NCBI RefSeq assembly: GCF_016065055.1
Contig: NZ_CP065856.1
Coordinates: forward strand, 2,851,836-2,915,835
Source: Halosimplex litoreum
GTDB lineage: Archaea > Halobacteriota > Halobacteria > Halobacteriales > Haloarculaceae
Length of the DNA stretch: 64,000 nt
Direction of reading: 5' to 3'
Shown here: in pieces, positions 1-64,000 of the stretch
How the letters are laid out: each line of letters begins with the position of its first letter
How positions within the stretch are numbered: the stretch's first letter is position 1
Program-made: the position numbers and the translations under genes
The notes under the pieces: model-generated
The model's database searches: none
The model's input: the letters and a program-made list of their open reading frames with translations, nothing else
What the model was told of the DNA's origin: nothing

Positions 1-593
1 GTCTCGTTGCGGGCGTTGGTGACGGCGTTGACGAACGTCGACTTGCCGACGTTGGGGTAGCCGGCGACGACGATGGTCGGCTCGTCGGGGCGGATGTCCG
101 GGAGCGTCTTCAGGTCGTCGCGGGCGGCGCCGACGGCGGCGAGGTCGTCCTCGACCTCCTCGACCACGTCGGCGATGCGGGCGAAGGCCTGTTTGCGGAT
201 CTTCCTCGCGGTGTCGATGTCGCTGTTGGCGAGCCGCTCGGCGTATTCGCGGCGGATGTCCGCGGTCTTGCGGCTGGCCCACCCGACTTCCGAGAGGTGC
301 TGGCGGACGGCGTCGATGCCGCCGATGTCGGGGGCGTCGTCGCCGGTGGTGTTGGAGGCGACGACGGCGTCGGCGAGTTCGCGGTAGAACGGGTCCAGGT
401 CGTCGAAGTCGGGCCAGGCGGTGACGACGTTCTCCAGGTTGTCGGAGGCGATGTTCGACGCGGTCTGGAGCATCGACTGCTGGGCGTCGAGGCCGTCCTT
501 GGCCCGCCCCGCACGCGCGGCCCGCGAGAACGCCTTGTCCACCAGCTCCTCGGCGGTCGGCGTCGTCGGCAGGTCCTCGAACGGTTGGCTCAT
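1..593 (-). CDS. NOG1-family GTP-binding protein (N-terminal part, cut by window edge)
   Basis: The first 197 residues are visible; the C-terminal part lies beyond base 1. The start is the ATG at 593-591, with an AT-rich TTTTA box about 25 bases upstream on the minus strand. Residues 1-165 are the helical N-terminal region of NOG1, rich in Arg, Asp and Glu. The Walker A loop GYPNVGKST is at residues 178-186, followed by FVNAVTNA, which is the TrmE-Era-EngA-like GTPase signature. NOG1 proteins act in assembly of the large ribosomal subunit. The family call is strong from the P-loop and its position; the remaining G motifs are outside the window. Confidence 0.9.
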   Translation of the reverse strand, partial: MSQPFEDLPTTPTAEELVDKAFSRAARAGRAKDGLDAQQSMLQTASNIASDNLENVVTAWPDFDDLDPFYRELADAVVASNTTGDDAPDIGGIDAVRQHLSEVGWASRKTADIRREYAERLANSDIDTARKIRKQAFARIADVVEEVEDDLAAVGAARDDLKTLPDIRPDEPTIVVAGYPNVGKSTFVNAVTNARNE

Positions 594-787
594 TGAACAC
601 CCGTAGACGGCCGCCGCGTAAAAGGCCGTTTACTCGGCGACGCCCGTGCGAGTGCGCCACAGCCCGCGAGCGCGCCGTCGGCCGCGGTCCCGGGGTCGCC
701 GCCAGGCCCGGTCCCGATTCGCAGTCCGGTGCCTCGACCTGCGAACCCCAGCGGATCGCATATCAACGACGGTCCCCTACCTCACCT

Positions 788-1153
788 ATGACCGACTGGA
801 GCGCAGTCGTCTGGGGGTTCGTCGCCGGTATCGTCGCGGGACTCGTCGCCTTCCTCGTCCCGGTGGTCGGCCACATCGGCGCCGGGCTGGTCGCCGGGTT
901 CGTTGCCGGCTACCTCGCCGGCGGCGGCCTCGGCAGCGGCCTCTGGCACGGCCTACTCGCCGGTGCCTTCGGTGGGCTGGTGCTCGTCCTCGTCACCGCC
1001 CCCATCGCCGGCCTGCTCGGCGGCGTCCTCGGCGGCCCCATCGGCGGCCTGTTCGGCGGGCTCAGCGTGATCGTCGTCGGCCTCGTCATCGCGTTCGTCT
1101 TCGCCCTCGACAGCGCCGTCGGCGGCGCAATCGGCGCCATCCTCGCCGACTGA
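788..1153 (+). CDS. Small Gly/Ala-rich membrane protein, DUF5518-like
   Basis: 121 residues from the ATG at 788; an in-frame upstream extension to 593 exists but is Arg-rich and looks non-coding. After a short MTDWSAV start the protein is almost wholly hydrophobic and glycine-rich (GLVAGFVAGYLAGGG, GGVLGGPIGGLFGG), giving about four closely packed membrane segments. This pattern is typical of the haloarchaeal DUF5518 family, whose function is unknown. It stands apart from its neighbours, with its own upstream region of about 190 bases between it and the divergent NOG1 gene. Confidence 0.75.
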   Translation: MTDWSAVVWGFVAGIVAGLVAFLVPVVGHIGAGLVAGFVAGYLAGGGLGSGLWHGLLAGAFGGLVLVLVTAPIAGLLGGVLGGPIGGLFGGLSVIVVGLVIAFVFALDSAVGGAIGAILAD

Positions 1154-1200
1154 ACCACCGCGAAAGTCACGTTTTTGCCGCTCCCGGCCCGAACGTCGAC

Positions 1201-1515
1201 ATGGCCGAGATCGACGCCAGCGAAGTCCTACCCAACGAGCACGTCCAGAGCATGGCCGCCGCCGGTCGCGTCACTCAGATGCACCGCGGGCACAAGTACG
1301 CCGACGAGGGCGACACCTTCGAGATCGAGGGGGCGACCTTCGAGGTGACCGACGTGACCCGCCGCACGCTCGGCGACCTGACCGACGAGGACGCCCAGCG
1401 AGAGGGGTCGGAGGACCTCGAAGCGTACCGCGAGCGACTGAACCGCGTCCACGACTCCTTCGAGTGGGACGACGACAGCGAGGTCGTCCGCCACCGCTTC
1501 GAGCCGCGGGAGTAG
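1201..1515 (+). CDS. ASCH-domain-like small protein
   Basis: 104 residues starting at the ATG at 1201 (MAEIDASEVLPNEHV). The fold looks beta-rich with a charged C-terminal helix: a VTQMHRGHKYADEGD segment followed by FEIEGATFEVTDVTRRTLGDL. This arrangement, a short RGxKYA motif followed by an EGxxFEVTDV strand pair, is that of haloarchaeal ASCH proteins. ASCH domains are related to PUA domains and are thought to bind RNA or modified nucleosides; the substrate here is unknown. It is 47 bases after the DUF5518-like gene and on the same strand, so the two may be cotranscribed. Confidence 0.7.
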   Translation: MAEIDASEVLPNEHVQSMAAAGRVTQMHRGHKYADEGDTFEIEGATFEVTDVTRRTLGDLTDEDAQREGSEDLEAYRERLNRVHDSFEWDDDSEVVRHRFEPRE

Positions 1516-1596
1516 TCCCCACGAGCGGTGAGACCGTCGGCGAAAGTGATATCCGTGTTTCCGCGTTACTCACCGTTACAACCGTTACGATCAGTC

Positions 1597-1965
1597 ATGC
1601 CCGTAAATTTCGACGAATACGCCGACCGGCAGAGCGAGAACGAACTCGCGTTCGACCCCGATACACACGCGTACCACATCCTCACGTTTCTCGGAGAGCG
1701 CCCGGAGACGGGTTTCAGACCGGCCGAGATCGCAGAAGAGACCGGGATCAAACCGGGGAGCGTTCGCGGTACGCTGAAACGTCTCGAAGAGCAGGGTCTC
1801 GTCCGTCACGCCGAACCGTTCTGGGCGATCGGCGACGACGACCGTCTGGCCGCGTCGACCGGGACGATGCTGGGACTCGAAGCGATCGGTGACCGATACG
1901 CAGACGACGAGTTCGAGGGCTGGGACGAGAACGCGGTCGACCCGCGTGAGATGCGTGACGGGTAG
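1597..1965 (+). CDS. Winged-helix DNA-binding protein, probable antitoxin
   Basis: 122 residues from the ATG at 1597. Residues 20-70 carry a winged helix: YHILTFLGERPE, then AEIAEETGIKPGSVRGTLKRLEEQGLV, a clear helix-turn-helix with recognition helix, followed by a short wing. The C-terminal half is acidic (DDEFEGWDENAVDP). The stop codon overlaps by 11 bases the GTG start of a MazF/PemK-like gene. That coupling and the small sizes suggest a type II antitoxin that also represses its own operon. The HTH is seen directly; the antitoxin role is inferred from context. Confidence 0.8.
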   Translation: MPVNFDEYADRQSENELAFDPDTHAYHILTFLGERPETGFRPAEIAEETGIKPGSVRGTLKRLEEQGLVRHAEPFWAIGDDDRLAASTGTMLGLEAIGDRYADDEFEGWDENAVDPREMRDG

Positions 1966-2296
1966 CCAGCCGTTCCAGCGCGCCGACGTGGTCAAACACC
2001 CCGCACCGTTCAAGAACCCTCCGAATCACCGGTATTTTGTCGTCTTGAGCGACGACGACCATCCCTTCCATGGAGAAGAATACGCCGTCGTCGCACTCAC
2101 GTCGAAACAGCGACCGGAAGCGGTCGAGATCGAAGCCGACGACTGGCGGTTCGGCGGACCACCCGGAGACAGTTACGCCTCACCGTGGTACACGTTCACT
2201 ATCAAACACGCCGATATCGGTAGCGCACAGGGAAGTATCACGGACGCGATGGCCGATACGATAGCGAACGAAGCCGCGTCGTACCTCGGCGTGTAG
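1955..2296 (+). CDS. MazF/PemK-like toxin, putative mRNA endonuclease
   Basis: 113 residues from the GTG at 1955, read out of the last codons of the upstream HTH gene; a farther ATG at 1889 lies deep inside that gene and is unlikely. The sequence has the MazF/PemK beta-barrel layout: ADVVKHPAPFKNPPNHRYFVVLSDDDHPF resembles the first strands with the conserved basic loop, EYAVVALTS is the core strand, and a C-terminal helix (AMADTIANEAASYL) closes the fold. MazF toxins cut mRNA at short sites and are neutralised by the partner antitoxin. I did not identify the catalytic residues with certainty. Gene order antitoxin then toxin fits the family. Confidence 0.7.
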   Translation: MTGSQPFQRADVVKHPAPFKNPPNHRYFVVLSDDDHPFHGEEYAVVALTSKQRPEAVEIEADDWRFGGPPGDSYASPWYTFTIKHADIGSAQGSITDAMADTIANEAASYLGV

Positions 2297-2356
2297 CGCC
2301 CGCCGATCGACGTACACTTCTCTCACGGAACGGATGCCACGGCACGCTTCTGACTC

Positions 2357-2644
2357 CTACCGCCGCTCGGACAGCTCCTCGCGCAGGTCTTCGAGATCCA
2401 TATCCTTCATCGAGAGCAGGACGAGCAGGTGATAGACGATGTCGGCCGACTCGTGGGCGATCTCGTCGCGGTCGTCGTCCTTTGCCGCCAGCAGCAGCTC
2501 GGTGGTCTCCTCGCCGAGCTTCTCCAGCACGGCGTTCTCGCCTTTCTCGTGGGTGAACAGCGAGGTGGTGTAGGAATCGTCGGGGAGCTCTTCCTTCCGG
2601 TCCTCGATGACGGCGAACACGTCGTCGAGTACGTCGTCGGTCAT
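2357..2644 (-). CDS. hisE: Phosphoribosyl-ATP pyrophosphatase HisE
   Basis: 95 residues from the ATG at 2644-2642, the usual length for a free-standing HisE. It hydrolyses phosphoribosyl-ATP to phosphoribosyl-AMP, the second step of histidine synthesis, in the cytoplasm. The diagnostic MazG-like helices are clear: SYTTSLF, then EKLGEETTELLLAAK and EIAHESADIVYHLLVLL, carrying the Glu/Asp residues that bind magnesium (EExxE and ExxD). It is on the same strand as a SHOCT protein and pdxT upstream, an order often seen in haloarchaea. The longer in-frame reading upstream is Arg-rich shadow sequence. Confidence 0.93.
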   Translation of the reverse strand: MTDDVLDDVFAVIEDRKEELPDDSYTTSLFTHEKGENAVLEKLGEETTELLLAAKDDDRDEIAHESADIVYHLLVLLSMKDMDLEDLREELSERR

Positions 2645-2727
2645 TACCCGGGCTGTCGACGCGCTCCGGTAAGTCCCCTCGGGTTCGTCCCGCGGGTGCG
2701 ACGGCGGCCCCGCCCGCCGCCGACCGC

Positions 2728-3051
2728 TTACCGCCGGTCGCGTTCGGCGAGCCGGATCCGGCGCTCCTCGAAGGCCTCGTCGTCGATCTCGCCACGGGCG
2801 TAGCGCCGTTCGAGCGTCGTCATCGGGTCGACCCCGTCGGTCGCGTCCGCCGCCGACGGACCGGCCACTCCGTCGACTCGGGTCGCGAGCAGGTAGACGG
2901 CGGCGGCGAACAGCGCGACCGAGAGGCTCACCCACAGCAGTCCCCAGGGGAGTCCGAACCCCAGCCAGCCGCCTCCGCCCGCGGCGCCCATCGCTCCCCC
3001 GCCCGGTCCGTGGTGCGGTCCGTGCTGAAGCAGGTGTATCGTATCGATCAT
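2728..3051 (-). CDS. SHOCT-domain membrane protein
   Basis: 107 residues. A His/Gly-rich N-terminus is followed by one or two membrane segments around residues 28-57 (LGFGLPWGLLWVSLSVALFAAAVYLLA), then a flexible acidic linker. The C-terminus ends in a SHOCT motif: MTTLERRYARGEIDDEAFEERRIRLAE, the short helical module that often sits at protein ends and is thought to mediate oligomerisation. The function of the whole protein is unknown. It lies between hisE and pdxT on the same strand. Confidence 0.82.
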   Translation of the reverse strand: MIDTIHLLQHGPHHGPGGGAMGAAGGGGWLGFGLPWGLLWVSLSVALFAAAVYLLATRVDGVAGPSAADATDGVDPMTTLERRYARGEIDDEAFEERRIRLAERDRR

Positions 3052-3199
3052 CGGTGTCGCCCTCGTGTGAACGGAGGCGCTCCGGGGATAAACCGCCGGC
3101 CGGGATTGTCACGACCTGAGAACGGGGTCGATCCCGCCGAGTTCGCGGGTCGGGACACTCCCCGCTCGCTTATCCGAGGTCGCTCCCTGCGTCTGCTCA

Positions 3200-3216
3200 C
3201 GGGGCCGAAGGCCCCG
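3200..3216. repeat. Perfect hairpin with GAA loop
   Basis: CGGGGCCGAAGGCCCCG: arms of 7 bases with a 3-base GAA loop. It sits in the gap between the SHOCT gene and the pdxT stop, 12 bases from a second hairpin. It could end pdxT transcription (minus strand), but lacks a T tract. It has the same build (short GC-rich arms, 2-3 base loop) as hairpins elsewhere in the window. Confidence 0.6.
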
Positions 3217-3227
3217 TTCGCATGGTA

Positions 3228-3248
3228 TGCGGGACCTACGGTCCCGCA
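3228..3248. repeat. Perfect hairpin overlapping the pdxT stop
   Basis: Arms of 9 bases (TGCGGGACC and GGTCCCGCA) around a TAC loop. The hairpin covers the last codons and stop of pdxT, so the final residues of PdxT are encoded by the palindrome itself. On the pdxT transcript it would fold as a stable stem at the end of the coding region. Confidence 0.65.
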
Positions 3249-3841
3249 CTAGTCGCGACCTCGTTCTCGAAAAAGGCGAGGTCGTGAATCCGCGCGTCGT
3301 CGGTCAGCTCGGGGTGGAAGGAGGTGGCGACGACGGGGCCGTCGCGGACGGCGACGGCGCGGCCGTCCCACTCGGCCAGGACCTCCACGTCGCCGACGGA
3401 ATCGATGACGGGCGCGCGGATGAACACGGCGGGGAACGGCTCGTCGAGGCCGGTCACGTCCAGCGGCGCCTCGAAGCTGTCGGCCTGGCGGCCGAAGGCG
3501 TTGCGCTCGACGGTCACGTCCACGAGCCCGAGCGCGTCGACGCGGTCGTCGTTCGGGTCGGCCGAGGCGACGATGAGCCCGGCACAGGTCGCCAGCACGG
3601 GCTTGCCGTCGGCGACGTGGGCTTCGATCTCGGCGGCGATCCCCTCGCGGTCGAGATGTCGGGAGATGGCCGTCGACTCCCCGCCCGGCAGGAGGAGGAT
3701 GTCGCAGTCGGGGACGACTCCGGACTGTCGGATCTCGACGACGTCGGCATCGGCGCAGTGGCTCGTGGCGGCTCGTCGGATGGCGTCGGCGTGTTCGCTC
3801 ACGTCGCCCTGCACGGCGACGACGCCCGCCCTGATGGTCAT
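3236..3841 (-). CDS. pdxT: Pyridoxal 5'-phosphate synthase glutaminase subunit PdxT
   Basis: 201 residues from the ATG at 3841. PdxT hydrolyses glutamine and passes ammonia to PdxS, which makes pyridoxal phosphate from ribose 5-phosphate and glyceraldehyde 3-phosphate. The class I glutaminase triad is complete: Cys86 in LATCAGLIV, and His176 and Glu178 in SFHPEL. The PdxT-specific LPGGEST motif is at residues 51-57. Length is normal. The end of the gene lies in a hairpin at 3228-3248. pdxS is not in the window. Confidence 0.96.
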   Translation of the reverse strand: MTIRAGVVAVQGDVSEHADAIRRAATSHCADADVVEIRQSGVVPDCDILLLPGGESTAISRHLDREGIAAEIEAHVADGKPVLATCAGLIVASADPNDDRVDALGLVDVTVERNAFGRQADSFEAPLDVTGLDEPFPAVFIRAPVIDSVGDVEVLAEWDGRAVAVRDGPVVATSFHPELTDDARIHDLAFFENEVATSAGP

Positions 3842-3948
3842 ACCACTCCTATCGAACCTGCGGCGAAAAACCTCTCGCTCTCCGCGGGCGCCGCGGCGGG
3901 CGACGGTAGTGCCAAACTGTTAGGGGTAGTGAGGCCGACAGTCGACCC

Positions 3949-4962
3949 ATGTCAGAGAGCCGGGACCCGGTCGAGGCGCGCGCGGACGGCGAGCGCGACC
4001 TCTACGAGGTGTCCACGTGGGAGCCGCGGTCACTGCTGGACAAGCTGTCGGTGTTCGTGTACGGGACCGGGGTGTCGGCGCTACGACTGTTCGTCGTGGT
4101 GCTCGCGCTGGTCATCCTCGGGGTGCAGGTGATCCTCGGTGGGCTGGGGGCGGTGGCGAATCCAGTCATCGGCACGTTCACGCTGCTGTCGGCGGTGCCG
4201 GCGCTGGGTCTGGCGGCGTACGTCTGGTACGCCGACGTGACGAGTTCCGAACCGCTGGAGCTGCTCGTCGGCACGTTCGCGCTCGGGGTCCTGTTCGCCG
4301 GGTTCGCCGGCGTCGTCAACACTGTCGTCAACGTCTCGCTGGAGAGCCTGGGGCTCATGTTCTGGGGGACGCAGATCCTCTATTTCTTCCTCGTCGTCGG
4401 GCCGGTCGAGGAGACGGTGAAGCTGCTGGCGGTCCGGCTGTACGCCTATCGCACGCCGGAGTTCGACGCGGTCGTCGACGGCGCGGTCTACGGCGCGATG
4501 GCCGGGCTGGGCTTCGCGACCATCGAGAACGCCATCTACATCGCCGGCCAGACCCAGGGCGTCGCCGACACGTTCAACCTCGTCGTGACCGGCACCGGCA
4601 TCACCGCCGTCCGCGCACTGGCGGGGCCGGGCCACGTCATCTACTCCGCGTTCGCCGGCTACTACCTCGGCCTGGCGAAGTTCAACCGCGACCGTGCCGG
4701 CCCTATCGTCGTCAAGGGCCTGCTGATCGCCACGGTCGTCCACGCGCTGTACAATACGCTGTCGGGATTCGTCCCGGGCCTCGTCGCCGGTGTGACCGGG
4801 ATCCCGTGGTTCGTCGCTTTCTTCGGGTTCGTCATCCTCTACGACGGGATCTTCGGACTCCTGCTGATCCGGAAGATCTCCCGGTACCGGCGAGCGTACC
4901 ACGAGTCCACCGACGAAGCCCCCGACGGCGAGCGGGCCGACATGACCGAGTTCGACGGCTGA
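3949..4962 (+). CDS. PrsW-family intramembrane metalloprotease
   Basis: 337 residues with about eight membrane segments. A cytoplasmic N-terminal region of about 35 residues (YEVSTWEPRSLLDKLS) is followed by hydrophobic helices. The PrsW/CPBP-type active-site pattern is present: GPVEETVKLL (Glu154, Glu155), then FATIENAIYIAG, and His residues in AGPGHVIYSAFAGYYLG and VVHALYNTLSG. In Bacillus, PrsW cleaves the anti-sigma factor RsiW. Archaea lack that system, so the target here is unknown. The gene is divergent from pdxT and followed by the convergent ribE. Confidence 0.88.
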   Translation: MSESRDPVEARADGERDLYEVSTWEPRSLLDKLSVFVYGTGVSALRLFVVVLALVILGVQVILGGLGAVANPVIGTFTLLSAVPALGLAAYVWYADVTSSEPLELLVGTFALGVLFAGFAGVVNTVVNVSLESLGLMFWGTQILYFFLVVGPVEETVKLLAVRLYAYRTPEFDAVVDGAVYGAMAGLGFATIENAIYIAGQTQGVADTFNLVVTGTGITAVRALAGPGHVIYSAFAGYYLGLAKFNRDRAGPIVVKGLLIATVVHALYNTLSGFVPGLVAGVTGIPWFVAFFGFVILYDGIFGLLLIRKISRYRRAYHESTDEAPDGERADMTEFDG

Positions 4963-5005
4963 GCGGCCACTGCCGTCCGCATCGCTCGGATGCTACGACC
5001 CGGCG

Positions 5006-5716
5006 CTACCGATACTCGCCGAGCGCCTCTCGCACCGCGGCCACGTCGGCGCCGGCCTCGGCGTCGCGCTCGGCCATCCCGAGCATCCGCTCGACGTACT
5101 TGGCGAACACGTCCACCTCGACGTGGACGGGGTCGCCCGGTTCCTTCGCCGAGAGCGTCGTCTCGTGGTAGGTCGTCGGGATGATCGCCACCGAGAAGGT
5201 CCCGCCGGCATCGTCGAGCGCGGCGACGGTCAGGCTGATCCCGTCGAGCGCGATCGACCCCTTCTCGACGACGTACTGTTCGAGTCCGGGCGGTAGCTCG
5301 AAGGTGTACGCCCAGTCACCGTCGGACGACTCGTCGCCCGACGAGGTCCCCCTCGCTTCGCTCGCGGGACCCTCGCCGACGCGCTCGATGTCGACGATCT
5401 CCGTCGTGCCGTCGACGTGGCCCTGGACGACGTGGCCGTCGAAGCGCTCGTCGGCCGCCAGCGCCCGCTCTAAGTTGACTTCCTGCCCCTCGCTCGCACT
5501 GTCGAAGGTCGTCCGTTCCAGCGTCTCGGCGGCCAGGAACACCGAGAACCACTCGCCGTCGGCGTGGTCCTCGACGGTGAGACACGCGCCGTCGACGCTG
5601 ATGCTCTGGCCGCCCGTCAGGTCCGCAAAGCCCGTCGCGATCCGGAGTCGACGACCCGCGTCGCTGTCCTCGATATCGACGATCTCGCCCGTCTCCTCGA
5701 CGATCCCGGTGAACAT
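5006..5716 (-). CDS. ribE: Riboflavin synthase, alpha chain, with a short insertion
   Basis: 236 residues from the MFTGIVEE start at 5716. The protein has the two lumazine-binding barrels of riboflavin synthase, which turns two 6,7-dimethyl-8-ribityllumazine molecules into riboflavin and a pyrimidine by-product. Barrel 1 covers about residues 1-95 (SISVDGACLTV) and barrel 2 about 96-210 (GHVVQGHVDG start, SIALDGISLTV). Between VDIERVGE and WAYTFELP there is an extra segment of about 20 residues (GPASEARGTSSGDESSDGD) that the family does not normally have. Its DNA contains an imperfect palindrome at 5345-5371. The insertion keeps the frame and lies in a surface loop between strands, so the enzyme is probably active. 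Confidence 0.94.
   Translation of the reverse strand: MFTGIVEETGEIVDIEDSDAGRRLRIATGFADLTGGQSISVDGACLTVEDHADGEWFSVFLAAETLERTTFDSASEGQEVNLERALAADERFDGHVVQGHVDGTTEIVDIERVGEGPASEARGTSSGDESSDGDWAYTFELPPGLEQYVVEKGSIALDGISLTVAALDDAGGTFSVAIIPTTYHETTLSAKEPGDPVHVEVDVFAKYVERMLGMAERDAEAGADVAAVREALGEYR
5345..5371. repeat. ribE: Palindromic element inserted inside ribE
   Basis: The core TCGCTTCGCTC is at 5353-5363, flanked by arms of eight bases (GGTCCCCC and GCGGGACC) that pair at seven positions. The same 11-base core with different complementary arms occurs at 9682-9704 and 55158-55178. Here it is translated as PASEARG within the ribE insertion. Confidence 0.7.
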
Positions 5717-5850
5717 ACCCGACGCTTGGGACGATCGTCGCAAAAGGGTTATTGTTCTCGGATCTGGAACGCGGTCAGGGGTCGTGGGCGGTGCGAAGGG
5801 GGTGGTGCGGAGGCGCGGGGCTTTTGCCGGTCGGGGCGGTACCGGGGTGC

Positions 5851-6099
5851 ATGGCGCGGAGCATCCTCGGGATGGTCGGGCTCGGGACGACGCTGGTGTT
5901 CGCGATCCCGGTCGCGTTGCTCGGGCTGGAGTTCCTGCTGGCCCGGGGACAGCCGACCGTCGGCGGGGGCCTGCTCGTCGTCGCCGTGCTGATGGTCGCC
6001 ATCGAGGAGTACGTCACGACGCCGGACGACCTGACGGGCAAGGCCGTCGACAAGACGGTCGGCGCGGTCGCGAAGTCGCCCGACGACGAGGAGGAGTGA
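5851..6099 (+). CDS. Small haloarchaeal membrane protein
   Basis: 82 residues from the ATG at 5851. Two membrane helices are visible (GMVGLGTTLVFAIPVALLG and GGGLLVVAVLMVAIEEY), followed by a polar tail that ends in DDEEE. The IEEYVTTPDDLTGKA segment after the second helix is typical of a conserved haloarchaeal family (DUF7533-like). Function unknown. It precedes the Agl23-like gene on the same strand with a gap of 65 bases. Confidence 0.7.
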   Translation: MARSILGMVGLGTTLVFAIPVALLGLEFLLARGQPTVGGGLLVVAVLMVAIEEYVTTPDDLTGKAVDKTVGAVAKSPDDEEE

Positions 6100-6164
6100 C
6101 CCGCTCCGGATGTGACTCGTTGGAGATCCAAGAGTTGAAATCGTGAGCGAGCGACACCGCGGAC

Positions 6165-8075
6165 ATGAGCCGTTCCGATTCCGAGTCCGCCGCCGCCGCG
6201 TCCGGAGACACGGGGGAGTCTCCCGGATCCGATCCCGGCGCCGACGGCGACTCGGCCGACCCCGCCCCCGAATCCACAGCGAGCGACCGCGACCCGCCGG
6301 ACCCCAGCGGGCCGACCGGCCGATTCGACCGTATCGATAGGACGACCCAGTGGGTCCTCGCCGTCGTCGCCGGCGGCCTGCTCGCTCGTCTCGTCCTCCT
6401 CGGCGCGCGCGTGGCCCACTACGACGAGGGCCGCGTGGCCTGGTGGTCGTCGTACTTCCTCGAGACCGGCCAGTTCGAGTACCGCTACATCATCCACGGC
6501 CCGCTCGTTCAGCACGTCAACAAGTTCCTCTTCGACGCGCTGGGCGCCAACGACTTCACGATGCGGCTGTTCGTGGCGCTGGTCGGGGCCTTCCTCCCGC
6601 TCGCTGCCCTCCTGTTCCGCGAGCACCTCGACGGCGACGAGATCGTGGGCACCGCCTTCTTCCTCGCGTTCAGCCCGCTCCTGCTGTACTACTCCCGTTT
6701 CTTCCGGAGTACACTGCTGGCGGCGGCGTTCGCGTTCGTCGCCTTCGGCCTGCTCGTGCGGGCCTACGACGAGCGGTCGGTCTGGTACGTCTACGGCGCG
6801 GTCGTCCTCGTCGCGCTCGCCTTTACCGCCAAGGAGAACGCCGCGGTGTACCTGCTCGTGTGGGTCGGCGCGAGCGCCCTGTTGCTCGACCAGGCGCTGT
6901 TCCGCACCGGCGACGACAGGTCCGGATTCGACTGGGCCCGCGAGCGCCTCGACGCCCGCACCCGCCCGCTCGGTGACTACGCCGCCGACTTCCTCTGGCA
7001 CGGCGCGGTCGTGGTCGTCCTCTTCCTGGCCGTCACGCTGTACTTCTACGCCCCGCGCTCGCCCGACACCGCCGCGGTCGGCTTCTGGCAGGCGGTCACC
7101 AATCCGACGCTGTTCCCCGATCTGTTCGACCGGACGCTCGACGACGTGGTCGAGGGGTACAGCTACTGGTTCGGCGGGACGACCGACGCCGGTTGCCGGC
7201 AGGACAACATCATCGACGCCTACCTCTGCTTCCTCGGCCAGGAGGTCCACGCGATCGCCCAGTCGGCGCTCGCGCTGACGATGATGGCCGTCGTCGGCTT
7301 CCTCGCCGAGCGCTGGGGTCGCGTCCGCTCGCGGGCCGTCGTCCTCTTTTGTGCCTACTGGGGTTTCGTCTCGATCGTCGGCTACCCGCTCGGCACCGAC
7401 ATCGCCAACGCCTGGATCGCCGTCAACGCGCTCGTGCCGCTGGCCCTTCCGGCGGGCGTCGGTATCGCACTGGTCGTCGACCGCGCCCGCGACTCGGTCC
7501 ACACCGGCTCGGTCAGGTTCGGCGTCACCGCGTTCGCCCTCCTGCTGATCGCCGGCTACATGGCCGGCTCCGCGGGGTGGTACGTCTACATGAACGACAC
7601 CACCGACGACAACGAACTCGTCCAGTACGCCCAGCCGGCCGACGACTTCCGCCCCTCGATGGAAGTACTGCAGGATCACGCCGCCGACCACGAGGGCGTC
7701 GACGTGCTCTTCGTCGGGAACACGTACGTCCGCGACTCTCCGCGGGACGCCGGGATCGAACCGCGCTGTTCCAGCATCAGCGACACCCTCCCGCTGCAGT
7801 GGTACGTCGACGCCTACGGCGCGGAGGGCGACTGCATCCAGGACGAGGAGACCGCCGTCGAGCGCCTCCAGAACGGCGAGGTCGACCCGCTGGTCGTCAT
7901 CGCACCCAACTCCCTGGAGACGGACCTGGCGCCCGCGATGGACGGGTACGACTCCGACGTCTACCGCCTGCGACACTACGGCAGCGAGGCCGTCTTCTTC
8001 AGCGACCGCACGTCCGACGGGTCGAACGCCAACGCGGGCGCCGTCGAACCGCGCGCGCTCGCCGTCGGGAACTGA
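6165..8075 (+). CDS. TIGR03663 / Agl23-like GT-C membrane protein
   Basis: 636 residues. An acidic, disordered N-terminus (residues 1-60) leads into ten or more membrane helices and an extracytoplasmic C-terminal domain from about residue 480. Just after the first helix is the GT-C style acidic motif AHYDEGRVAWWSSYFLETG, and a second loop reads YIIHGPLVQHVNKFLFDALG, as in family TIGR03663. Members are described as flippase-associated proteins acting near lipid-linked glycan export in N-glycosylation. A sugar donor cannot be read from the sequence. The large sequon-rich surface protein at 48 kb could be a client of this pathway, which is only an inference. Confidence 0.85.
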   Translation: MSRSDSESAAAASGDTGESPGSDPGADGDSADPAPESTASDRDPPDPSGPTGRFDRIDRTTQWVLAVVAGGLLARLVLLGARVAHYDEGRVAWWSSYFLETGQFEYRYIIHGPLVQHVNKFLFDALGANDFTMRLFVALVGAFLPLAALLFREHLDGDEIVGTAFFLAFSPLLLYYSRFFRSTLLAAAFAFVAFGLLVRAYDERSVWYVYGAVVLVALAFTAKENAAVYLLVWVGASALLLDQALFRTGDDRSGFDWARERLDARTRPLGDYAADFLWHGAVVVVLFLAVTLYFYAPRSPDTAAVGFWQAVTNPTLFPDLFDRTLDDVVEGYSYWFGGTTDAGCRQDNIIDAYLCFLGQEVHAIAQSALALTMMAVVGFLAERWGRVRSRAVVLFCAYWGFVSIVGYPLGTDIANAWIAVNALVPLALPAGVGIALVVDRARDSVHTGSVRFGVTAFALLLIAGYMAGSAGWYVYMNDTTDDNELVQYAQPADDFRPSMEVLQDHAADHEGVDVLFVGNTYVRDSPRDAGIEPRCSSISDTLPLQWYVDAYGAEGDCIQDEETAVERLQNGEVDPLVVIAPNSLETDLAPAMDGYDSDVYRLRHYGSEAVFFSDRTSDGSNANAGAVEPRALAVGN

Positions 8076-8140
8076 GCGGTCGCGGGGACGCTCCTCGCCG
8101 TCCCGTCACAGCCCGAACCGCCCACTGCGACTCCAACCCC

Positions 8141-9031
8141 CTACCGCGACCCGCGCTCGCGCTCCCACCCTCGAACCAGCGCCGTTAGCGTCTCGTTGAC
8201 CGGCACCGCTCGCTCGGCTCGCTCGACCACCGCGCCGTTGATCGCGTCGACTTCCGTCCGTGTTCCGGCCTCGACGTCCTGCAGCATCGACGACCGGTTG
8301 GCGCTCGTCGCCGCCGCCACCCGCTCGACCGCCTCGACGGCCGCGCCGTCGGCCAAGTCGATCCCCCGCTCGCGCGCGACGCGAGCCGTCTCTCTCGCCG
8401 CGCGGCGCGCCGTCTCGCCCGCGGGACCGTCGACGAGCGCGCCGTTCTCGACGCGCGCCAGCGCGGTCACGGCGTTGATCCCCGCGTTGACCGACAGCTT
8501 CGTCCAGCGCCGCCGCGGCATGTCCGCGGCGACCGTCGTCTCGACGTCCGCGCCGCCCAGCGCCCCGCCGACCGATTCGGCGACCGCCGACTCTCCGCCG
8601 TCGGGCGGTCCGAGCGCGACCTCACCACGGCCGGTACATTCGACGGTCCCCGGTTCGGTCAGCCGCGCGCCGTAGGTGCAGGTGCCCGCGAGCACCGGCG
8701 CGTCGAGCGCGCCCGCCAGCGTCCGCTCGTTGTCCAGCCCGTTCTGGACCGAGAGGACCGCGTCCAGATCCGCGGCACCGAGCGCCTCGGCCGCGGCCGC
8801 CGTGTCGAAGGCCTTGACGGCGACGAGCGCGAGGTCGAATCGTTCGTCGGGGACCGCAGTCGTCGCCGCGGGCTCGACGCGGACCGAACACTCACCGGTG
8901 ATCCGGAGCCCGTCGGCGCGAACCCGCTCGACGTGCGGGGCGCGACCGACCAGCGTCACGTCGTGGGCGCGCGCGAGCAGCCCCCCGAGGAGGCTCCCGA
9001 GGCTGCCGGCGCCGAAGACGAGGACGCGCAC
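8141..9031 (-). CDS. panE: 2-dehydropantoate 2-reductase family (ketopantoate reductase)
   Basis: 296 residues from the ATG at 9031. The protein reduces ketopantoate to pantoate with NADPH in coenzyme A synthesis. The dinucleotide-binding motif GAGSLG is at residues 7-12, followed by HDVTLVGR. The middle region has LVAVKAFDT and VQNGLDNE, with Lys and Asn as in ApbA/PanE enzymes. The C-terminal helical domain (WTKLSVNAGINAVTALARVENG) carries the catalytic Lys and Asn. Length is normal. It is followed 9 bases upstream by a rubredoxin-like gene on the same strand. Confidence 0.88.
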   Translation of the reverse strand: MRVLVFGAGSLGSLLGGLLARAHDVTLVGRAPHVERVRADGLRITGECSVRVEPAATTAVPDERFDLALVAVKAFDTAAAAEALGAADLDAVLSVQNGLDNERTLAGALDAPVLAGTCTYGARLTEPGTVECTGRGEVALGPPDGGESAVAESVGGALGGADVETTVAADMPRRRWTKLSVNAGINAVTALARVENGALVDGPAGETARRAARETARVARERGIDLADGAAVEAVERVAAATSANRSSMLQDVEAGTRTEVDAINGAVVERAERAVPVNETLTALVRGWERERGSR

Positions 9032-9040
9032 GGCCGGGCG

Positions 9041-9334
9041 TCAGTCCTCGGCCCAGTAGTAGATGCTCTCGCGCTCGGCGCCACAGGCCGGGCAGGTCTC
9101 CGGGATCTCCTCGATGTCTCCCATCTCGCCGCAGTCCCAGCAGCGCCACATCAGCTCGGCCTCGCCGCTGTCCGCGGTCGTCGACAGGTGTTGCCCCATG
9201 CCCGCGATCCCGTCTTCGGTCGTCACGTAGAAGCCGTGTTCGTCGAACCCGCGGACGGTCCCCAGTCGGTTCCCCTCGTCGTCGAAGACCGCCTGACCGA
9301 AGCCCAGGTCGGGCGCTTCGTCTGGCTCGCTCAT
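9041..9334 (-). CDS. Rubredoxin-like zinc-ribbon protein (DUF7130-like)
   Basis: 97 residues from the ATG at 9334; a longer frame to 9361 starts inside the promoter region. The N-terminal half is a small beta domain (FDDEGNRLGTVRGFDEHGFYVTTEDG) resembling PRC-barrel strands. The C-terminal half has a metal site WRCWDCGEMGD plus ETCPACGAER, two CxxC pairs as in rubredoxin or zinc ribbons. Role unknown; the family is widespread in haloarchaea. Ten bases separate it from panE, so the two are probably one operon. Confidence 0.82.
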   Translation of the reverse strand: MSEPDEAPDLGFGQAVFDDEGNRLGTVRGFDEHGFYVTTEDGIAGMGQHLSTTADSGEAELMWRCWDCGEMGDIEEIPETCPACGAERESIYYWAED

Positions 9335-9534
9335 ACGTGAACCGACGCCCGACCGCTGCATAAATGTGAGTGTCGACTCCGGTGACGGTCTTCAGTGCGT
9401 GTCTCGGTTGTAACGGTGGCCTTGTTCGATATGTTGTGGACGGGGGTCGGGTGAGCGCGACCGCAGGTGACGGTGAACGATGAAAGCCCTCGCCGCGCTC
9501 GCTCTGAAACGGACCGACCACACGCACCAGTAGA

Positions 9535-9900
9535 CGGTGAACGCCCTCGGCCCGCTCGCGGTCGCTACGCGACATATCCACGCTCTCCGCACCGTCCGCG
9601 CGGATAGGGGTCGCGTAGACGACTCCCGGCGCGAGCGCGCCTCGCCCGTTCAGTCCGCCAGGAGAGCAAGCTCTCCTGAGCCCTGACTCGCTTCGCTCGT
9701 CAGGACACCAGGGACCGCACGGCACTGCGACCGCCCCGCACAGCACCGCAGACGGCCTCACACCTCCCCAGCCGATTCGGTCGCAGGCTCCCTCATCCAC
9801 TGTCAGAGCACGCTCTGACAAGCCTTCGTTCACACGTTCACGAAGACCTCGCGCGACTGTTTCGAGCGGCCCGCCAAGAGGCGGGCACGCTCGACAGCGC
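9535..9900 (+). repeat. Hairpin-rich dispersed repeat, copy A
   Basis: The 650-base gap 9335-9983 has no supported gene. From 9535 it matches a second copy at 55108-55362. Conserved blocks are GTGAACGCCCTCG, CCCGCTCGCGGTCGCT, GAGCGCGCCTCGCCCGTTCA, GTCCGCCAGGAG and GCACCGCAGACGGCC. Between them lie hairpins: 9567-9616 (outer arms ACGCGAC/GTCGCGT), 9660-9677 (AGGAGAGC, AA, GCTCTCCT), 9682-9704 (CCTGAC, core TCGCTTCGCTC, GTCAGG), 9801-9820 (arms of nine) and 9869-9886 (GCCCGCC, AAGA, GGCGGGC). A partial extra copy of the first block seems present near 9470-9500. The right border is approximate. Confidence 0.75.
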
Positions 9901-9983
9901 ACGCCAACCGCACCGCTCACCGCAACCGCACCCACTCCGCGCCCCGCGACCGCTCGGTACACCACCTCCACTGAACACCGCGC

Positions 9984-12900
9984 TCACCGCCCGGAGTGGG
10001 GGTCGAACAGCTCGTCGAACACCTTCCGCTGGGCGGCGCGGAGGTGCTGGTGGTAGGTGGGTCGGGAGATGTCCATCGACCCGGCCAGGTCGTCGCCGTC
10101 GACGTCCCGGGGCCACTCGAAGAAGCCGCCGAGGTAGGCGGTTCGGATGGCGGTCTCCTGACGGTCGGTGAAGCGGTCGGTGACGGCCTCGCGGAACTCC
10201 TGGCGGGTGCGGACCGGCCGCTCGTGTTCGTGGTAGCCGACGAGGTCGGTACCGCGGTGGCGGTCGGAGACGAGCTCGAACACCTCCCGCGCTTCGGCCT
10301 CGTAGGGCAGTTCGATGGTGTAGCGGACGAGGCCGTCCTCGGCGGTGACCGACCGGGTGACCGCGCCGTGGTCGGCCAGCAACTCGACCAGCGAGTCGTC
10401 GACGACGGCCTCGAACAGCACGTCGTCGTCGTGGTCGGCGATGACGCTCGACGCCTCGACGCCGTCGGTGCTCGCGAGTATCGACGCGATCTCCTCGGCG
10501 TCGGCCCCGCTGGCGGTGACGTACAGTCGGATACTCCCGTCGGCCTCGTGGACCGAACCCGTCAGTTCGTAGGTCGCGTCGGTCTGTGCGGAGAGCCGGT
10601 TGAACAGGAGGTCGTCGTCCCGGACGGTGAACTCCAGTTCGACGACGCGGTCCGTCGAGAGGATGCGACCGCTCTCGATGGCGTTGATGGCGTTGGCGAC
10701 CGCGCGTCCGAGCGCGTCGAGGACGACCTGCTCGCGGTCGGCGACGGCGTCGAGCGCGGGCGCGTAGACACAGAGGACGCCGTAACTGGCGTCCTTGTAC
10801 GTGAGCGGGACGGCGATCATCGACCCGAGACCCGCCTCGCTGGCGGTTGCGTGGACGCTCCCGCCTGGCGAGTCGGCGAGGTCGTCGACGATGTGGATGG
10901 TCTCGTCGTCGAGCGCGAGCGCGGCGGGATCTGCGGCGTCGCGAGCGGCCGAGCGGTCCACCGACAGGTCCGCGACGGCGTCGGCGAGCTCGGGCACGTC
11001 GCCCGCCCAGGCGCTGGCTTCGATGCGCTCGGCAGCCAGATCGGGCCGGCCGATCCAGGCGAAGGTGTAAGGCTCGGTCGCGACGAGTTGGTCGACGACG
11101 CCGGCTTCGAGTTCCGCTCTGGTCCCGGCCTGGACGAGCACCTCGACGGTGTTCTCGATGAGGCCGTTGATCCGGTCGACGAGCGTGTCGACCCGCTCGC
11201 GGGCTTCGCGGACCTCCTGTTCGCGCTTGGCACGGTTGGCCGCAGCGGCGGCGCTGGTCGCCAGCAGTTGCACGGCCTGCCGGTCCGTGTTCGAGAAGGC
11301 GTCGACCGTCTCGGCACCGATGCTGATGGTGCCGTGGACGCCCATCGGGATATGCAGCGCCGAGCGGACGATATCGTGCGGGTGGTCGTCGTCGCCGGTC
11401 GTGGTGTCTTCGACGACGACCAGCTCGCCGTCGACGAACGCCCGCCCGGGCCCGCCCTCGTCCACGTCGTAGGTCGGCGTCACGACACCGCGTTCGGCGA
11501 CCGCGTCGGTCGTCCCCACGGGTTCGAGGCGGTCGGTCTCGCGGTCGAACAGGCGGACGGTGTTCAGCTCGAAGCCGAGCACGTCTTCGATCGCCTGGGT
11601 GGCCATCTCGGCGACCTCCTCGCGGTCGCGGGCCTGCATGAGCGACCGCGAGGAGGTGACCAGCTCCGACAGCATCTCCCGGTGAGCCTTCTGCTCGGTC
11701 ACGTCCCGGACGACGCCGACGACGCCGCGGGCCGCCCCCTCGTCACCGGTCAGCGCCGTCAGGCTGTCCTCGCAAGGGATCGGCGGGCCGCGCTTGCGCT
11801 GGACGACCGATTCGACCGTGCGCTCGGTCGCTTCGCCCGCGAGCAGCGCGTCGACGGCTGCCTCGGTCGCGTCGTCGTCCTTGACGACCGAGACGTGTTC
11901 GCCGACGAGGTCCTCGGAGTCGTACCCGGTGATCCGACACATCGAGGGGTTGACGAAGGTGAACCGCCCCGCTTCGTCGAGCTCGTAGACGCCGTCGTCG
12001 ATGGCCCGGACGATGGTCTCGTAGCGACCAAGATCCCGGTCGCGCTCGCGCCGTTCGAGTTCGTAGCTGACCCACTCGACAAGCAGTTCGATGAACGTCT
12101 CCTCGGCGTCGGTAAAGGGCGCGTCGCGGGCCTCGGCGCTACCGAAACAGAGCGTTCCGTACAGCTCGCCGCCGACCAGCAGCTTTCCGCCCAGGTAACA
12201 CTCCATGCCGTGGCGCTCGTAGGCTGGGTCGTCGTCCCACCCCTCCGCGGCGGCGTGTTCGAGCGCGAGCAGCCCGTCGGTCTCGACGGTTCGCCGGCAG
12301 TAGCTCTCCGCGACGGGCTGGTGGGCGCCGGAGTCGACCCCCGTCTCTCCGTGGGCGGCGACGACCGTCTGGGTGTCACCGTCGATCCGCGTCAGGTATC
12401 CCATCGGCAGGTCCAGTCGCTCGCAGCCGACCGCCAGCGCTTGCTCCAGCTTCTCGTCGAACGACCGGTCGCGCGAGGAGGCCAGCCGCTGGAGGTCCCG
12501 CAACGCCCGTTCGTTGCGCCGTAGCTCTGCCTTCGTCCGCTTTCGTTCGGTCACGTCGCGGACGTACACCGACAGTCCGTCGGCGGCCGGGAACACCGAG
12601 ACCTCCAGCCAGTTGTCCGCTGGTTCGTAGCGGGTCTCGAAGGTACGGACCTCCTGGCTCGCCAGCGCCTCGCGGTACTCCCGCTCGAAGACGCTCCCTT
12701 CGATCTCGGGCAACGCTTCCCAGACGACCTCGCCGACGGCGGCGTCGGCCGGTTCGCCCAGCGCCTCGGCCGCCGGGTCGTTGAGGTAGGTGATCCGCCA
12801 GTCGTCGTCCAACCCGACGATCGCCGCGTCGACGCGTTCGAGGACCCGTTCGGCGCTCGCCCCCGACGGTGTCGCCCGGAGCGCGTCCGCGCCGTCACCG

Positions 12901-13334
12901 GCCCCACCCGTTACCGTACGCTCGCCGCTCCCGTCCGCCGCCGTGGGCCCGCCCGTCGCCCGGTCGTTCCCGTTCGCCAGCAACCGGTCGACACGCCGCG
13001 CCAGAACGGCTCCGGCCCCGTCACCCGCTCGCACGAAATCGGCGACACCGGCGTCGAACGCCGCCGTCGGCCCCGGGTCGTCGTCACCCTCGGCGAGGAG
13101 CACGACGGGCGTTCCCGCGGGGCCGCCCGCCCGTTCCACGAGGGTCGCGAGCCCGTCGGCCGTCGCCGAGCCGACCCAGACGACACAGTCGGCGTCCGTC
13201 GGGTCGAGTTCGCCGGGGGCCGCCGCGGTCGCCGTCTCGGTGGTCACCCCGTCGACCGCCCCGAGGTCGTCGGCGACCGCCGCGGCGTCGCCGTCCGGCC
13301 GACCGGCTATCAGGACCTCGTCACACTCAACCAT
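9984..13334 (-). CDS. Bat-like multidomain sensor and HTH_10 regulator
   Basis: 1116 residues from MVECDEV at 13334; the frame extends upstream but into non-coding sequence. Approximate domain order: receiver-like N-terminus (1-130), PAS (165-275, ending YVRDVTERKRT), GAF (290-440), PAS (450-570, ending VVRDVTEQKAH), GAF (580-730), GAF (760-900), a Bat 'GAF-PAS associated' domain (about 910-1050), and a C-terminal HTH_10 (about 1060-1110; FTDRQETAIRTAYLGGFFEWPRDVDGD). This is the plan of bacterio-opsin activator Bat, which senses redox or light in Halobacterium. No histidine kinase domain is present, so it probably acts directly on DNA. Its target is unknown; no opsin gene is nearby. Confidence 0.9.
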   Translation of the reverse strand: MVECDEVLIAGRPDGDAAAVADDLGAVDGVTTETATAAAPGELDPTDADCVVWVGSATADGLATLVERAGGPAGTPVVLLAEGDDDPGPTAAFDAGVADFVRAGDGAGAVLARRVDRLLANGNDRATGGPTAADGSGERTVTGGAGDGADALRATPSGASAERVLERVDAAIVGLDDDWRITYLNDPAAEALGEPADAAVGEVVWEALPEIEGSVFEREYREALASQEVRTFETRYEPADNWLEVSVFPAADGLSVYVRDVTERKRTKAELRRNERALRDLQRLASSRDRSFDEKLEQALAVGCERLDLPMGYLTRIDGDTQTVVAAHGETGVDSGAHQPVAESYCRRTVETDGLLALEHAAAEGWDDDPAYERHGMECYLGGKLLVGGELYGTLCFGSAEARDAPFTDAEETFIELLVEWVSYELERRERDRDLGRYETIVRAIDDGVYELDEAGRFTFVNPSMCRITGYDSEDLVGEHVSVVKDDDATEAAVDALLAGEATERTVESVVQRKRGPPIPCEDSLTALTGDEGAARGVVGVVRDVTEQKAHREMLSELVTSSRSLMQARDREEVAEMATQAIEDVLGFELNTVRLFDRETDRLEPVGTTDAVAERGVVTPTYDVDEGGPGRAFVDGELVVVEDTTTGDDDHPHDIVRSALHIPMGVHGTISIGAETVDAFSNTDRQAVQLLATSAAAAANRAKREQEVREARERVDTLVDRINGLIENTVEVLVQAGTRAELEAGVVDQLVATEPYTFAWIGRPDLAAERIEASAWAGDVPELADAVADLSVDRSAARDAADPAALALDDETIHIVDDLADSPGGSVHATASEAGLGSMIAVPLTYKDASYGVLCVYAPALDAVADREQVVLDALGRAVANAINAIESGRILSTDRVVELEFTVRDDDLLFNRLSAQTDATYELTGSVHEADGSIRLYVTASGADAEEIASILASTDGVEASSVIADHDDDVLFEAVVDDSLVELLADHGAVTRSVTAEDGLVRYTIELPYEAEAREVFELVSDRHRGTDLVGYHEHERPVRTRQEFREAVTDRFTDRQETAIRTAYLGGFFEWPRDVDGDDLAGSMDISRPTYHQHLRAAQRKVFDELFDPHSGR

Positions 13335-13744
13335 TGGAGCCGTCTTTCGCTCGAAGCGGCTTAAACCCAAGTATCGGCGCGGTGGCGTGACCCGCCGGTG
13401 AGAGTGTCTGCCTTCGCCAGCGATACTGGCCGTGAGGAAATGAACGGCCGCGACCGGACACGCCGTCGGCTGACCGAGAGGAGACTGTCGGAAGCGGTAG
13501 TTGGGCGGTGGCCGTGCGGAGGCGGTGGCAGGATCGATCGTACCGGACGAGAGCGCGAAGCGACCGAGCTGTCTGGCCCTTTTGACCCCTGTTTTCCCGC
13601 CCGAGTTTCCCGCAGCGAGGCTTCGAGTCGCGAGGACAGCCGGTCGGGGAGGGGATGGTAGCGTGCGCGGTCCGGGAGTGAGCGAACGCGAAGCGTTCGC
13701 GAACATCGGACGGCGCACGACCGACGACCGAAGGGAGGAAGGAG
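13335..13744. other. Non-coding region with one strong hairpin
   Basis: No supported coding sequence lies between the Bat-like gene and the tRNA region. It contains a hairpin at 13682-13700: GCGAACGC, GAA loop, GCGTTCGC, with arms of 8 bases. Open frames here are Arg- and Ser-rich and have no haloarchaeal protein character. Confidence 0.55.
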
Positions 13745-13766
13745 TGCGCCGTCCGGGAATCGAACC
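13745..13766 (-). repeat. Fragment of the tRNA-Gly 3' end (possible attachment-site scar)
   Basis: On the minus strand this reads GGTTCGATTCCCGGACGG then CGCA, the T-loop and 3' acceptor half of tRNA-Gly. The whole fragment differs from the functional gene at 13882-13952 at about 2 of 22 positions. It has no 5' half. The two copies are in direct orientation, about 140 bases apart, as left by integration at a tRNA 3' end. Confidence 0.65.
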
Positions 13767-13881
13767 GGAGGAAGACGTTCCGGGCGTGCGGTCTCACTCC
13801 GTTCGACCGTTCCGGGGCTGCGACTTCCAGGGTTCAATTCTCGGTGGCGATGATGTCTCTCACTGGCGTTCGAGACAATCA

Positions 13882-13952
13882 TGCGCCGTCCGGGAATTGA
13901 ACCCGGGCTATTAGCTTGGGAAGCTAATGTCCTACCACTGGACCAACGGCGC
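13882..13952 (-). tRNA. tRNA-Gly (anticodon CCC)
   Basis: 71 bases. Acceptor stem GCGCCGT pairs with ACGGCGC, followed by discriminator A; no CCA is encoded. The D-loop region TTGGTCCAGTGGTAGGAC is normal. The anticodon stem-loop is TTAGC-TTCCCAA-GCTAA, placing CCC at positions 34-36. The T arm is CCGGG-TTCAATT-CCCGG. It decodes GGG. Confidence 0.96.
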
Positions 13953-14129
13953 TCACATCGTTCGCCCCGCGGCTCGCAGTCCGGGGGACTGCTCACCAAC
14001 GGCGCGCCCTCGTTGCATCCGTCAGTCGCAGTCCCGATCACTTGAACGTAGCGCTTCCGTCGAGTGGACGGACGGTCACCGATCCCCGATGACACGAGGG
14101 TATTAGTCGCACTCGTGCCAACGATCGGT

Positions 14130-14963
14130 ATGGCTACGACCGAGGAACTGGTCCGAGCGACGGAGCCGCTCGATATGTCCCTCTCGACCGAGGAACTCGA
14201 CGCGCACCGCGAACACGTCACCGACTTCATCGCCGCCCAGTACGAGGCCGCGGGCGCCGACCGGGTAGTGATGGGGCTCTCCGGCGGCATCGACAGCACG
14301 CTCACCTCGCATCTGGCCGTCGAGGCGGTGGGCGCGGAGAACGTCCGCGCGCTGGTGATGCCCAGCGAGGTCAACCGCGAGGCGAACATGAGCGACGCCG
14401 AGCGGGTCGCGAGCGACCTGCTGGACGTGGAGTACGACGTGGTGGAGATCACGCCCATCGCCGACGCGTTCCTCGACGCCTACCCCGACGCCGAGAGCGA
14501 TCGGATGGCGACGGGGAACCTCTACGTGCGGATCCGCGCGGTGTTGAACTACCTCGTGGCCAACACCGAGGGGGGCCTCGTCGTCGGCACCGGCAACCGG
14601 ACGGAGGCGCTGGTGGGCTACTTCACGAAGTACGGCGACGGCGCCGTGGACTGTCACCCGATCGCGAACCTCTACAAGCAGCAGGTCCGCCAGCTCGCCC
14701 GTCACGTCGGCGTGCCCGACGACCTGGCGGCCAAGGAGGCCAGCGCCGGTATGTGGGTCGACCAGACCGACGAGGGGGAACTCGGGATGGACTACGACAC
14801 GCTCGATTCGATCCTGGCGCTGCACGTCGACGGGCCGCTGTCGGTGTCGGCGACGGCCGAGCACATCGGCGTCGACGCCGAGACGATCGAGCGGGTCCGC
14901 GGACTGTACGAGGCCAGCGAACACAAGCGAGCGGCGCCGCCGGGGCCCGAGTCGCTGTACTGA
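14130..14963 (+). CDS. nadE: NH3-dependent NAD+ synthetase
   Basis: 277 residues from MATTEEL at 14130; a longer frame from 14064 overlaps the likely promoter, and MSLSTEEL at 14175 is another possible start. The enzyme amidates deamido-NAD with ammonia and ATP, the last step of NAD synthesis. The ATP-pyrophosphatase loop SGGIDST is at residues 51-57. Other NadE motifs are present: NLYVRIRAVLNYLVAN, GTGNRTEALVGYFTKYGDGAVD and PIANLYKQQVRQLARHVGVP. No glutaminase domain is present, so ammonia is the nitrogen source. Confidence 0.95.
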   Translation: MATTEELVRATEPLDMSLSTEELDAHREHVTDFIAAQYEAAGADRVVMGLSGGIDSTLTSHLAVEAVGAENVRALVMPSEVNREANMSDAERVASDLLDVEYDVVEITPIADAFLDAYPDAESDRMATGNLYVRIRAVLNYLVANTEGGLVVGTGNRTEALVGYFTKYGDGAVDCHPIANLYKQQVRQLARHVGVPDDLAAKEASAGMWVDQTDEGELGMDYDTLDSILALHVDGPLSVSATAEHIGVDAETIERVRGLYEASEHKRAAPPGPESLY

Positions 14964-14996
14964 ATCGCGAAGAAGTGGTCCCTTTCGGGTCGAGCG

Positions 14997-15707
14997 CTAT
15001 CGCACGGGGTTCTCCGGGCCGCGACCGATGTACTCGGCGGTGAACGCGCGGACCGTGGCGTCGTCGTACTCGTCCATCGTCAGCCGCTTGGTCCAGGCGG
15101 TGAGGACGTACGCCGACTCGGGGTTCTGGTTGGGGTTCGGGACGGCGATGAAACTCCGCCAGTTGCCGCTCTGGTTGGTGGCCCAGCCCCGCAGATGCTC
15201 CTCGGCTTCGGGGGTCAGCTGCGCGGGGTCGTAGTAGACGACGACGGCGCCGTGTTCGAGCGAGTGGACGAGCGACTCCAGAGGCGGTCGCTCGGAGTAG
15301 AAGCCGGCGCTCTCCCACGAGCGGCCCCAGTGTGCGCCGCTGGTCGGCGGGACGCGTTCGTAGTCGATCTCGGTTCCCTGCTCGCGGTGGTCGAGGCCGT
15401 TCGACTCCTCGGTTTGTACCTGCGAGACGACCGATCCGTCGCCGCTGTCGGGTAGGCTGCTCGCGGCCGCAGTTCCGCCCGACCCGCCCATGAGGAAGGT
15501 GACGTAGACCACGAGTCCGCCCGCGGCCGCCAGCAGGCCGACGAGGACGGCGGGGCCGACCGGGAACCCGCCGTCGTCGTCGGGACTTCGTTCGGCGACC
15601 CGCCGTTCGTCGATCGACCCCAGCTCCCCCTCGTGCTCGCTGGCGAGGTGGTCGAGGTAGGCGTCCTCGCCGTCGACGGTCGCCCCGCAGTAGTCACAGT
15701 CCGGCAT
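14997..15707 (-). CDS. DUF3105 membrane-anchored protein with zinc finger
   Basis: 236 residues from MPDCDYC at 15707. The N-terminus has a C2H2-like finger (CDYCGATVDGEDAYLDHLASEH), then a membrane helix at about residues 50-72 (VGPAVLVGLLAAAGGLVVYVTFLMGG). The outer domain is DUF3105: YERVPPTSGAHWGRSW, then LVHSLEHGAVVVYYDP and a C-terminal WTKRL segment. The conserved His residues in SGAHW and SLEHG suggest a metal site. Function unknown. It converges with nadE; the next gene upstream is a crotonase-family gene on the same strand. Confidence 0.82.
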   Translation of the reverse strand: MPDCDYCGATVDGEDAYLDHLASEHEGELGSIDERRVAERSPDDDGGFPVGPAVLVGLLAAAGGLVVYVTFLMGGSGGTAAASSLPDSGDGSVVSQVQTEESNGLDHREQGTEIDYERVPPTSGAHWGRSWESAGFYSERPPLESLVHSLEHGAVVVYYDPAQLTPEAEEHLRGWATNQSGNWRSFIAVPNPNQNPESAYVLTAWTKRLTMDEYDDATVRAFTAEYIGRGPENPVR

Positions 15708-15790
15708 TAGCTTCCTATGGGTGGTGGGTGCTTTCGAAGGTTTCGGTTGTGACGGTCGCGGCGGCCGACGGTCTTCCCCCGTCGGACCGT

Positions 15791-16471
15791 CTACCACTCG
15801 AGGTCGGCGTGCAGTTCGGCGAACGCCGCGGCTTCGCGGCGCTCGCGATCGTCGCGGTCGCCGTCGTCGCGCAGACGGGTCTTGATCGCCCGTAGTGCCG
15901 CCGGATCGTTTCCGGCGATCTCCGCGGCGACCGCTCGCGGGTCGTCGACGACGCGGGAGACGAGCCCCATACGGAGCGCCTCGTCGGCGTCCAGAACTCG
16001 TCCCGACAGAGCGACGTCCATCGCCTCGCCGAACCCGACGACCTCGGGTAGGCGGACGGTCCCGCCCCAGGCGCCCAGCAGACCGATGGTCGCGCCGGAC
16101 TCGGCGAACGTCGCCGCGGGCGTCGCGACGCGCACGTCACAGGCCAGTGCGAGTTCGACGCCGCCGCCGCGGGCAGCGCCGTCGACGGCCGCGACGAGGA
16201 CCGATTCGGCCTCGGCGATGGCCCTCGCGACCCGCTGGCCGCGGCGAGCGAACGACTCGGCGGCCTCGCGGTCGGCCAGGTCGGCGACCGCGTCGAGGTC
16301 GGCCCCGGCGCAGAAGGCGGATCCGGCGCCGCGGAGGAGGACGACGGGCTCGTCGGCGCCGTCGACGGCGGCTTCGAGGTCGTCGAGGGCGGCCGGCGTG
16401 AGCGCGTTGCGGCGGTCGGGGCGGTCGAGGGTGAGGATGCACACGTCGCCGTCGGCGTCGGTCTCGATCAC
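15791..16471 (-). CDS. Enoyl-CoA hydratase/isomerase family protein
   Basis: 226 residues from a GTG at 16471 that follows a clear GGAGG seven bases upstream; this fixes the start, since the frame is open far upstream. The crotonase fold is shown by RPDRRNALTPAAL, AFCAGADLDAVADL (CoA and oxyanion-hole region) and AARGGGVELALACDVRVA. The first catalytic Glu (GGGVE) is kept. The second, normally in a QPE context before the GxxPGxGG loop, falls at ESGATIGLLGAWGG and looks replaced by Ala. The protein may therefore not be a true hydratase; isomerase or another crotonase activity is possible. Confidence 0.85.
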   Translation of the reverse strand: MIETDADGDVCILTLDRPDRRNALTPAALDDLEAAVDGADEPVVLLRGAGSAFCAGADLDAVADLADREAAESFARRGQRVARAIAEAESVLVAAVDGAARGGGVELALACDVRVATPAATFAESGATIGLLGAWGGTVRLPEVVGFGEAMDVALSGRVLDADEALRMGLVSRVVDDPRAVAAEIAGNDPAALRAIKTRLRDDGDRDDRERREAAAFAELHADLEW

Positions 16472-16600
16472 GGGCGGGCCTCCTTTCCGGGGGCGATCCG
16501 GTCCGAGGTCGACGGATCGGCCGTCGCAGGCGTCGGCATGGGTGTTCGTCGGTAAGTCGTTTCCAAAGGTCTTTGCCCTTCCCACCGCTAGCTGACGCCA

Positions 16601-17296
16601 ATGGAGGAAGTCGCGGCGGTCCGCGGAGCCGCGTTGGACGCGGTCGGTGACGTAGAGCCCGACCGCCTCCGCCAGCGGATCCGCGAACGCCTCGAAGACG
16701 GGTCGATGGCACCCGGCGTACTGACGGTGTTGAGCGCCCGCGCAGTCGTCGCCGGAGCGGCGGACGGTCCGTCGGTCGACACCGGCGCCGTCGCCGACCG
16801 CGGGGCAGGCGTCCAGCTCATCTACGAGGGGCTCCGCCTCACCCGCTCGCTCTCCCGGGCTCCGCCGTGGGAGCGCGAGGACGAACTGACCGACGGGGGC
16901 GACGTGGCCGTGACCGACGCGGTGACACCGGGTCCGACCGTCGGGGCTGACGCCGACGACGCGGACATGGACATCCTCGTCGCCGACGTGATGGTCGCCC
17001 GCGGGTTCTACCTGCTCGCCCGCACGGAGGCCGCCGGCGAGGCGGTCGCCGTCGTCCGCTCGTTCGGCGGCGACCAGACCCGCCGTCGGACCACCGGCGA
17101 CGAGCGCCTCGACGCCAATCTCGAGGCCGACGTGTTCGAACTCGCCGCCGTCGCCGGCACCACCGCGGCCGGCGGGTCTGTCACCGAGTCCCTGCGGAGC
17201 CACGTCGAGGCGCTCGGCCGCACCGACGGCCGACTCCCCCTCGCGGAGTCGCTGTTCACCGACGGGACGCCGGCGGCGCTCGCCGAACGGATCTGA
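16601..17296 (+). CDS. Conserved haloarchaeal protein, all-helical (DUF7114-like)
   Basis: 231 residues from the ATG at 16601, divergent from the crotonase-family gene with a 129-base gap. The sequence is predicted mostly helical: VRGAALDAVGDVEPDRLRQRIRERLE, MAPGVLTVLSARAV, GVQLIYEGLRLTRSLSR, DADDADMDILVADVMVARGFYLLART. The last segment has the look of helices in the polyprenyl-synthase fold (an Asp-rich stretch before xxVARGFYLLA). No catalytic DDxxD pair is complete, so I do not assign an activity. Similar proteins are common in haloarchaea. Confidence 0.72.
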   Translation: MEEVAAVRGAALDAVGDVEPDRLRQRIRERLEDGSMAPGVLTVLSARAVVAGAADGPSVDTGAVADRGAGVQLIYEGLRLTRSLSRAPPWEREDELTDGGDVAVTDAVTPGPTVGADADDADMDILVADVMVARGFYLLARTEAAGEAVAVVRSFGGDQTRRRTTGDERLDANLEADVFELAAVAGTTAAGGSVTESLRSHVEALGRTDGRLPLAESLFTDGTPAALAERI

Positions 17297-17322
17297 GCGG
17301 TCGCCGCGCCGTCCCCGACTGA

Positions 17323-17343
17323 CCGTGCGGTTCGCCCGCACGG
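17323..17343. terminator. Stem-loop between convergent genes
   Basis: CCGTGCGG and CCGCACGG around a TTCGC loop, 8 bp perfect. It lies 27 bases after the stop of the 16601 gene and 26 bases beyond the stop of the convergent tnpB gene, so it could end both transcripts. Alternatively it is part of the transposon end and guide-RNA scaffold. Confidence 0.5.
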
Positions 17344-18720
17344 CGGGGTCGAAATCGAAACGCGTGAACTACCCCTGCCTACTCACTCGCGGCGTAGCCG
17401 GTCGTTCCTCGAGGCAGGGGCTTCCTGTTTCTACGACGCGCTTTGCAGACACAACCGCAGTGTCCGCAGGGAGCGCAGTCTCCACAGGCGTTAATTCGGA
17501 GTGACCCACTCCTAGTTCGGTGAGTCCACGAAAAAGAATGTTCCACGCTGCGTTCGCGTCTCTATCCGCCTCGAAGCCACAGGCAGGACAGGAGTGGTCA
17601 CGTATCCACAGCGGTTTGTCGGTTTCGACGCCACACTGAGCGCACTCTTTGGTGGTGCCTTCCGGCTGCACCTCCATGAAGTACGTCCCCTCGCGTTTGC
17701 ACTTCCATTCGAGCATATCGGTGAAGGTGTTCCATGCTACCGACGCCGTGTTGCGGCCGTTACGTGGCGATCCCAGCATCGCTTTCACGTCGAGGTCTTC
17801 GACGGCGACCAGTTCGTACTCCCGAGCGTAGTAGTTCGATAGTTTGTGCAGAAAGTCACGCCGCTTGCGCTTGATTCGGAGGTGACACGCAGCGACACGC
17901 TGACGTTGGGTCTCCCAATTGTTCGACTCGTGCTCTTTGCGCGAGAGCTTCCGTTGCTCTCGTTCGAGTCTGTCGCGTTCTTCCGAGAGGTCGAGTGATT
18001 CGACTGCCGTCCCGTCAGTGTCGTGGGCATACTTCAGAATGCCCACGTCGATGCCGACCACCTCCTCGGCGTCGATCTCTTCCAGCGATTGCTTGACTGG
18101 GGGTTCTGTGTCCATCTCGATGCCGAAGATAGCGAACCACTCGCCGGTTTTCTCTTTTTTCAGCGTGACTTCCTTGACCGTGGCGTCGTCGGGGAGCGGT
18201 CGGTGGAGTTCGATTGGGATGTCTGCGAGTTTCGACAGCGACAGCACAGTCTGACCACTCTTCTTGTCGAGTTCGAAGCCAGACTGGTTGTAGGTGAAAC
18301 TGCGGAACTCCCGAGGTGACTTCCACCGAAGTTCACCGACGTTGTAGCCGTGCTCCTTGAGCTTCCCGAGAGCTTTGATGTTCTTGGCGACCCGCATGAC
18401 GGTGGGCTGGAGCACTTTCGAGTACACGTCGGTAAGCGCGTCCCACCACTCTTTGAGGTCGGGAAGCTCGTCACGGATCTTCCGGACACGCTGTTTGACG
18501 GTGCTCTCGTCTTCGGGAATCTGAGTGAAGCGGTACAGGGCGTGGTTGTAGAGTTGACGGCAGGTATCACGGTGGTAGTCCAACGTCTCACGTTGGCGTT
18601 CCGTGGGCTCGAGGCGATACCTGTAGTTGTAGTTCATTCCACGCACTTCGAGAGAGACGTGACAGACGTATCAACTCTTGCTGTCCGGAGTGAAAGTAGT
18701 CACCCCGTCGGCCAGTGACC
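17344..18720 (-). mobile_element. IS200/IS605-group element of the tnpB-only (IS1341) type
   Basis: The element holds a complete tnpB and no tnpA transposase. The ends are not resolved: such elements lack terminal inverted repeats, so the borders given are approximate. The segment after the tnpB stop (GGGGTAGTTCAC on the minus strand) is a candidate for the right end. Without TnpA it could move only if a TnpA acts in trans. Confidence 0.5.
17369..18637 (-). CDS. tnpB: TnpB, RNA-guided endonuclease of an IS200/IS605-type element
   Basis: 422 residues from MNYNYRYRLEP at 18637. An upstream in-frame start adds only three residues. The N-terminal helical and OrfB_IS605 regions cover about residues 1-180. 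The RuvC centre is complete: Asp197 in GIDVG, Glu280 in VAVEDLD and Asp360 in DRDANAAWN. A zinc finger lies between RuvC parts, with Cys332, Cys335, Cys350 and Cys353. TnpB proteins are ancestors of Cas12 and cut DNA guided by an RNA made from the 3' end of their own gene. The protein appears intact. Base composition is less GC-rich than its neighbours, a sign of transfer. Confidence 0.95.
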   Translation of the reverse strand: MNYNYRYRLEPTERQRETLDYHRDTCRQLYNHALYRFTQIPEDESTVKQRVRKIRDELPDLKEWWDALTDVYSKVLQPTVMRVAKNIKALGKLKEHGYNVGELRWKSPREFRSFTYNQSGFELDKKSGQTVLSLSKLADIPIELHRPLPDDATVKEVTLKKEKTGEWFAIFGIEMDTEPPVKQSLEEIDAEEVVGIDVGILKYAHDTDGTAVESLDLSEERDRLEREQRKLSRKEHESNNWETQRQRVAACHLRIKRKRRDFLHKLSNYYAREYELVAVEDLDVKAMLGSPRNGRNTASVAWNTFTDMLEWKCKREGTYFMEVQPEGTTKECAQCGVETDKPLWIRDHSCPACGFEADRDANAAWNILFRGLTELGVGHSELTPVETALPADTAVVSAKRVVETGSPCLEERPATPRVSRQG

Positions 18721-18759
18721 TGGTAACAAGCATGTGTCTGAGAGACGATGACGGCGTTG

Positions 18760-18806
18760 ACGAATCGCTCCGCGATTCGTTCGCACGCCAGAATCTCTGA
18801 TTCTGG
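18760..18806. repeat. Two adjacent perfect hairpins
   Basis: First hairpin 18760-18780: ACGAATCGC, TCC loop, GCGATTCGT (9 bp arms). Second 18788-18806: CCAGAATC, TCT loop, GATTCTGG (8 bp arms). They are seven bases apart, about 120 bases upstream of the tnpB start. Both have three-base loops, like those at 3200-3248 and 13682-13700. Confidence 0.7.
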
Positions 18807-19151
18807 GGACGGTGTATCCCCTCCCTACTGCGCTATTAGAAACAAGGGTGGGACGCATGGAGATGATACTGAGGTGTTTGAGCGATGGGACACCTCCTCT
18901 GAAGTTGCCCTCAATACCGCGATCAGTGCTACGCTCTTGCTCAGGAGTATCTATCTGTTCGCACCAGAAGAACGACTGGTACTGTGACTACAGATGTGTT
19001 CCAATACATCGAGAGGGTGTAGTTCAAGAGTCAATTATCGAAGTTTCCTGTCACGGTACGGCACACCCGGCGGGTTTCATCAGATTCTTATATGGCTGTG
19101 TAGTAGATTCGAGCGCAGAAAGCGGAAATCGGGTGTACGTACCCACGTGGT
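18807..19151. other. Low-GC stretch without a supported gene
   Basis: GC content falls to about half, far below the rest of the window. Two overlapping open frames on the plus strand (18748-18987, 79 codons; 18812-19417, 201 codons) have no recognisable motif; the second runs through tRNA-Thr and so is not a real gene as drawn. A TTATATGG box near 19088-19094 probably belongs to the tRNA promoter. The stretch may be a decayed insertion between tnpB and tRNA-Thr. Confidence 0.45.
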
Positions 19152-19223
19152 GCCTGGGTAGCTTAGAGGTAAAGCGCGTCCTTGGTAAGGACGAGAGCCC
19201 GGGTTCAAATCCCGGCCTAGGCT
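19152..19223 (+). tRNA. tRNA-Thr (anticodon GGT)
   Basis: 72 bases. Acceptor GCCTGGG pairs with CCTAGGC with one G-U pair; discriminator T. The anticodon arm is CGTCC-TTGGTAA-GGACG, putting GGT at 34-36. The T arm is CCGGG-TTCAAAT-CCCGG. No intron and no encoded CCA. Confidence 0.96.
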
Positions 19224-19439
19224 TACTGCGTCTCTTTCGAACCCCATCGACGTTCAGTGGAGACGGTTCTCGGCTGGCTTCACGTACGGCGTGCCACGAC
19301 CGTCAGCAGCGCCGATATCGGCAGATTCGCGTCCTCACTGCCGGTCATACGGAGTCACTGCGACCGATGTCGACGCCGTCTGAGACGCGAGGCCCGAGGC
19401 TGTCGACCGAGGTGTAGCGCGGAGAAAGGTGTCGGCGAT

Positions 19440-19802
19440 TCAGGCCGTCGCTTCGAGGCAGGTCTCGTGGACGGTCTCGCCGTCCTCGTTGGGCGAGCGG
19501 ATCTGGCCGGCGACGATCGGCTCGCCGCAGGCCGCACAGCGGAGGTGGTCGCTCTCGCTCTCGTCGGCCGCCGCGTCGTCGCTCTCGGCGGTGTCGATCT
19601 CGAACTCCTCGGCGAGCGGTTCGGTCACGCTGTCGGCGTCGCTCGTCGCGCTGTAGCCGAGCGCGACGGCGCCGAGGCCTGCGAGGGCGCCGCGGAGGCG
19701 TTTGCCCTTTCGAAGCGACCAGAGCGCGGCCGCGCCGAGGCCGGCGGCGAGAACCAGGCGTGCGATACGACCGTTGCCGTCGTCCGACTCTGTCGAGTCC
19801 AT
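19440..19802 (-). CDS. Membrane protein with C-terminal zinc ribbon
   Basis: 120 residues from MDSTESD at 19802. Two short hydrophobic stretches (IARLVLAAGLGAAALWSL and ALAGLGAVALGYSA) flank a basic KGKRLRG turn, which suggests a helical hairpin in the membrane. After an acidic linker the C-terminus has LRCAACGEPIVAGQI and HETC, a CxxC plus HxxxC metal site. Function unknown. It converges on tRNA-Thr. Confidence 0.75.
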   Translation of the reverse strand: MDSTESDDGNGRIARLVLAAGLGAAALWSLRKGKRLRGALAGLGAVALGYSATSDADSVTEPLAEEFEIDTAESDDAAADESESDHLRCAACGEPIVAGQIRSPNEDGETVHETCLEATA

Positions 19803-20284
19803 ACGCAAGTAACGTACTCCGCCCCCTTGTACTCGCCGCCTGTCATCCGTGGCGAACGGACGACGGCGTACCGGCGCGGAGCCACTGGATGTCGCGGTCG
19901 CGCGGGCGCGAACTGCGCTCGGAGGACGACGTCGGCGATCGTCGCTTCGACGACGAAGGGACAGACGGTCGCGTATCTGACGAACACTCCGCGCGGTGGA
20001 GGGCCGAACACACGCCACGGAGTTCCTGTGAGAGACTTACCAGCTTCGGATGGGTCGTCGTCGCCGACTGGGTCCCGTGGATCGCGTCGACGAGTGTCGA
20101 CGTAAGCCGGCCTTACCCGACACGGCGGGTACACGGAGTTCGATCGGCAGCGCGCGCCGGAGTCCCACCGGCCACCGGTAAGCCGCCGGTACCGAACGCG
20201 TCCCGCTGGGGCAGCGAAACGGTCCCAACCGCCGGAAGTAAGCGGTCAATTGCTATCGGTGTCGCCCGCCAAGCCCGGGCGACA
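19803..20284. other. Upstream region of the sulfatase gene, no gene seen
   Basis: 482 bases without a supported coding sequence. GTAAGC and its complement recur (near 20039, 20105, 20178 and 20237), one pair forming GTAAGCCGGCCTTAC. Just before the downstream ATG lies the dyad described at 20260-20284. Confidence 0.5.
20260..20284. promoter_or_regulatory. Nine-base dyad ending at the sulfatase ATG
   Basis: TGTCGCCCG and CGGGCGACA around a 7-base centre, ending one base before the ATG at 20285. An AT-rich CAATTGCTAT sequence about 30-38 bases before the ATG is a weak TATA candidate, so the dyad would cover the transcription start. It could be an operator or a structured leader. Confidence 0.5.
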
Positions 20285-21742
20285 ATGGCCACACAGCCGA
20301 ACGTCGTCGTCGTCGTCGCCGACACGACACGGATCGACGACGCGTACGATTCGCAGGTCGCGCCGACCCTCGCAGAGCTCGCAACGTCGGGGACCCGAGC
20401 CACGCGGGCCGTTTCGGCGGCCCCGTGGACGCTCCCCTCGCACGCCTCGCTGTTGACCGGCGCGCCGCCCTCCGAACACGGGGCCCACGCCGACCACGAG
20501 CGCCTGGACGACCGGCTGCCCGTCCTGCCCGAACCGTTCCGCGCCGCCGGCTACGAGACCGTCTGCGTCTCGAACAACACCTGGCTCAGCGCCGAGTCGG
20601 GCTTCGACCGCGGGTTCGAGGAGTTCCGCCAGATGTGGCAGCTCGTCCAGTCCGACAACGCGCTCTCCGAGCTCGTCGACGAGACCGCGGAGAGTCGCGC
20701 CCGCCTCGTCGCCCGGAAGCTCTTCGACGGGAACCCACTCGTCAACGCCGCCAACACGCTGTACCGGCGGTTCGTCCGCGAGCGGTCCGACGACGGCGCC
20801 GAGCGGTCGACCTCGTGGATCGCGGACTGGCTCGCCGACCGCTCGCGCGAGGACCCCTTCTTCCTGCTCGTCAACTACCTCGAACCCCACCTGGAGTACC
20901 GGCCGCCCCGGGAGACGACGGAACGGCACCTCCCCGAGGGCGCCACCTACGAGGAGGCGATGGCCGTGCCCCAGGAGCCCTGGCAGTTCATGGCCGGCGA
21001 TCTCGACCTCTCCGAGCGCGATCTGGCCCTCCTGCGGGCGCTGTACCGCGGCGAGATCACCTACTTCGACGAGCAACTGGCCGCGCTCCGGGCCGCCCTG
21101 CAGGCCGCCGGCGAGTGGGAGGACACCCTCGTGGTCGTCACCGCCGACCACGGCGAGAACGTCGGCGACCACGGCATGATGGACCACCAGTACTGTCTCT
21201 ACGACACGCTCGTGCGCGTGCCGCTCGTGCTCCACGGCGGCGCGTTCACCGGCGGGTCGGACCTCGACGACCTCGTGAGCCTGCTGGACCTGGCGCCGAC
21301 GCTGCTCGACGCCGCCGGCATCGAGGCTCCCGCGGCTCGCGAGCGATTCCACGGCACGTCTTTCCACCCCGACGCCGGGAGCCCGGCCCGCGAGTTCGTC
21401 GTCAGCGAGTACGCGGCGCCCCAGCCGTCGATGGCCGCCCTGGAGCGCAATCTGAGCCGGGTACCTGAACATCTCCGGACGTACGACCGGTCGCTGCGCG
21501 CGATCCGGACCGACGACCACAAGCTCGTCCGCGGGTCCGACGGCTCAGAGCGACTGTACGACCTCGCCACCGACCCGGGTGAGACGACCGACGTGTCCGA
21601 GCGCCGTCCCGACCGGGTCGCCGAGCTGGCCGACGCGCTCGACGAGTGGCTCGACTCCGTCGACGCCGCCGGCGAGCGCGAATCCGTCTCGATCGGCGCC
21701 GAGCGCAAGGCGCGACTCGAACAGCTGGGGTATCTGCAGTGA
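20285..21742 (+). CDS. Sulfatase / alkaline-phosphatase superfamily hydrolase
   Basis: 485 residues from MATQPNVVVVVADTTR at 20285. The N-terminal metal site VVVVVADTTRIDD, the nucleophile segment APWTLPSHASLLTG and the later metal sites VVVTADHGENVGDH match the type I sulfatase fold. At the nucleophile position there is Thr rather than the Cys or Ser that is modified to formylglycine in true sulfatases (C/S-x-P-x-R). This points to a phosphotransferase or phosphodiesterase-like member, as in LtaS/OpgE-type enzymes, with unknown substrate. No signal peptide is visible. The last residues, RLEQLGYL, are typical of haloarchaeal homologues. Confidence 0.88.
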   Translation: MATQPNVVVVVADTTRIDDAYDSQVAPTLAELATSGTRATRAVSAAPWTLPSHASLLTGAPPSEHGAHADHERLDDRLPVLPEPFRAAGYETVCVSNNTWLSAESGFDRGFEEFRQMWQLVQSDNALSELVDETAESRARLVARKLFDGNPLVNAANTLYRRFVRERSDDGAERSTSWIADWLADRSREDPFFLLVNYLEPHLEYRPPRETTERHLPEGATYEEAMAVPQEPWQFMAGDLDLSERDLALLRALYRGEITYFDEQLAALRAALQAAGEWEDTLVVVTADHGENVGDHGMMDHQYCLYDTLVRVPLVLHGGAFTGGSDLDDLVSLLDLAPTLLDAAGIEAPAARERFHGTSFHPDAGSPAREFVVSEYAAPQPSMAALERNLSRVPEHLRTYDRSLRAIRTDDHKLVRGSDGSERLYDLATDPGETTDVSERRPDRVAELADALDEWLDSVDAAGERESVSIGAERKARLEQLGYLQ

Positions 21743-21840
21743 CCTCGCAGTGGTCGCCGGTTCGCCGTCCCGACGAGAGGGTGCCGGCTGCCGCTCGTCC
21801 GTCAACTTATTCAATCAGTGCGCTGAACAGTCCGAGTCAC

Positions 21841-22086
21841 ATGACGGTCCTCTCGACAGAAGACGAAGGAAAGTTCCTCATGGACGTGGAAGGCGAACAG
21901 ATCGGCATCGTGACCCAAGTCGACCCCGACGAACAGGTCGCCTACGTCGAGCCCGACCCGGACATCGCCGAGTCGTGGATCCAGGGACTCGGTTTCGGGG
22001 ACGCCGACGGCGACGACATCGAGGTGCCAGCCGATAGCGTCGCGACCGTCACCGACTCGGAGCTCCGCGTCGACCAGGACCTCTGA
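21841..22086 (+). CDS. Small PRC-barrel-like haloarchaeal protein
   Basis: 81 residues from the ATG at 21841. The strand pattern MDVEGEQIGIVTQVDPDEQVAYVEPDPDIAESW, followed by VPADSVATVTDSELRV, resembles a PRC barrel, a fold found in RNA-processing and photosynthetic proteins. Very acidic. Function unknown. A leaderless-type TTATTCAAT box lies about 30 bases upstream. Confidence 0.72.
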   Translation: MTVLSTEDEGKFLMDVEGEQIGIVTQVDPDEQVAYVEPDPDIAESWIQGLGFGDADGDDIEVPADSVATVTDSELRVDQDL

Positions 22087-22161
22087 CTCGCTCAGGGGAG
22101 ACCGAGGGAATCCGGTCGCGGCACAACCCGTATCCGTCCGCGACCACTACTCGGGGCCGCG

Positions 22162-22287
22162 ATGAGACTCTCTACGAAGATCCTCGCAGCCGGCGCGCTC
22201 GTGTTCGTGCTCCCCGTCCCCGGGACGTTCGTCCTGGGTGCACTGATCCTGCTCGCCGGCGTCGTCGCGCGCGTGTTCGACCTCTGA
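22162..22287 (+). CDS. 41-residue single-span membrane protein
   Basis: The frame from the ATG at 22162 to TGA at 22285 encodes 41 residues: MRLSTKILAAGALVFVLPVP, then a GTFVLGALILLAG span and VVARVFDL. Nearly the whole protein is hydrophobic, with two short segments joined by a PVPG turn. Its third codon positions show the same strong G/C bias as known genes, and similar micro-proteins are common in haloarchaea. Function unknown. Confidence 0.65.
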   Translation: MRLSTKILAAGALVFVLPVPGTFVLGALILLAGVVARVFDL

Positions 22288-22306
22288 GACCGAGAGCGGA
22301 GCCTCC

Positions 22307-23020
22307 TCACAGCGTGCCGTAGCGGTCCCACACTTCGTAGACGCTGTCGCCGCCGCGGATGTCCGACCGAACCGCGTTCTCCTGTTCGAGTTCCTCTTCG
22401 CCCCGCTCCAAGACCTCGTCGACGATATCTGGGTCGACGACGGCGATCGACTGGTAGTCGGCGAATATCACGTCTCCGGGTGCGATGGTCACGTCGTGGA
22501 CCTCGACGGGCACGTCCCATTCCCGAAAACTGACGCGGCCGAACGACTCGATGGCGCTGTGGCCGTCCGACCAGACGGGGAACTCGTGTTGCTCGATCAT
22601 CGTCGAATCCCGCGTCGGGCCGTCGATGAGCGCGCCGGTCGCGCCGTTCTCCTGGACGATCGTGCTGAGGAGTTCGCCCCACAGCCCCACTTCGGTGTCT
22701 TTCGGCGCGGCCATGACGACGAAGTCGCCCTCGTCGGTGGCTTCGAGGTACTGGAAGAAGTCGATGTCCTCGGCGTCACGGTCGTCCTCGACGGCCTCGT
22801 CGTCGCCGTCGTCCTCGGGGTCCCACTCGCCCTCTGCGTACCCGATGTCGACGCGCTGGGCGGTGTGAGCGGTGCCGACGGTCGGCTCTTTCGACCAGAC
22901 GGGGCGGATACGGGTGCCCGGGATGACGTTGTCGTCGATGCCCATCTCGTCGGTGATGTCGTTGATCAGGGCGCTGTGAAGGTTCTCCAGCCGGTCGCGT
23001 TTCTCGGGTGTGAGCGTCAT
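22307..23020 (-). CDS. RraA-family protein (HMG/CHA aldolase-like)
   Basis: 237 residues from MTLTPEK at 23020; the open frame continues upstream but only as Arg-rich shadow. The RraA fold is marked by SALINDITDEMGI near the start, GELLSTIVQENGATGALIDGPTRDSTMI (the family's GxxxDGxxRD motif with the metal-binding Arg and Asp) and VTIAPGDVIFADYQSIAVV. Members either act as 4-hydroxy-4-methyl-2-oxoglutarate aldolases or bind RNase E. Archaea lack RNase E regulation of that type, so an aldolase or decarboxylase role is more likely. An acidic insertion lies at about residues 65-90. Confidence 0.85.
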   Translation of the reverse strand: MTLTPEKRDRLENLHSALINDITDEMGIDDNVIPGTRIRPVWSKEPTVGTAHTAQRVDIGYAEGEWDPEDDGDDEAVEDDRDAEDIDFFQYLEATDEGDFVVMAAPKDTEVGLWGELLSTIVQENGATGALIDGPTRDSTMIEQHEFPVWSDGHSAIESFGRVSFREWDVPVEVHDVTIAPGDVIFADYQSIAVVDPDIVDEVLERGEEELEQENAVRSDIRGGDSVYEVWDRYGTL

Positions 23021-23124
23021 CGCGGTTCTATCCCAGGGACTCGATACGCGGGAAAAAGCGTGTCCGTAGCGGCAGACTGGACCGGAGGAGTCCGGCCTCG
23101 AGCGATGACGAACCGGCGGGCCGC

Positions 23125-24051
23125 TCAGAGTTCGGCCAGCACCTCGTCGGCGAACTGGTCGAGGACCGCCCGCACGTCTCGGTCGGGGTCGGTCTGGCGG
23201 ACGTTCACCATCACGTGGTCGACGCCGGCGTCCCGGAGGTCTCGGACGTGCTCGACCAGCCAGTCCGTCCCGGTGGCGTAGCCCTGGTGGATTCGCTCCG
23301 GTCCGGCCGTCGGATCCTCGGCGAGCGCGACGTGCAGCACCTGCACGTACGGCTTCTCGCCCGCGACCGCGCGCCAGTCCTCGACCTGCTCGGCCACGCC
23401 CTCGGCGGTCCGCTGGTAGTACACCCAGCCGTCGCCGCGCTCGCCGATCCACTCCGGGGACTGGCCTGCGTGGCCGGTCACGAGTAGCGGCAGCGTCTCG
23501 GTCGTCGGCTTCGGCAGGAGATCCATCGACCCGTCGAGGCTTCCGAACGGTGTGTCGATCTCGGGGTACTCCTCGGCCCAGACCGTCCGCAGCGTCCGGA
23601 CGGACTCGCGGAACAGTTCGTCGGTGCGGTCCTCGTCGACGCCGAAGGCGGCGTACTCCGGCGGGCGGTCGCCGCTGGCGACGCCGAGGACGAGCCGCCC
23701 GTCCGAGAGTCGGTCGACCGACGCCGCGGCCTTGGCGACGTGGAGCGGGTGGCGCAGCGGGAGGACGATACTCCCCGTCGCCAGCGCCACGTCCTCCGTG
23801 TTGGCGGCGATATGGGAGAGAAAGACCCAGGGGTCGTACACCTGCCCGGCGTCGTCGAACTTCGGCCAGAACAGCGGCACGTCGCGGAACCACAGCGCGT
23901 CGAAACCCAGCCGCTCGGCGTAAGCGGCGAGTTCGGTCTGCTCGCCGAGCGGCGGGATCGGCCCGTCGGCGGTCGTGATCGGGAAGAAGAGGCCGACGGA
24001 AAAGTCGTCGTCGAACATGCGGCGATACCCGCGGTTCGCGTGGTCGGTCAT
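23125..24051 (-). CDS. Luciferase-like (LLM) flavin-dependent oxidoreductase
   Basis: 308 residues from MTDHANRGYRRMF at 24051. The TIM-barrel of LLM-class F420/FMN enzymes is seen in VGLFFPITTADGPIPPLGEQTELAAYAERLGFDALWFRDVPLF, ALATGSIVLPLRHPLHVAKAAASVDRLSDGRLVLGVASGDRP and LPLLVTGHAGQSPEWIGERGDGWVYYQ. It resembles family TIGR03571. Haloarchaea make F420, so either cofactor is possible. The substrate is unknown. Confidence 0.88.
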   Translation of the reverse strand: MTDHANRGYRRMFDDDFSVGLFFPITTADGPIPPLGEQTELAAYAERLGFDALWFRDVPLFWPKFDDAGQVYDPWVFLSHIAANTEDVALATGSIVLPLRHPLHVAKAAASVDRLSDGRLVLGVASGDRPPEYAAFGVDEDRTDELFRESVRTLRTVWAEEYPEIDTPFGSLDGSMDLLPKPTTETLPLLVTGHAGQSPEWIGERGDGWVYYQRTAEGVAEQVEDWRAVAGEKPYVQVLHVALAEDPTAGPERIHQGYATGTDWLVEHVRDLRDAGVDHVMVNVRQTDPDRDVRAVLDQFADEVLAEL

Positions 24052-24158
24052 CGCTCCTCGGTTGGGGAGACGCCGACGAGAAAGTGCTGATCGTCGCCCG
24101 TCCGCCGGGCAGCCACCGCGTCGCGCGTTCGGTCGCCCGTCGCCGACCGGGACCGGTC

Positions 24159-24302
24159 TCAGAGCCCGATCAGGTCGTCGAGTTCGACGTCCTCGACGCG
24201 GCTGCCGCAGGCCGAGCACTCGCTGACGTTCGACGGCGCGGGGCCACCTTCCATGTGCACCGCTCCACAGTCCGTACACACCTCGAGTTCTGCCTGAAGC
24301 AT
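24159..24302 (-). CDS. 47-residue zinc-ribbon protein
   Basis: The frame runs from ATG at 24302 to TGA at 24159: MLQAELEVCTDCGAVHMEGG, then PAPSNVSECSACGSRVEDVELDDLIGL. Two CxxC pairs 20 residues apart form a zinc ribbon. Codon use is haloarchaeal. Such micro-proteins are common in haloarchaea and some affect biofilm or stress responses, but nothing here shows a role. Confidence 0.78.
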   Translation of the reverse strand: MLQAELEVCTDCGAVHMEGGPAPSNVSECSACGSRVEDVELDDLIGL

Positions 24303-24360
24303 ACACCGGCTCGTCAGCCCGACGATACATGGGCCTTGTGCCCGACGCGGTGGCCGGCGC

Positions 24361-24729
24361 TCAGTCGTCGTCCGAAACGATGCGGTCGGCCAGCGGCGCG
24401 GTGCGGTCGTCGTCGGCGACCGACGCGCGGATCGCGTCGGCGGGCGGCACCAGCCGGTAGTTCGGTCGCCCCTTTCCGGTGGCCGAGGTGTCGTCGCGGA
24501 CGCCCTCGACGACCCCGTCGGCCTCGAGTTCGTTCAGCGTCCGCGACACTTCAGCCTCTGTCACCGTGCCGAGCACGTCGCTCTCGACGGCGTCCATCGC
24601 CTGGTTGCACGCCCGTCGGATCTCACCGGCGTGGGCGGGCGTCTCGCCGCGCACGGACAGTTCGACCACACCGGCGGCCACGGCGCGCGTCGACAGCGAC
24701 TCCGACCCGAGTTCGGCTCGTTCGGTCAT
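24361..24729 (-). CDS. Winged-helix DNA-binding protein
   Basis: 122 residues from MTERAELG at 24729. A helical first half (HAGEIRRACNQAMDAVESDVLGTV) leads into TEAEVSRTLNELEADGVVEGVRDDTSATGKGRPNYRLV, a helix-turn-helix with a wing ending in the Pro-Asn-Tyr strand. It looks like a small transcription regulator, with no ligand domain. The target is unknown. The neighbour upstream on the same strand is a TIGR00266-family gene. Confidence 0.78.
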   Translation of the reverse strand: MTERAELGSESLSTRAVAAGVVELSVRGETPAHAGEIRRACNQAMDAVESDVLGTVTEAEVSRTLNELEADGVVEGVRDDTSATGKGRPNYRLVPPADAIRASVADDDRTAPLADRIVSDDD

Positions 24730-24837
24730 GGCGCTCCCTTCGGACGGATCTGTGATAACGATTGTGCGGGATCCGCCGCCCGCTCGACGGGCGCGTCGGC
24801 TCGCACACCGGCTCGCGCCGCCGTTCGCCTCGCCGAC

Positions 24838-25524
24838 TCAGGTCGTCGTGGTCGTGTTGTTCTGGGGGATCTTCGGGATCAGCCACGAGAGGAACGCGTC
24901 GGGACTGCGGGTCTGGGTCCAGACCGTCCCCTCGCCGGAGAACTCGCAGACCAGCCCCTCGCCGCTGAACAGCGTCGACTTCAGGCCGCCGACCTTCCGC
25001 ACGTCGAACGACAGCGCCTCCTCGAAGGCGACGATGTGGCCGGTGTCGACGACGAACGACTCGTCGGCGGTCACCTCGTGTTCGTCGATGGCCCCGTAAC
25101 TCGACAGGAACACCGGACCGGCGCCCGACAGGCGGAGGAGAAAGAGGCCCTCGCCCCCGAAGAAGGTCTTCGCGCCGCCGAACTCGGTGTCGACCTCGAC
25201 CGTCGGGTCCGAGGCCAGGAACGACGAGGACTGGACGTACAGCGTCTCGTCGGCGAGGTCGTGGTGTTGCACGTCGCCCGACAGCGCGGGCGCCAGCTGT
25301 ATCTGCCCGCCGTCGGGCGCCGAGAACGTGTTCATGAAGAAGGACTCGCCGCCGAACAGCGACCGCGAGAGCGATTTGAGGATCCCTCCCTCGGCGTTGG
25401 TCTCGACGTCGATCGACGGCGCTTTGCTCACCATCGCGCCCGCTTCCGACCGGACGGACTCACCGGGACCGAGGTCGAGCGTCAACTGCGCGTACGACGG
25501 TCTGTGGGAGATCTCGTGCTCCAT
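24838..25524 (-). CDS. AIM24 / TIGR00266 family protein
   Basis: 228 residues from MEHEISHRPSYAQLTLDLGPGE at 25524. The family pattern is clear: GESVRSEAGAMVSKAPSIDVETNAEGGILKSLSRSLFGGESFFMNTF, then GPVFLSSYGAIDEH and KVGGLKSTLFSGEGLVCEFSGEGTVWTQTRS. AIM24-like proteins form beta-helix-like trimers; bacterial members are called TIGR00266 and yeast Aim24 affects mitochondrial organisation. The biochemical role is unknown. Unusually the C-terminus ends in a run of Thr (NNTTTTT). Confidence 0.88.
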   Translation of the reverse strand: MEHEISHRPSYAQLTLDLGPGESVRSEAGAMVSKAPSIDVETNAEGGILKSLSRSLFGGESFFMNTFSAPDGGQIQLAPALSGDVQHHDLADETLYVQSSSFLASDPTVEVDTEFGGAKTFFGGEGLFLLRLSGAGPVFLSSYGAIDEHEVTADESFVVDTGHIVAFEEALSFDVRKVGGLKSTLFSGEGLVCEFSGEGTVWTQTRSPDAFLSWLIPKIPQNNTTTTT

Positions 25525-25587
25525 GGACGCCCTGTTGGTTCGCCGAGACGATACTCTTGTCGCCGGCTCGGTAGGTCGCTGGGTGGA

Positions 25588-25806
25588 TCAGTTCAGTGCC
25601 TCGACCTCGTCGGTGAGGTCGTCGGCGCCGTCGACGGGGCCGTTGACGAACAGGCCGTGGCCGATGAGCGCCACGGCGACGAATCCGGCGGCGAGCACCG
25701 ACGTAGTCGCTGCGACCGACGTGAGCGCCGCGACCGCGCCGCCGACGCTCATGCTCGCGAACACGCCGAGCAGGACCAGGTCGTAGTACTGCCAGGTGTA
25801 GGCCAT
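25588..25806 (-). CDS. Small two-span membrane protein
   Basis: 72 residues from MAYTWQYYDLVLLG at 25806. Two or three hydrophobic helices (LVLLGVFASMSVGGAVAAL and VLAAGFVAVALIGHGLFVNGP) are followed by an acidic tail DDLTDEVEALN. The type is common in haloarchaea; function unknown. It lies between a DUF429-like gene and the TIGR00266 gene, all on the minus strand. Confidence 0.75.
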   Translation of the reverse strand: MAYTWQYYDLVLLGVFASMSVGGAVAALTSVAATTSVLAAGFVAVALIGHGLFVNGPVDGADDLTDEVEALN

Positions 25807-25877
25807 ACGCCCGATTTGGGTGGCGGGCGCAAAAACGCACGGGGCGCTCCCGGCCGGTGGGCCGAGCGGCCGGGGGG

Positions 25878-26630
25878 TTACTCGGCCACGAGCGGGCTCT
25901 CGGCCCGGTAGGCGATAGCCATCGGGAGGCCAGCGGCGTCGGTCGGCGGTTCCGCGGGGAGCGTCCGGAGCGTCCCGTCGCCCGGGGCGGCGGTGTAGGC
26001 CAGCGCGACCGCGTCGAGCACGTCGGCGACGGCGACCTCGTGTCCCTCGGTGGCCGCGGCGGCGGCCTGGACGACGGGCGGCGCGTCGCGGTCGTACTGG
26101 GCGAGCGTCCGCATCCGCTCGGCGTAGCCCGCGGCGTAGGCCGTGTCGTGCTCGAGCGCCTCGCCCGCGAACGCGCGGAAGCAGACCTCCGAATGGCTCC
26201 CCGCGAACGCCGCCCGGGCCTCGGGGACGTTCTGGAGGAGTTCGTCGACGGCCACGATGGCGTCGCTCATCGCGAACGCTCGTTCGGAGATGCCCCGGCC
26301 CGCCTTGCGCTCGTTGACGCGCTGGGCGGCGGGGTACCGGCGCTTGCGCGTCGCCTCCCTGACCGGTGGGGTGACGACCGCGTCGCTCATCGCACCCAGC
26401 GCGCGCCGCGCGAGGTCGTCGCAGCGCCGGCCTTCCTCCCCCTCCTCGACGAGGCCGACCGGCACGTCCACGAGGACGCGCTCGGTGCGCTCCTCGTAGC
26501 GGACCCACAGGTCTCCGACCTCGTCGAACACCGCGGCGTGGTCGAACCCCGAGCGGTCGAACGCCACCGCGAACCACGACGTCCCCGACCGGGTGACGCC
26601 GACGTACAGCGATTCGGCGACATCGCTCAT
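25878..26630 (-). CDS. DUF429 family protein, predicted RNase H-like fold
   Basis: 250 residues from MSDVAESLYVGVTRSGTSW at 26630. DUF429 features are present: the first strand YVGVTRSGTSWFAVAFD, then VLVDVPVGLVE, RRCDDLARRALG, FAMSDAIVAVDELLQ and GSHSEVCFRAFAG, which carry the conserved Asp and Glu residues. The family is predicted to be an RNase H-like nuclease, but no member of this branch has a clear function. Length is normal. Confidence 0.82.
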   Translation of the reverse strand: MSDVAESLYVGVTRSGTSWFAVAFDRSGFDHAAVFDEVGDLWVRYEERTERVLVDVPVGLVEEGEEGRRCDDLARRALGAMSDAVVTPPVREATRKRRYPAAQRVNERKAGRGISERAFAMSDAIVAVDELLQNVPEARAAFAGSHSEVCFRAFAGEALEHDTAYAAGYAERMRTLAQYDRDAPPVVQAAAAATEGHEVAVADVLDAVALAYTAAPGDGTLRTLPAEPPTDAAGLPMAIAYRAESPLVAE

Positions 26631-26756
26631 CGTATCACACTGCGTGCCCCCGGATTAAAACCCCTCGGCCGCGGCCTCCGACAGCCGACCGCGACGGGCT
26701 GTCAACCGTCGAGAAAATCTCACGAAATCGACGTGTCGTGGTAACGACTCTCTCGG

Positions 26757-26793
26757 AAGTCCTATACGTCCCCCGCTCATCCCTTCGTTTGCA
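26757..26793 (+). promoter_or_regulatory. Promoter of the cold-shock gene cluster
   Basis: An AT-rich CCTATACGT box at about 26760-26767 lies near -30 relative to the ATG at 26794. The spacing fits a transcript with a very short or no leader. No cold-shock-type long 5' leader is present, unlike bacterial cspA. Confidence 0.5.
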
Positions 26794-26988
26794 ATGGCAT
26801 CCGGTAAGGTTGATTTCTTCAACGACACGGGCGGTTACGGTTTCATCGAGACTGAGGACGCTGACGACGACGTTTTCTTCCACATGGAGGACGTGGGCGG
26901 TCCGGACCTCGAAGAGGGACAGGAAGTGGAGTTCGACATCGAGCAGGCCGACAAGGGCCCGCGAGCGACCAACCTGGAGCGCCTCTAA
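26794..26988 (+). CDS. cspA: Cold-shock domain protein, copy 1
   Basis: 64 residues, a single cold-shock domain (OB fold) that binds single-stranded RNA or DNA. RNP1 is seen as GGYGFIE and RNP2 as DVFFHM. The protein starts MASGKVDFFND and ends NLERL. Its stop codon shares one base with the start of the next gene (TAATG), so translation is probably coupled. The protein is identical to copy 2 at all 64 residues though the DNA differs at many silent positions. Confidence 0.95.
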   Translation: MASGKVDFFNDTGGYGFIETEDADDDVFFHMEDVGGPDLEEGQEVEFDIEQADKGPRATNLERL

Positions 26989-27182
26989 TGGCCTCCGGTA
27001 AGGTCGACTTCTTCAACGACACTGGCGGCTACGGCTTCATCGAGACCGAGGACGCCGACGACGACGTGTTCTTCCACATGGAAGACGTCGGCGGCCCGGA
27101 CCTCGAAGAAGGGCAGGAAGTGGAGTTCGACATCGAGCAGGCCGACAAGGGTCCGCGAGCGACCAACCTGGAGCGTCTCTAA
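26988..27182 (+). CDS. cspA: Cold-shock domain protein, copy 2
   Basis: 64 residues, amino-acid sequence identical to copy 1. All base differences from copy 1 are silent and lie mostly in the first half, while the last 70 bases are nearly the same. It carries the same RNP1 (GGYGFIE) and RNP2 (DVFFHM) motifs. It starts on the last base of copy 1's stop and ends two bases before copy 3. Confidence 0.95.
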   Translation: MASGKVDFFNDTGGYGFIETEDADDDVFFHMEDVGGPDLEEGQEVEFDIEQADKGPRATNLERL

Positions 27183-27184
27183 CG

Positions 27185-27379
27185 ATGGCGAAAGGTACGG
27201 TCGACTTCTTCAACGACACCGGTGGCTACGGCTTCATCGACGCCGAGGACGAGGACGAGGACGTGTTCTTCCACATGGAAGACGTCGGCGGCCCGGACCT
27301 CGAAGAGGGCGAGGAAGTGGAGTTCGACATCGAGCAGGCCGACAAGGGCCCGCGCGCGTCGAACCTCACCCGACTGTAA
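27185..27379 (+). CDS. cspA: Cold-shock domain protein, copy 3
   Basis: 64 residues, differing from copies 1 and 2 at a few positions: MAKGTVDFF at the start, GFIDAEDEDEDV in the RNP1 region, LEEGEEVEF, and RASNLTRL at the end. RNP motifs are kept. It begins two bases after copy 2's stop and is followed at once by a stem-loop at 27380-27409. The three genes form one operon. Confidence 0.95.
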   Translation: MAKGTVDFFNDTGGYGFIDAEDEDEDVFFHMEDVGGPDLEEGEEVEFDIEQADKGPRASNLTRL

Positions 27380-27409
27380 GTCGCTGACACCGACGACGGC
27401 GTCAGCGAC
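27380..27409 (+). terminator. Stem-loop after the cold-shock operon
   Basis: GTCGCTGAC and GTCAGCGAC, a perfect 9-bp stem with a 12-base loop, begins at the base after the csp copy 3 stop codon. It probably ends or protects the operon transcript. No clear T tract follows. Confidence 0.65.
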
Positions 27410-27544
27410 GGGCTGACTCCGCATTCTACCACTCTCCGACCGACGAGCGACGGCGCCCGTCGGTCACCGATCACCCACGTCGACGAGCGGCGCCGCCGCT
27501 TCCGGGGGATGTGGGACAAGAAGGAAAACCGCGGAGCGGCGGCG

Positions 27545-28411
27545 CTACTGCGGGTCGACGTCGTTCAGCTTCGCCAGGTCCTCGTCGGTCAGTTCGACTT
27601 GCGAGGCGGCGACGTTCGATTCGAGGTGGTCGACGCTGGAGGTGCCGGGGATCGGCAGCGTCACGTCCGAGTGATGGAGCAGCCACGCCAGCGCGACCTG
27701 TCGGCGGGAGGCGTCGTGTGCCTCGCCGACCTCGTCGAGGACGCCCGCGACCCCGTCGTCGTCGACGGTGTACAGCGGTCCCCACGGGATGAAGCCGACG
27801 TCGTACTCCTCGCAGGCCTGCAGTACGTCCTCGTCGCCGCGGTAGGCGACGTTGTACTGGTTCTGGACCGTCGCGATGTCGACGATGTCGCGGGCGAGAT
27901 CCAGCTGCTCGACGGAGACGTTCGAGAGGCCGACGTGGTCGACCTGCCCGGCGTCTTTCATCTCGGCGAAGGCGTGGACGGAGTCCTCGAAGTCCGTCTC
28001 GGGGTCCGGGCGGTGGAACTGGTAGAGGTCGATACTGTCGACACCCAGCCGGTCGAGGCTACAGAGGACCTGATTGTGGAGGAACTGCGGGTCGCCGTGT
28101 GTCGGCCACTCGCCCTCGCGGTGACGCAGGAGGCCGGCCTTCGAGGCGACCACCGGGTCGGCGTCGACCTCGGCCAGCGCGTCGTTGAGGATCCGCTCGC
28201 TCGTCCCGGGGCCGTAGGAGTCGGCGGTGTCGACGAAGTCGACGCCCAGTTCCGTCGCGCGGTGGACGACCTCGCGGGCGTTGTCCTCGTCGTCGGGGCG
28301 GCCGATGATGCCCTCCCCTGTCAGGCGCATCGCGCCGAAGCCCAGCCGGTGGACCGTCAGCTCCCCACCGATGTCGAACGTGTCGCTCTCGTTGTGTACG
28401 TCGTCGGTCAT
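27545..28411 (-). CDS. Aldo/keto reductase
   Basis: 288 residues from MTDDVHNES at 28411. The TIM-barrel AKR tetrad is visible: Asp and Tyr in DTADSYGPG, Lys in VVASKAGL and His in LYQFHRPDP. The NADPH end is LPIPGTSSVDHLESNVAA. It resembles the YdhF/Tas-like group of oxidoreductases acting on aldehydes or ketones. The substrate is not known. The gene converges with the cold-shock operon. Confidence 0.92.
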   Translation of the reverse strand: MTDDVHNESDTFDIGGELTVHRLGFGAMRLTGEGIIGRPDDEDNAREVVHRATELGVDFVDTADSYGPGTSERILNDALAEVDADPVVASKAGLLRHREGEWPTHGDPQFLHNQVLCSLDRLGVDSIDLYQFHRPDPETDFEDSVHAFAEMKDAGQVDHVGLSNVSVEQLDLARDIVDIATVQNQYNVAYRGDEDVLQACEEYDVGFIPWGPLYTVDDDGVAGVLDEVGEAHDASRRQVALAWLLHHSDVTLPIPGTSSVDHLESNVAASQVELTDEDLAKLNDVDPQ

Positions 28412-28505
28412 ACCGGTTCCCGCTGGGCCCGCCACACACTAAGCCGTGGGGAAGCCGGAAGGACGCGTGGGGTTCGCGAGGCCGAGGGTCGGTGCGGTCC
28501 GGGAC

Positions 28506-28679
28506 TCAGTTCAGGCGCTCACGCGCGACGAACACCGTCTTCAGCTTCCGCCCGCAGTCCGGACAGCACAGCGACTGCCACTTCGTCGGGTCCAGGTCCG
28601 CGATCGTCTCGCTGCGGGTCGCCGTCTCGCGATCCACCGACCGCTCGCAGGTCCCGCAGTAGAGGCCCCCGTCGCTCAT
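28506..28679 (-). CDS. 57-residue zinc-ribbon protein
   Basis: From MSDGGLYCGTCERSVDRET at 28679. Two CxxC pairs (CGTC and CPDC, the latter in LCCPDCGRKLK) form a zinc ribbon; a KW residue pair separates the halves. Role unknown. It lies between katG and the aldo/keto reductase on the same strand. Confidence 0.75.
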   Translation of the reverse strand: MSDGGLYCGTCERSVDRETATRSETIADLDPTKWQSLCCPDCGRKLKTVFVARERLN

Positions 28680-28781
28680 GCGCGCGGCTACGGCGCGGGA
28701 CCGCAAAACCACATCGGATAGGTCGAGGGCGTCGAAAATCGGGGAGAGATATCGGCCGTGGTCAGCCGAGTCGGGTCGCGG

Positions 28782-32459
<3,678 letters not shown>

Positions 32460-32564
32460 CGGAGACCTACCGCCGGATCGCGCGGCCGGGGGCGAGGCGT
32501 CGCGCACCCGCAGGTGCAAGCCGCGGCCATACCCCCCTGGCGGGGAAAAGACGGGTAGCTCGAC

Positions 32565-34190
32565 ATGCCGAACACACACTTGCGTGCGGACCGGGTCGAG
32601 GCCGACTTCGATCGACTCCTGTCGGCGGCGGGCGACGGCCTCGTCGTCGCTTCGAACCGGCAACCGTACAGACACGACTACGGCGACGACGGCGAGGTGA
32701 CGGTCGACCGGCCGGCCGGGGGGTTGACCGCCGGCCTCGACGAGGTCATGCGCCGCGTCGACGGCACCTGGATCGCCTGGGGGGACGGCGAGGCCGACGC
32801 CGCGGTCGTCGACGGCGACGACACCGTGTCGGTCCCGCCCGAGGGCAGCGAGGGCGACACCGATTCCGGGGACGCGAACGGAACCTACACGCTCCGTCGG
32901 CTGTGGCTCGACGAGGACGAGGTCCAGGGCTACTACTACGAGGTGGCCAACCAGGTGCTGTGGCCGCTGTGTCACGCCGCGCTGGGTACCGTCGAGAGCT
33001 GCGGCGACGCCTGGACGGACTATCGCCGGGTGAACGGTCAGTTCGCCGATGCGATGGCCGCCGCCGCCGCGACCGACGCCGACGGCGACCCGCTCGTCTG
33101 GCTCCACGACTACCATCTCGCGCTCGCGCCCCGACGGCTCCGCGACCGTCTCGGGAGCGACATCGGTGGGCGCGGCGACGGCGCGACCGACCGCACCGCG
33201 GGCGCCGACCCCACCCTGGCCCACACCTGGCACATCCCGTGGCCCAGTTGGGACACGTTCCGGGCGTGTCCGAATCGTGGGGCGCTCCTCGACGGCCTGC
33301 TGGGCAACGACCTGCTCGTCTTCCACGTTCCCCGGTATTGCGAGAGCTTCCTGCGGAGCGCCGACCGCGGGCTCGACGGGACCGCCGTCGACTTCGACGC
33401 CGGCACCGTCGACTACCGCGACCGGACGACGACGGTCAGGGCCGCGCCGATGGGCGTCCCGGTCGACCGCATCCGCGAACAGGCCGAGAGCATGGAAGCC
33501 ACCGGCTTCCGCGCGGCGTTCCGGAAGAACCGCGGCATCGACCGCGACACACGTCTGGCCGTCGGCGTCGACCGCCTCGATTACACCAAGGGCGTCGTCC
33601 AGCGACTCGACGCCTTCGAGCGGCTGTTCGCCGAGTACCCCGAACACCGCGGCGAGGTCACGTTCGTCCAGGTCGGCACCGAGAGCCGCTCGGCCATCCC
33701 CGCCTACGCCGACTACCAGGACCGCGTCGAAGCGGCCGTCGACCGGGTCGACGACCGCTTCGCGACCGACGACTGGCGCCCCGTCGTCTACACGACGGAC
33801 TACGTCTCCGACGAGGGGCTCGCGGGGCTGTACCGCGAGGCCGACTTGGCGGTTGTCAGCCCGGTCCGCGACGGGATGAACCTCGTCGCCCAGGAGTACG
33901 TCGCCGCGGGGGGCGACGACCCCGGGGTGCTCGTCCTGAGCGACCAGGCCGGCGCCCACGATACGCTGGGCGAGTGGGCCGTCTCCGTTCGCCCGCACGA
34001 CACCGAGGGGTTCGCGGCCGCGCTCGACGACGCGCTGTCGATGCCCGAACGCGAGCGTCGCCGGCGCGCGAACGCCCTCACGGACAGTATCGAGGACGAC
34101 GACCTCGACTCGTGGCTCGGGGACGTCCTCGGCGCGGTCGCCCGCGTCGCCAGCGCCGACGGGGGGGTCCCGACCCGTGCAGACCACTGA
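32565..34190 (+). CDS. otsA: Trehalose-6-phosphate synthase (GT20)
   Basis: 541 residues. The enzyme joins a nucleotide glucose to glucose 6-phosphate, giving trehalose 6-phosphate. GT20 motifs are in order: VVASNRQPYRHDY, RPAGGLTAGLDEV, WIAWGDGE, QVLWPLCHAALG, LVWLHDYHLALAPRRLR, HIPWPSWDTFRACPNR, GVDRLDYTKGVVQRL and VRDGMNLVAQEYVA. An Asp/Gly-rich loop (about residues 80-105) is longer than in most OtsA. It overlaps otsB by 14 bases, so synthase and phosphatase are translated together. Confidence 0.94.
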   Translation: MPNTHLRADRVEADFDRLLSAAGDGLVVASNRQPYRHDYGDDGEVTVDRPAGGLTAGLDEVMRRVDGTWIAWGDGEADAAVVDGDDTVSVPPEGSEGDTDSGDANGTYTLRRLWLDEDEVQGYYYEVANQVLWPLCHAALGTVESCGDAWTDYRRVNGQFADAMAAAAATDADGDPLVWLHDYHLALAPRRLRDRLGSDIGGRGDGATDRTAGADPTLAHTWHIPWPSWDTFRACPNRGALLDGLLGNDLLVFHVPRYCESFLRSADRGLDGTAVDFDAGTVDYRDRTTTVRAAPMGVPVDRIREQAESMEATGFRAAFRKNRGIDRDTRLAVGVDRLDYTKGVVQRLDAFERLFAEYPEHRGEVTFVQVGTESRSAIPAYADYQDRVEAAVDRVDDRFATDDWRPVVYTTDYVSDEGLAGLYREADLAVVSPVRDGMNLVAQEYVAAGGDDPGVLVLSDQAGAHDTLGEWAVSVRPHDTEGFAAALDDALSMPERERRRRANALTDSIEDDDLDSWLGDVLGAVARVASADGGVPTRADH

Positions 34191-34986
34191 CGCCACGCCG
34201 CTGTGGCTCGCCCGCGAGACCGTCGCCGACCGCCTCGCGGCAGCCCCCGGCGTCGTCTGCTGTCTCGACTTCGACGGGACGCTCGCCCCCATCGTCGACG
34301 ACCCCGACGCCGCCGCCATGCCGCCCGGGGTGCGCGAGCGCCTCGTCGCCCTCCGCGACTGCGAGTCCGTCCGCGGCGCCGTCGTCAGCGGCCGCGAACT
34401 CGCGGACCTCCGAGAGCGGGTCGGCGTCGGCGGGATCGCCTACGCCGGCAACCACGGGATCGAGCGCCGGATCGACGGCGGGCGGTCGGTCGCGCCCGAC
34501 GCCCGACTGAGCGCCGACGCCGTCTCGCGGGTCTGCGACCGTCTGGGCGACCGCCTCGCGCACGTTCCCGGAGTCGCGATCGAGGACAAGGGCCTGACCG
34601 CGACGGTCCACGTCCGCAACGTGCCCGACGAGCGCGTCCCCGAGGTCGGGCGCGTCGTCGGGGAGACCGTCGAGGAGGTGATGACTACCGGCGACGCGGC
34701 CCTCGAAATCCGCGACGGCAAGGCCATCCGCGAGATCCGGCCAGACGTCGAGTGGGACAAGGGCCGCGCCGTCGCACAGCTGGCCGAGGAGGCGCCCGAC
34801 GGCTGGCTCCCCCTCTACGTCGGCGACGACGTGACCGACGAGGACGCGTTCGAAGCGCTACGGGAGCACGACGGGGGGCTCGGCGTCCTCGTCGGCGAGC
34901 GCGAGACCGCCGCGAACTACCGGATCGAACGCCAGCGCGACGTGGTGGAGCTCCTGGAGCTGGTCGTCGACGCCCAGTGCGAGTGA
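34177..34986 (+). CDS. otsB: Trehalose-6-phosphate phosphatase
   Basis: 269 residues from a GTG at 34177 that lies inside the end of otsA. It removes phosphate from trehalose 6-phosphate. HAD motifs are visible: LDFDGTLAPIVDDP with nucleophile Asp, VVSGREL, YAGNHGIERR, WDKGRAVAQL with the catalytic Lys, and YVGDDVTDEDAFEAL with metal-binding Asp. Together with OtsA it makes trehalose, which serves as a compatible solute. The next start codon inside the gene would remove the nucleophile, so GTG is right. Confidence 0.94.
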   Translation: MQTTDATPLWLARETVADRLAAAPGVVCCLDFDGTLAPIVDDPDAAAMPPGVRERLVALRDCESVRGAVVSGRELADLRERVGVGGIAYAGNHGIERRIDGGRSVAPDARLSADAVSRVCDRLGDRLAHVPGVAIEDKGLTATVHVRNVPDERVPEVGRVVGETVEEVMTTGDAALEIRDGKAIREIRPDVEWDKGRAVAQLAEEAPDGWLPLYVGDDVTDEDAFEALREHDGGLGVLVGERETAANYRIERQRDVVELLELVVDAQCE

Positions 34987-35043
34987 ACACGGCCGCTCGC
35001 TCGCACCAACAGTGATGTAGCGCGCACCCGAACGTCACGCTCG

Positions 35044-35244
35044 ATGCGGGACCTCCTGGCGGACGTGTTCGCGCCGACGCGGTACAACGTCGCCGCGGCC
35101 GTCAGCGCCGTCTCTCTCCTCGTCGTCGCCTACGTGCTCGTCCCCCACCCCTACGTCCAGTACGGGGCGTGGCTGGTGATCTTTACCGTCTGGATGGTGT
35201 GGTTCGTCTACGTCGGCGTCGACCACGTCTACGGGATCGACTGA
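35044..35244 (+). CDS. 66-residue two-span membrane protein
   Basis: From MRDLLADVFAPTRYNVAAAV at 35044. Two hydrophobic helices, NVAAAVSAVSLLVVAYVLV and YGAWLVIFTVWMVWFVYVGV, are separated by PHPYVQ. The aromatic second span ends DHVYGID. Similar small proteins occur in haloarchaea; function unknown. It follows otsB by 57 bases. Confidence 0.72.
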   Translation: MRDLLADVFAPTRYNVAAAVSAVSLLVVAYVLVPHPYVQYGAWLVIFTVWMVWFVYVGVDHVYGID

Positions 35245-35280
35245 CCGCTCGCGAAGCCGCAGAAACCGTCCGGAGTGTCC

Positions 35281-36384
35281 TCAGTCGTCGTCCGCGGGCT
35301 GTCCGCTGCCGTCGCTCTCCTCGCCGGCCTCGACGCGCGGGCCGGCGGCGTGGCCTTCGTGGGCGATCGCGGTGGCGAGCAGTTCCTCCGAGATAGCTGG
35401 CACGTCGCCCGACGAAACCGGCCCGAGTTCGTCGATGGCATCGGTCGACCGGGGGAACGGCCGGGTGTCCATGTGGATGGCGATACCGGCTTTGGCGCCC
35501 TGGCCCATCGCGACTGGGATCTGGTTGTGGCCGGGGGTCACGTCGCCGACGGCGTAGACGCCGTCGACGCTGGTGCGGCCGTGGTCGTCGACGGCGACGG
35601 TGCCGTCGTCGTCGATCGCACAGCCCAGCGACTCGTGGAGGTCGGTGTTGTACTCCGAGCCGAGCATCGGGAAGCCGCCGCGGTACTCCCGGACCTCGCC
35701 GTCCTCGAACTCGAAGGATTCGAGCCAGCCGCCGTCGTCGCGATTGGAGGCGGTGATCTCCGCCTCGACCACGTCGACGGGGTGATTGTCGAGCATCTCG
35801 GCGGTATCCGCGCTCCACTCGGGGTCGTCGCCACGCAGGAGCACGTCCACGTCGTCGGTGAAGTTCAGCATGATCATCGCGACGTAGGCGGCCGAGTCGC
35901 CGGTGCCCATCACGTAAACGGGCTCGTCGACGAACATGTAGGCGTCGCAGTGCAGGCAGTAGTGCAGGCCGCGGCCCGTCGGCGGCAGCGGCGGGTCCGG
36001 CCGCACGTCCGAGAAGCCCGTCGCCAGGACCACGTTATCGGCAGCGTACTCGGTATCCTCGCCGTCGAGTCGGAAGCGACGGCCGTCGCCGTCGGCCGCG
36101 TCGCCGCCCGCGCTCTCCTCGACGCGCTCGGCGGCCTCGACGAAGTCCCGATGTACGTCCGCGCCGTAGGATTCGACCTGTGATTTCGCGGTTTCGAGGA
36201 ACTCGACGCCGCTGGTCTCCTCGGTGACGCCGATGACGTTGTGGGTGTCCTGCATCATCGCGGCGCGGCCGCCGCCGCGGTCGACCAGCGCGGTGTCCAG
36301 GCCCAGCCGCGTCGTGTAGAGCGCGGCCGTCAGCCCCGCCGGCCCGCCGCCGACCACGACCACGTCGTACTCGCTGTCGCTCAT
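35281..36384 (-). CDS. Thioredoxin-reductase-like FAD/NAD(P) oxidoreductase
   Basis: 367 residues from MSDSEYDVVVVGGGPAGLTAAL at 36384. FAD binding GGGPAG is at residues 12-17, the NAD(P) motif GTGDSAAYV sits in the second Rossmann domain, and the GVYAVGDVTPGHNQIPVAMGQGAKAG motif binds FAD near the end. The redox centre reads HYCLHCDAY, a CxxC with Leu-His between the cysteines, unlike the CATC of classical thioredoxin reductases. A C-terminal tail of about 60 residues is unusual. Reduction of thioredoxin or a similar disulfide is likely, but not proven. Confidence 0.9.
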   Translation of the reverse strand: MSDSEYDVVVVGGGPAGLTAALYTTRLGLDTALVDRGGGRAAMMQDTHNVIGVTEETSGVEFLETAKSQVESYGADVHRDFVEAAERVEESAGGDAADGDGRRFRLDGEDTEYAADNVVLATGFSDVRPDPPLPPTGRGLHYCLHCDAYMFVDEPVYVMGTGDSAAYVAMIMLNFTDDVDVLLRGDDPEWSADTAEMLDNHPVDVVEAEITASNRDDGGWLESFEFEDGEVREYRGGFPMLGSEYNTDLHESLGCAIDDDGTVAVDDHGRTSVDGVYAVGDVTPGHNQIPVAMGQGAKAGIAIHMDTRPFPRSTDAIDELGPVSSGDVPAISEELLATAIAHEGHAAGPRVEAGEESDGSGQPADDD

Positions 36385-36482
36385 GTACCCGACGCTAGCG
36401 AGCGAGCCCGTTTAAACCTCGTTATTCCGGTGATCGCGCACACCCGCGGCGGCGAGGAACCGGTCCCGACGGGTGACTCCCG

Positions 36483-38258
36483 TCACGTCTCGCAGGAACC
36501 GGTCCGGCGGAGGACGACGGTGTACTGGTCGACGCCCATGTCCTGGGGGTCGCCGTACTGCATCGTGCGTGGGCGGACGCTCACCCTGAGGAGTCGCTGG
36601 TACATCGGCGCGCGGCCCTTCCCGTCGAGGAATCGCGGCGTTCGACCGTACTCGCCGGCTATTTGGTAGGGGTAGGTGTCCTCGGCGAGGAGAGTCCGAA
36701 CGTGCGCCTCGACCGCGTCGTTCGAGAGGGTCTCGGCCCGCTTGCCCCAGCTGTCGGGGGCGAGATAGAGGATCGACTTGTGGTAGTTGAGGACGACGTA
36801 CTCCGGACAGCGCAACTCGAAGCTGTCGGGAGCGACGCCGAAGCGGGTGTCGACGCGGTCGGTGTGGGGCACGGCTGCGTCTTGGGGGTCGTAGGTATAG
36901 GTCTCGATCGTGTCGTCGGCGCCCGCGTTCGTCCGCAAGTAGTCGACCGCCTGGTCGCGGGGTTGAGAAGCGTAGGCGAGCGTGCCGGCGCCCGCGTAGA
37001 CCGCGCTGGTGACGAGCAGGACGGCGACGACCGCCCGCCCGACAGCGGGTCGGCGCTCGCGCAGGCGGGCGAGCCCGACCGCGAGGACGACGACCAGCAG
37101 GGCGGCGACCGGCAGGAGGTGGTGGGTGCGGACGTAGCGCCACGAGGAGAACACCGCGAGGTAGACGCCGACGCCGACCAGCGCCAGCCGCAGTCCGTCG
37201 GCGGGCAGCGAGTCCTCGCGGATCCGCGCCAGCGCCGCGAGCGCGCCGCCGGCGAGGCCCACGGCCAGCGGGAGGCCGACGCCGTGGAGGTAGCTCCGGA
37301 GGATCCACCACCAGCTCGGCTGGACGAGCCAGCCGTGGGGCTGGGACTTCGACCCGAACGCGCGGGCGAGCCGACCGACGAACTCCGATGGAGCGCCGAA
37401 GAGGATACTCGGATAGCCCGCGACGATCGTCGCCGCCCCGATCAGGACGCCGGTCGCGAGGAACTTCGGTCGGAGGGCGCCACTCACGAATCCCGCCTCC
37501 GAACGGCGAGCGCGCTGGAGGTGCGCGACGCCGAGCATCACCGCGCTCACGCCGCCCGAGAGCTTGAACGCGATGGAGACGCCGCCGAACAGGGCGCCCC
37601 AGTAGAACAGGCGGTCGGCGCCGGTCTCGACGTAGCGGACCGCGAAGTACAGCGACAGCAGGAGGAAAAAGAGGGAGGGCACGTCCTCGCCGCCCTCGTG
37701 GGCGAGGATGAGGAGGGCCCAAGTCACCGTCAGCAGGGCCGCGGCCAGCCGACCGGTCGCCCGGTCCCGCAGGGTCGTTCCGATGCGGTAGACGACGTAG
37801 ACGCAGCCGACGGCCATCGCGACGTTGGCCAGTCGGACGAACAGGACGCTCCAGGTCCAGATCCACTCGGGCGTCCGGAGCCAGTGGGTCCAAAAGCCCA
37901 CGTCGAGGTGGCGGCCCATGTCCGAGAACGCCGGCAGGGCGTCCGTCGCGAGGGCGACGACCAGCACCGGGATCAGCGCGAGAGCGGCGAGGTACATCGC
38001 CGAACCGTAGGTCCGCCAGTAGCCGACGCCCTCGGAGACCGAGCCGAGCCGCGGGTCGTCGAGGACGGCCGCAAGCACCTCGACGGGGTCGACCACGCGC
38101 CAGCGCTCGTCCCGCGTCGCGAAGTTCGGCAGCCGGTGCCAGACCCAAAAAGACGACAGCAAGAGGGCGGCGAGCAGGATGTAGGGGAGGTACGGGTCGG
38201 CGCGCAGGTCGTCGCCGACCTGGCGTCTCGCCCGAGCGAGCGGATCGAGGAGGGCCAT
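36483..38258 (-). CDS. ArnT/PMT-like GT-C glycosyltransferase
   Basis: 591 residues with about 11-12 membrane helices and a C-terminal extracytoplasmic domain (from about residue 430). The GT-C acidic motif appears just after the first helix as PNFATRDERWRVVDPVEVL. Later loops include EGGEDVPSLFFLLLSLYFAVRYVETG and FKLSGGVSAVMLGVAHL. It resembles dolichol-phosphate-mannose protein mannosyltransferase families. It probably transfers a sugar from a lipid-phosphate carrier outside the cell membrane, perhaps to surface proteins. Substrate unknown. Confidence 0.8.
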   Translation of the reverse strand: MALLDPLARARRQVGDDLRADPYLPYILLAALLLSSFWVWHRLPNFATRDERWRVVDPVEVLAAVLDDPRLGSVSEGVGYWRTYGSAMYLAALALIPVLVVALATDALPAFSDMGRHLDVGFWTHWLRTPEWIWTWSVLFVRLANVAMAVGCVYVVYRIGTTLRDRATGRLAAALLTVTWALLILAHEGGEDVPSLFFLLLSLYFAVRYVETGADRLFYWGALFGGVSIAFKLSGGVSAVMLGVAHLQRARRSEAGFVSGALRPKFLATGVLIGAATIVAGYPSILFGAPSEFVGRLARAFGSKSQPHGWLVQPSWWWILRSYLHGVGLPLAVGLAGGALAALARIREDSLPADGLRLALVGVGVYLAVFSSWRYVRTHHLLPVAALLVVVLAVGLARLRERRPAVGRAVVAVLLVTSAVYAGAGTLAYASQPRDQAVDYLRTNAGADDTIETYTYDPQDAAVPHTDRVDTRFGVAPDSFELRCPEYVVLNYHKSILYLAPDSWGKRAETLSNDAVEAHVRTLLAEDTYPYQIAGEYGRTPRFLDGKGRAPMYQRLLRVSVRPRTMQYGDPQDMGVDQYTVVLRRTGSCET

Positions 38259-38450
38259 CTGTTCGTCCCGATTCGACCGGCGGAGGAGGTAAAAACGACC
38301 CGCCTTCAGTCCGGTAGGCGGCGGCTACCCTCGAGCGGCGCGACCGAGTCACCCCAGCGCGGGAACGGTGGGTGCGTACGATGGCCGGCTCGGGGAACGG
38401 TTCGCCCGCTTGGGTGGTTTTTTTGCCGGGGCGTCGCGAACTCGCGGGAC

Positions 38451-39527
38451 ATGACAGCTCGTATCGCGATCGCCGGGATCGGCGCCGTCGCGGCGATGCA
38501 CGCCGAGTCGATCGCCGACATCGACGGCGCCGAACTGGTCGCCGGCTCCTGCCGAACGGCGGAGCGGGGCCGCGAGTTCGCCGCGGAATACGACTGCACC
38601 TGGTACGGCGACACCGAGACGATGCTCGACGCCGAGACCGTCGACGTGCTCTCGGTCTGTACGCCCAGCGGCGCCCACCTCCAACCCGCGCTCGTTGCGG
38701 CCGACCACGGGGTCGACGTGCTCTGCGAGAAGCCCCTGGAGATCACGACCGACCGCATCGACGAGATGGTCGCCGCCGCCGACGAGGCGGGGATCCGGCT
38801 CGGAGGTATCTTCAACCAGCGGTACAATCCAGTCGTCCGCCAGTTGCGCGAGGCCGCGAGCGACGGACGGTTCGGCGACCTCTCGGTCGCCAACGCCTAC
38901 GTCCCGTGGTGGCGCGACGACGACTACTACGACGGCGCCTGGCAGGGCACAGAGGCCCTGGACGGCGGCGGCGCGCTGATGAACCAGTCCATCCACGGGA
39001 TCGACGCGATCCAGTGGATCGCCAGCGCGGCCGGTGCCGGCGGGGAGTCCGATGGAAACCCCATCGAAGAGGTGTTCGCCTACACCGCTCGGCGCGCCCA
39101 CGACGACGACATCGTGGAGGTCGAGGACTCGGCGGTGGCCGTCCTCCGGTATCGGGACGGCACGCTCGGGCAGGTTCTCGGTGCGACCTCGATGTATCCG
39201 GGATCGCTGAAGCGACTCCAGGTCGCCGGTCGGGGTGGCACCGCCGAGATCGAGGAGGACGAACTCGTCACCTGGCGGTTCCGCGACGAGCGCGACGAGG
39301 ACGAAACAGTGCGCGCGGAGTTCGGCGAGACGGAGTCGGGCGGCGGCGCGGCCGACCCGATGAGCATCGACTACGCCAACCACCGGCACAACATCGACGA
39401 CTTCCTCGACGCCCGCAGGGCGGACGAGCCGTACATGCTCGACGCGAGCGAGGCGCGCAAGGCCGTCGAGATAATCGAGGCGATCTACGAGTCGGCCGAG
39501 CGGGGCGAGCCGGTTCGGGTCGAGTGA
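38451..39527 (+). CDS. Gfo/Idh/MocA family oxidoreductase
   Basis: 358 residues from MTARIAIAGIGAVAAMH at 38451. The NAD(P) motif is AGIGAVAAMHAESI at residues 8-21. The family lysine is in DVLCEKPLEITTDRID, and the substrate domain begins with FNQRYNPVVRQL and has WQGTEALDGGGALMNQSIHGIDAIQWI with His-Asp. Family members oxidise sugar or inositol hydroxyls. It lies near a sugar-phosphate isomerase-like gene at 40265 and may share a carbohydrate pathway with it. Confidence 0.9.
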   Translation: MTARIAIAGIGAVAAMHAESIADIDGAELVAGSCRTAERGREFAAEYDCTWYGDTETMLDAETVDVLSVCTPSGAHLQPALVAADHGVDVLCEKPLEITTDRIDEMVAAADEAGIRLGGIFNQRYNPVVRQLREAASDGRFGDLSVANAYVPWWRDDDYYDGAWQGTEALDGGGALMNQSIHGIDAIQWIASAAGAGGESDGNPIEEVFAYTARRAHDDDIVEVEDSAVAVLRYRDGTLGQVLGATSMYPGSLKRLQVAGRGGTAEIEEDELVTWRFRDERDEDETVRAEFGETESGGGAADPMSIDYANHRHNIDDFLDARRADEPYMLDASEARKAVEIIEAIYESAERGEPVRVE

Positions 39528-39581
39528 CGGCTCGACCGATCCTTTCCGCTCCTCTCCGAAAAAATACGAAACGCCGCTCGG

Positions 39582-39986
39582 TCAGTCGTCGCCGGCGGCC
39601 GCGGCCTGTTGCTGTTCGATGTAGTCGACGATCTCGCCGGTCTCGGCCTCGAAATCCGCCATGTCGACTTCCGAGCCGTGGAGGACCGTCGAGAAGTACC
39701 GCACGTTGGCGGCGACGTTGACGGCTTCCCCGAGTCCCTCCTCGTCGACTCCTTCCAGTCGCGCCTCTTCCTCGTGGAAGTGGATGCAGTACGGGCAGTT
39801 CATCGCCGCCGCCGCGCCGACGGCGACCAGCGCTTTCTCCCGGTTCGGCAGCGCCGTCTCGCCGAGTTCGAGGTCCCGTACGACGCCCCAGCTGTGGTCC
39901 GCCGCGGGCTCCGAGAGGTGGTCGAGCCAGCTCGGAACCTGTCCCATATACTCCTCTATCTCCGCTTTCGCCTGGTCTGTTACCAT
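39582..39986 (-). CDS. Carboxymuconolactone decarboxylase (AhpD-like) protein
   Basis: 134 residues from MVTDQAKAEIEEYMGQVPSW at 39986; an in-frame upstream stretch is not coding-like. The AhpD signature reads LVAVGAAAAMNCPYCIHFHEEEARLEGV, a CxxC with following His that works in peroxidase-type redox chemistry. CMD members with CxxC act in peroxide defence; those without act on lactones. The CxxC favours a redox role. It lies between two sugar-metabolism genes. Confidence 0.88.
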   Translation of the reverse strand: MVTDQAKAEIEEYMGQVPSWLDHLSEPAADHSWGVVRDLELGETALPNREKALVAVGAAAAMNCPYCIHFHEEEARLEGVDEEGLGEAVNVAANVRYFSTVLHGSEVDMADFEAETGEIVDYIEQQQAAAAGDD

Positions 39987-40264
39987 TGTGCTCACGGGCT
40001 CGCGAGCGCCCTCGCGGCGGTCTCCCCCTACCGAGCGGCGCCCGGGTGAACCCGACCGAATATCTATCACGGATCCTCATGAGTGTAGTTCGGGAGTGAG
40101 TGCCACTTCGGGCCGAAGGGTGGCCGGACGCCGCCGAATGCGGCTCGATTACTCGCCACGTGGGGGCGACCGGGCGGCGGCCGCACGCGACCGATCGCCG
40201 CCCGCTACTGGCACCCCTCTCCGCGGGCACAAGACACACCACCCCAGGCGCCGACCGGCGAGCC

Positions 40265-41104
40265 ATGTCCGACGCCCTGCCGATCAGCGGATTCGCCGAC
40301 GAGATCGCCGACGACCTGGGCGACCAGCTAGACACGCTCGAATCGCTCGACATCTCGCATCTCGACCTGCGGGGCGTCTGGAACGAAAACGCGCTGGACC
40401 TCTCCGAAGAGCGACTCGACGACCTCGAAGCGACGCTGGACGATCGGGGGTTCTCGGTCACTTCCATCGGTTCGCCGATCGGCAAGATCGGGATCGACGA
40501 GGACTTCGAACCGCATATGGAACGACTCGATCGAGCGCTCGAACTCGCCGAGCGCTTCGACGCCGACGGCGTGCGCGTGTTCTCCTACTACCTCCCCGAC
40601 GGCGACGACCCGGCCGACCACCGCCGGGAGGTCCTGCGCCGGACCGAGGTCGCCGTCGAGAAGGCCGAGGACGCCGGCGTGACGCTTCTGCTGGAGAACG
40701 AGAAGGACATTTACGGCGACACGCCGGGGCGGATGCGGGACCTGCTGACGACGGTCGACTCGCCCCATCTGCGTGCGGTCTTCGACCCCGCGAACTACCT
40801 CGAAATCGGCGTCCGGCCCTACCCCGACGCGCTGCTGCAGGTCGTCGAGTACGTCGAGCAGGTCCACGTCAAGGACGCCGAGTTCGGCGACCGCGGGGCG
40901 ATCCGACCCGCCGGCGAGGGCGACGGGCGCATCGGCGAGACGGTGGCCGCGTTGCGCGAGCGCGGGTTCGAGGGCGCGCTCTCACTGGAACCCCATCTGG
41001 CGTTCGCGGGCTCGGACTACGGCTACAGCGGTCCCGAGGGGTTCGAGGCCGCGGCGGAGGCGCTGAAAGGGGAGCTGGACGAGGCTGGCGTGGCGTACGA
41101 GTAA
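40265..41104 (+). CDS. Sugar phosphate isomerase/epimerase (xylose isomerase-like TIM barrel)
   Basis: 279 residues from MSDALPISGFADEIADDLG at 40265. The AP-endonuclease-2-type barrel is shown by ISHLDLRGVWNENALDL, ADGVRVFSYYLPDGDDP, VTLLLENEKDIYGDTP, LRAVFDPANYLEIGVRPYPD, VEQVHVKDAEFG and GALSLEPHL, which supply the metal-binding Glu, Asp and His. It likely isomerises a sugar or sugar acid. The gene has its own upstream region of about 280 bases. Confidence 0.88.
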   Translation: MSDALPISGFADEIADDLGDQLDTLESLDISHLDLRGVWNENALDLSEERLDDLEATLDDRGFSVTSIGSPIGKIGIDEDFEPHMERLDRALELAERFDADGVRVFSYYLPDGDDPADHRREVLRRTEVAVEKAEDAGVTLLLENEKDIYGDTPGRMRDLLTTVDSPHLRAVFDPANYLEIGVRPYPDALLQVVEYVEQVHVKDAEFGDRGAIRPAGEGDGRIGETVAALRERGFEGALSLEPHLAFAGSDYGYSGPEGFEAAAEALKGELDEAGVAYE

Positions 41105-41149
41105 CGGGAGGACCTCACCTATTTCCGTCCGCGCGACGGGCCCGAACGC

Positions 41150-41974
41150 ATGGCGAGCGATCGCACACGCTCGGAGACGATCGGCCATCCGCTCGCGGCC
41201 GTCGACGCGTCGGACCGGCCGCTTTTCGGTGCCCTGCTCGCAGTCGCGGCGGCCGTCGCCTACGCGGTCGTGCTCGGGTTTTCCCTCGAACGTCCGGGCC
41301 CGGGAGACGCGGCCACGTTCGTCCTGTACTTCGGGGGGATCGGCGCGGGTATCACGTTCGCACGCCGGCGAGCGCCCGCGTCGGCGTGGGTCGGCGCCGT
41401 CGCGTTCGCGGTCGTGCCGTGGCTGCTGACCTGGGGAGTCGGGCTGAACCGTGCCCGGTCGGCGACCGCGCTGTCGGCGGCCGGCGCGATCGCGTTCGGC
41501 GTCTTCGTCCTGGCGCTCGGTTCGGAGTCGGTACTCTGGTGGCCCGCAGCGGTGCGGTCGCTGCTGTCGAGCCGTGACGCGCTCGCGGGCGCGGCCGTCG
41601 GTGCCGTGCTGACGCTCGCGGTCTTCGGCTCGTGGACTCCGGTGACGACCACCTACGGGTCGGTCTGGCTCCGCGGGACCTACCACGTCTTCGTCGCGAC
41701 CCGCGGCCTGTTCCTCCTCGCGGCCGTAGTCGCCGTCCTGTTCGCGACGCGGAAGCGAGCGGTCGCGCCGGCGACGCTGGTCGGCGGGGTCTTTGCAGTC
41801 GCCTTCCTCGGTGACGGGCGCGGGACCGCCGTCTGGACGGCGACGCCCGACTACCTCGCGGACTTCGGCGTCGTCGTCCTCGCGCTGGCGCTCGCGGTCG
41901 GACTCCTCGAACTCGCGGTGCGCATGTTCGTCGCTCGCGTCGGCGGGTCGCGACCGGTCCTCGTCGGCCGGTGA
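41150..41974 (+). CDS. Multi-span membrane protein of unknown function
   Basis: 274 residues from MASDRTRSETIGHPLAAVD at 41150. About eight hydrophobic helices fill the sequence, starting with LFGALLAVAAAVAYAVVLGF. Small, glycine- and alanine-rich helices with short loops (PGPGDA, WTPVTTTYGSVW) and few charged residues give no functional motif. It follows the isomerase-like gene by 45 bases and could be cotranscribed with it. Confidence 0.7.
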   Translation: MASDRTRSETIGHPLAAVDASDRPLFGALLAVAAAVAYAVVLGFSLERPGPGDAATFVLYFGGIGAGITFARRRAPASAWVGAVAFAVVPWLLTWGVGLNRARSATALSAAGAIAFGVFVLALGSESVLWWPAAVRSLLSSRDALAGAAVGAVLTLAVFGSWTPVTTTYGSVWLRGTYHVFVATRGLFLLAAVVAVLFATRKRAVAPATLVGGVFAVAFLGDGRGTAVWTATPDYLADFGVVVLALALAVGLLELAVRMFVARVGGSRPVLVGR

Positions 41975-42058
41975 CCTCGCGTCATCCCGGAGCGCGGCGA
42001 CGTTCACTTCCGCTCCGGACCCGTAGCCTTTTACCCGGGTTCGGACACACCTCCCTGT

Positions 42059-44842
42059 ATGACAGAGGCGACGGGTATCGTCGGGGAGTTCCTCTCGCTC
42101 AAGGAGGAGACCGACGCCGACATTCTCGCGATGCAGTGCGGCGACTTCTACGAGTTCTTCGCCGAGGACGCCGAGCTCGTCGCCGACGAGCTGGACCTCA
42201 AAGTTTCGCAGAAGGGCTCGCACGGCTCGTCGTATCCCATGGCGGGCGTGCCGCTGGACGACCTGACGCCGTATCTCTCCGCGCTGGTCGAACGGGGCTA
42301 CCGCGTGGCCGTCGCCGACCAGTACGAGACCGAGGACGGCCACGCCCGCGAGATCACGCGGATCGTGACGCCGGGGACCCATCTCGAAACGAGCGACGAC
42401 GACGCGCGGTATCTCGCCGCCGTGGTCCGCGACGGCGGCGGCGACGGCGGGTCGAGCGGGAGCGGCGAGGCGACCTACGGCATCGCCGTCGCGGACGTGA
42501 CGACGGGGCAGTTCCTCGTCACCGAGCAGTCGGGCGCCGACGCGACGAGCGCGGCGCTGACGGAGCTGTACAAGTTCGACCCCGCGGAGGTCCTTCCGGG
42601 ACCGGAGATCCGCTCGGACGACGACTTCCTCGACGAGGTGCGCGAACGGACGGACGCGTCGCTGTCGCTGCACACGACGGAAGCGTTCGCGCCGGGTCGC
42701 GCCCGCCACCGCGTGCGCGAGCAGTTCGGAGCGGAGACGCTGGAGAGCGTCGGCATCGCCGATGCTGAGGCTGCGGTTCGAGCCGCGGGGGCCGTCATCG
42801 CCTACGTCGACGAGACGGGCGCCGGCGTGCTGGCGTCGATGACGCGGCTGCAGTCGTTCGACGAGTCGGCGTACGTCGACCTCGACGCGACGACCCAGCG
42901 CAACCTCGAACTCACGGAGACGATGCAGGGCGAGCGGTCGGGGTCGCTGTTCGACACGGTCGACCACACCGTCACGAGCGCGGGCGGGCGACTGCTGCGG
43001 GAGTGGCTCCAGCGCCCGCGTCGGTCGCGCGAGGAACTCGACCGGCGCCAATCAGCGGTCGCGGCGCTGGCCGAGTCGGCGATGGCCCGCGACCAACTGC
43101 GCGAGACGCTGGGCGACGCCTACGATCTGGAACGGCTGGCCTCGAAGGCCGCCTCGGGCAGCGCCGACGCCCGCGACCTCCGGGCTGTGCAGGAGACGCT
43201 CGCCTTGTTGCCCGCGGTCGGCGAACTGGTCGCCGAGACCGAGCGACTCGCCAGCTCTCCGCTGGGCGACGTGCTGGAGCGGCCGGATCGGGCGGCCGCG
43301 GCCGAGCTCGCGGCCGACCTGGACGAGGCGCTCGTCGAGGATCCGCCCGGAACCGTGACCCAGGGCGGGCTGATCCGGCAGGGCTTCGACACCGAGCTGG
43401 ACGAGATCGTCGGCGACCACGAGGCCGCGCTCGACTGGATCGAGGAGTTACCCGAGCGGGAGAAGCGCAAGACCGGGATCACGCACCTCTCGGTCGACCG
43501 CAACAAGACCGACGGCTACTACATCCAGGTCGGCAAGAGCGAGACCGACCAGGTGCCCGCGGAGTACGAGCAGATCAAGACGCTCAAGAACTCCGAGCGG
43601 TACGTGATCGACGAGCTGGCCGAGAAGGAACGGGAGATCCTCCGGCTGGAGGAGCGCCGGCACGAGATGGAGCGGGAGATCTTCGAGCGACTGCGCGAGC
43701 GGGTGGCCGCGCAGGCGGAGGTCCTGCAGGAGACCGGGCGGGCGCTGGCCGAGTGCGACGCGCTGGCGAGCCTGGCCGTCCACGCCGTGCGCAACGACTG
43801 GTCCCGACCCGAACTGAGCGACGGCCGCGAGCTGTCCGTCGACCAGGGCCGCCACCCCGTCGTCGAGCAGACGACGCAGTTCGTCCCGAACGATCTGTAC
43901 ATGGACGACGACCGGCAGTTCCTCGTCGTGACGGGGCCGAACATGAGCGGGAAGTCGACCTACATGCGTCAGGCGGCGCTCATCACCCTGCTCGCGCAGG
44001 TCGGGAGCTTCGTGCCCGCTCGCTCGGCGCGAGTGGGGTTGGTCGACGGCATCTACACCCGCGTCGGGGCGCTCGACGAGTTAGCACAGGGCCGCTCCAC
44101 TTTCATGGTCGAGATGCAGGAACTCTCTAACATCCTCCACTCGGCGACCGAGGAGTCGCTCGTAATTTTGGACGAGGTGGGTCGCGGGACCGCGACGTAC
44201 GACGGGATCTCCATCGCGTGGGCGGCGAGCGAGTACATCGTCAACAACGTCGCCGCGAAGACGCTGTTCGCCACGCACTACCACGAGCTGACGGTGCTGG
44301 GCGAGGAGCTGCCGAGCGTCCAGAACGTCCACGTCGCCGCCGACGAGCGCGACGGCGACGTGACTTTCCTCCGCACCGTCGAGGACGGGCCGACCGACCG
44401 TTCCTACGGGATCCACGTCGCCGACCTCGCGGGCGTTCCGGGCCCCGTCGTCGACCGCTCGCGCGAGGTGCTCGACCGGCTCCGCGAGGAGGAGGCCATC
44501 GAAGTTCGAGGCAGCGATTCGGGCTCCACCACCCAGGCCGTCTTCGACCTGTCCAGCGGGCAGTTCGAGACCGCTGCCGGCGGCTCGGCGGGTGGCGGTG
44601 ACGAAACGGCGGCCGACGCGGGGTCCGGGTCGGGCGGCGAACAGCTCGCCACCGACGGCAGCCACGCGGTCGGAGAATCGGCGGGTGGCGGCAGCGAAAC
44701 GGCGACAGACGCGGGTTCGGCGCTCGATCCCGAGGTCGAGGACGTGCTCGACGAGTTGCGCGACCTCGACGTGAACGAGACGCCCCCCGTCGAGCTGATG
44801 GCGAAGGTCCAAGACTGGCAGGCGGAGCTCGACGAGGAGTGA
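42059..44842 (+). CDS. mutS: DNA mismatch repair protein MutS
   Basis: 927 residues. Domain I (about 10-125) holds the mismatch-binding GDFYEFFAEDA motif with the Phe-x-Glu of MutS1. Domains II-IV follow, and the ATPase domain has Walker A GPNMSGKST at residues 626-634, then SRSTFMVEMQEL-type and VILDEVGRGTATYDG (Walker B) motifs and TLFATHYHEL. The C-terminal region has an extra acidic Gly/Ser linker of about 75 residues (830-900), in which a 14-15 residue segment appears twice (SAGGGDETAADAGS and SAGGGSETATDAGS). The helix-turn-helix end (DPEVEDVLDELRDLDVNETP) is normal. MutL is not in the window. Confidence 0.97.
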   Translation: MTEATGIVGEFLSLKEETDADILAMQCGDFYEFFAEDAELVADELDLKVSQKGSHGSSYPMAGVPLDDLTPYLSALVERGYRVAVADQYETEDGHAREITRIVTPGTHLETSDDDARYLAAVVRDGGGDGGSSGSGEATYGIAVADVTTGQFLVTEQSGADATSAALTELYKFDPAEVLPGPEIRSDDDFLDEVRERTDASLSLHTTEAFAPGRARHRVREQFGAETLESVGIADAEAAVRAAGAVIAYVDETGAGVLASMTRLQSFDESAYVDLDATTQRNLELTETMQGERSGSLFDTVDHTVTSAGGRLLREWLQRPRRSREELDRRQSAVAALAESAMARDQLRETLGDAYDLERLASKAASGSADARDLRAVQETLALLPAVGELVAETERLASSPLGDVLERPDRAAAAELAADLDEALVEDPPGTVTQGGLIRQGFDTELDEIVGDHEAALDWIEELPEREKRKTGITHLSVDRNKTDGYYIQVGKSETDQVPAEYEQIKTLKNSERYVIDELAEKEREILRLEERRHEMEREIFERLRERVAAQAEVLQETGRALAECDALASLAVHAVRNDWSRPELSDGRELSVDQGRHPVVEQTTQFVPNDLYMDDDRQFLVVTGPNMSGKSTYMRQAALITLLAQVGSFVPARSARVGLVDGIYTRVGALDELAQGRSTFMVEMQELSNILHSATEESLVILDEVGRGTATYDGISIAWAASEYIVNNVAAKTLFATHYHELTVLGEELPSVQNVHVAADERDGDVTFLRTVEDGPTDRSYGIHVADLAGVPGPVVDRSREVLDRLREEEAIEVRGSDSGSTTQAVFDLSSGQFETAAGGSAGGGDETAADAGSGSGGEQLATDGSHAVGESAGGGSETATDAGSALDPEVEDVLDELRDLDVNETPPVELMAKVQDWQAELDEE

Positions 44843-44935
44843 GGCGGTCTCGGGCGACAGGGGCCCGTCCGACCCGTTCCCAGCGACTGAGAGCGCGGTC
44901 CCCGTTTTACCCCGATGTGGCCGCGACGTTCGCCT

Positions 44936-45601
44936 ATGACCGACGCCGACGGGACGTGTACGTACTGGGCACCGGAGGAGTGCGAGGGGTCGGCTCACTG
45001 CCCGCCGCGCTGTCCGCGATTCGTCGACCGGACGGGCGAGGCCTGGGTCGTCCGGCCGGCGACGGCCGAGGACCGCGAGGCGCTCGTCGAGATGTACGAC
45101 GACTTCGCGCCGGGCCACCAGGCCCAGGGGCTGCCGCCGCGCCACCGTCCTCGCCTCGAAGAGTGGGTCGACGACTGCCTCGAAGACGGGTGTAACTTCG
45201 TCGTCGTCGGCGACCAGGGACCGGTCGGCCACGCGCTGTACACGCCGACCGACGCGGCCGAGCCGGAGTTCGCCGTCTTCGTCCACCAGGCGTATCAGGA
45301 CCGCGGACTCGGCACCGAGGTGAGCAGACACGTCCTCGCGGCGGCGGCCGTCGCCGACCGCGACGCGCTCACGCTCGTCGTCGAACCGGGCAACCGCGCT
45401 GCCCGCCACGTCTACGACGAGCTGGGCTTCGAGACGGAGTCAGAACCGACCTTCGAGGACGGCCGCGGGCTGGGTGCGATCCGGATGCGCCGACCGCTCG
45501 ACGCGGCGTCGACGGCGGCGTTCCGACACCCGCCCGTCGTGCGGAACGGGTCGGTCGAGATCGGCGACGGTAGCGGTCCGGACCCGGCGGCGTCGGACTG
45601 A
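44936..45601 (+). CDS. GNAT-family N-acetyltransferase with Cys-rich N-terminus
   Basis: 221 residues from MTDADGTCTYWAPEECEGSAHCPPRCPRF at 44936 (an ATG at 44915 adds seven residues). The N-terminal 30 residues contain four Cys that may bind a metal. The acetyltransferase domain has WVVRPATAEDREALVEMY, FVVVGDQGPVGHAL, EFAVFVHQAYQDRGLGTEVSRHV (acetyl-CoA loop RGLGTE) and LVVEPGNRAARHVYDELGF. The acceptor is unknown. The C-terminus adds a 30-residue tail. Confidence 0.88.
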   Translation: MTDADGTCTYWAPEECEGSAHCPPRCPRFVDRTGEAWVVRPATAEDREALVEMYDDFAPGHQAQGLPPRHRPRLEEWVDDCLEDGCNFVVVGDQGPVGHALYTPTDAAEPEFAVFVHQAYQDRGLGTEVSRHVLAAAAVADRDALTLVVEPGNRAARHVYDELGFETESEPTFEDGRGLGAIRMRRPLDAASTAAFRHPPVVRNGSVEIGDGSGPDPAASD

Positions 45602-45664
45602 CCGCTGGGGCGACGGAGCGGACGTGGCGCTCGGTGAACGGGCGTCTATGGACGGGAGGGCGTG

Positions 45665-46843
45665 TCAGTACAGGGGTGAGATCTCTTCTGCGCCGTCTTC
45701 GAGCAGGCGATCGAGGTTGTCCTCGCTCTCGGCCTGTCGCCGGTCGATGTTCTCACGGGCCTCGATGGCGACCCGCTGGAGGTCCTTGATCCGGGGGACC
45801 TTGTGGACCCCGGAGAACAGGACGGCGCCGGCGACGGTGTCGGAATCGGGGAGCGGGTAGTCGCCGCCGCGGACCTCCATGCTCCCGGTCTCCTCCTCCA
45901 GCCACGAGCGGCCGCGCTCGATCCCCTTCCGATTGAGGTGGGCGGGGGGTCCGCCCACGACGAGCAGCGAGCGCTCGGTCCCCGACAGATCACAGGGTAA
46001 CGTGAGCCGGCCGAGCGCGGCCTTGCGGACGAGCGACGTGATGCGGTTGGTGGTGTTCGTTTCGTCGAGACCGTCGGCTCCCCCGCGGTGGTCGACCCGG
46101 GAGAACAGGCCCCCGTCGCCGCTTCGCTCGACGGACTCGGCGGCGTAGCCGACGGTGGAGACGCCGCCGCCGGCGAGCGTGTTGATGATCTCCGAGGAGT
46201 CGACGACGCTCTCGGCGACCCGGTCGTTACCGACGGTCTCGCCGGCGCCGAACAGCATGCCGAACCGGCGGACGATCTCGCGGTTGATCGCCTCGTAACC
46301 GCCGCGCATCGACTCGCCGGTCTTTCGCCAGGCGTCGTTGTCGAACACGAGGACGTTGTCCGCCTCGCGGACGAACGTCTGGAACGAGCGGGCGGCGTTG
46401 AGCGTGTAGATGCCGCCTTCGTCCTTCGCGGGGAGGACCCCGAGGCCGAACACCGGCTCCGTGTAGATGCGTTTGAGATGCTTGGCGAGCACCGGCGCGC
46501 CGCCGCTGCCGGTCCCGCCGCCGAGGCCGGCGACGATCAGGAACGCGTCGACCTCGTGGACGGAGATCCCGTCGAGGGCCGACTGGATCTCGTCGATGTC
46601 CTGTTCGGCGATCTCGGCGCCGAGTTCGTTGTCGGCGCCGACGCCGTGGCCCTTCACGCGGGCCTGACCGACGAGGACGCGGTTGTCCGTCGGCACGTGC
46701 TCCAGTCCGTGCAAGTCCGTCTTCGCGGTGTTGACCGCGACGGGGGCACTGAAGATGTCGAGCCCCGCTCGCCGCTCGTAGGCGACGAACTCGTCGACGA
46801 TCTTGCCGCCCGCCTGTCCGAATCCGATGAGTGCGAGTTTCAT
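45665..46843 (-). CDS. cetZ: CetZ, archaeal tubulin/FtsZ-like GTPase
   Basis: 392 residues from MKLALIGFGQAGGKIVDEFV at 46843, the hallmark CetZ start. The tubulin GTP loop is GLGGGTGSGGAPVLA (about residues 105-119), and the nucleotide base contact is NAARSF and DNDAWR. CetZ proteins control cell shape and motility in haloarchaea and are distinct from the division proteins FtsZ1 and FtsZ2. The C-terminal domain (VAGAVLFSGVHKVPRIKDLQRVAIEARENI) is normal. A CATAACAATAC box at about 46943-46956 lies roughly 100 bases upstream, so the transcript may have a leader of about 75 bases. Confidence 0.95.
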   Translation of the reverse strand: MKLALIGFGQAGGKIVDEFVAYERRAGLDIFSAPVAVNTAKTDLHGLEHVPTDNRVLVGQARVKGHGVGADNELGAEIAEQDIDEIQSALDGISVHEVDAFLIVAGLGGGTGSGGAPVLAKHLKRIYTEPVFGLGVLPAKDEGGIYTLNAARSFQTFVREADNVLVFDNDAWRKTGESMRGGYEAINREIVRRFGMLFGAGETVGNDRVAESVVDSSEIINTLAGGGVSTVGYAAESVERSGDGGLFSRVDHRGGADGLDETNTTNRITSLVRKAALGRLTLPCDLSGTERSLLVVGGPPAHLNRKGIERGRSWLEEETGSMEVRGGDYPLPDSDTVAGAVLFSGVHKVPRIKDLQRVAIEARENIDRRQAESEDNLDRLLEDGAEEISPLY

Positions 46844-47029
46844 GGTTGCTGTCTTCGGGGTCGGTCTCCTGCGGTTCCGTCGTCGCCCGTCTCGATCGCT
46901 CGTCGCCGCCGACGCCCGGTTCGCTTCGGGGGACGACCAGTCATCGTATTGTTATGGACCGGTTTCTCCGGCGGTCGCGTGCGGGACCGCTCGCGAGCGG
47001 CCGTCGCGTCCGGCCGGTGGCCGACCCGC

Positions 47030-47461
47030 TCACTCCCCGACGGTTCGGCGCCCGACGACCGACTCCATCGCGAGTTCGTAGACCGTCATCGCGGTGTCTT
47101 CGACGGACTCGTCGAACAGGCGAAAGGGCGGAAACCACTCGTTGAGCGTCGCGTCGTCGGCGTCGCCGTCCCACGGGCGGATCGGTCCCCGGACGTGGAC
47201 GCTCCAGGAGTCGTCGGTCGTTCCCTCGTAGCGGACGAACGTCGCCCGCTCGGTCCGTTCGAGAAAGCGGACCTTCTCGGCGTCGCCGTCGTCGCTGACG
47301 CGAAGGAGCAGGCGCCCCCCGTCGTAGTGGTAGCTCAACGGCACCGCGTACGCCTCGCCGCCGTCGGCGAGGGCGACCACTCCGTGTTGGCCGGCTCGCA
47401 GGCGGTCGTCGATCTCGCTCTCGTCCATCCCCTCGGTGTAGACGTACTCCACGTGGTCCAT
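47030..47461 (-). CDS. Pyridoxamine 5'-phosphate oxidase-like (PPOX) protein
   Basis: 143 residues from MDHVEYVYTEGMDESEID at 47461. The split-barrel flavin-binding fold is shown by HGVVALADGGEAYAVPLSYHYDGGRLLLRVS and KVRFLERTERATFVRYEG, then SWSVHVRGPIRPW. The family binds FMN or F420. No special substrate motif is seen. Haloarchaea have many such single-domain proteins. Confidence 0.85.
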   Translation of the reverse strand: MDHVEYVYTEGMDESEIDDRLRAGQHGVVALADGGEAYAVPLSYHYDGGRLLLRVSDDGDAEKVRFLERTERATFVRYEGTTDDSWSVHVRGPIRPWDGDADDATLNEWFPPFRLFDESVEDTAMTVYELAMESVVGRRTVGE

Positions 47462-47571
47462 GCCCGAACGGAGGGTGCGAGAGCGTAAGAAACCGACCCG
47501 GACCGGTATCGGCACGACGGATTCGCCACCGGCGAACTACCGGAGGCACCGACCGCTCGCGTGTGTGCGGC

Positions 47572-47994
47572 TCAGTTTCGGCGGAACTCGGCGCCGGTCG
47601 CCTCCTCGGGGGGTGATGCCTCGACCCAGTTGCTCTCGTCGAGGGCGATCCGCGCGGCGACGGCGGCGACCCGTCGCGCCGTTCGCTCGCGCTCGAACAG
47701 CGAGATATTCCCCAGCGAGTCGCCGACGCTCTTGCTCACCTCGCGCGTGGGAACGGACTCGTCCCCGACGACGTCCTCGAGTTCGCGCGTGAGCCGTTCG
47801 TCGAGTTCCTTCCGGGCGGGCTTGGCGAGTTCCCACCCCGCCGGTAGCAGGTCGTAGGTCACCGCGTACCCCTCGTCGTAGCGCTCGACGGCGAAGAACG
47901 GTGTCCCCTCGCGTTCGGCGCGCTCGTAGGCGGCGTCGCGTTCGTCGGCGTCCTCGTAACACGGAATCTCGGAGGGCTCGAATCCCACTGGCAC
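47572..47994 (-). CDS. Uncharacterised conserved protein
   Basis: 140 residues from a GTG at 47994; another GTG at 47988 is possible. No ATG fits the conserved frame. The protein is acidic, with a strand pair FFAVERYDEGYAVTYDLLPAGWEL, then a helical part (ARKELDERLTRELEDVVGDES, SLGNISLFERERTARRVAAVAARIAL). I recognise no family. An AT-rich TTTTTATTC lies at 48015-48023, about 25 bases upstream. The gene diverges from the surface-protein gene. Confidence 0.7.
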   Translation of the reverse strand: MPVGFEPSEIPCYEDADERDAAYERAEREGTPFFAVERYDEGYAVTYDLLPAGWELAKPARKELDERLTRELEDVVGDESVPTREVSKSVGDSLGNISLFERERTARRVAAVAARIALDESNWVEASPPEEATGAEFRRN

Positions 47995-48123
47995 GCGGTC
48001 GTCTACGCTCCCGACGAATAAAAACGTCGGGCGCTCGGCGGCGCGGGCGTGCGAGCCAGTGACTAAAGGGACTCTTTGAGCAAGCGGTACCTACTCGGTA
48101 CGTGGGTGAGTCGAGTCGTGTAC

Positions 48124-50664
48124 ATGCCCCGCGAACGAACAGCGACAGCCTGTTGGCTAGCCGCACTGGTCGTCGTCGGCACCCTCGCAGCCGTGGTGCC
48201 GGCCGGTGTCGCCGCCGCAGGATCCTCCAGTCCGTCGGCAGCGCCGAACGCGTCCACCGGATCGGACGCGCTCGCGGCCGACGACCAGTCGAACAGCCCG
48301 TACGGGAACGTCGTCCCGACGACGATCGAGAAGACCGACGACGCGACGGTCGCGGGCGGTGCGGTGTTGCCCGAGAACTACAGCGTCCGCGACGTCCCGG
48401 AGACAGTCAACGGCTCGATCGTGCGCGTCGAGGACGGCCGCACGGTCTGGCAGCGGACGTTCTCGACCGTGAACACGACGACTCAGATCGCCGAGATCGA
48501 AGTCGGCCCCGACGGCGACGTGTACGCCGTCGTCTCGACGCGGCCGACGCAAGTGGAGTCGTATCCGCCCGAGACGACCACCGAGGTCGTCCACCTCACC
48601 GCCGACGGTGACCTGACCTGGCGCTACGACCTCGACACGACCGGCTACGCCGGCGTCGCGTCGGCCGGCGGGATGCTCAGCGCGACCGACCAGGGGGTCG
48701 CGGCCGTCCACGCGCTGCCCGACGGTGCGGGTGTCCGTCTGGCCGAACTGACCGGCGGTGACGCCATCTGGACCGAGACCTACGACATCAGCGCCGAGCC
48801 GACGACGCTCCGGGCGACCGACGACGGGTTCCTCGTCGCCGGGACGGCCGGCTACTCGAACCCGTGGGTGCTGCAGACCAGCGCCTCGGGTGCGGTCGAA
48901 CTCAACACGACGGTCCGCGGGAGCGTCGACCAGCGCGTCGCCGGCGCGGTCCCGACCGACGACGGCGGCGTCCTCCTGGCCGGTACTCAGACCACCTTCG
49001 GCGGCGACTACAGCACGAACGCCTGGGTCAGCCGCCTCGACGACGACGGCGTCACCCGCTGGAGCCGGGTCTACGGCACCGACGCCCGCGCGAACGTCCA
49101 GGGCGTCGCCGCTCACGACGGTGGCGTCCTCCTGCTCGAACGGGGCGAGTACTCGCTGGACGGTGAGACGGCGCTGCGCCTCCGCGGCGTCGGCGGCGAC
49201 GGCGCTCAGCAGTTCGTCGAATCCGCCGCGTTCACCGGTTCGGTGACCGCGACTCACCTCGGCGAGGACGTCGTCACGCTGGCCGGGGTCGAGAACGCCC
49301 TGGCCGGGAACTTCACCGTGGGCACGGCGACCGTCGACGTGCCTCGGCGCGGTGACGGTGAGTACGCCTTCGAGGCCGACCTGGGACCGACCTCCAACGA
49401 GACGGTCTACCGCGGGCAGACCCTCCGGTTCGCCGACGCGAACGCCGGCGACGAGACGTACGAACTCCTCGCCCTGCCCGGCGAGCGCGACGAGTTCGAG
49501 CCCCACGTCGTCCGCCGGATCTCCTTCGAAGACGACGAGGCCCTCCTCGAATCGGCGACGCTGCCGGCCGGGGAGTACGTGCTCCGGAACGCAGACGGCG
49601 ACGCGCTCGTCCTCGACGAGGGGGACGTCGTCGACACCGGTGACCGCGAGGCCGCCGCCTTCGAACTGGCCAGTCAGGACTTCTTCCACCTCGAGACCAA
49701 CCGGACGTTCGTCGACGCCGCCGCCGGCGAGAGCGGCGTCTCGATGTCGCTGCACTCCGATCGCACGAACTACGTCCTCCACGCCTCGGCGACCGACTCG
49801 AACGACGAGTCCGTCTCGGCCGACGAACTCGAAGCGGCCTTCGAGACCGTCGACGGCTTCGACGGCGTCGAGACCGTCGACGGCCGCCAGGTCGCCCGCA
49901 TCGAAGTCGGCGACGACGAGGAGGTCCGACTGAACGTCTCTGCCGCCGCGCTCGACGCCGGCCTCTACGAGGTCACCGTCGCGAGCCCCGACACGCGCGA
50001 CGCCGGCGCGGTCACCTCCGCTCGCGTCGTCGTCGCGCAGGACGCCGACCGCGAGATCGGCGTCTCGCTCAACCGGAGTTCGCTGACGGTCCCGGCCGAC
50101 GGGACGGCCGCGGCGAACGTCACGCTCACCGGCGTCGACAACGGGATCACCGCGCTCTCGCTGTCGGCTAACCGGACCGGTGAGCCCGCCGTCCGGCCGC
50201 ACCTGAACCTGCAAGTCAACGCCTCCAGCGTCTCCGTGGGCGCCGGGATCGGCAGCGACGAGGCGACCACCGAAGCGACTGCCTTCGAGGCGAGAACCGG
50301 CAACGGGTCGGTCGATATCGGCACTCTCACCGTCGGGACCGACCGATTCGGTGAGGAGACGGTCGCGACCGGCAACAACACCATCACGTTCCGCGTCGAC
50401 TGGGTGGTCGACGAGGACGGCACTCCCTACACCGTCCCCGGTCCGATCACCGTCCCCTTCGAAGTCGTCGAGGCGACGAACACGACGGACGCCTCCGGTG
50501 AACCCGACGAACCCGACGAGGGCGGCGTCGTCGGCGGTGGTTCCGATTCCGGCGGGAGCTCCGACGGAGGCTCCGAGAGCGACTCCGGGAGCGGCTCCGC
50601 GGGCGACTCGGCCAGCGGCTCCAGTGAGTCCGGAACCGCAACGGCCGCCGCGGCCGACCGGTAA
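48124..50664 (+). CDS. Large secreted surface protein with propeller-like and S-layer-like domains
   Basis: 846 residues from MPRERTATACWLAALVVVG at 48124; residues 1-32 form a Sec signal peptide. Residues about 60-400 have repeated beta-sheet blades with GGVLLAGT-type strands (LAGTQTTFGG, VTRWSRVYGTD), resembling a beta propeller. Residues about 420-640 contain ETVYRGQTLRFADA, as in haloarchaeal S-layer domains. There are about 15 N-glycosylation sequons. The C-terminus is Gly/Ser/Asp-rich and ends in AAAADR without a PGF-CTERM or other membrane anchor. Function is unknown; binding or structural roles are possible. Confidence 0.8.
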   Translation: MPRERTATACWLAALVVVGTLAAVVPAGVAAAGSSSPSAAPNASTGSDALAADDQSNSPYGNVVPTTIEKTDDATVAGGAVLPENYSVRDVPETVNGSIVRVEDGRTVWQRTFSTVNTTTQIAEIEVGPDGDVYAVVSTRPTQVESYPPETTTEVVHLTADGDLTWRYDLDTTGYAGVASAGGMLSATDQGVAAVHALPDGAGVRLAELTGGDAIWTETYDISAEPTTLRATDDGFLVAGTAGYSNPWVLQTSASGAVELNTTVRGSVDQRVAGAVPTDDGGVLLAGTQTTFGGDYSTNAWVSRLDDDGVTRWSRVYGTDARANVQGVAAHDGGVLLLERGEYSLDGETALRLRGVGGDGAQQFVESAAFTGSVTATHLGEDVVTLAGVENALAGNFTVGTATVDVPRRGDGEYAFEADLGPTSNETVYRGQTLRFADANAGDETYELLALPGERDEFEPHVVRRISFEDDEALLESATLPAGEYVLRNADGDALVLDEGDVVDTGDREAAAFELASQDFFHLETNRTFVDAAAGESGVSMSLHSDRTNYVLHASATDSNDESVSADELEAAFETVDGFDGVETVDGRQVARIEVGDDEEVRLNVSAAALDAGLYEVTVASPDTRDAGAVTSARVVVAQDADREIGVSLNRSSLTVPADGTAAANVTLTGVDNGITALSLSANRTGEPAVRPHLNLQVNASSVSVGAGIGSDEATTEATAFEARTGNGSVDIGTLTVGTDRFGEETVATGNNTITFRVDWVVDEDGTPYTVPGPITVPFEVVEATNTTDASGEPDEPDEGGVVGGGSDSGGSSDGGSESDSGSGSAGDSASGSSESGTATAAAADR

Positions 50665-50772
50665 CGAGCGGTAGTCGACGCTCGCGGTTCGACTTCTTCG
50701 GCTTCGTCTCGCCAGCGGTCGCTCTGGCTCGGCCGCAGCGACTCGCGACGGCGCCGCGACCGCGACGGCGTC

Positions 50773-51642
50773 TCAGTAGTCCCGCCAGCTGTGGTCGGGG
50801 TTCCACCCGAGCAGCTCGCGGGCTTTGTCCGTCGAGATCAGCGACTCGCGGCCCTCGAGCGACTCGTGACGGTCGGCGTCGGGGTAGCACTCGGCGGCGA
50901 TCTGCTCTGACGGTGCGTCGACGTTCGTGTCGGCGGCGACGGCCCAGAACGCTTCGTGGCTGTCGAGGTCGGCCTCGACGGCGCGGCGGGCGATCGTCGC
51001 CGCGTCGGCGACGTGGAGGTACGAGAAGAGCGTCGAGCGACCGTGCTCGCGGACCGCCTCCAGCGAGCGGTCGGTCTCGGCGACCCGCTCGCGGAGCCGG
51101 TCGTCGGTCGCGACCCAGGGGTACCGGAGCGAGGCGACCTGCGGCGCGTCCGACCGGCGGCCGAAGCCGTCGCCGAGGACCTCGGTGGTGCGCTTGCCGA
51201 GCGCGTAGGGGTCGCGAGGGGTGAGCGGGTGGTCCTCGTCGACGGGCAGATAGCGCACGTCCGTCGGGGCGTCCTGGTAGTCGGCGCCCATCGCGTTGAT
51301 ACTGGAGGGGAGGACGACGGCCTCCAGCCCGAGTTCGGTGGCGGATTCGAGGACGTGGTAGGCCGACATCGCGTTGCTCTCGAAGGTGACGTGTTCGGGG
51401 TGGCGCGCCGGTGAGGGGATCGTGCCCATGTGGACGACGGCGTCGGCGTCGCTCGCGGCCAGCGAGCCGTAGGTCTCGCCGGCGTCGAGCAGGTCGGTCG
51501 TGCGGTAGCTGTCGGCCACCGCCTCGCGGCGCTCGCCGCGGGACAGATCGACGGTCTCGTAGCCGGCGTCGGCGAACTCGCGGAGGATCGCCTCGCCGAT
51601 CGTGCCGTTGCCGCCGGTCACGGCCACGCGGTCGATGGTCAT
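50773..51642 (-). CDS. NAD-dependent epimerase/dehydratase (SDR), uronate dehydrogenase-like
   Basis: 289 residues from MTIDRVAVTGGNGTIGEAIL at 51642. The NAD motif TGGNGTIG is at residues 9-16. The active-site triad is Ser of VVLPSSINAMG, Tyr and Lys of DPYALGKRTTE. It resembles uronate dehydrogenases and extended SDRs acting on sugar nucleotides or sugars. The next gene upstream is a GH5 glycosidase, so a role in carbohydrate use is possible. Confidence 0.88.
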   Translation of the reverse strand: MTIDRVAVTGGNGTIGEAILREFADAGYETVDLSRGERREAVADSYRTTDLLDAGETYGSLAASDADAVVHMGTIPSPARHPEHVTFESNAMSAYHVLESATELGLEAVVLPSSINAMGADYQDAPTDVRYLPVDEDHPLTPRDPYALGKRTTEVLGDGFGRRSDAPQVASLRYPWVATDDRLRERVAETDRSLEAVREHGRSTLFSYLHVADAATIARRAVEADLDSHEAFWAVAADTNVDAPSEQIAAECYPDADRHESLEGRESLISTDKARELLGWNPDHSWRDY

Positions 51643-51735
51643 GGGCGAGGATGGGAGGACCGGCGAAAATAGCTACCGGCCGGGGAAATTCGGTCCGCGA
51701 GTCGCTCCGTCGGTCCCCTGGCCCCGGCAGGCCCG

Positions 51736-52716
51736 TCAGTACTCCTGCAGCAGCTCCAGCATCTCCCGGTCCAGATCGTGGCCGTGCCAGTCCTCGTAGT
51801 CGACGTCGTCGCGGTCGCTGTCCAGTATCCCGAAGGGACCGCGGAAGTTCCACAGCGCCCAGCCCCAGCCCGCCTGCTCCCACAGCGAGAGGGCGTCCTC
51901 CATCCACGAGAGGGTCACGTCGTGGGGCGTGTGGTTGTAGACGCCCCACTCGCCGACGTGGACGCCGACGCCCAGCGATTCCAGCCGTTCCCACGGGGCG
52001 ATGCGGGTCGCACGAAGCCACTCCCGGTCGTGGACCTTCCCCGCGTCGTCGACGTAGGGCCAGCCCGGCGGCTCGTCGCGGTCCACGTCCGTCCACTCGG
52101 CCTCGTGGTGGGTCAGCGGGAACGGGTCGTACCCGCGAGTCGACTGCGCACAGTCGACGTCGGCGAGTTCGAAGACGGGTTCGCGCCCGTAGCGCATCCC
52201 GTCGGCGACCACCAGCCGCTCGGGGTCGACCCCGTGGATCGCGTCGACGGCGTCGCGGACCACGTCGGCGTAGGCGCCGTGGCTCGTCTCGGCGGGCTCG
52301 TTGATCAGGTCGAAGCTCAGTCCCTCGCTGGGGACTCCCTCGTAGCGCTCGGCGAACCGACGCCAGTGCTCGGCGAACACCTCCTGGGTCTCCTCGTCGG
52401 TCCACAGGTCCGTCTTCTCGGGCGGGTCGGCGACCGTGAATCCGGGTCCGCGGTGGAAGTTGAGCTGGACGTGAATCCCGTGTTTCCGGCCGTACTCGAC
52501 GGCCTCGTCGATCTCCGCGAGGGCGTCCTCGTCGAACTCGAGCCAGTCCTCGCCCGTCCAACAGCGGTAGTCCATCGGCAGTCGGGCGAAGTCGAAGCCC
52601 CACTCGGCCATCCACTCGAAGTCCTCCTCGCGGAAGCGCTCCTCGTCGTCGGCCATAAACTTCGCCTGGAGATTGAACCCGCGCCACCGCGGCAGCGAAC
52701 TCGCGTTCACGTCCAT
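51736..52716 (-). CDS. Glycoside hydrolase family 5 protein, apparently cytoplasmic
   Basis: 326 residues from MDVNASSLPRWRGFNLQ at 52716. The clan-A TIM barrel is clear: WRGFNLQAKF, FARLPMDYRCW, VQLNFHRGPGF, and the acid/base Glu140 in SFDLINEPAE. The nucleophile is probably Glu256 in VHVGEWGVYN. There is no signal peptide, so the enzyme likely works inside the cell on short sugars, unlike most GH5 cellulases. Two AT-rich boxes lie upstream, at about 52739-52746 and 52781-52790. Confidence 0.9.
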   Translation of the reverse strand: MDVNASSLPRWRGFNLQAKFMADDEERFREEDFEWMAEWGFDFARLPMDYRCWTGEDWLEFDEDALAEIDEAVEYGRKHGIHVQLNFHRGPGFTVADPPEKTDLWTDEETQEVFAEHWRRFAERYEGVPSEGLSFDLINEPAETSHGAYADVVRDAVDAIHGVDPERLVVADGMRYGREPVFELADVDCAQSTRGYDPFPLTHHEAEWTDVDRDEPPGWPYVDDAGKVHDREWLRATRIAPWERLESLGVGVHVGEWGVYNHTPHDVTLSWMEDALSLWEQAGWGWALWNFRGPFGILDSDRDDVDYEDWHGHDLDREMLELLQEY

Positions 52717-52903
52717 GGCTCCCCGCTGGGTCGCATCCGAATTAAGTGTGCGACTCCCGGAAGTTCGCGCCCCGTTCGAACATATAAAAATACGTCTATA
52801 CGAGTTGTCCTGTCACTATCGGCGGTAAACGGTCGAGTAACTCCACTCGCGACGAGCCAGCGTGCGGAAGTCGACGGGCGGTCCGCCGCGGGAGGTCGAC
52901 GGG

Positions 52904-54133
52904 TCAGTCGGTTCGTTTCGGCAGGCGGAGCGAGACGCGTGTACCGCCCAGGTCGCTCTCACCGACCGATACCTGTCCGTCCGAGCTTCGAACGATCCAG
53001 CGAGTGAGCCACAGCCCCAGTCCTTTGCTGTGATTGAGCGGTGTTTCGGTTTGGGACGTGAGGACCTCCTGTTCGGTCGGGGGGAGCCCGGGACCGTTGT
53101 CCGCGACGGCCACCACGACGTGGTTTCGGGAAGCGTCCGATTCCACCGAGACTTCGACCCTGGGCGTGTCCGTACTGTTGTGCTCGACGGCGTTTTCGAG
53201 GACGTTGTCGACCGCGTACGGGAACAGTTCGTGAGCGACGACGGTGAGCGAGTCGGGAATCTCACTCGAGACGGTGATCTCCCGTGGTTGGGACTGGAGT
53301 CGTCGAACCCGCTCCGGCAGCACTGCACCGAGGTCGACCGGTGTCCGTTCCGCCTCCTCGTCTCCGAGCTGTTCGATGTTCCGTGCCGCCCGGCTCAACT
53401 CGACGATGTTCGACAGTCGCTCGCGTATCGTCCCGACGTGTTCGTCGTCCGCCGGTCGCTCGTCTGCGAGCATGTCGAGGTGACCCCGGACGATCGTCAC
53501 GTCGTTTCGGATATTGTGGCGCAATACACGGTTGAGGACGGCGAGACGCTGCTCGCGCTGCTTCCGTCGAGTAATGTCGCTCACGACGAAGACTGCGCCG
53601 CCGAATCCCTGGCCGTCCGTCTGGAGGGGGGCGGCCCAGACTCGTACGTCGAGCACGGACCCGTTCTCGTGGGCGTGTCGGGCTTCGATGCCCTGGAGCC
53701 GCTCGCCGTCACGGAGGTGACGGCACAGTTCCCGGGCCGTCTCCGGTGACTCCGTCAGTCCGTGGGGGTACGTTCGGCCACGCATCTCCGCGCCGGCCCA
53801 TCCGAGTATCCGTTCGGCGCCGTCGTTCCAGACCTGGATGCGACTGTCGTCGTCGACGACGAGAACGGCCACGGGAGCGACCCTGACGACGGCCGAAAAC
53901 CGGTCGAGAAGCCGCTCGACGGCTGTCGCGAGGACGTCGACTTCGGTCTGGGTATCCACCTGCTCGTCCAGGACAGTGACGAGTTCCGAAAAGAGACCTT
54001 CGGTGAGTTCGGTTCGCTCGGCAGTCGCTCGCGATCGATACGTGTTCAAAAGCGCCTGTCTGGCCTCTCTGTGGCCCTCTTCGGAGAGAATGCGAAACAG
54101 CGTGCCAACGAGTTGGTCGGCGTGGTCCGACAT
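52904..54133 (-). CDS. PAS-domain histidine kinase
   Basis: 409 residues from MSDHADQLVGTLFRILSEEGH at 54133. An N-terminal helical part (1-80) resembles a small dimerising unit. A PAS domain follows (about 85-190, VVRVAPVAVLVVDDDSRIQVWNDGAERILGW). The phospho-accepting His206 is in VLRHNIRNDVTIV, the HisKA type common in haloarchaea. ATP binding is in NVLENAVEHN, VADNGPGLP and KGLGLWLTRWIV. No membrane segment is visible, so it senses a cytoplasmic signal. No response regulator adjoins it. The start codon lies inside a palindrome (54133-54150). Confidence 0.9.
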   Translation of the reverse strand: MSDHADQLVGTLFRILSEEGHREARQALLNTYRSRATAERTELTEGLFSELVTVLDEQVDTQTEVDVLATAVERLLDRFSAVVRVAPVAVLVVDDDSRIQVWNDGAERILGWAGAEMRGRTYPHGLTESPETARELCRHLRDGERLQGIEARHAHENGSVLDVRVWAAPLQTDGQGFGGAVFVVSDITRRKQREQRLAVLNRVLRHNIRNDVTIVRGHLDMLADERPADDEHVGTIRERLSNIVELSRAARNIEQLGDEEAERTPVDLGAVLPERVRRLQSQPREITVSSEIPDSLTVVAHELFPYAVDNVLENAVEHNSTDTPRVEVSVESDASRNHVVVAVADNGPGLPPTEQEVLTSQTETPLNHSKGLGLWLTRWIVRSSDGQVSVGESDLGGTRVSLRLPKRTD

Positions 54134-54150
54134 TTTAGGCTAGCCTAAAA
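54133..54150 (-). promoter_or_regulatory. DtxR-like palindromic operator over the kinase start
   Basis: TTTTAGGCTAGCCTAAAA is an 18-base perfect palindrome ending at the A of the kinase ATG. The TTAGGNTAGCCTAA core resembles operators of iron- or manganese-sensing DtxR/SirR-family repressors. A CTTATA box at 54161-54166 (minus strand) lies about 30 bases upstream of the ATG, so the palindrome covers the likely transcription start. Confidence 0.65.
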
Positions 54151-54335
54151 CATTCCTGCGTATAAGTACTGCTCTCCTCCGGCGACAAACGTCGGGGCAG
54201 TGACCGATCGACGACACGGGAGGTGGTCGACGAGGGTGTGAACTAACGACATAATTTCGATAGTCTTTGATTCTTTATCGATCGATTATACTTCTAGCGG
54301 TCGTCGCCGACCGCCGAGTATTAGTTCACTCGGAC

Positions 54336-54351
54336 TTTACCAGGCGGTAAA
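54336..54351 (+). promoter_or_regulatory. Dyad at the pirin start codon
   Basis: TTTACCAGGCGGTAAA has arms of 6 bases and a 4-base centre, ending on the A of the pirin ATG. A TATTAG stretch at about 54319-54324 gives a TATA candidate about 30 bases upstream of the ATG. The dyad fits an operator of a MarR- or HxlR-type repressor. Confidence 0.5.
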
Positions 54352-55106
54352 TGGGACCGAACGAGCGGACGGGCGACGGCGTCGAGGTACAGACCGCGAC
54401 GGATATCACGCATCCGGGCGGGATGCGCGGGAATCGAGTGATGCCGACGCCACGGCGGGACCATCTGGACCCGTTCGTCGTCTTCGAGCGCTTCTTTATC
54501 GCCGCGGACCAGGGATTCGACACCCACCCGCATCGAGGATTCGAGATCGTCTCGTACATGATCGAGGGGGGGATGGTCCACGAGGACTCGCTAGGTGAGT
54601 CCCACACCGCTTACCCGGGCGACGCGATGCGGATCACGACCGGCAGCGGCATCGAACACTCCGAACTCCCCGCGGACGGCGCACCGTGTAACGGCCTCCA
54701 GCTCTGGGTGAACCTCCCCCGCGACCGGAAGGACGACGACCCCGGTTTCGCGAACGTGAGCGCCGACGAGTTGCCGACCGAAGACGCCGGGGACGCGACG
54801 CTGACGACCGTCGTCGGCGAGGGCTCGCCTATCGAGGTGGCGACCGACGTGACCTACCTCGACGTGACGGTCGAAGGGTCCTGGACTTGGGACCCGCCCG
54901 CCGGCTGGTCGGGCTTCCTGTACGGGGTCGAAGGGTCGGGAACCGTCGACGGCGAGGCCTTCGGTATCGAGGAGTTCGCGGCGCTCAAGGGGATCGAGGA
55001 GGGGACGAGGGTGACCGTCGAGAGCGACGACGGTGTCCGACTGGCCGTAATCGCCGGCCAGCCCCACGGCGAGCCCATCGTCCAGCGCGGCCCCTTCGTG
55101 GAGTAG
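54351..55106 (+). CDS. Pirin-family protein
   Basis: 251 residues from MGPNERTGDGVEVQTATD at 54351. Pirin's metal site is complete: His59 and His61 in FDTHPHRGFEIV, His103 and Glu105 in SGIEHSELP. The bicupin pattern continues with LQLWVNLPRDRKD and PPAGWSGFLYGVEGSGTV. Pirins bind iron and either oxidise quercetin-like flavonoids or act as redox sensors with transcription factors. It is divergent from the histidine kinase, 217 bases away. Confidence 0.93.
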   Translation: MGPNERTGDGVEVQTATDITHPGGMRGNRVMPTPRRDHLDPFVVFERFFIAADQGFDTHPHRGFEIVSYMIEGGMVHEDSLGESHTAYPGDAMRITTGSGIEHSELPADGAPCNGLQLWVNLPRDRKDDDPGFANVSADELPTEDAGDATLTTVVGEGSPIEVATDVTYLDVTVEGSWTWDPPAGWSGFLYGVEGSGTVDGEAFGIEEFAALKGIEEGTRVTVESDDGVRLAVIAGQPHGEPIVQRGPFVE

Positions 55107-55107
55107 G

Positions 55108-55362
55108 CGGTGAACTCCGCTGAACGCCCTCGACCCGCTCGCGGTCGCTGAGCGGGATACCCTCGCTTCGCTCGGGTAGTGCCCGCTCAGACGCCTCCAC
55201 GAACGCGAGCGCGCCTCGCCCGTTCAGTCCGCCAGGAGCCCCGACCGCTCCGCACAACACCGCAAACGGCCACACTCCTCCCCAACCGATTGCGCTCCGC
55301 GCGCCTGCGGCGTGCGGTGCTCATCCCTCGCGTGGTTTCGTCGCGCGCACGAGAGCGCGCGA
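55108..55362 (+). repeat. Hairpin-rich dispersed repeat, copy B
   Basis: It lies between the convergent pirin and iron-type alcohol dehydrogenase genes and is the second copy of the element at 9535-9900. Conserved blocks recur in the same order: CCCGCTCGCGGTCGCT, GAGCGCGCCTCGCCCGTTCA, GTCCGCCAGGAG and GCACAACACCGCAAACGGCC. Hairpins fill the same gaps with different sequence: 55149-55189 (outer arms TGAGCGGG/CCCGCTCA, inner TACCC, core TCGCTTCGCTC, GGGTA) and 55341-55362 (TCGCGCGC, ACGAGA, GCGCGCGA). A 10-base insertion (TCCGCTGAAC) lies early in the first block. Confidence 0.75.
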
Positions 55363-55384
55363 CGGCACGCGCCACCACCCCTTG

Positions 55385-56617
55385 TCACCAGGCGTCGTCG
55401 AGGACCGCCGCGACGTCCTCGGTCGTGGGATCAAGCCCCTCCGGAGCGGCGTCCATCAGACCGTCGTCGCGGATCTCGGCGGCGACGGCGGGAAAGTCCT
55501 CGCGGGCGAGCCCGTCGAGTTCGCGCAGCCGGTCGGGAAGCTCCAGGTCGTCGCTGACGCCGGCGACCGCGCCGACCACGCTTTCGGCGACGTCCTCGTC
55601 GGTGGCCACCTCGTCGTCGACGCCGAACGCCTCGGCGAGCAGCCCGCGGCGGCCGTCCACCTCGTCGAAGACGTACCGGAGGACGTGCGGCGCGAGGATG
55701 CCGTGGACGGTGCCCTGGTGGACGTCGTAGTCGTGGGAGAAGCCGTGGCCGAACGCGTGGATGACCGAGGCCCGGTACACCTCCGGCGTCGAGATGCCGT
55801 ACTGCGCGACGACGACGCCCGCGACCGCGTCGTAGAGGTCGTCCTCGTCCATGTCGTCGTCGGGCAGCGTGTCGAACCCCGACTGCATGAGTGACAGGGC
55901 GCGCATCGCGGTCCCGTCGGTGACGGGCGTGCGATACGGGGAGTAGAGGCACTCGACGGCCTTGTCGAAGCCGTTCATCGCCGAGGCACACAGCACGCCC
56001 TTCGGCGTCGTCTCGAACAGCGCGAGGTCGTAGACCAGCGCCGCCGGCATCAGCCGCCGGTCGCCGACCGAACCGCTCGGGACCTCGCCGTCGACGCTCC
56101 CGGGATCGAGCGAGAGGCTCACGCCCGCGATGACCGATAGATCCGCGCCCGCCAGCGTCGTCGGCACGGCGACGATCGGTGTCGGCTCGCCGTCCTCGGC
56201 GACGGGGACCCCGCCTGACTCGACCGCTCCCTCGGCGGCCGCTCGGAGGTCGTCGTGGGTCGAGAGCGCGCTGGCGACCTTCGCCACGTCGAGACTGCTC
56301 CCGCTTCCGACCGCGACGAGGGCGTCGATACCGTCTCGGCGGACGCGTTCGGCCGCGTCGAGTCCGGTCTTCAGATACTTCTCGGGCGTCGTCTCGTCGA
56401 AGACGCCCGCGAGGCGGCCGCCGAGGCCGGCCTCGACGGGATCCATCACGTCGTGGTTGGCGCCGACGTTCGAGCCGGTGACCACGAGCGCGTCGTCGCA
56501 GTCGCGAGCGGCGAGCAGGTCGCCCAGATCACCCACCGCGCCCCGGCGACACCGGATCTCGCCGGGCTCGTAGTCGAACGCGAACTGTCGGTGGCTCCCC
56601 TGGAGATCGGCGGTCAT
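55385..56617 (-). CDS. Iron-containing alcohol dehydrogenase
   Basis: 410 residues from MTADLQGSHRQFAFDYEPGE at 56617. The type III ADH features are present: GSGSSLDVAKVAS (NAD-binding GGGS-like loop), VAVPTTLAGADLSVIAGVSL, NGFDKAVECLYSPYRTP with a metal Asp, and VIHAFGHGFSHDYDVHQGTVHGILAPHVL with His ligands. It oxidises alcohols or reduces aldehydes with NAD(P). The substrate is unknown. Repeat copy B begins beyond the stop codon. Confidence 0.92.
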   Translation of the reverse strand: MTADLQGSHRQFAFDYEPGEIRCRRGAVGDLGDLLAARDCDDALVVTGSNVGANHDVMDPVEAGLGGRLAGVFDETTPEKYLKTGLDAAERVRRDGIDALVAVGSGSSLDVAKVASALSTHDDLRAAAEGAVESGGVPVAEDGEPTPIVAVPTTLAGADLSVIAGVSLSLDPGSVDGEVPSGSVGDRRLMPAALVYDLALFETTPKGVLCASAMNGFDKAVECLYSPYRTPVTDGTAMRALSLMQSGFDTLPDDDMDEDDLYDAVAGVVVAQYGISTPEVYRASVIHAFGHGFSHDYDVHQGTVHGILAPHVLRYVFDEVDGRRGLLAEAFGVDDEVATDEDVAESVVGAVAGVSDDLELPDRLRELDGLAREDFPAVAAEIRDDGLMDAAPEGLDPTTEDVAAVLDDAW

Positions 56618-56734
56618 ACCTCCACGTTGTGCGGATCCGCGGTTAAGTCCCGTGGCTCGACGACACCCTCGACGACCACGTCACGACAGCGAATTTATAT
56701 CTCTCGCTCGTAGCGTCCGACGGAGTGGTACACG

Positions 56735-57727
56735 ATGACGAACGACACCGACGCGGCATACGAGCGGACCAGACGCGGGATCCTTCGGCGGGTAGGCGCG
56801 GTCGGGACGGCCGCGCTGACCGCCGGTTGCACCGGCGAGACACCGTCGAGCGACGCGGACACGGAGCCGAGCGCCCAGACACGGTCGGCGTCGAACGGAG
56901 GTGAAACGCCCGCGGCGACGGCCGATCGTCCGTTCCCGCCGGAGGGACGGACCGAGTGGGGCGACCGGGTGACGGTGGGCGATGGGGCAGTCCGGCCGTT
57001 CACGACGGCCGGTCCGTCGGGAGGCACGGACTCGCACGGGGTCCTGCTGGACCGGGACGCGCTTCAGGGGCTCCCCTCCGCGAAGTCGCTCGAAGCCGCC
57101 GGCGAAGACGAGTTCCCGGACAAGTACGGTCCGGCGGGGGGCGCGGCGGAGATTCACACGAAGTGGTCGCTGCAGTTTTTCGTGCCGTTCCCGCGGGTTC
57201 CGGATACGCCGATCACCTTCCTCGGGTTCAACTGGAACCCCGGCGGCCACCCGCCGGAGGGCGTCTGGACGGTGCCCCACTTCGACGTCCACTTCCACAT
57301 GCGTCCGCCCGAGGCGGTCGACGCGATCGCTGGCCCCCGAGCTCCGGAGTACTCGCTTCCCGACCGGTACGTGCCGGAGGGGTACGCCCGACCGCCGAAC
57401 GAGTCCGCGCGGGTCGTCACAGACATGGGCGAGCACCTGTTCGACCCGAGCGCGCCCGAGCACGACGGCGGGTCGTTCACGAACACGCTCATCTGGGGAG
57501 TCGCCGACGGCGGCGACGGCGTCGGCGAGCTCTCGTTCGTCGAACCGATGCTCACGCGAGCGTTCCTCCGGGATCACACCGGAACAGATCGTCGAGCCAT
57601 CGCACAGCCCGACACCTACCGGAGCGCGGGCAACTACCCGACGGCCTACGCGGTCCGCGACGTACCCGAGCGGGAGGCGGTCGCCGTCGTCGTCGAGGAT
57701 TTCGAGCGGTTCGCAGGCGAGGGCTGA
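56735..57727 (+). CDS. Tat-exported lipoprotein, DUF5602/TTHB210-like
   Basis: 330 residues from MTNDTDAAYERTRRGILRRVG at 56735. The twin-Arg motif RRGIL and lipobox LTAGC at about residues 28-32 mark a Tat-exported lipoprotein anchored outside the membrane. The mature domain (about 70-325) has THTKWSLQ-like strands, FNWNPGGHPPEGVW and PHFDVHFHM, three His in alternate positions that could bind a metal. This matches the TTHB210-like domain (DUF5602) of unknown function. A stretch AYAVRDVP near the end is also typical. It is divergent from the alcohol dehydrogenase. Confidence 0.82.
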   Translation: MTNDTDAAYERTRRGILRRVGAVGTAALTAGCTGETPSSDADTEPSAQTRSASNGGETPAATADRPFPPEGRTEWGDRVTVGDGAVRPFTTAGPSGGTDSHGVLLDRDALQGLPSAKSLEAAGEDEFPDKYGPAGGAAEIHTKWSLQFFVPFPRVPDTPITFLGFNWNPGGHPPEGVWTVPHFDVHFHMRPPEAVDAIAGPRAPEYSLPDRYVPEGYARPPNESARVVTDMGEHLFDPSAPEHDGGSFTNTLIWGVADGGDGVGELSFVEPMLTRAFLRDHTGTDRRAIAQPDTYRSAGNYPTAYAVRDVPEREAVAVVVEDFERFAGEG

Positions 57728-57807
57728 ACCGGTCCCGCGCGACCCGGCCCGCTCGACCGACGGGCGTTCCGAAGGTATTTGACGACTCACCCGTAGCCTC
57801 GTACGTC

Positions 57808-58428
57808 GTGACCGACACCGCAGAGCCGCCCGTGAACGCCGACAGACCCAACAGCGTCGTCGGCGTTCGGGGCACCGACCACATCACCATCGAGGGGACG
57901 AGCGTCGAAGACACCGTCGAGTTCTACCGCGACGTACTCGGCATGCCGCTCGTGCTCCGCCAGCCCAACCTCGACCGCAGCGAACTGACTCACCTCTACT
58001 TCGACACCGGGGACGGTCGCCTGCTCACGGCGTTCGTCTCCGACGAGCGCGAGTCGACCGACGACCTCGAACCCGACCGCGGCGACGTCCACCACGTCGC
58101 CTACCGGATCGACCACCGCCGCGTCGCCGATATCCGGGAGGGCCTCCGCGAGGCGGGCTACCCCGCCGACGAGTACGACCGCGGCGCCTTCCACGCGCTG
58201 TACACCGAGGACAACAACGGTCTGACCGTCGAACTCGTCGCCGACAAGTTCGCGATCCCCGACGACCGCCGCGGCGAGGTGCTCGCCCGCGCCCACGCCA
58301 ACCGCGTCGACGACGGCGCCGAGTTCGTCGCCTCGAAACACATGCGCGCCGCCCTCGACGAACTGGGGATCGACGCCGAGGAACGCGACATCGGTACCGC
58401 CGCCGCCGGCCGCGACTACGGCGGCTGA
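57808..58428 (+). CDS. VOC-family protein (glyoxalase/dioxygenase-like)
   Basis: 206 residues from a GTG at 57808; no ATG precedes the conserved domain in frame. The vicinal oxygen chelate fold is seen as GVRGTDHITIEGTSVEDTVEFYRDVLGMPLVLRQPN, LTHLYFDTGDGRLLTAFV, DVHHVAYRIDHRRVADIREGLREAGYP and YTEDNNGLTVELVADKF, giving metal ligands His, His and Glu. It could be a ring-cleaving dioxygenase or glyoxalase. Substrate unknown. It follows the Tat lipoprotein by 80 bases. Confidence 0.87.
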   Translation: MTDTAEPPVNADRPNSVVGVRGTDHITIEGTSVEDTVEFYRDVLGMPLVLRQPNLDRSELTHLYFDTGDGRLLTAFVSDERESTDDLEPDRGDVHHVAYRIDHRRVADIREGLREAGYPADEYDRGAFHALYTEDNNGLTVELVADKFAIPDDRRGEVLARAHANRVDDGAEFVASKHMRAALDELGIDAEERDIGTAAAGRDYGG

Positions 58429-59466
58429 TCCACATCGAGGACGAACTCGAATCGTATCGGATATCAACACATGACACTAATATTTACTCGGGTGTTCGAA
58501 CAGAACTCGTCTCGAAACGCTACAGGCAGTTATACGGCCGGAAACGGGTCGAGATCCGTCTCGAAACCTCCGATCCGATCGAAGGTCCCCGAACCGGAGG
58601 ATCCCGTCGAAATCGGCAAAACAGCACCGAGAACCGATCTGAACCCGATAATCGATTCGCTTCGGAAACGGCCCAGTTGTGACGTTCGTGAAACCACTCT
58701 CTCGACGTAACACAAATTTGATCGGTCGTCACGACGATCGGAGACGGTGACGAGCAGCGGTTCGGGATCTGGTTCTGGGCGCGTCGAGAGTGGGGCCGAC
58801 CGTGCCCGGGTGGCGGTCTGGCCGTCGCGTGCGACGGGGTGCCTGACGGGGCCGTCGGGAGGCTGCGGTGTCGGGCCGACCGCGGCCTGTCTCGTACTGT
58901 GAGATGTAAGCCGGAACCACTCGCGCCGATCCAGTCCGAACTGACCGCGCGCGAGTGTCTGACGGCGTTCGACGGTAAAATTCCAATGCTATCGCTGTAA
59001 TCCTCCGGGACTCGTCGACCGTGCTCTCGCGACGGGGACGCACGTCGCTTCAGAATACGAGACACCGAGGTGAACCGCCGACGGCCCGCGCGCCGTTCCG
59101 CCCGGGGACGACCGTCCGATATAACCGGAAGTAGCTCTAGTTGCCACGTACGGCGATGATTCGGGAACTCTGGTGTGTACCGGTCCCCGTACGTCCCGCC
59201 GACGCTCCGGGACACCACCGATGCGCCGACCGCCGGGACTCTCGAAACAGGTCACCACACGGCGAGTCGAGAGCGCGGGGTTCACGCTCGGACCCGTCCG
59301 TACTAGCCGGAAACCACTCTATGATTACAGTTTTATTCGTGTAATATCGCGATCCGTGTCGTGGGGTCGAATCAAAATTTCCGATATTACCGGACGATCT
59401 GGCGGAATCGACGGCCGAGCGAGGAGGGACACAGTTATACTGACTCGGGTGGGATGCTCGGGTACC
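58429..59466. other. Long non-coding region upstream of the pentose cluster, with repeated motifs
   Basis: 1038 bases with no supported gene; open frames are Arg/Ser-rich. GC content is uneven, with AT-rich parts at both ends. Two motif pairs recur: AGCCGGAA(A)CCACTC at 58909-58922 and 59305-59319 (related GTGAAACCACTC at 58689-58700), and TCCGATATWACCGGAMG at 59115-59131 and 59380-59396, matching at 15 of 17 positions. AGTTATACTG at 59433-59442 is the likely TATA region of the downstream dehydrogenase gene. Confidence 0.55.
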
Positions 59467-60534
59467 ATGTCGAGTTCGCTCTTCGACTACGAGCCGAGAG
59501 ACTGGCGTACGGGGACGGACGAACGACTGCGATTCGCGCTCGTCGGCATCGGGTGGTGGACGACGGAGTTCGTCCTGCCCGCGATCGAGACGACCGAGGG
59601 CTGTGTGACGACGACCGTCGTCAGTAGTTCGAACGAGAAGACCGGCCGCGTCCGCCGCGAGTACGAGACCGTCGAGCACGGGTTGACCTACGAGGAGTTC
59701 GCCGACGGCGAGGCGCTCGACGCTTACGACGCCGTCTACGTCTGCACGCCCAACGCGACCCACCTCGAACACGTCGAGGCGGCCGCCGAGCACGGGAAGG
59801 CCGTGCTCTGTGAGAAGCCGATGGAGGCGACCGTCGAGCGGGCCGAACGACTCGTCGACGCCTGCGACGACGCGGACGTGCCACTGATGGTCGCCTACCG
59901 GATGCAGACCGAGCCCGCGGTCCGCCGGGCCCGCGAACTGATCCGCGACGGCGTCGTCGGCGAGCCCGTCCTCGTCCACGGCGAGAACTCCCAGCCGCTC
60001 CTCGAGATGATCGACGACCCCGACCAGTGGCGGCTGAACCCCGACCTGACGGGCTACGGCACCTCCGTGATGGACCTGGGTATCTACCCGCTCAACACCG
60101 CGCGGTTCCTCCTCGACGCCGACCCCGTCCGCGTCCAGTCGACGATGGATTCCACCCACGAGGCCTTCGCCGACGTGCCCGACCAGGTGGCGACGTTCTC
60201 CGTGGTCTTCGACGACGGTACCCACGCCGCCTGCTCCTCGTCTCAGCGCGGTGCCGACCACACGCGCCTGGAGGTCGTCGGCACCGAGGGGCGGGTCGTC
60301 CTCGAACCGGCCTTCCACATGGAGACCCAGCTGACCGTCGAGCGCGACGGCGAGACGGTCGAGTTCGACACCGAGGGCGTCGACCAGATGGCCGAGGAGT
60401 TCGAGTACTTCGCCCAGCGAGTGCTCGCCGACGAGCCGCTGTACGCCGACGGCGAACACGGACTCGCGGACATGAAGGCGATCGCCGCGATCCACGAGGC
60501 CGCCGAGTCGGGCGAGACGGTCGATCTCTCCTGA
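59467..60534 (+). CDS. gfo6: Gfo/Idh/MocA dehydrogenase, D-xylose 1-dehydrogenase (Gfo6)-like
   Basis: 355 residues from MSSSLFDYEPRDW at 59467; an upstream extension in frame is non-coding. The Rossmann motif is FALVGIGWWTTEFVLPAIET, and the conserved Lys is in AVLCEKPMEATVE. The substrate domain has WRLNPDLTGYGTSVMDLGIYPLNTARFLLDADP, with the Tyr/Asn pattern of Gfo6, the NADP-dependent D-xylose dehydrogenase of haloarchaea. It would make xylono-lactone, the first step of oxidative pentose breakdown. The gene symbol rests on resemblance plus the neighbouring dehydratases and regulator. Confidence 0.87.
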   Translation: MSSSLFDYEPRDWRTGTDERLRFALVGIGWWTTEFVLPAIETTEGCVTTTVVSSSNEKTGRVRREYETVEHGLTYEEFADGEALDAYDAVYVCTPNATHLEHVEAAAEHGKAVLCEKPMEATVERAERLVDACDDADVPLMVAYRMQTEPAVRRARELIRDGVVGEPVLVHGENSQPLLEMIDDPDQWRLNPDLTGYGTSVMDLGIYPLNTARFLLDADPVRVQSTMDSTHEAFADVPDQVATFSVVFDDGTHAACSSSQRGADHTRLEVVGTEGRVVLEPAFHMETQLTVERDGETVEFDTEGVDQMAEEFEYFAQRVLADEPLYADGEHGLADMKAIAAIHEAAESGETVDLS

Positions 60535-60564
60535 AAAAAGCCGCGTTCGGTCGCTATCGCGCCG

Positions 60565-61740
60565 TTACCGCAGCTCGTCGGCGCGCTTCTCCCAGTCCTC
60601 TTCCCAGAGGTCGATGGTGTGAACCGCGTCCTCGGTGTACTCGTGCTCCTCGACGACGTCCATGTCGAGTTCGATACCGAAGCCGGGACCCTCCGGGACC
60701 TGGACGTAGCCGTCCTCGACCGTCAGCGGGTCCGTCAGCAGTTCGTCGACCCACGGCTCGTCGTAGGTCTGGAACATCTCCTGGATACGGAAGTTCGGGA
60801 TCGAGGTGCAGAAGTGCGAGTAGATGGCGCCGGCCACCGGCCCCTGCGGGTTGTGCGGGGCGATGTCGACGTGGTCGGCCTCCGCGAGGCCGGCGATCTT
60901 CTTGCCCTCGGTGATGCCGCCCGTGTTCATCAGGTCGGGCTGGAACACGTCGATGTCCGTGCGCGTGACCAGCTCGTAGAAGTCGTATTTGGTCATGTGG
61001 CGCTCGCCGGTGACGACCGGGATGGGGGACTTCCGGGCGACCTCCGCGAGGCTGTTGATCGAGTCCGGCGGGCACGGCTCCTCGTACCAGGCCGGGTCGA
61101 ACTGGTCTAACTTCTTCGCGATATCGACGGCCTGGGCGGCCGAGAAGCGACCGTGGCACTCGATGAGCAGTTCGACGTCCGGGCCGACGGCCTCGCGGAC
61201 GGCGCCGACGATGTCGACGGCGTGGTTCTTCTCCTCGGTGGTCATCGACTGCCAGGCGGTCCCGAACGGGTCGAACTTCATCGCGTCGTAGCCGTCGTCG
61301 ACGACGGCCTCGGCAGCGCGAGCGAACCCTTCGGGCTCGCCGTCGGCCTCGGTGTACCAGCCGTTGGCGTAGGCGCGCAGCTCTTTGCCGTGGACCGGCC
61401 CGCCCAGCAGGTCGTAGACCGGCTGGTCGAGCACTTTGCCCTTGATGTCCCAGCAGGCCATGTCGACCGCCGAGACGACCGTCGTGTTGATGACGTTCTT
61501 CGAGAACCACTCGTCGCGGTACATCTCCAGCCAGAGCGACTCCGTGTCGAAGGGGTCGCGGCCGATGAAGAAGTCCGACATCTCTTCGATGGCCGCCGCG
61601 ACGGTGCGGGGCTTGTCGTGTGTCGTCGCCTCGGCCAGACCCGTGACGCCGGCGTCCGTCTCCAGCTGGACGAACACCCACGGCTTCCAGGGGTTGGCTA
61701 CGAGGTACGTCTCGACGTCGGTGATTTCTACGTCCGACAT
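60565..61740 (-). CDS. Enolase-superfamily sugar-acid dehydratase
   Basis: 391 residues from MSDVEITDVETYLVANPW at 61740. The capping domain (1-125) and barrel follow the mandelate racemase/galactonate dehydratase plan. Metal ligands: Glu in LLIECHGRF, Glu in YEEPCPPD, Glu in VTGERHMTK. The His of ECHGRF and the DIAPHNPQG motif mark acid-sugar dehydratases. In context it probably dehydrates xylonate or arabinonate to a 2-keto-3-deoxy acid, the step done by XacD in Haloferax. A leaderless-type TTTAAGATATTT box lies 18-29 bases before the ATG. It converges with gfo6. Confidence 0.88.
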   Translation of the reverse strand: MSDVEITDVETYLVANPWKPWVFVQLETDAGVTGLAEATTHDKPRTVAAAIEEMSDFFIGRDPFDTESLWLEMYRDEWFSKNVINTTVVSAVDMACWDIKGKVLDQPVYDLLGGPVHGKELRAYANGWYTEADGEPEGFARAAEAVVDDGYDAMKFDPFGTAWQSMTTEEKNHAVDIVGAVREAVGPDVELLIECHGRFSAAQAVDIAKKLDQFDPAWYEEPCPPDSINSLAEVARKSPIPVVTGERHMTKYDFYELVTRTDIDVFQPDLMNTGGITEGKKIAGLAEADHVDIAPHNPQGPVAGAIYSHFCTSIPNFRIQEMFQTYDEPWVDELLTDPLTVEDGYVQVPEGPGFGIELDMDVVEEHEYTEDAVHTIDLWEEDWEKRADELR

Positions 61741-61857
61741 GACTCTATCGCGCCCGAGAAATATCTTAAATCCACCGGTCCGTGGTGCGTCACCACGGCT
61801 CGCGACTCGTCCGACGATGCCGGACGATTAATGAGCGATCGGTTCCTTACGACCGAT
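61741..61857. promoter_or_regulatory. Divergent promoter with three dyads between dehydratase and IclR genes
   Basis: The dehydratase TATA region is at 61758-61771 on the minus strand. Dyads: 61780-61798 (CCGTGGTG, CGT, CACCACGG, 8 bp), 61809-61825 (GTCCG, 7 bases, CGGAC) and 61838-61857 (ATCGGT, 8 bases, ACCGAT). The last ends one base before the ATG at 61858. GATTAATGA at 61826-61834 could be the TATA box for that start. Confidence 0.55.
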
Positions 61858-62619
61858 ATGCACGCCGAACGCGACCCGCCTATCAAATCGACCGCGACGA
61901 GCCTCGATATCGTCGAGGCGGTCCACGGAATGGGCGGTGCGACGCTATCGGAAGTCGTCGAGCAGTTCGAGAAGCCCCAGAGCACGGTCCACGACCACCT
62001 GAAGACGCTCACGGACGCGGGCTACCTCGTCAAGGACGGGCGGGAATTCCGCGTGAGCGTCCGCTTTCTCAACCTCGGGGGCCGGGCACGCGCGCAATCG
62101 CAGCTGTTCAAGATCGCCGAAGGAGAAGTCCGCGAGCTGGCGAGCGACACCGGCGAGCACGCGAATCTGATGGTCGAGGAGAACGGCCGGGGGGTCTTCC
62201 TCTACAAGGTCAAGGGCTCGCAGTCGGTGTATCTGGACACCTACGAGGGGATGGAGGTCGACCTCCACACGACGGCGATGGGGAAAGCGATCCTCGCGGA
62301 GCTGTCGCCGGAGAAGCGCGACGCCGTCGTCGAGGAGCACGGCCTCGAACCGGTGACGACCGAGACGATCACCGACCGTGAGACGCTGGACGCGGAGCTG
62401 GCGGCGATCCGCGAGCGCGGCTACGCCGTCGACGACGAGGAACGCGTCGACGGCGTCCGGTGTGTCGCCGCACCCATCACGACCGAAGACAGCGTCGTCG
62501 GCGCCGTTAGCGTCTCCGCGCCGAAGAGCCGGATGAACGGCCAGCGCTTCGAGGAGGTGCTCCCTTCGGAGGTGCTCAGCACCGCCAACATCATCGAAGT
62601 CAACCTCCAGCACACCTGA
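61858..62619 (+). CDS. IclR-family transcription regulator, XacR-like
   Basis: 253 residues from MHAERDPPIKSTATSLDIVEAV at 61858; an ATG at 61831 would add nine residues. The later start fits a TATA-like sequence and a dyad that ends at it. The winged helix is at about 10-70 (GGATLSEVVEQFEKPQSTVHDHLKTLTDAGYLVKDGREF). The IclR effector domain has HTTAMGKAILAELSPEKRD, VDDEERVDGVRCVAAPI and GAVSVSAPKSRM. It is divergent from the dehydratase and followed by a XacE-like gene, so it likely controls pentose catabolism, as XacR does in Haloferax. Confidence 0.92.
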   Translation: MHAERDPPIKSTATSLDIVEAVHGMGGATLSEVVEQFEKPQSTVHDHLKTLTDAGYLVKDGREFRVSVRFLNLGGRARAQSQLFKIAEGEVRELASDTGEHANLMVEENGRGVFLYKVKGSQSVYLDTYEGMEVDLHTTAMGKAILAELSPEKRDAVVEEHGLEPVTTETITDRETLDAELAAIRERGYAVDDEERVDGVRCVAAPITTEDSVVGAVSVSAPKSRMNGQRFEEVLPSEVLSTANIIEVNLQHT

Positions 62620-62633
62620 GCGACTCGACCGTC

Positions 62634-62654
62634 GCGTGCGAGGCCGTCGCACGC
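62634..62654 (+). terminator. Stem-loop after the IclR gene
   Basis: GCGTGCGA and TCGCACGC around a 5-base loop, 8 bp perfect, 14 bases after the stop codon at 62619. A likely end for the regulator's transcript. No T tract follows. Confidence 0.55.
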
Positions 62655-62784
62655 CCGTCCGAGATCGTCGGAACGCATGGCTACCTGAGAGTCTCACCGC
62701 ACTGGTCGGCGGCTACGACGGGGCGGGTCGCCGGTAGCGGTCGACAGAGTCCGTCGTGTCGACGCGTCGGACGTGATGCCAGTT

Positions 62785-62825
62785 CGATAACAATCTTTAT
62801 AACGACTAACTCACGATGGGGCAGT
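62785..62825 (+). promoter_or_regulatory. Promoter of the XacE-like gene
   Basis: TTTATAA at 62796-62802 lies about 27 bases before the ATG at 62826, so the transcript has no leader. TTCGATAAC just upstream (62783-62791) shares the half-site TTCGAT with the dyad before the GH51 gene. Confidence 0.6.
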
Positions 62826-63695
62826 ATGCGTTACTATCGCAGTGACGACGGCGGCTCCATCTCACTGATCGCAGCGGACGACTCGGCCGCGTACGACCTC
62901 TCGGGGACGGAGGCCGAACCGACGTCGTTTCTCGAACTCGCCTCGGCCGCGTCGCTGACCGACGGGACGATCGACGACGTGGCGCGCGGGCTGATCGACG
63001 AGGCACCGGCGGTCGAACTCGAGTCGGTCGAGGACGACCTCGTTCGCCCGATCGACCCCGAGGAGGTCTGGGCGGCCGGTGTCACCTACTCAATCAGCCA
63101 GGAGGCCCGCCAGGAAGAGGGGGGACTCGCCGAGTCCTATCTGGAGGCGTACGAGGGCGACCGCCCGGAAGTGTACTTCAAGGCGACCCCGAGTCGGACC
63201 GTCGGTCCGAACGACCGCGTCGGGATCCGCGGCGACTCCGACTGGGACGCCCCCGAACCGGAGATGACGATCGTCCTCTACGACGAGGAGATCGTCGGGT
63301 TCACGATCGGCAACGACATGTGTAGCCGCTCGATCGAGCGCGAGAACCTGCTCTATCTACCACAGAGCAAGATATACGCCAAGAACTGCGCCATCGGCCC
63401 TTGCATCGCCACCAGCGAGACGGTCGGTGACCCGCTCGACCTGGAAATGCACATGTCGATCGAGCGCGACGGCGAGACGGTCTTCGAGGAGGGGACCTCG
63501 ACCGCCGAGCTGGTCCGGACCTGCGAGGAACTGGTCGACTACTACACCCGCTACAACGAGGTCCCCGAAGCGAGCGTCCTGCTGACGGGCACGTCGATCA
63601 TGGTCCCGGACGACGTGTCTCTCGAGGAAGACGACGTGATCCACATCGAGATCGAGGACATCGGCGTCCTCACCAACACCGTCGAACAGCTGTAA
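62826..63695 (+). CDS. xacE: FAH-family 2-keto-3-deoxypentonate dehydratase, XacE-like
   Basis: 289 residues from MRYYRSDDGGSISLI at 62826. The fumarylacetoacetase-type domain begins near residue 75 with IDPEEVWAAGVTYSISQEARQEE, then PEVYFKATPSRTVGP, PEPEMTIVLYDEEIVGFTIGNDMCSRSIERENLLYLPQSKIYAKNCAIGPCI, which hold the metal-binding Glu and the Lys. This matches 2-keto-3-deoxyxylonate dehydratase, which gives alpha-ketoglutarate semialdehyde. The symbol follows Haloferax XacE on resemblance and gene context. The next step, semialdehyde dehydrogenase, is not in the window. Confidence 0.9.
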   Translation: MRYYRSDDGGSISLIAADDSAAYDLSGTEAEPTSFLELASAASLTDGTIDDVARGLIDEAPAVELESVEDDLVRPIDPEEVWAAGVTYSISQEARQEEGGLAESYLEAYEGDRPEVYFKATPSRTVGPNDRVGIRGDSDWDAPEPEMTIVLYDEEIVGFTIGNDMCSRSIERENLLYLPQSKIYAKNCAIGPCIATSETVGDPLDLEMHMSIERDGETVFEEGTSTAELVRTCEELVDYYTRYNEVPEASVLLTGTSIMVPDDVSLEEDDVIHIEIEDIGVLTNTVEQL

Positions 63696-63831
63696 GCGGC
63701 CGGCCCGGGTTCGCCCCTCGCTCGGCAGACACACGACGGCCGTGGGAAGCCCCTGGCTCTGACGGAGCCGTTCGACCCGAGGAGAGGTGCGTCGTCGCCG
63801 GGGCCGTCGGATCGGGTCGACCGACCGATCG

Positions 63832-63863
63832 TTTTATCATACCGCTATCGAATAGGGTTCGAT
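63832..63863 (+). promoter_or_regulatory. Promoter and dyad before the GH51 gene
   Basis: TTTTATCA at 63832-63839 is about 28-35 bases before the ATG at 63867. Downstream of it is the dyad ATCGAATAGGGTTCGAT at 63847-63863, arms of 6 bases. The position, between TATA and start, fits an operator; the half-site TTCGAT also occurs before the XacE-like gene. Confidence 0.55.
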
Positions 63864-63866
63864 CGT

Positions 63867-64000
63867 ATGCCAAACGCCCACGTTACGGTCCACACAGAGG
63901 CCGGTATCGACCGCATCGAACCCGAACTCCACGGACACTTCGCCGAACACCTCGGCCGGTGTATCTACGACGGTATCTACACGGACGACTCCGTCGAGGC
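63867..64000 (+). CDS. GH51 alpha-L-arabinofuranosidase (N-terminal part, cut by window edge)
   Basis: 44 codons from the ATG at 63867 to the window end: MPNAHVTVHTEAGIDRIEPE, then LHGHFAEHLGRCIYDGIYTDDSVE. The HGHFAEHLGRCIYDGIY motif is the strand start of family 51 arabinofuranosidases, which cut terminal arabinose from arabinan or arabinoxylan. The rest is outside the window. No signal peptide is seen, so it may act inside the cell on short oligosaccharides. It suits the upstream pentose-degradation genes. Confidence 0.85.
   Translation, partial: MPNAHVTVHTEAGIDRIEPELHGHFAEHLGRCIYDGIYTDDSVE

Follow-up and report, generated by a model that had tools for sequence, protein, structure and literature searches.

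A many-copy mosaic intergenic element of haloarchaea whose long hairpin keeps its pairing as its sequence drifts

Results

Two copies of the element in the window

The window, i.e. the whole 64,000-nucleotide stretch of Halosimplex litoreum DNA analysed here, carries two copies of a dispersed element (Table 1). The initial annotation had described a common order of conserved blocks in these copies, and we find the same order: 9537-9549 corresponds to 55120-55132 with one mismatch (CTGAACGCCCTCG in copy 2), 9551-9566 to 55134-55149, 9633-9652 to 55207-55226, 9653-9664 to 55227-55238 and 9744-9757 to 55258-55271. An additional block common to both copies, CCTCCCCA(G/A)CCGATT, lies at 9763-9777 and 55277-55291. 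A single large hairpin (9536-9659 and 55119-55233) has the block pair TGAACG...CGTTCA as its foot and encloses the first of two hairpins noted at matching sites. Both of these (9567-9616 versus 55149-55189, and 9869-9886 versus 55341-55362) fold as had been claimed. That their stems differ completely is true of the tip and of the 3' hairpin, but overstated for the first hairpin, in which roughly half the pairs of the outer stem have changed between the two copies, with compensation, and GATA..TAG is common to both.

Table 1. Features of the two element copies in the window
Feature	Position	Strand	Remarks
Copy 1, whole element	about 9396-9976		longer than the initially delimited 9535-9900
Copy 1, 5' leader	9396-9481	+	weak match to genus consensus TGCGAGTTGAGTAGTGGTTTCTGG..., semi-global alignment score 60
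Copy 1, one extra unit GAAAGCCCTCG...	9482-9535	+	1-6 units in tandem in other copies
Copy 1, core hairpin P1-P4	9536-9659	-	covariance model 127 bits, one of 32 training sequences; MFE -69.3 kcal/mol, z -3.0
Copy 1, inner stems P3/P4, the first variable hairpin of the initial annotation	9567-9616	-
Copy 1, inserted perfect palindrome AGGAGAGCAAGCTCTCCT	9660-9677		module in 13/65 copies
Copy 1, inserted hairpin	9682-9704	-	minus strand CCTGAC-GA-GC-GAA-GC-GA-GTCAGG
Copy 1, conserved C-rich block CACCGCAGACGGCC ... CCTCCCCAGCCGATT	9744-9777
Copy 1, inserted perfect hairpin TGTCAGAGCACGCTCTGACA	9801-9820
Copy 1, 3' hairpin type 1 (CGAGCGGCCCGCC...GGCGGGCACGCTCG)	9863-9893	-	in 21/65 copies
Copy 1, 3' tail to consensus end ...CACTGAAC	9894-9976	+	weak alignment, score 39
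Copy 2, core hairpin	55119-55233	-	covariance model 115.5 bits, outside training set; MFE -63.5, z -2.9
Copy 2, inner stems P3/P4, containing tandem GA and tipped by a GAA triloop	55149-55189	-
Copy 2, conserved blocks GTCCGCCAGGAG, CACCGCAAACGGCC, CCTCCCCAACCGATT	55227-55291
Copy 2, 3' hairpin type 2 (GTCGCGCGCACGAGAGCGCGCGAC)	55340-55363	-	in 15/65 copies

The core hairpin of copy 2 begins 13 bp past the stop of a pirin-like gene, whose product is 89-90% identical to the pirin-like proteins of Halosimplex carlsbadense and H. pelagicum R2. Upstream of this gene, H. carlsbadense carries one more copy in the opposite orientation (L094:3210-4001), which neither the window nor H. pelagicum has; the flanks of this copy are too diverged to yield an insertion boundary. 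Stop-free stretches of 93-209 codons are found within elements (the window copies and 28 bounded copies), which we attribute to high G+C content.

A large intergenic family

Where two copies had been reported, the element is one of at least 64 in the genome: a 24-base block, GAGCGCGCCTCGCCCGTTCAGTCC, has 64 matches at up to three mismatches in the 4.16 Mb genome, while the reversed pattern has none. The census was made by pattern and BLAST searches, and 65 copies of this genome were analysed. Seven congeneric genomes have at least 22-37 matches each, among the matches listed. With a covariance model at E<=1e-6, matches were obtained in 36 of the 117 genomes of the order, and the haloarchaeal genera with matches number 16 of the 49 sampled; the E-values are approximate, and copy numbers in some genera are lower bounds, counted among the matches listed. 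The 81 genomes of the order that have no match serve as a rough negative control for the model. The element also occurs on plasmids of Halorussus, Haladaptatus, Halovenus and Haloarcula, and is unannotated in the plasmid regions examined. Viral carriage was rejected: phage records contain no match to the element, and the two viral-contig matches are chance 17-mers in DNA with no wider similarity to it; one lies within a called gene.

As had been surmised, no named RNA family corresponds to the element: Rfam 15 returned nothing at gathering level, and the single match of copy 1 at E<=1 is a trypanosomatid snoRNA (E 0.042, 23.3 bits against a cut-off of 40). We found no account of the family in the freely accessible literature.

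With genes called by a simple codon model, all 65 analysed copies are intergenic, 19 of them between convergent, 35 between co-directional and 11 between divergent genes. There is no preferred orientation relative to neighbouring genes and no clear enrichment at gene 3' ends. Along the chromosome, neither the strand order (runs test, P 0.083) nor the gaps between copies can be told from random, and the strands show no replichore pattern.

Well-bounded copies are 372-708 bases long and share one plan. On the plus strand, a leader of about 90 bases starting TGCGAGTTGAG..., often with TTCGGTTCGATG just before it and with a sharp homology boundary at TGC in near-identical copy pairs, is followed by one to six units of about 57-63 bp in tandem, in each of which GAAAGCCCTCG..GCTCGC recurs. 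Then come the core hairpin of about 125 nt, with TGAAAG/CTTTCA or TGAACG/CGTTCA as its closing words; RCCAGG with a C-rich linker, which sometimes has extra palindromes; CCTCCCCAGCCGATT, CATCCCTCGC and GCGCGCCA, in that order, with a hairpin slot in each of the two intervals; and a tail that ends near CTGTACTGAGC. In L013, L017, L021 and L068, the tandem units upstream of the core repeat one core half-stem up to six times, so that the one opposite arm could have several rival partners to pair with. The C-rich linker of L046, L086 and L087 has grown as a minisatellite (ACCGCCCCGCACAGCG / ACCGCCACCGTACCGCGCCAGCG units).

A second dispersed element lies directly behind the first in 16 of 83 copies examined (Halosimplex, mostly this genome), among others downstream of L021, L022, L036, L038 and L088. 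It has three hairpins in a TTTTTCACCCATGTTTTTG...GAAAAAGATGG frame, its block TTTTTCACCCATGTTTTT has 44 genome matches, and it often ends a few bases from a gene stop codon, either alone or directly behind the first.

Pairing of the core hairpin is kept on one strand

The better-folded strand of the element is the minus strand of the window, on which the core reads GGACTGAA(A/C)GGGCGAGGC.GCTCGCG...GTCG.CTGAG....CACTAT....ATAT....CTCAGCGACCGCGAGC..CCGAGGGC(T/G)TTCA. Its folding z-score as RNA is about -3, with similar results for DNA parameters; the plus strand is also stable, since the sequence is a near-palindrome.

We analysed 41 named pairs in two alignments, one of 32 copies aligned blind to structure and one of 98 distinct model-aligned rows from many loci. 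In the structure-blind alignment, 94.4% of the cells are paired, compared to at most 47.5% in slid controls, and both sides have changed in 14 of the 41 pairs (40 cells; slid controls, at most 6 pairs and 8 cells). Since the same sequences had served to name the pairs, the paired share leans to structure, and the changes on both sides are the stronger evidence; none of 500 shuffles reached any of these measures. In the model-aligned rows, both sides have changed in 32 of the 41 pairs (237 cells; slid controls, at most 18 pairs and 38 cells), including all 13 pairs of helix P3.

The inner loop of the core contains opposing GA/GA dinucleotides, invariant in all 32 structure-blind sequences, and two almost invariant G.G positions. 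Wobble mismatches on the minus strand of this alignment are G.T in 35 cells and A.C in 15, where cells are not independent events and two of the A.C cells belong to a column pair dropped later. The corresponding model-guided counts, 121 versus 34 in the 98 rows and 23 versus 4 in other genera, lean towards the minus strand on which the model was built, as the structure-blind 35 versus 15 do not. Changes on both sides of pairs, the invariant tandem G.A and the excess of G.T over A.C together indicate that one folded strand is apparently under constraint. The further copies, which might have lacked pairing, thus keep it with covariation, and the selection initially proposed for a folded RNA is well supported as selection on a folded single strand, be it RNA or single-stranded DNA.

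Hairpin modules follow one grammar and are exchanged at fixed slots

Many of the inserted hairpins follow one grammar, consisting of a stem, a tandem GA, two base pairs and a GNA loop. Among 56 distinct hairpins of this genome's copies that combine a 2x2 mismatch with a triloop, GA/GA occurs in 31 on the minus strand and in 11 on the plus strand, where shuffles predict 0.05 for each strand; the loop is GNA in 26 of the 31. Tandem sheared G.A pairs, like C(GNA)G triloops, have unusual stability in DNA and RNA alike, and the grammar therefore does not settle which molecule is folded.

Outside the core, hairpins vary from copy to copy as mosaic modules, and modules recur among copies. The pirin/Fe-ADH site has a different tip in each of three species (TACCCGAGCGAAGCGAGGGTA; the common GCGCGG...GCGC; and TATCCGAGGTCGCGAAGCGACCGAGGATA), and tips are likewise replaced at other orthologous sites. 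For occupied orthologous sites, the most similar copy in this genome is usually a paralogue instead of the orthologue, which points to exchange between copies. The alternative raised in the initial annotation, palindromes at preferred spots, is therefore also borne out, in the form of quick replacement of hairpin modules at fixed slots, with tips that differ by species and modules that are shared. Selection on the fold and module replacement both act.

Presence and absence at orthologous sites

Among eight sites traced in six congeners, several carry the element in some species and lack it in others. At the cleanest, L015, two species have 511 and 410 bp and two others 37 and 45 bp, and the genes on both sides match. 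Deletion may account for empty sites: at site L013, the relic L103 of one congener (G005) has lost its interior between two CCCTCG words, indicating that deletion of the element happens via short direct repeats. At several shared sites, copies also persist across speciation. L010 and L011 are 98% identical over 469 bp, and L021-L024 92-98%, with unrelated flanks and sharp common ends, which speaks for copying of the element; gene conversion could also have produced such near-identical copies.

The mobile-element check by target-site duplications gave a divided result, as empty sites do exist but no duplications were seen: the longest words shared by the flanks equal those of a swapped control, with element ends known to a few bases. 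Between the ends of 15 copies listed, only chance words of 4-7 nt were found as candidate terminal inverted repeats. The genome has a single Y1_Tnp gene, at 51280 in genome coordinates; the copy closest to it is at 72.5 kb, about 21 kb away. No recurrent gene flanked by copies was seen, nor a conserved gene in the element, and a search for an autonomous version with the same leader was unproductive, as nearly all leader matches lie beside known copies.

Discussion

The element is a dispersed, many-copy mosaic that forms a long hairpin on its minus strand, keeps its pairing as the sequence drifts, exchanges modules and is present at some sites and absent from orthologous ones. The reading we favour, with about even confidence, is that of a non-autonomous, mosaic, REP/BIME-like mobile intergenic element of haloarchaea that acts via single-strand hairpins. 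A trans-acting protein would then recognise the folded single strand; the simplest candidates are an HUH-type transposase, which works on single strands, and a host protein that binds hairpins, either of which would copy or move the element much as REP/BIME/REPIN sequences are handled in bacteria. Copies would subsequently swap modules by recombination and decay by deletion, and a host role, for example in chromosome organisation or at transcription ends, would be secondary, if there is any. A broader reading, which we put forward tentatively, is that of an order-wide haloarchaeal family of strand-specific folded single-strand elements, ssDNA or RNA, with a tandem sheared G.A and GNA triloop grammar, whole hairpins exchanged at fixed slots, a selected fold and a postulated mobilising or binding partner.

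Bacterial REP/BIME/REPIN sequences associated with RAYTs are palindromes of 20-40 bp with a GTAG (or CGTC) tag at their foot, and the RAYT gene lies between two inverted copies (PMC2817692, PMC3116915, PMC3733652). Our element resembles them in its high copy number (64 copies here), strictly intergenic location, hairpins, composite mosaics, stems that stay complementary under sequence drift and lack of target-site duplication. However, its core hairpin alone measures about 125 nt and the whole element about 370-710 bp, GTAG, the form of the tag that was counted, is near the minus-strand foot in one of 65 copies, no RAYT is linked to it, its host is an archaeon and its inserts carry tandem G.A and GNA loops. 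A RAYT-type REP was rejected on the grounds that the genome has only one Y1_Tnp, not near a copy. The element thus works like REP/BIME without being a member, differing in tag, RAYT and unit size. MITEs are likewise short, non-coding, dispersed and variably present at orthologous sites, be it by gain or by loss, but neither terminal inverted repeats nor target-site duplications were found for the element. IS200/IS605-type elements and their palindrome-ended derivatives share strand-specific subterminal hairpins and the lack of both features (general knowledge and PMC2817692), whereas our element has many hairpins along its whole length and shows no end homology to an autonomous copy, and the genome has a single Y1_Tnp, not beside a copy. 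Structured RNAs of Rfam resemble it in helices that covary beyond controls and in the non-canonical tandem G.A, yet its only similarity to them is the sub-threshold one to a trypanosomatid snoRNA (E 0.042).

The main rival to the mobile-element reading is an RNA function, in which the dispersed copies would encode a multicopy structured non-coding RNA, transcribed from the minus strand and acting in trans or binding a protein. Covariation, wobble intermediates on one strand and an invariant tandem G.A loop are what selection on RNA yields, and the family is order-wide; still, we consider this rather unlikely, as 27 of the 28 well-bounded copies lack an A/T-rich promoter-like word inside and few have one in their flanks, read-through from randomly oriented genes would produce the minus strand in only about half of the copies, hairpin modules are freely swapped and Rfam offers no match above threshold. 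A riboswitch or mRNA leader was rejected, the orientation to genes not being fixed, and so was a specific transcription terminator, given the 11 copies between divergent genes. These same 11 of 65 copies, together with the lack of a clear enrichment at gene 3' ends, the random chromosomal spacing without a replichore strand pattern and the absence of the element from many genera, make it improbable that the host maintains the element as a protein-binding or chromosome-organising site, or as a bidirectional 3' end or insulator, although all copies are intergenic, 19 of 65 lie between convergent genes and the hairpins are strong. Finally, the structure might be unselected, with palindromes that arise and become perfect through template-switch mutagenesis and are then spread by gene conversion. 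In favour of this, whole tips are exchanged, modules are shared and a few such hairpins also occur in the flanks, but non-Watson-Crick pairs should then vanish, whereas tandem G.A does not vary in the core and predominates in the inserts; as mismatches are also strand-biased, with G.T over A.C, and single-stranded blocks conserved, we regard this origin as very improbable.

With dozens of copies in many haloarchaeal genomes, and hundreds in all, the family provides a natural data set of copies that differ in sequence but agree in structure, making the strand, the molecule and the protein partner directly testable. If a single-strand transposase or a hairpin-binding protein is found, the family would be an archaeal counterpart of the bacterial REP/BIME elements, and its tandem-GA/GNA grammar gives a specific key with which halophiles can be searched for other intergenic elements.

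Follow-up and report, generated by a model that had tools for sequence, protein, structure and literature searches.

Probably mobile, gene-less hairpin units at the 3' ends of haloarchaeal tRNA genes

The closest described systems are mobile elements of archaea, SNJ2-type and others, that use a tyrosine integrase and target tRNA genes (PMC8371274). For a provirus of Haloquadratum, a 22-nt footprint has been reported (PMC3119063). Partial copies of archaeal tRNA genes have been explained by the integration of mobile elements, in Thermococcaceae by insertions of 9–23 kb, and the available portion of that study does not describe short hairpin units (PMC9897764). The units reported here duplicate the tRNA 3' end in direct orientation, as tyrosine-integrase elements do, but they are ∼0.1 kb in size, have a structured end, lack an integrase or any other gene, stand behind many tRNA genes simultaneously and match nothing in viral collections. 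REP/BIME and MITE-type repeats are, like the units, short, gene-less, hairpin-forming and presumably moved in trans. However, one arm of the unit hairpin is the local tRNA 3' end, and the target copy is long where theirs is usually a short duplication. Integron attC cassettes resemble the units in having hairpins conserved more in structure than in sequence, a fixed orientation and tandem arrays at an anchor; the units differ in being too short for a cargo gene, in using a tRNA as anchor and in having ends that copy the anchor. CRISPR arrays and casposons also grow beside an anchor with target duplication, whereas the units are a homologous family rather than random spacers and the genome of the window has no Cas1.

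The window is a stretch of 64,000 nucleotides from Halosimplex litoreum (GCF_016065055.1, contig NZ_CP065856.1, positions 2,851,836 to 2,915,835 of the forward strand). Downstream of its tRNA-Gly(CCC) gene is a stray copy of the 3' end of that gene (table 1). The preliminary description read this fragment as a direct repeat without the 5' half, with about 20 of 22 matching bases and about 115 bases from the tRNA. Orientation and lack of the 5' half are confirmed; 21 of the last 22 nt of the tRNA match, with the single mismatch in the T-loop, and the distance is exactly 115 bp. The spacer of the window unit is 95% identical over 86 positions to a stretch behind tRNA-Ser(gga) of the same genome, and the window stretch matches more weakly behind tRNA-Gly(tcc), tRNA-Arg(cct) and tRNA-Met. 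Because a similarity search of the own genome matched these flanks, the 115-bp stretch is a repeat that occurs behind other tRNAs. As single-stranded DNA the window unit folds into an H2-type structure (see below), modestly better than shuffled sequences (z −1.96).

Table 1. Positions of the tRNA-Gly(CCC) gene, the parts of the unit behind it and the adjoining repeat in the window.
Feature	Position	Strand	Remark
tRNA-Gly(CCC) gene, the anchor; nt 53–73 are the repeated tail	13882–13952	minus	
Copy of the tRNA-Gly 3' end from T-arm to discriminator base, 21/22; forms the right arm of H2	13745–13766	minus	
Unit body: H1 spacer hairpin, inverted T-arm and H2 interior; gene-less	13767–13881	minus	
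H1 spacer hairpin adjoining tRNA-Gly	13846–13881	minus	this copy has a fold z of only −1.47
H2 hairpin: inverted T-arm, GGAAGTC/GTCTTCC stem interrupted by a T.T mismatch, direct T-arm	13750–13845	minus	match to covariance model R1, E 6.6e-16
Second-type repeat: inverted acceptor end, hairpin, shorter altered tail copy (13664–13677)	13664–13744	minus	read by eye

Two other features were observed in the window. Beyond the unit is a second type of tail repeat, composed of an inverted acceptor end, a hairpin and a short direct tail, which is also present at L010 (behind tRNA-Gly(tcc), where several stand in tandem), L012, L015 and L022. On the minus strand, positions 17369–18646 hold an IS605 OrfB (TnpB-like) transposase gene, whose domains are OrfB_IS605 and Cas12f1-like TNB.

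Units of this kind form a family within the genome. Each of its 45 tRNA genes (Rfam tRNA model, Infernal coordinates) was surveyed for copies of its own last 22 nt at ≥17/22 within 1000 nt; 18 have such a copy downstream and none has one upstream. Units are 90–240 bp in length, each ending in a tail copy, a range that comes from 224 units (260 tRNA entries) and a script that took only bodies of 45–260 bp. They hold no gene, and the integrase and cargo genes that a tRNA-integrated element would have between tail copies are found neither in the 115 bp here nor in the 90–240 bp of the 224 units. On the tRNA strand, the common plan is a spacer that often folds (H1), followed by a hairpin (H2) that consists of an inverted T-arm, NNNAGTC, an inner loop, GTCTNNN and a direct T-arm with the tRNA's own acceptor 3' end. 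The inverted T-arm repeats flank H2 rather than the whole unit. Behind several tRNAs, two or more units are arranged in tandem. The genome has 27 matches to the covariance model R1 at E<1e-4, 25 of which follow a same-strand tRNA by no more than 500 nt; the remaining two are also linked to tRNAs, one behind tRNA-Ile across an island and the other behind tRNA-Pro(cgg). Since 20 of these units served to train R1, the informative part is that strong matches are missing elsewhere in the genome. At this threshold there is no match away from tRNA sequence and no autonomous relative in the genome. In contrast to REP/BIME, the units are therefore not scattered intergenically.

Some loci in the genome deviate from the plan. 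A weak R1 match (27.5 bits; L293, G000:C1:1070460-1070537) is located behind the end of a gene and accompanied by a short direct repeat of that end; by eye the DNA reads like a gene for aspartyl-tRNA synthetase. Behind tRNA-Leu(gag) (L080) are tandem repeats of ∼200 bp, partly common to the related genome G161. The tail copy of the unit behind tRNA-Trp (L078) stops within the T-loop, where GGTTCA gives way to unrelated sequence; we considered it as the mark of an island in the distal copy but found no support for this, with no further tail in the 42.5 kb read. ARAGORN calls a tRNA-Ala inside a unit (L102, 1369–1462), and units behind tRNAs may be a source of false tRNA annotations. A whole unit seemed to have moved between tRNA-Pro and tRNA-Ala, but this was an artefact of a false ARAGORN tRNA inside a unit. 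The unit with the false tRNA is counted among the 224, where it adds some different-tRNA pairs, and was removed from the H1/nearest-neighbor, deviant-letter and tail-end analyses.

The family is widespread in haloarchaea. R1 has matches in 190 of 194 genomes of the class at E≤0.001 (the four unit-less ones are G014, G021, G054 and G129) and, in a sample of the phylum, in 22 of 24 members of the order versus none of 124 others. A fixed pattern identified at least 120 stretches in named genomes, and among the titles listed all are haloarchaea or archaeal metagenome bins; contigs of Haloarcula japonica and Natrinema pallidum are among those matched. Across the first 80 of these loci, 72 of 82 pattern matches have a same-strand ARAGORN tRNA 36–261 nt upstream, the other ten likewise follow tRNA sequence on inspection by eye, and tail identity is ≥18/22 in 61 of 82. 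Viral contigs have no match to two unit patterns, one similarity search of phage records returned nothing and one of plasmids returned three weak matches. Unlike a MITE, the unit has no autonomous relative with the same ends in its own genome or in the viral and phage sequences searched, the three weak plasmid matches aside.

Units also turn over between related species. Among eight genomes of the genus, tRNA-Gly(CCC) is followed by the window unit in G000, the genome of the window; by no unit in G161, G194, G197 and G198; by units different from the window unit in G195 and G196; and by two units in G199, of which the one nearer the tRNA is new and the farther one is a worn relative of the G000 unit. 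This pattern bears on three earlier proposals. That tRNA-Gly is a preferred target holds well, as related species carry different units there. An intact long element bounded by tail copies is present in none of the eight genomes in the stretches read at this tRNA. Nor is the same fragment found at the same spacing in all relatives, the pattern named as speaking for an old duplication; units differ across the genus. In 45 tRNA pairs of G000 and G161, a tail copy is present in both at 10, in G000 only at 8, in G161 only at 6 and in neither at 21. This comparison took 48 of 57 tRNA matches of G161; the other nine, in one cluster, were left out. The same genome has twelve tRNA-model matches in 4.4 kb (G161:C1:2778898-2783297, within L317), perhaps a viral or plasmid tRNA array. 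In alignments, exact one-unit indels are found directly behind tRNA-Leu(taa), tRNA-Arg(tct) and tRNA-Gly(gcc). For a lone one-unit indel, gain and loss are indistinguishable, and loss mediated by repeats is known from Haloquadratum (PMC3119063). Different units at one tRNA, however, require gains.

The tail copies are graded by position. Tail identity is 21.1/22 in first units, 20.6 in second and 20.0 in third (224 units, one artefact included). Mismatches amount to 4% at nt 73 versus 44% at nt 74, so that the copy ends at nt 73, and at nt 71–73 they amount to ∼4% in first units and ∼15% in later ones. Since the copy runs from the T-loop to exactly nt 73, the tRNA is kept intact.

We suggest that these are probably gene-less mobile hairpin units of a haloarchaeal family and that an enzyme acting in trans, perhaps a tyrosine recombinase, inserts them at tRNA 3' ends. 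Sequence comparison shows that each unit stands directly behind a tRNA and on its strand and ends in that tRNA's own 3' end; that H2 combines conserved unpaired or mismatched positions with covarying stems; and that whole units vary in presence, number and identity among close relatives, farther copies being more worn. Units would enter beside the tRNA, singly, and older ones would be pushed outward. The enzyme would work on the T-arm/acceptor site and the folded hairpin, and the most likely candidate would be a tyrosine recombinase like those already using the same footprint for proviruses. Unit loss may occur through recombination between tail copies. Tyrosine recombinases (PF00589) are present in 97 of 97 genomes of the class, which is compatible with this reading but nonspecific.

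The origin of the tail is where this explanation meets its main rival. Where a tRNA deviates from its kind, the tail copy shares its letter at 79 of 88 positions; at seven it has that of the majority and at two another. A conservative recombinase needs an incoming unit with the same local tail, and the 79 of 88 does not favor it unless donors are conspecific; with the same exception, this count fits insertion by copying of the target better than conservative exchange. In such copying, the 3' end of the unit (GGTTCRA) would pair with the T-loop in the tRNA gene, from where it would be extended through the local 3' end, by template switch, primer extension or a long staggered cut, so that the local tail is duplicated automatically and no site-specific recombinase is involved. 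Consistent with this, position 57 is the most mismatched T-loop position of the copy, usually by A>G, and from position 59 onward the letters are those of the local tRNA. Interiors common to different tRNAs combined with local tails also speak for copying. The inner part of H2 is in common in 405 pairs of units at different tRNAs versus 55 at the same tRNA (artefact included), and its nearest neighbor is at the same tRNA in 15 of 132 units versus 6.0 expected. The mismatch at position 57, however, is only 5.6%, the exact end at nt 73 needs explaining, and we know of no enzyme for this route. Moreover, vertical descent with homogenization of copies could equally yield the 79 of 88. We regard copying of the target as possible but rather doubtful.

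Other parts of the unit follow the local tRNA in their own ways. Nearest neighbors of H1 belong to the same tRNA kind in 41 of 132 cases versus 5.9 expected (132 of 224 units were parsed for the nearest-neighbor test and 128 for the helix 1 test), which suggests that part of the unit may descend vertically. Units look composite, their inner part being free, their spacer more closely bound to the tRNA and their tail local. At T-loop position 59, the inverted arm pairs with the local tRNA letter in 18 of the ∼23 units with non-A there, and an inverted arm that follows the local tRNA is unexplained by simple insertion.

The hairpin itself is conserved in structure, which raises the possibility that it functions as RNA. 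RNAalifold recovered the long hairpin from 20 aligned units (alignment A1, 20 of 22 units; it omits the second unit of tRNA-Asp and one of tRNA-Arg(cct) that overlaps). In A1, 88.6% of cells of the named structure are paired versus 76.1% in shuffled alignments, and 12 pairs have double changes; none of 500 shuffles reaches either value. A stricter pairing test made no use of a structural alignment and covered 118 distinct units that the fixed pattern picked out in named genomes. Of the 354 cells formed by the three variable pairs adjoining AG/CT, 322 are Watson-Crick, versus 153 ± 8.6 with arms reshuffled. The T.T mismatch between AGTC and GTCT is conserved in the H2 stem, and a hairpin with a conserved mismatch is in common with REP/BIME. 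If H1 and H2 were transcribed as a tRNA trailer, aiding tRNA processing or acting as a small RNA, the covarying stems, the conserved mismatch and the fixed orientation relative to the tRNA would be accounted for. But the expected excess of wobble pairs is missing, with seven G.U versus five A.C in the 354 cells of the 118 units and seven wobble versus five A.C when the first three pairs are counted across 131 units (the search expression biases the G.T counts of positions 54 and 60, which were excluded). Because G.U is no commoner than A.C, the pairing is unlike that expected of RNA selection on the tRNA strand, although counts are low. Units are also behind less than half of the tRNAs and are gained or lost within the genus, and Rfam has no family at the unit loci except tRNA (RF00005, seven loci). 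A functional RNA is thus improbable as an explanation.

The preliminary description interpreted the stray tail as a likely scar of integration, from which a larger, integrase-carrying element may have been lost by deletion. Haloarchaeal proviruses do leave tRNA duplications of 22 nt and 43 nt (PMC3119063), and the same genome has an integrase island at a tRNA. This island spans ∼9.1 kb between tRNA-Ile(gat) (908081) and a tail copy matching 22/22 (917280; L291, G000:C1:908000-921000). An ORF on the minus strand that adjoins the distal tail copy (L291:8207-9217) encodes a tyrosine integrase, its Phage_integrase domain scoring 27.0 against a cut-off of 27.1 and its SAM-like domain scoring above cut-off. 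An ordinary hairpin unit is found beyond the island; hairpin unit and classic island are different things, able to share one site. At tRNA-Gly, there is no sign of a lost element, and the 115 bp are the inserted unit itself, a conserved member of the class-wide gene-less family. Among units with bodies of 45–260 bp, no longer version is seen; the own genome has no R1 match at E<1e-4 far from tRNA sequence, and viral contigs and phages have no match. Of the earlier reading, the part that stands is that the copy stems from insertion at the tRNA 3' end; that it is the scar of a larger lost element is very unlikely.

Insertion of a Cas1 type, casposon or CRISPR-like, beside a tRNA acting as a leader would also duplicate a tRNA 3'-end target and place the newest unit next to the anchor, as in the growth of casposons and CRISPR arrays. 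Cas1 (PF01867) is, however, present in only 38 of 97 genomes of the class; it is missing in 59, including that of the window, and two of the three genomes that lack units in this sample (G014 and G054) do have it. This distribution makes Cas1 a highly improbable general mechanism. Old tandem duplication with drift would give direct tail repeats and the tandem units of some loci, but units at one tRNA differ between relatives with paired stems kept and have interiors in common with units at other tRNAs, which leaves it barely credible.

Among titles and the beginnings of abstracts, in a literature collection that covers few subscription journals, no paper was recognized as describing such units. 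Their turnover between related species and their copies of the local tRNA 3' end suggest a little-noticed kind of mobile DNA. As one tentative extension, they might reflect a class-wide process of adding DNA, in which gene-less cassettes, recognized as folded single-stranded DNA, are appended singly behind tRNAs, with the newest innermost and the tail duplicated each time. Arrays would then grow in the manner of integrons or CRISPR without their enzymes, and the units may even be decoy attachment sites that shield tRNA genes from proviruses and plasmids.

If mobile, the units would belong to the mobile repeats with the strictest targeting in prokaryotes, and they would preserve a natural record of how tRNA genes gain and lose insertions. 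They allow DNA-hairpin recognition to be tested in archaea and may account for stray tRNA fragments. If they are decoy attachment sites, as putatively suggested, they would have a bearing on how tRNA genes survive under constant integration.
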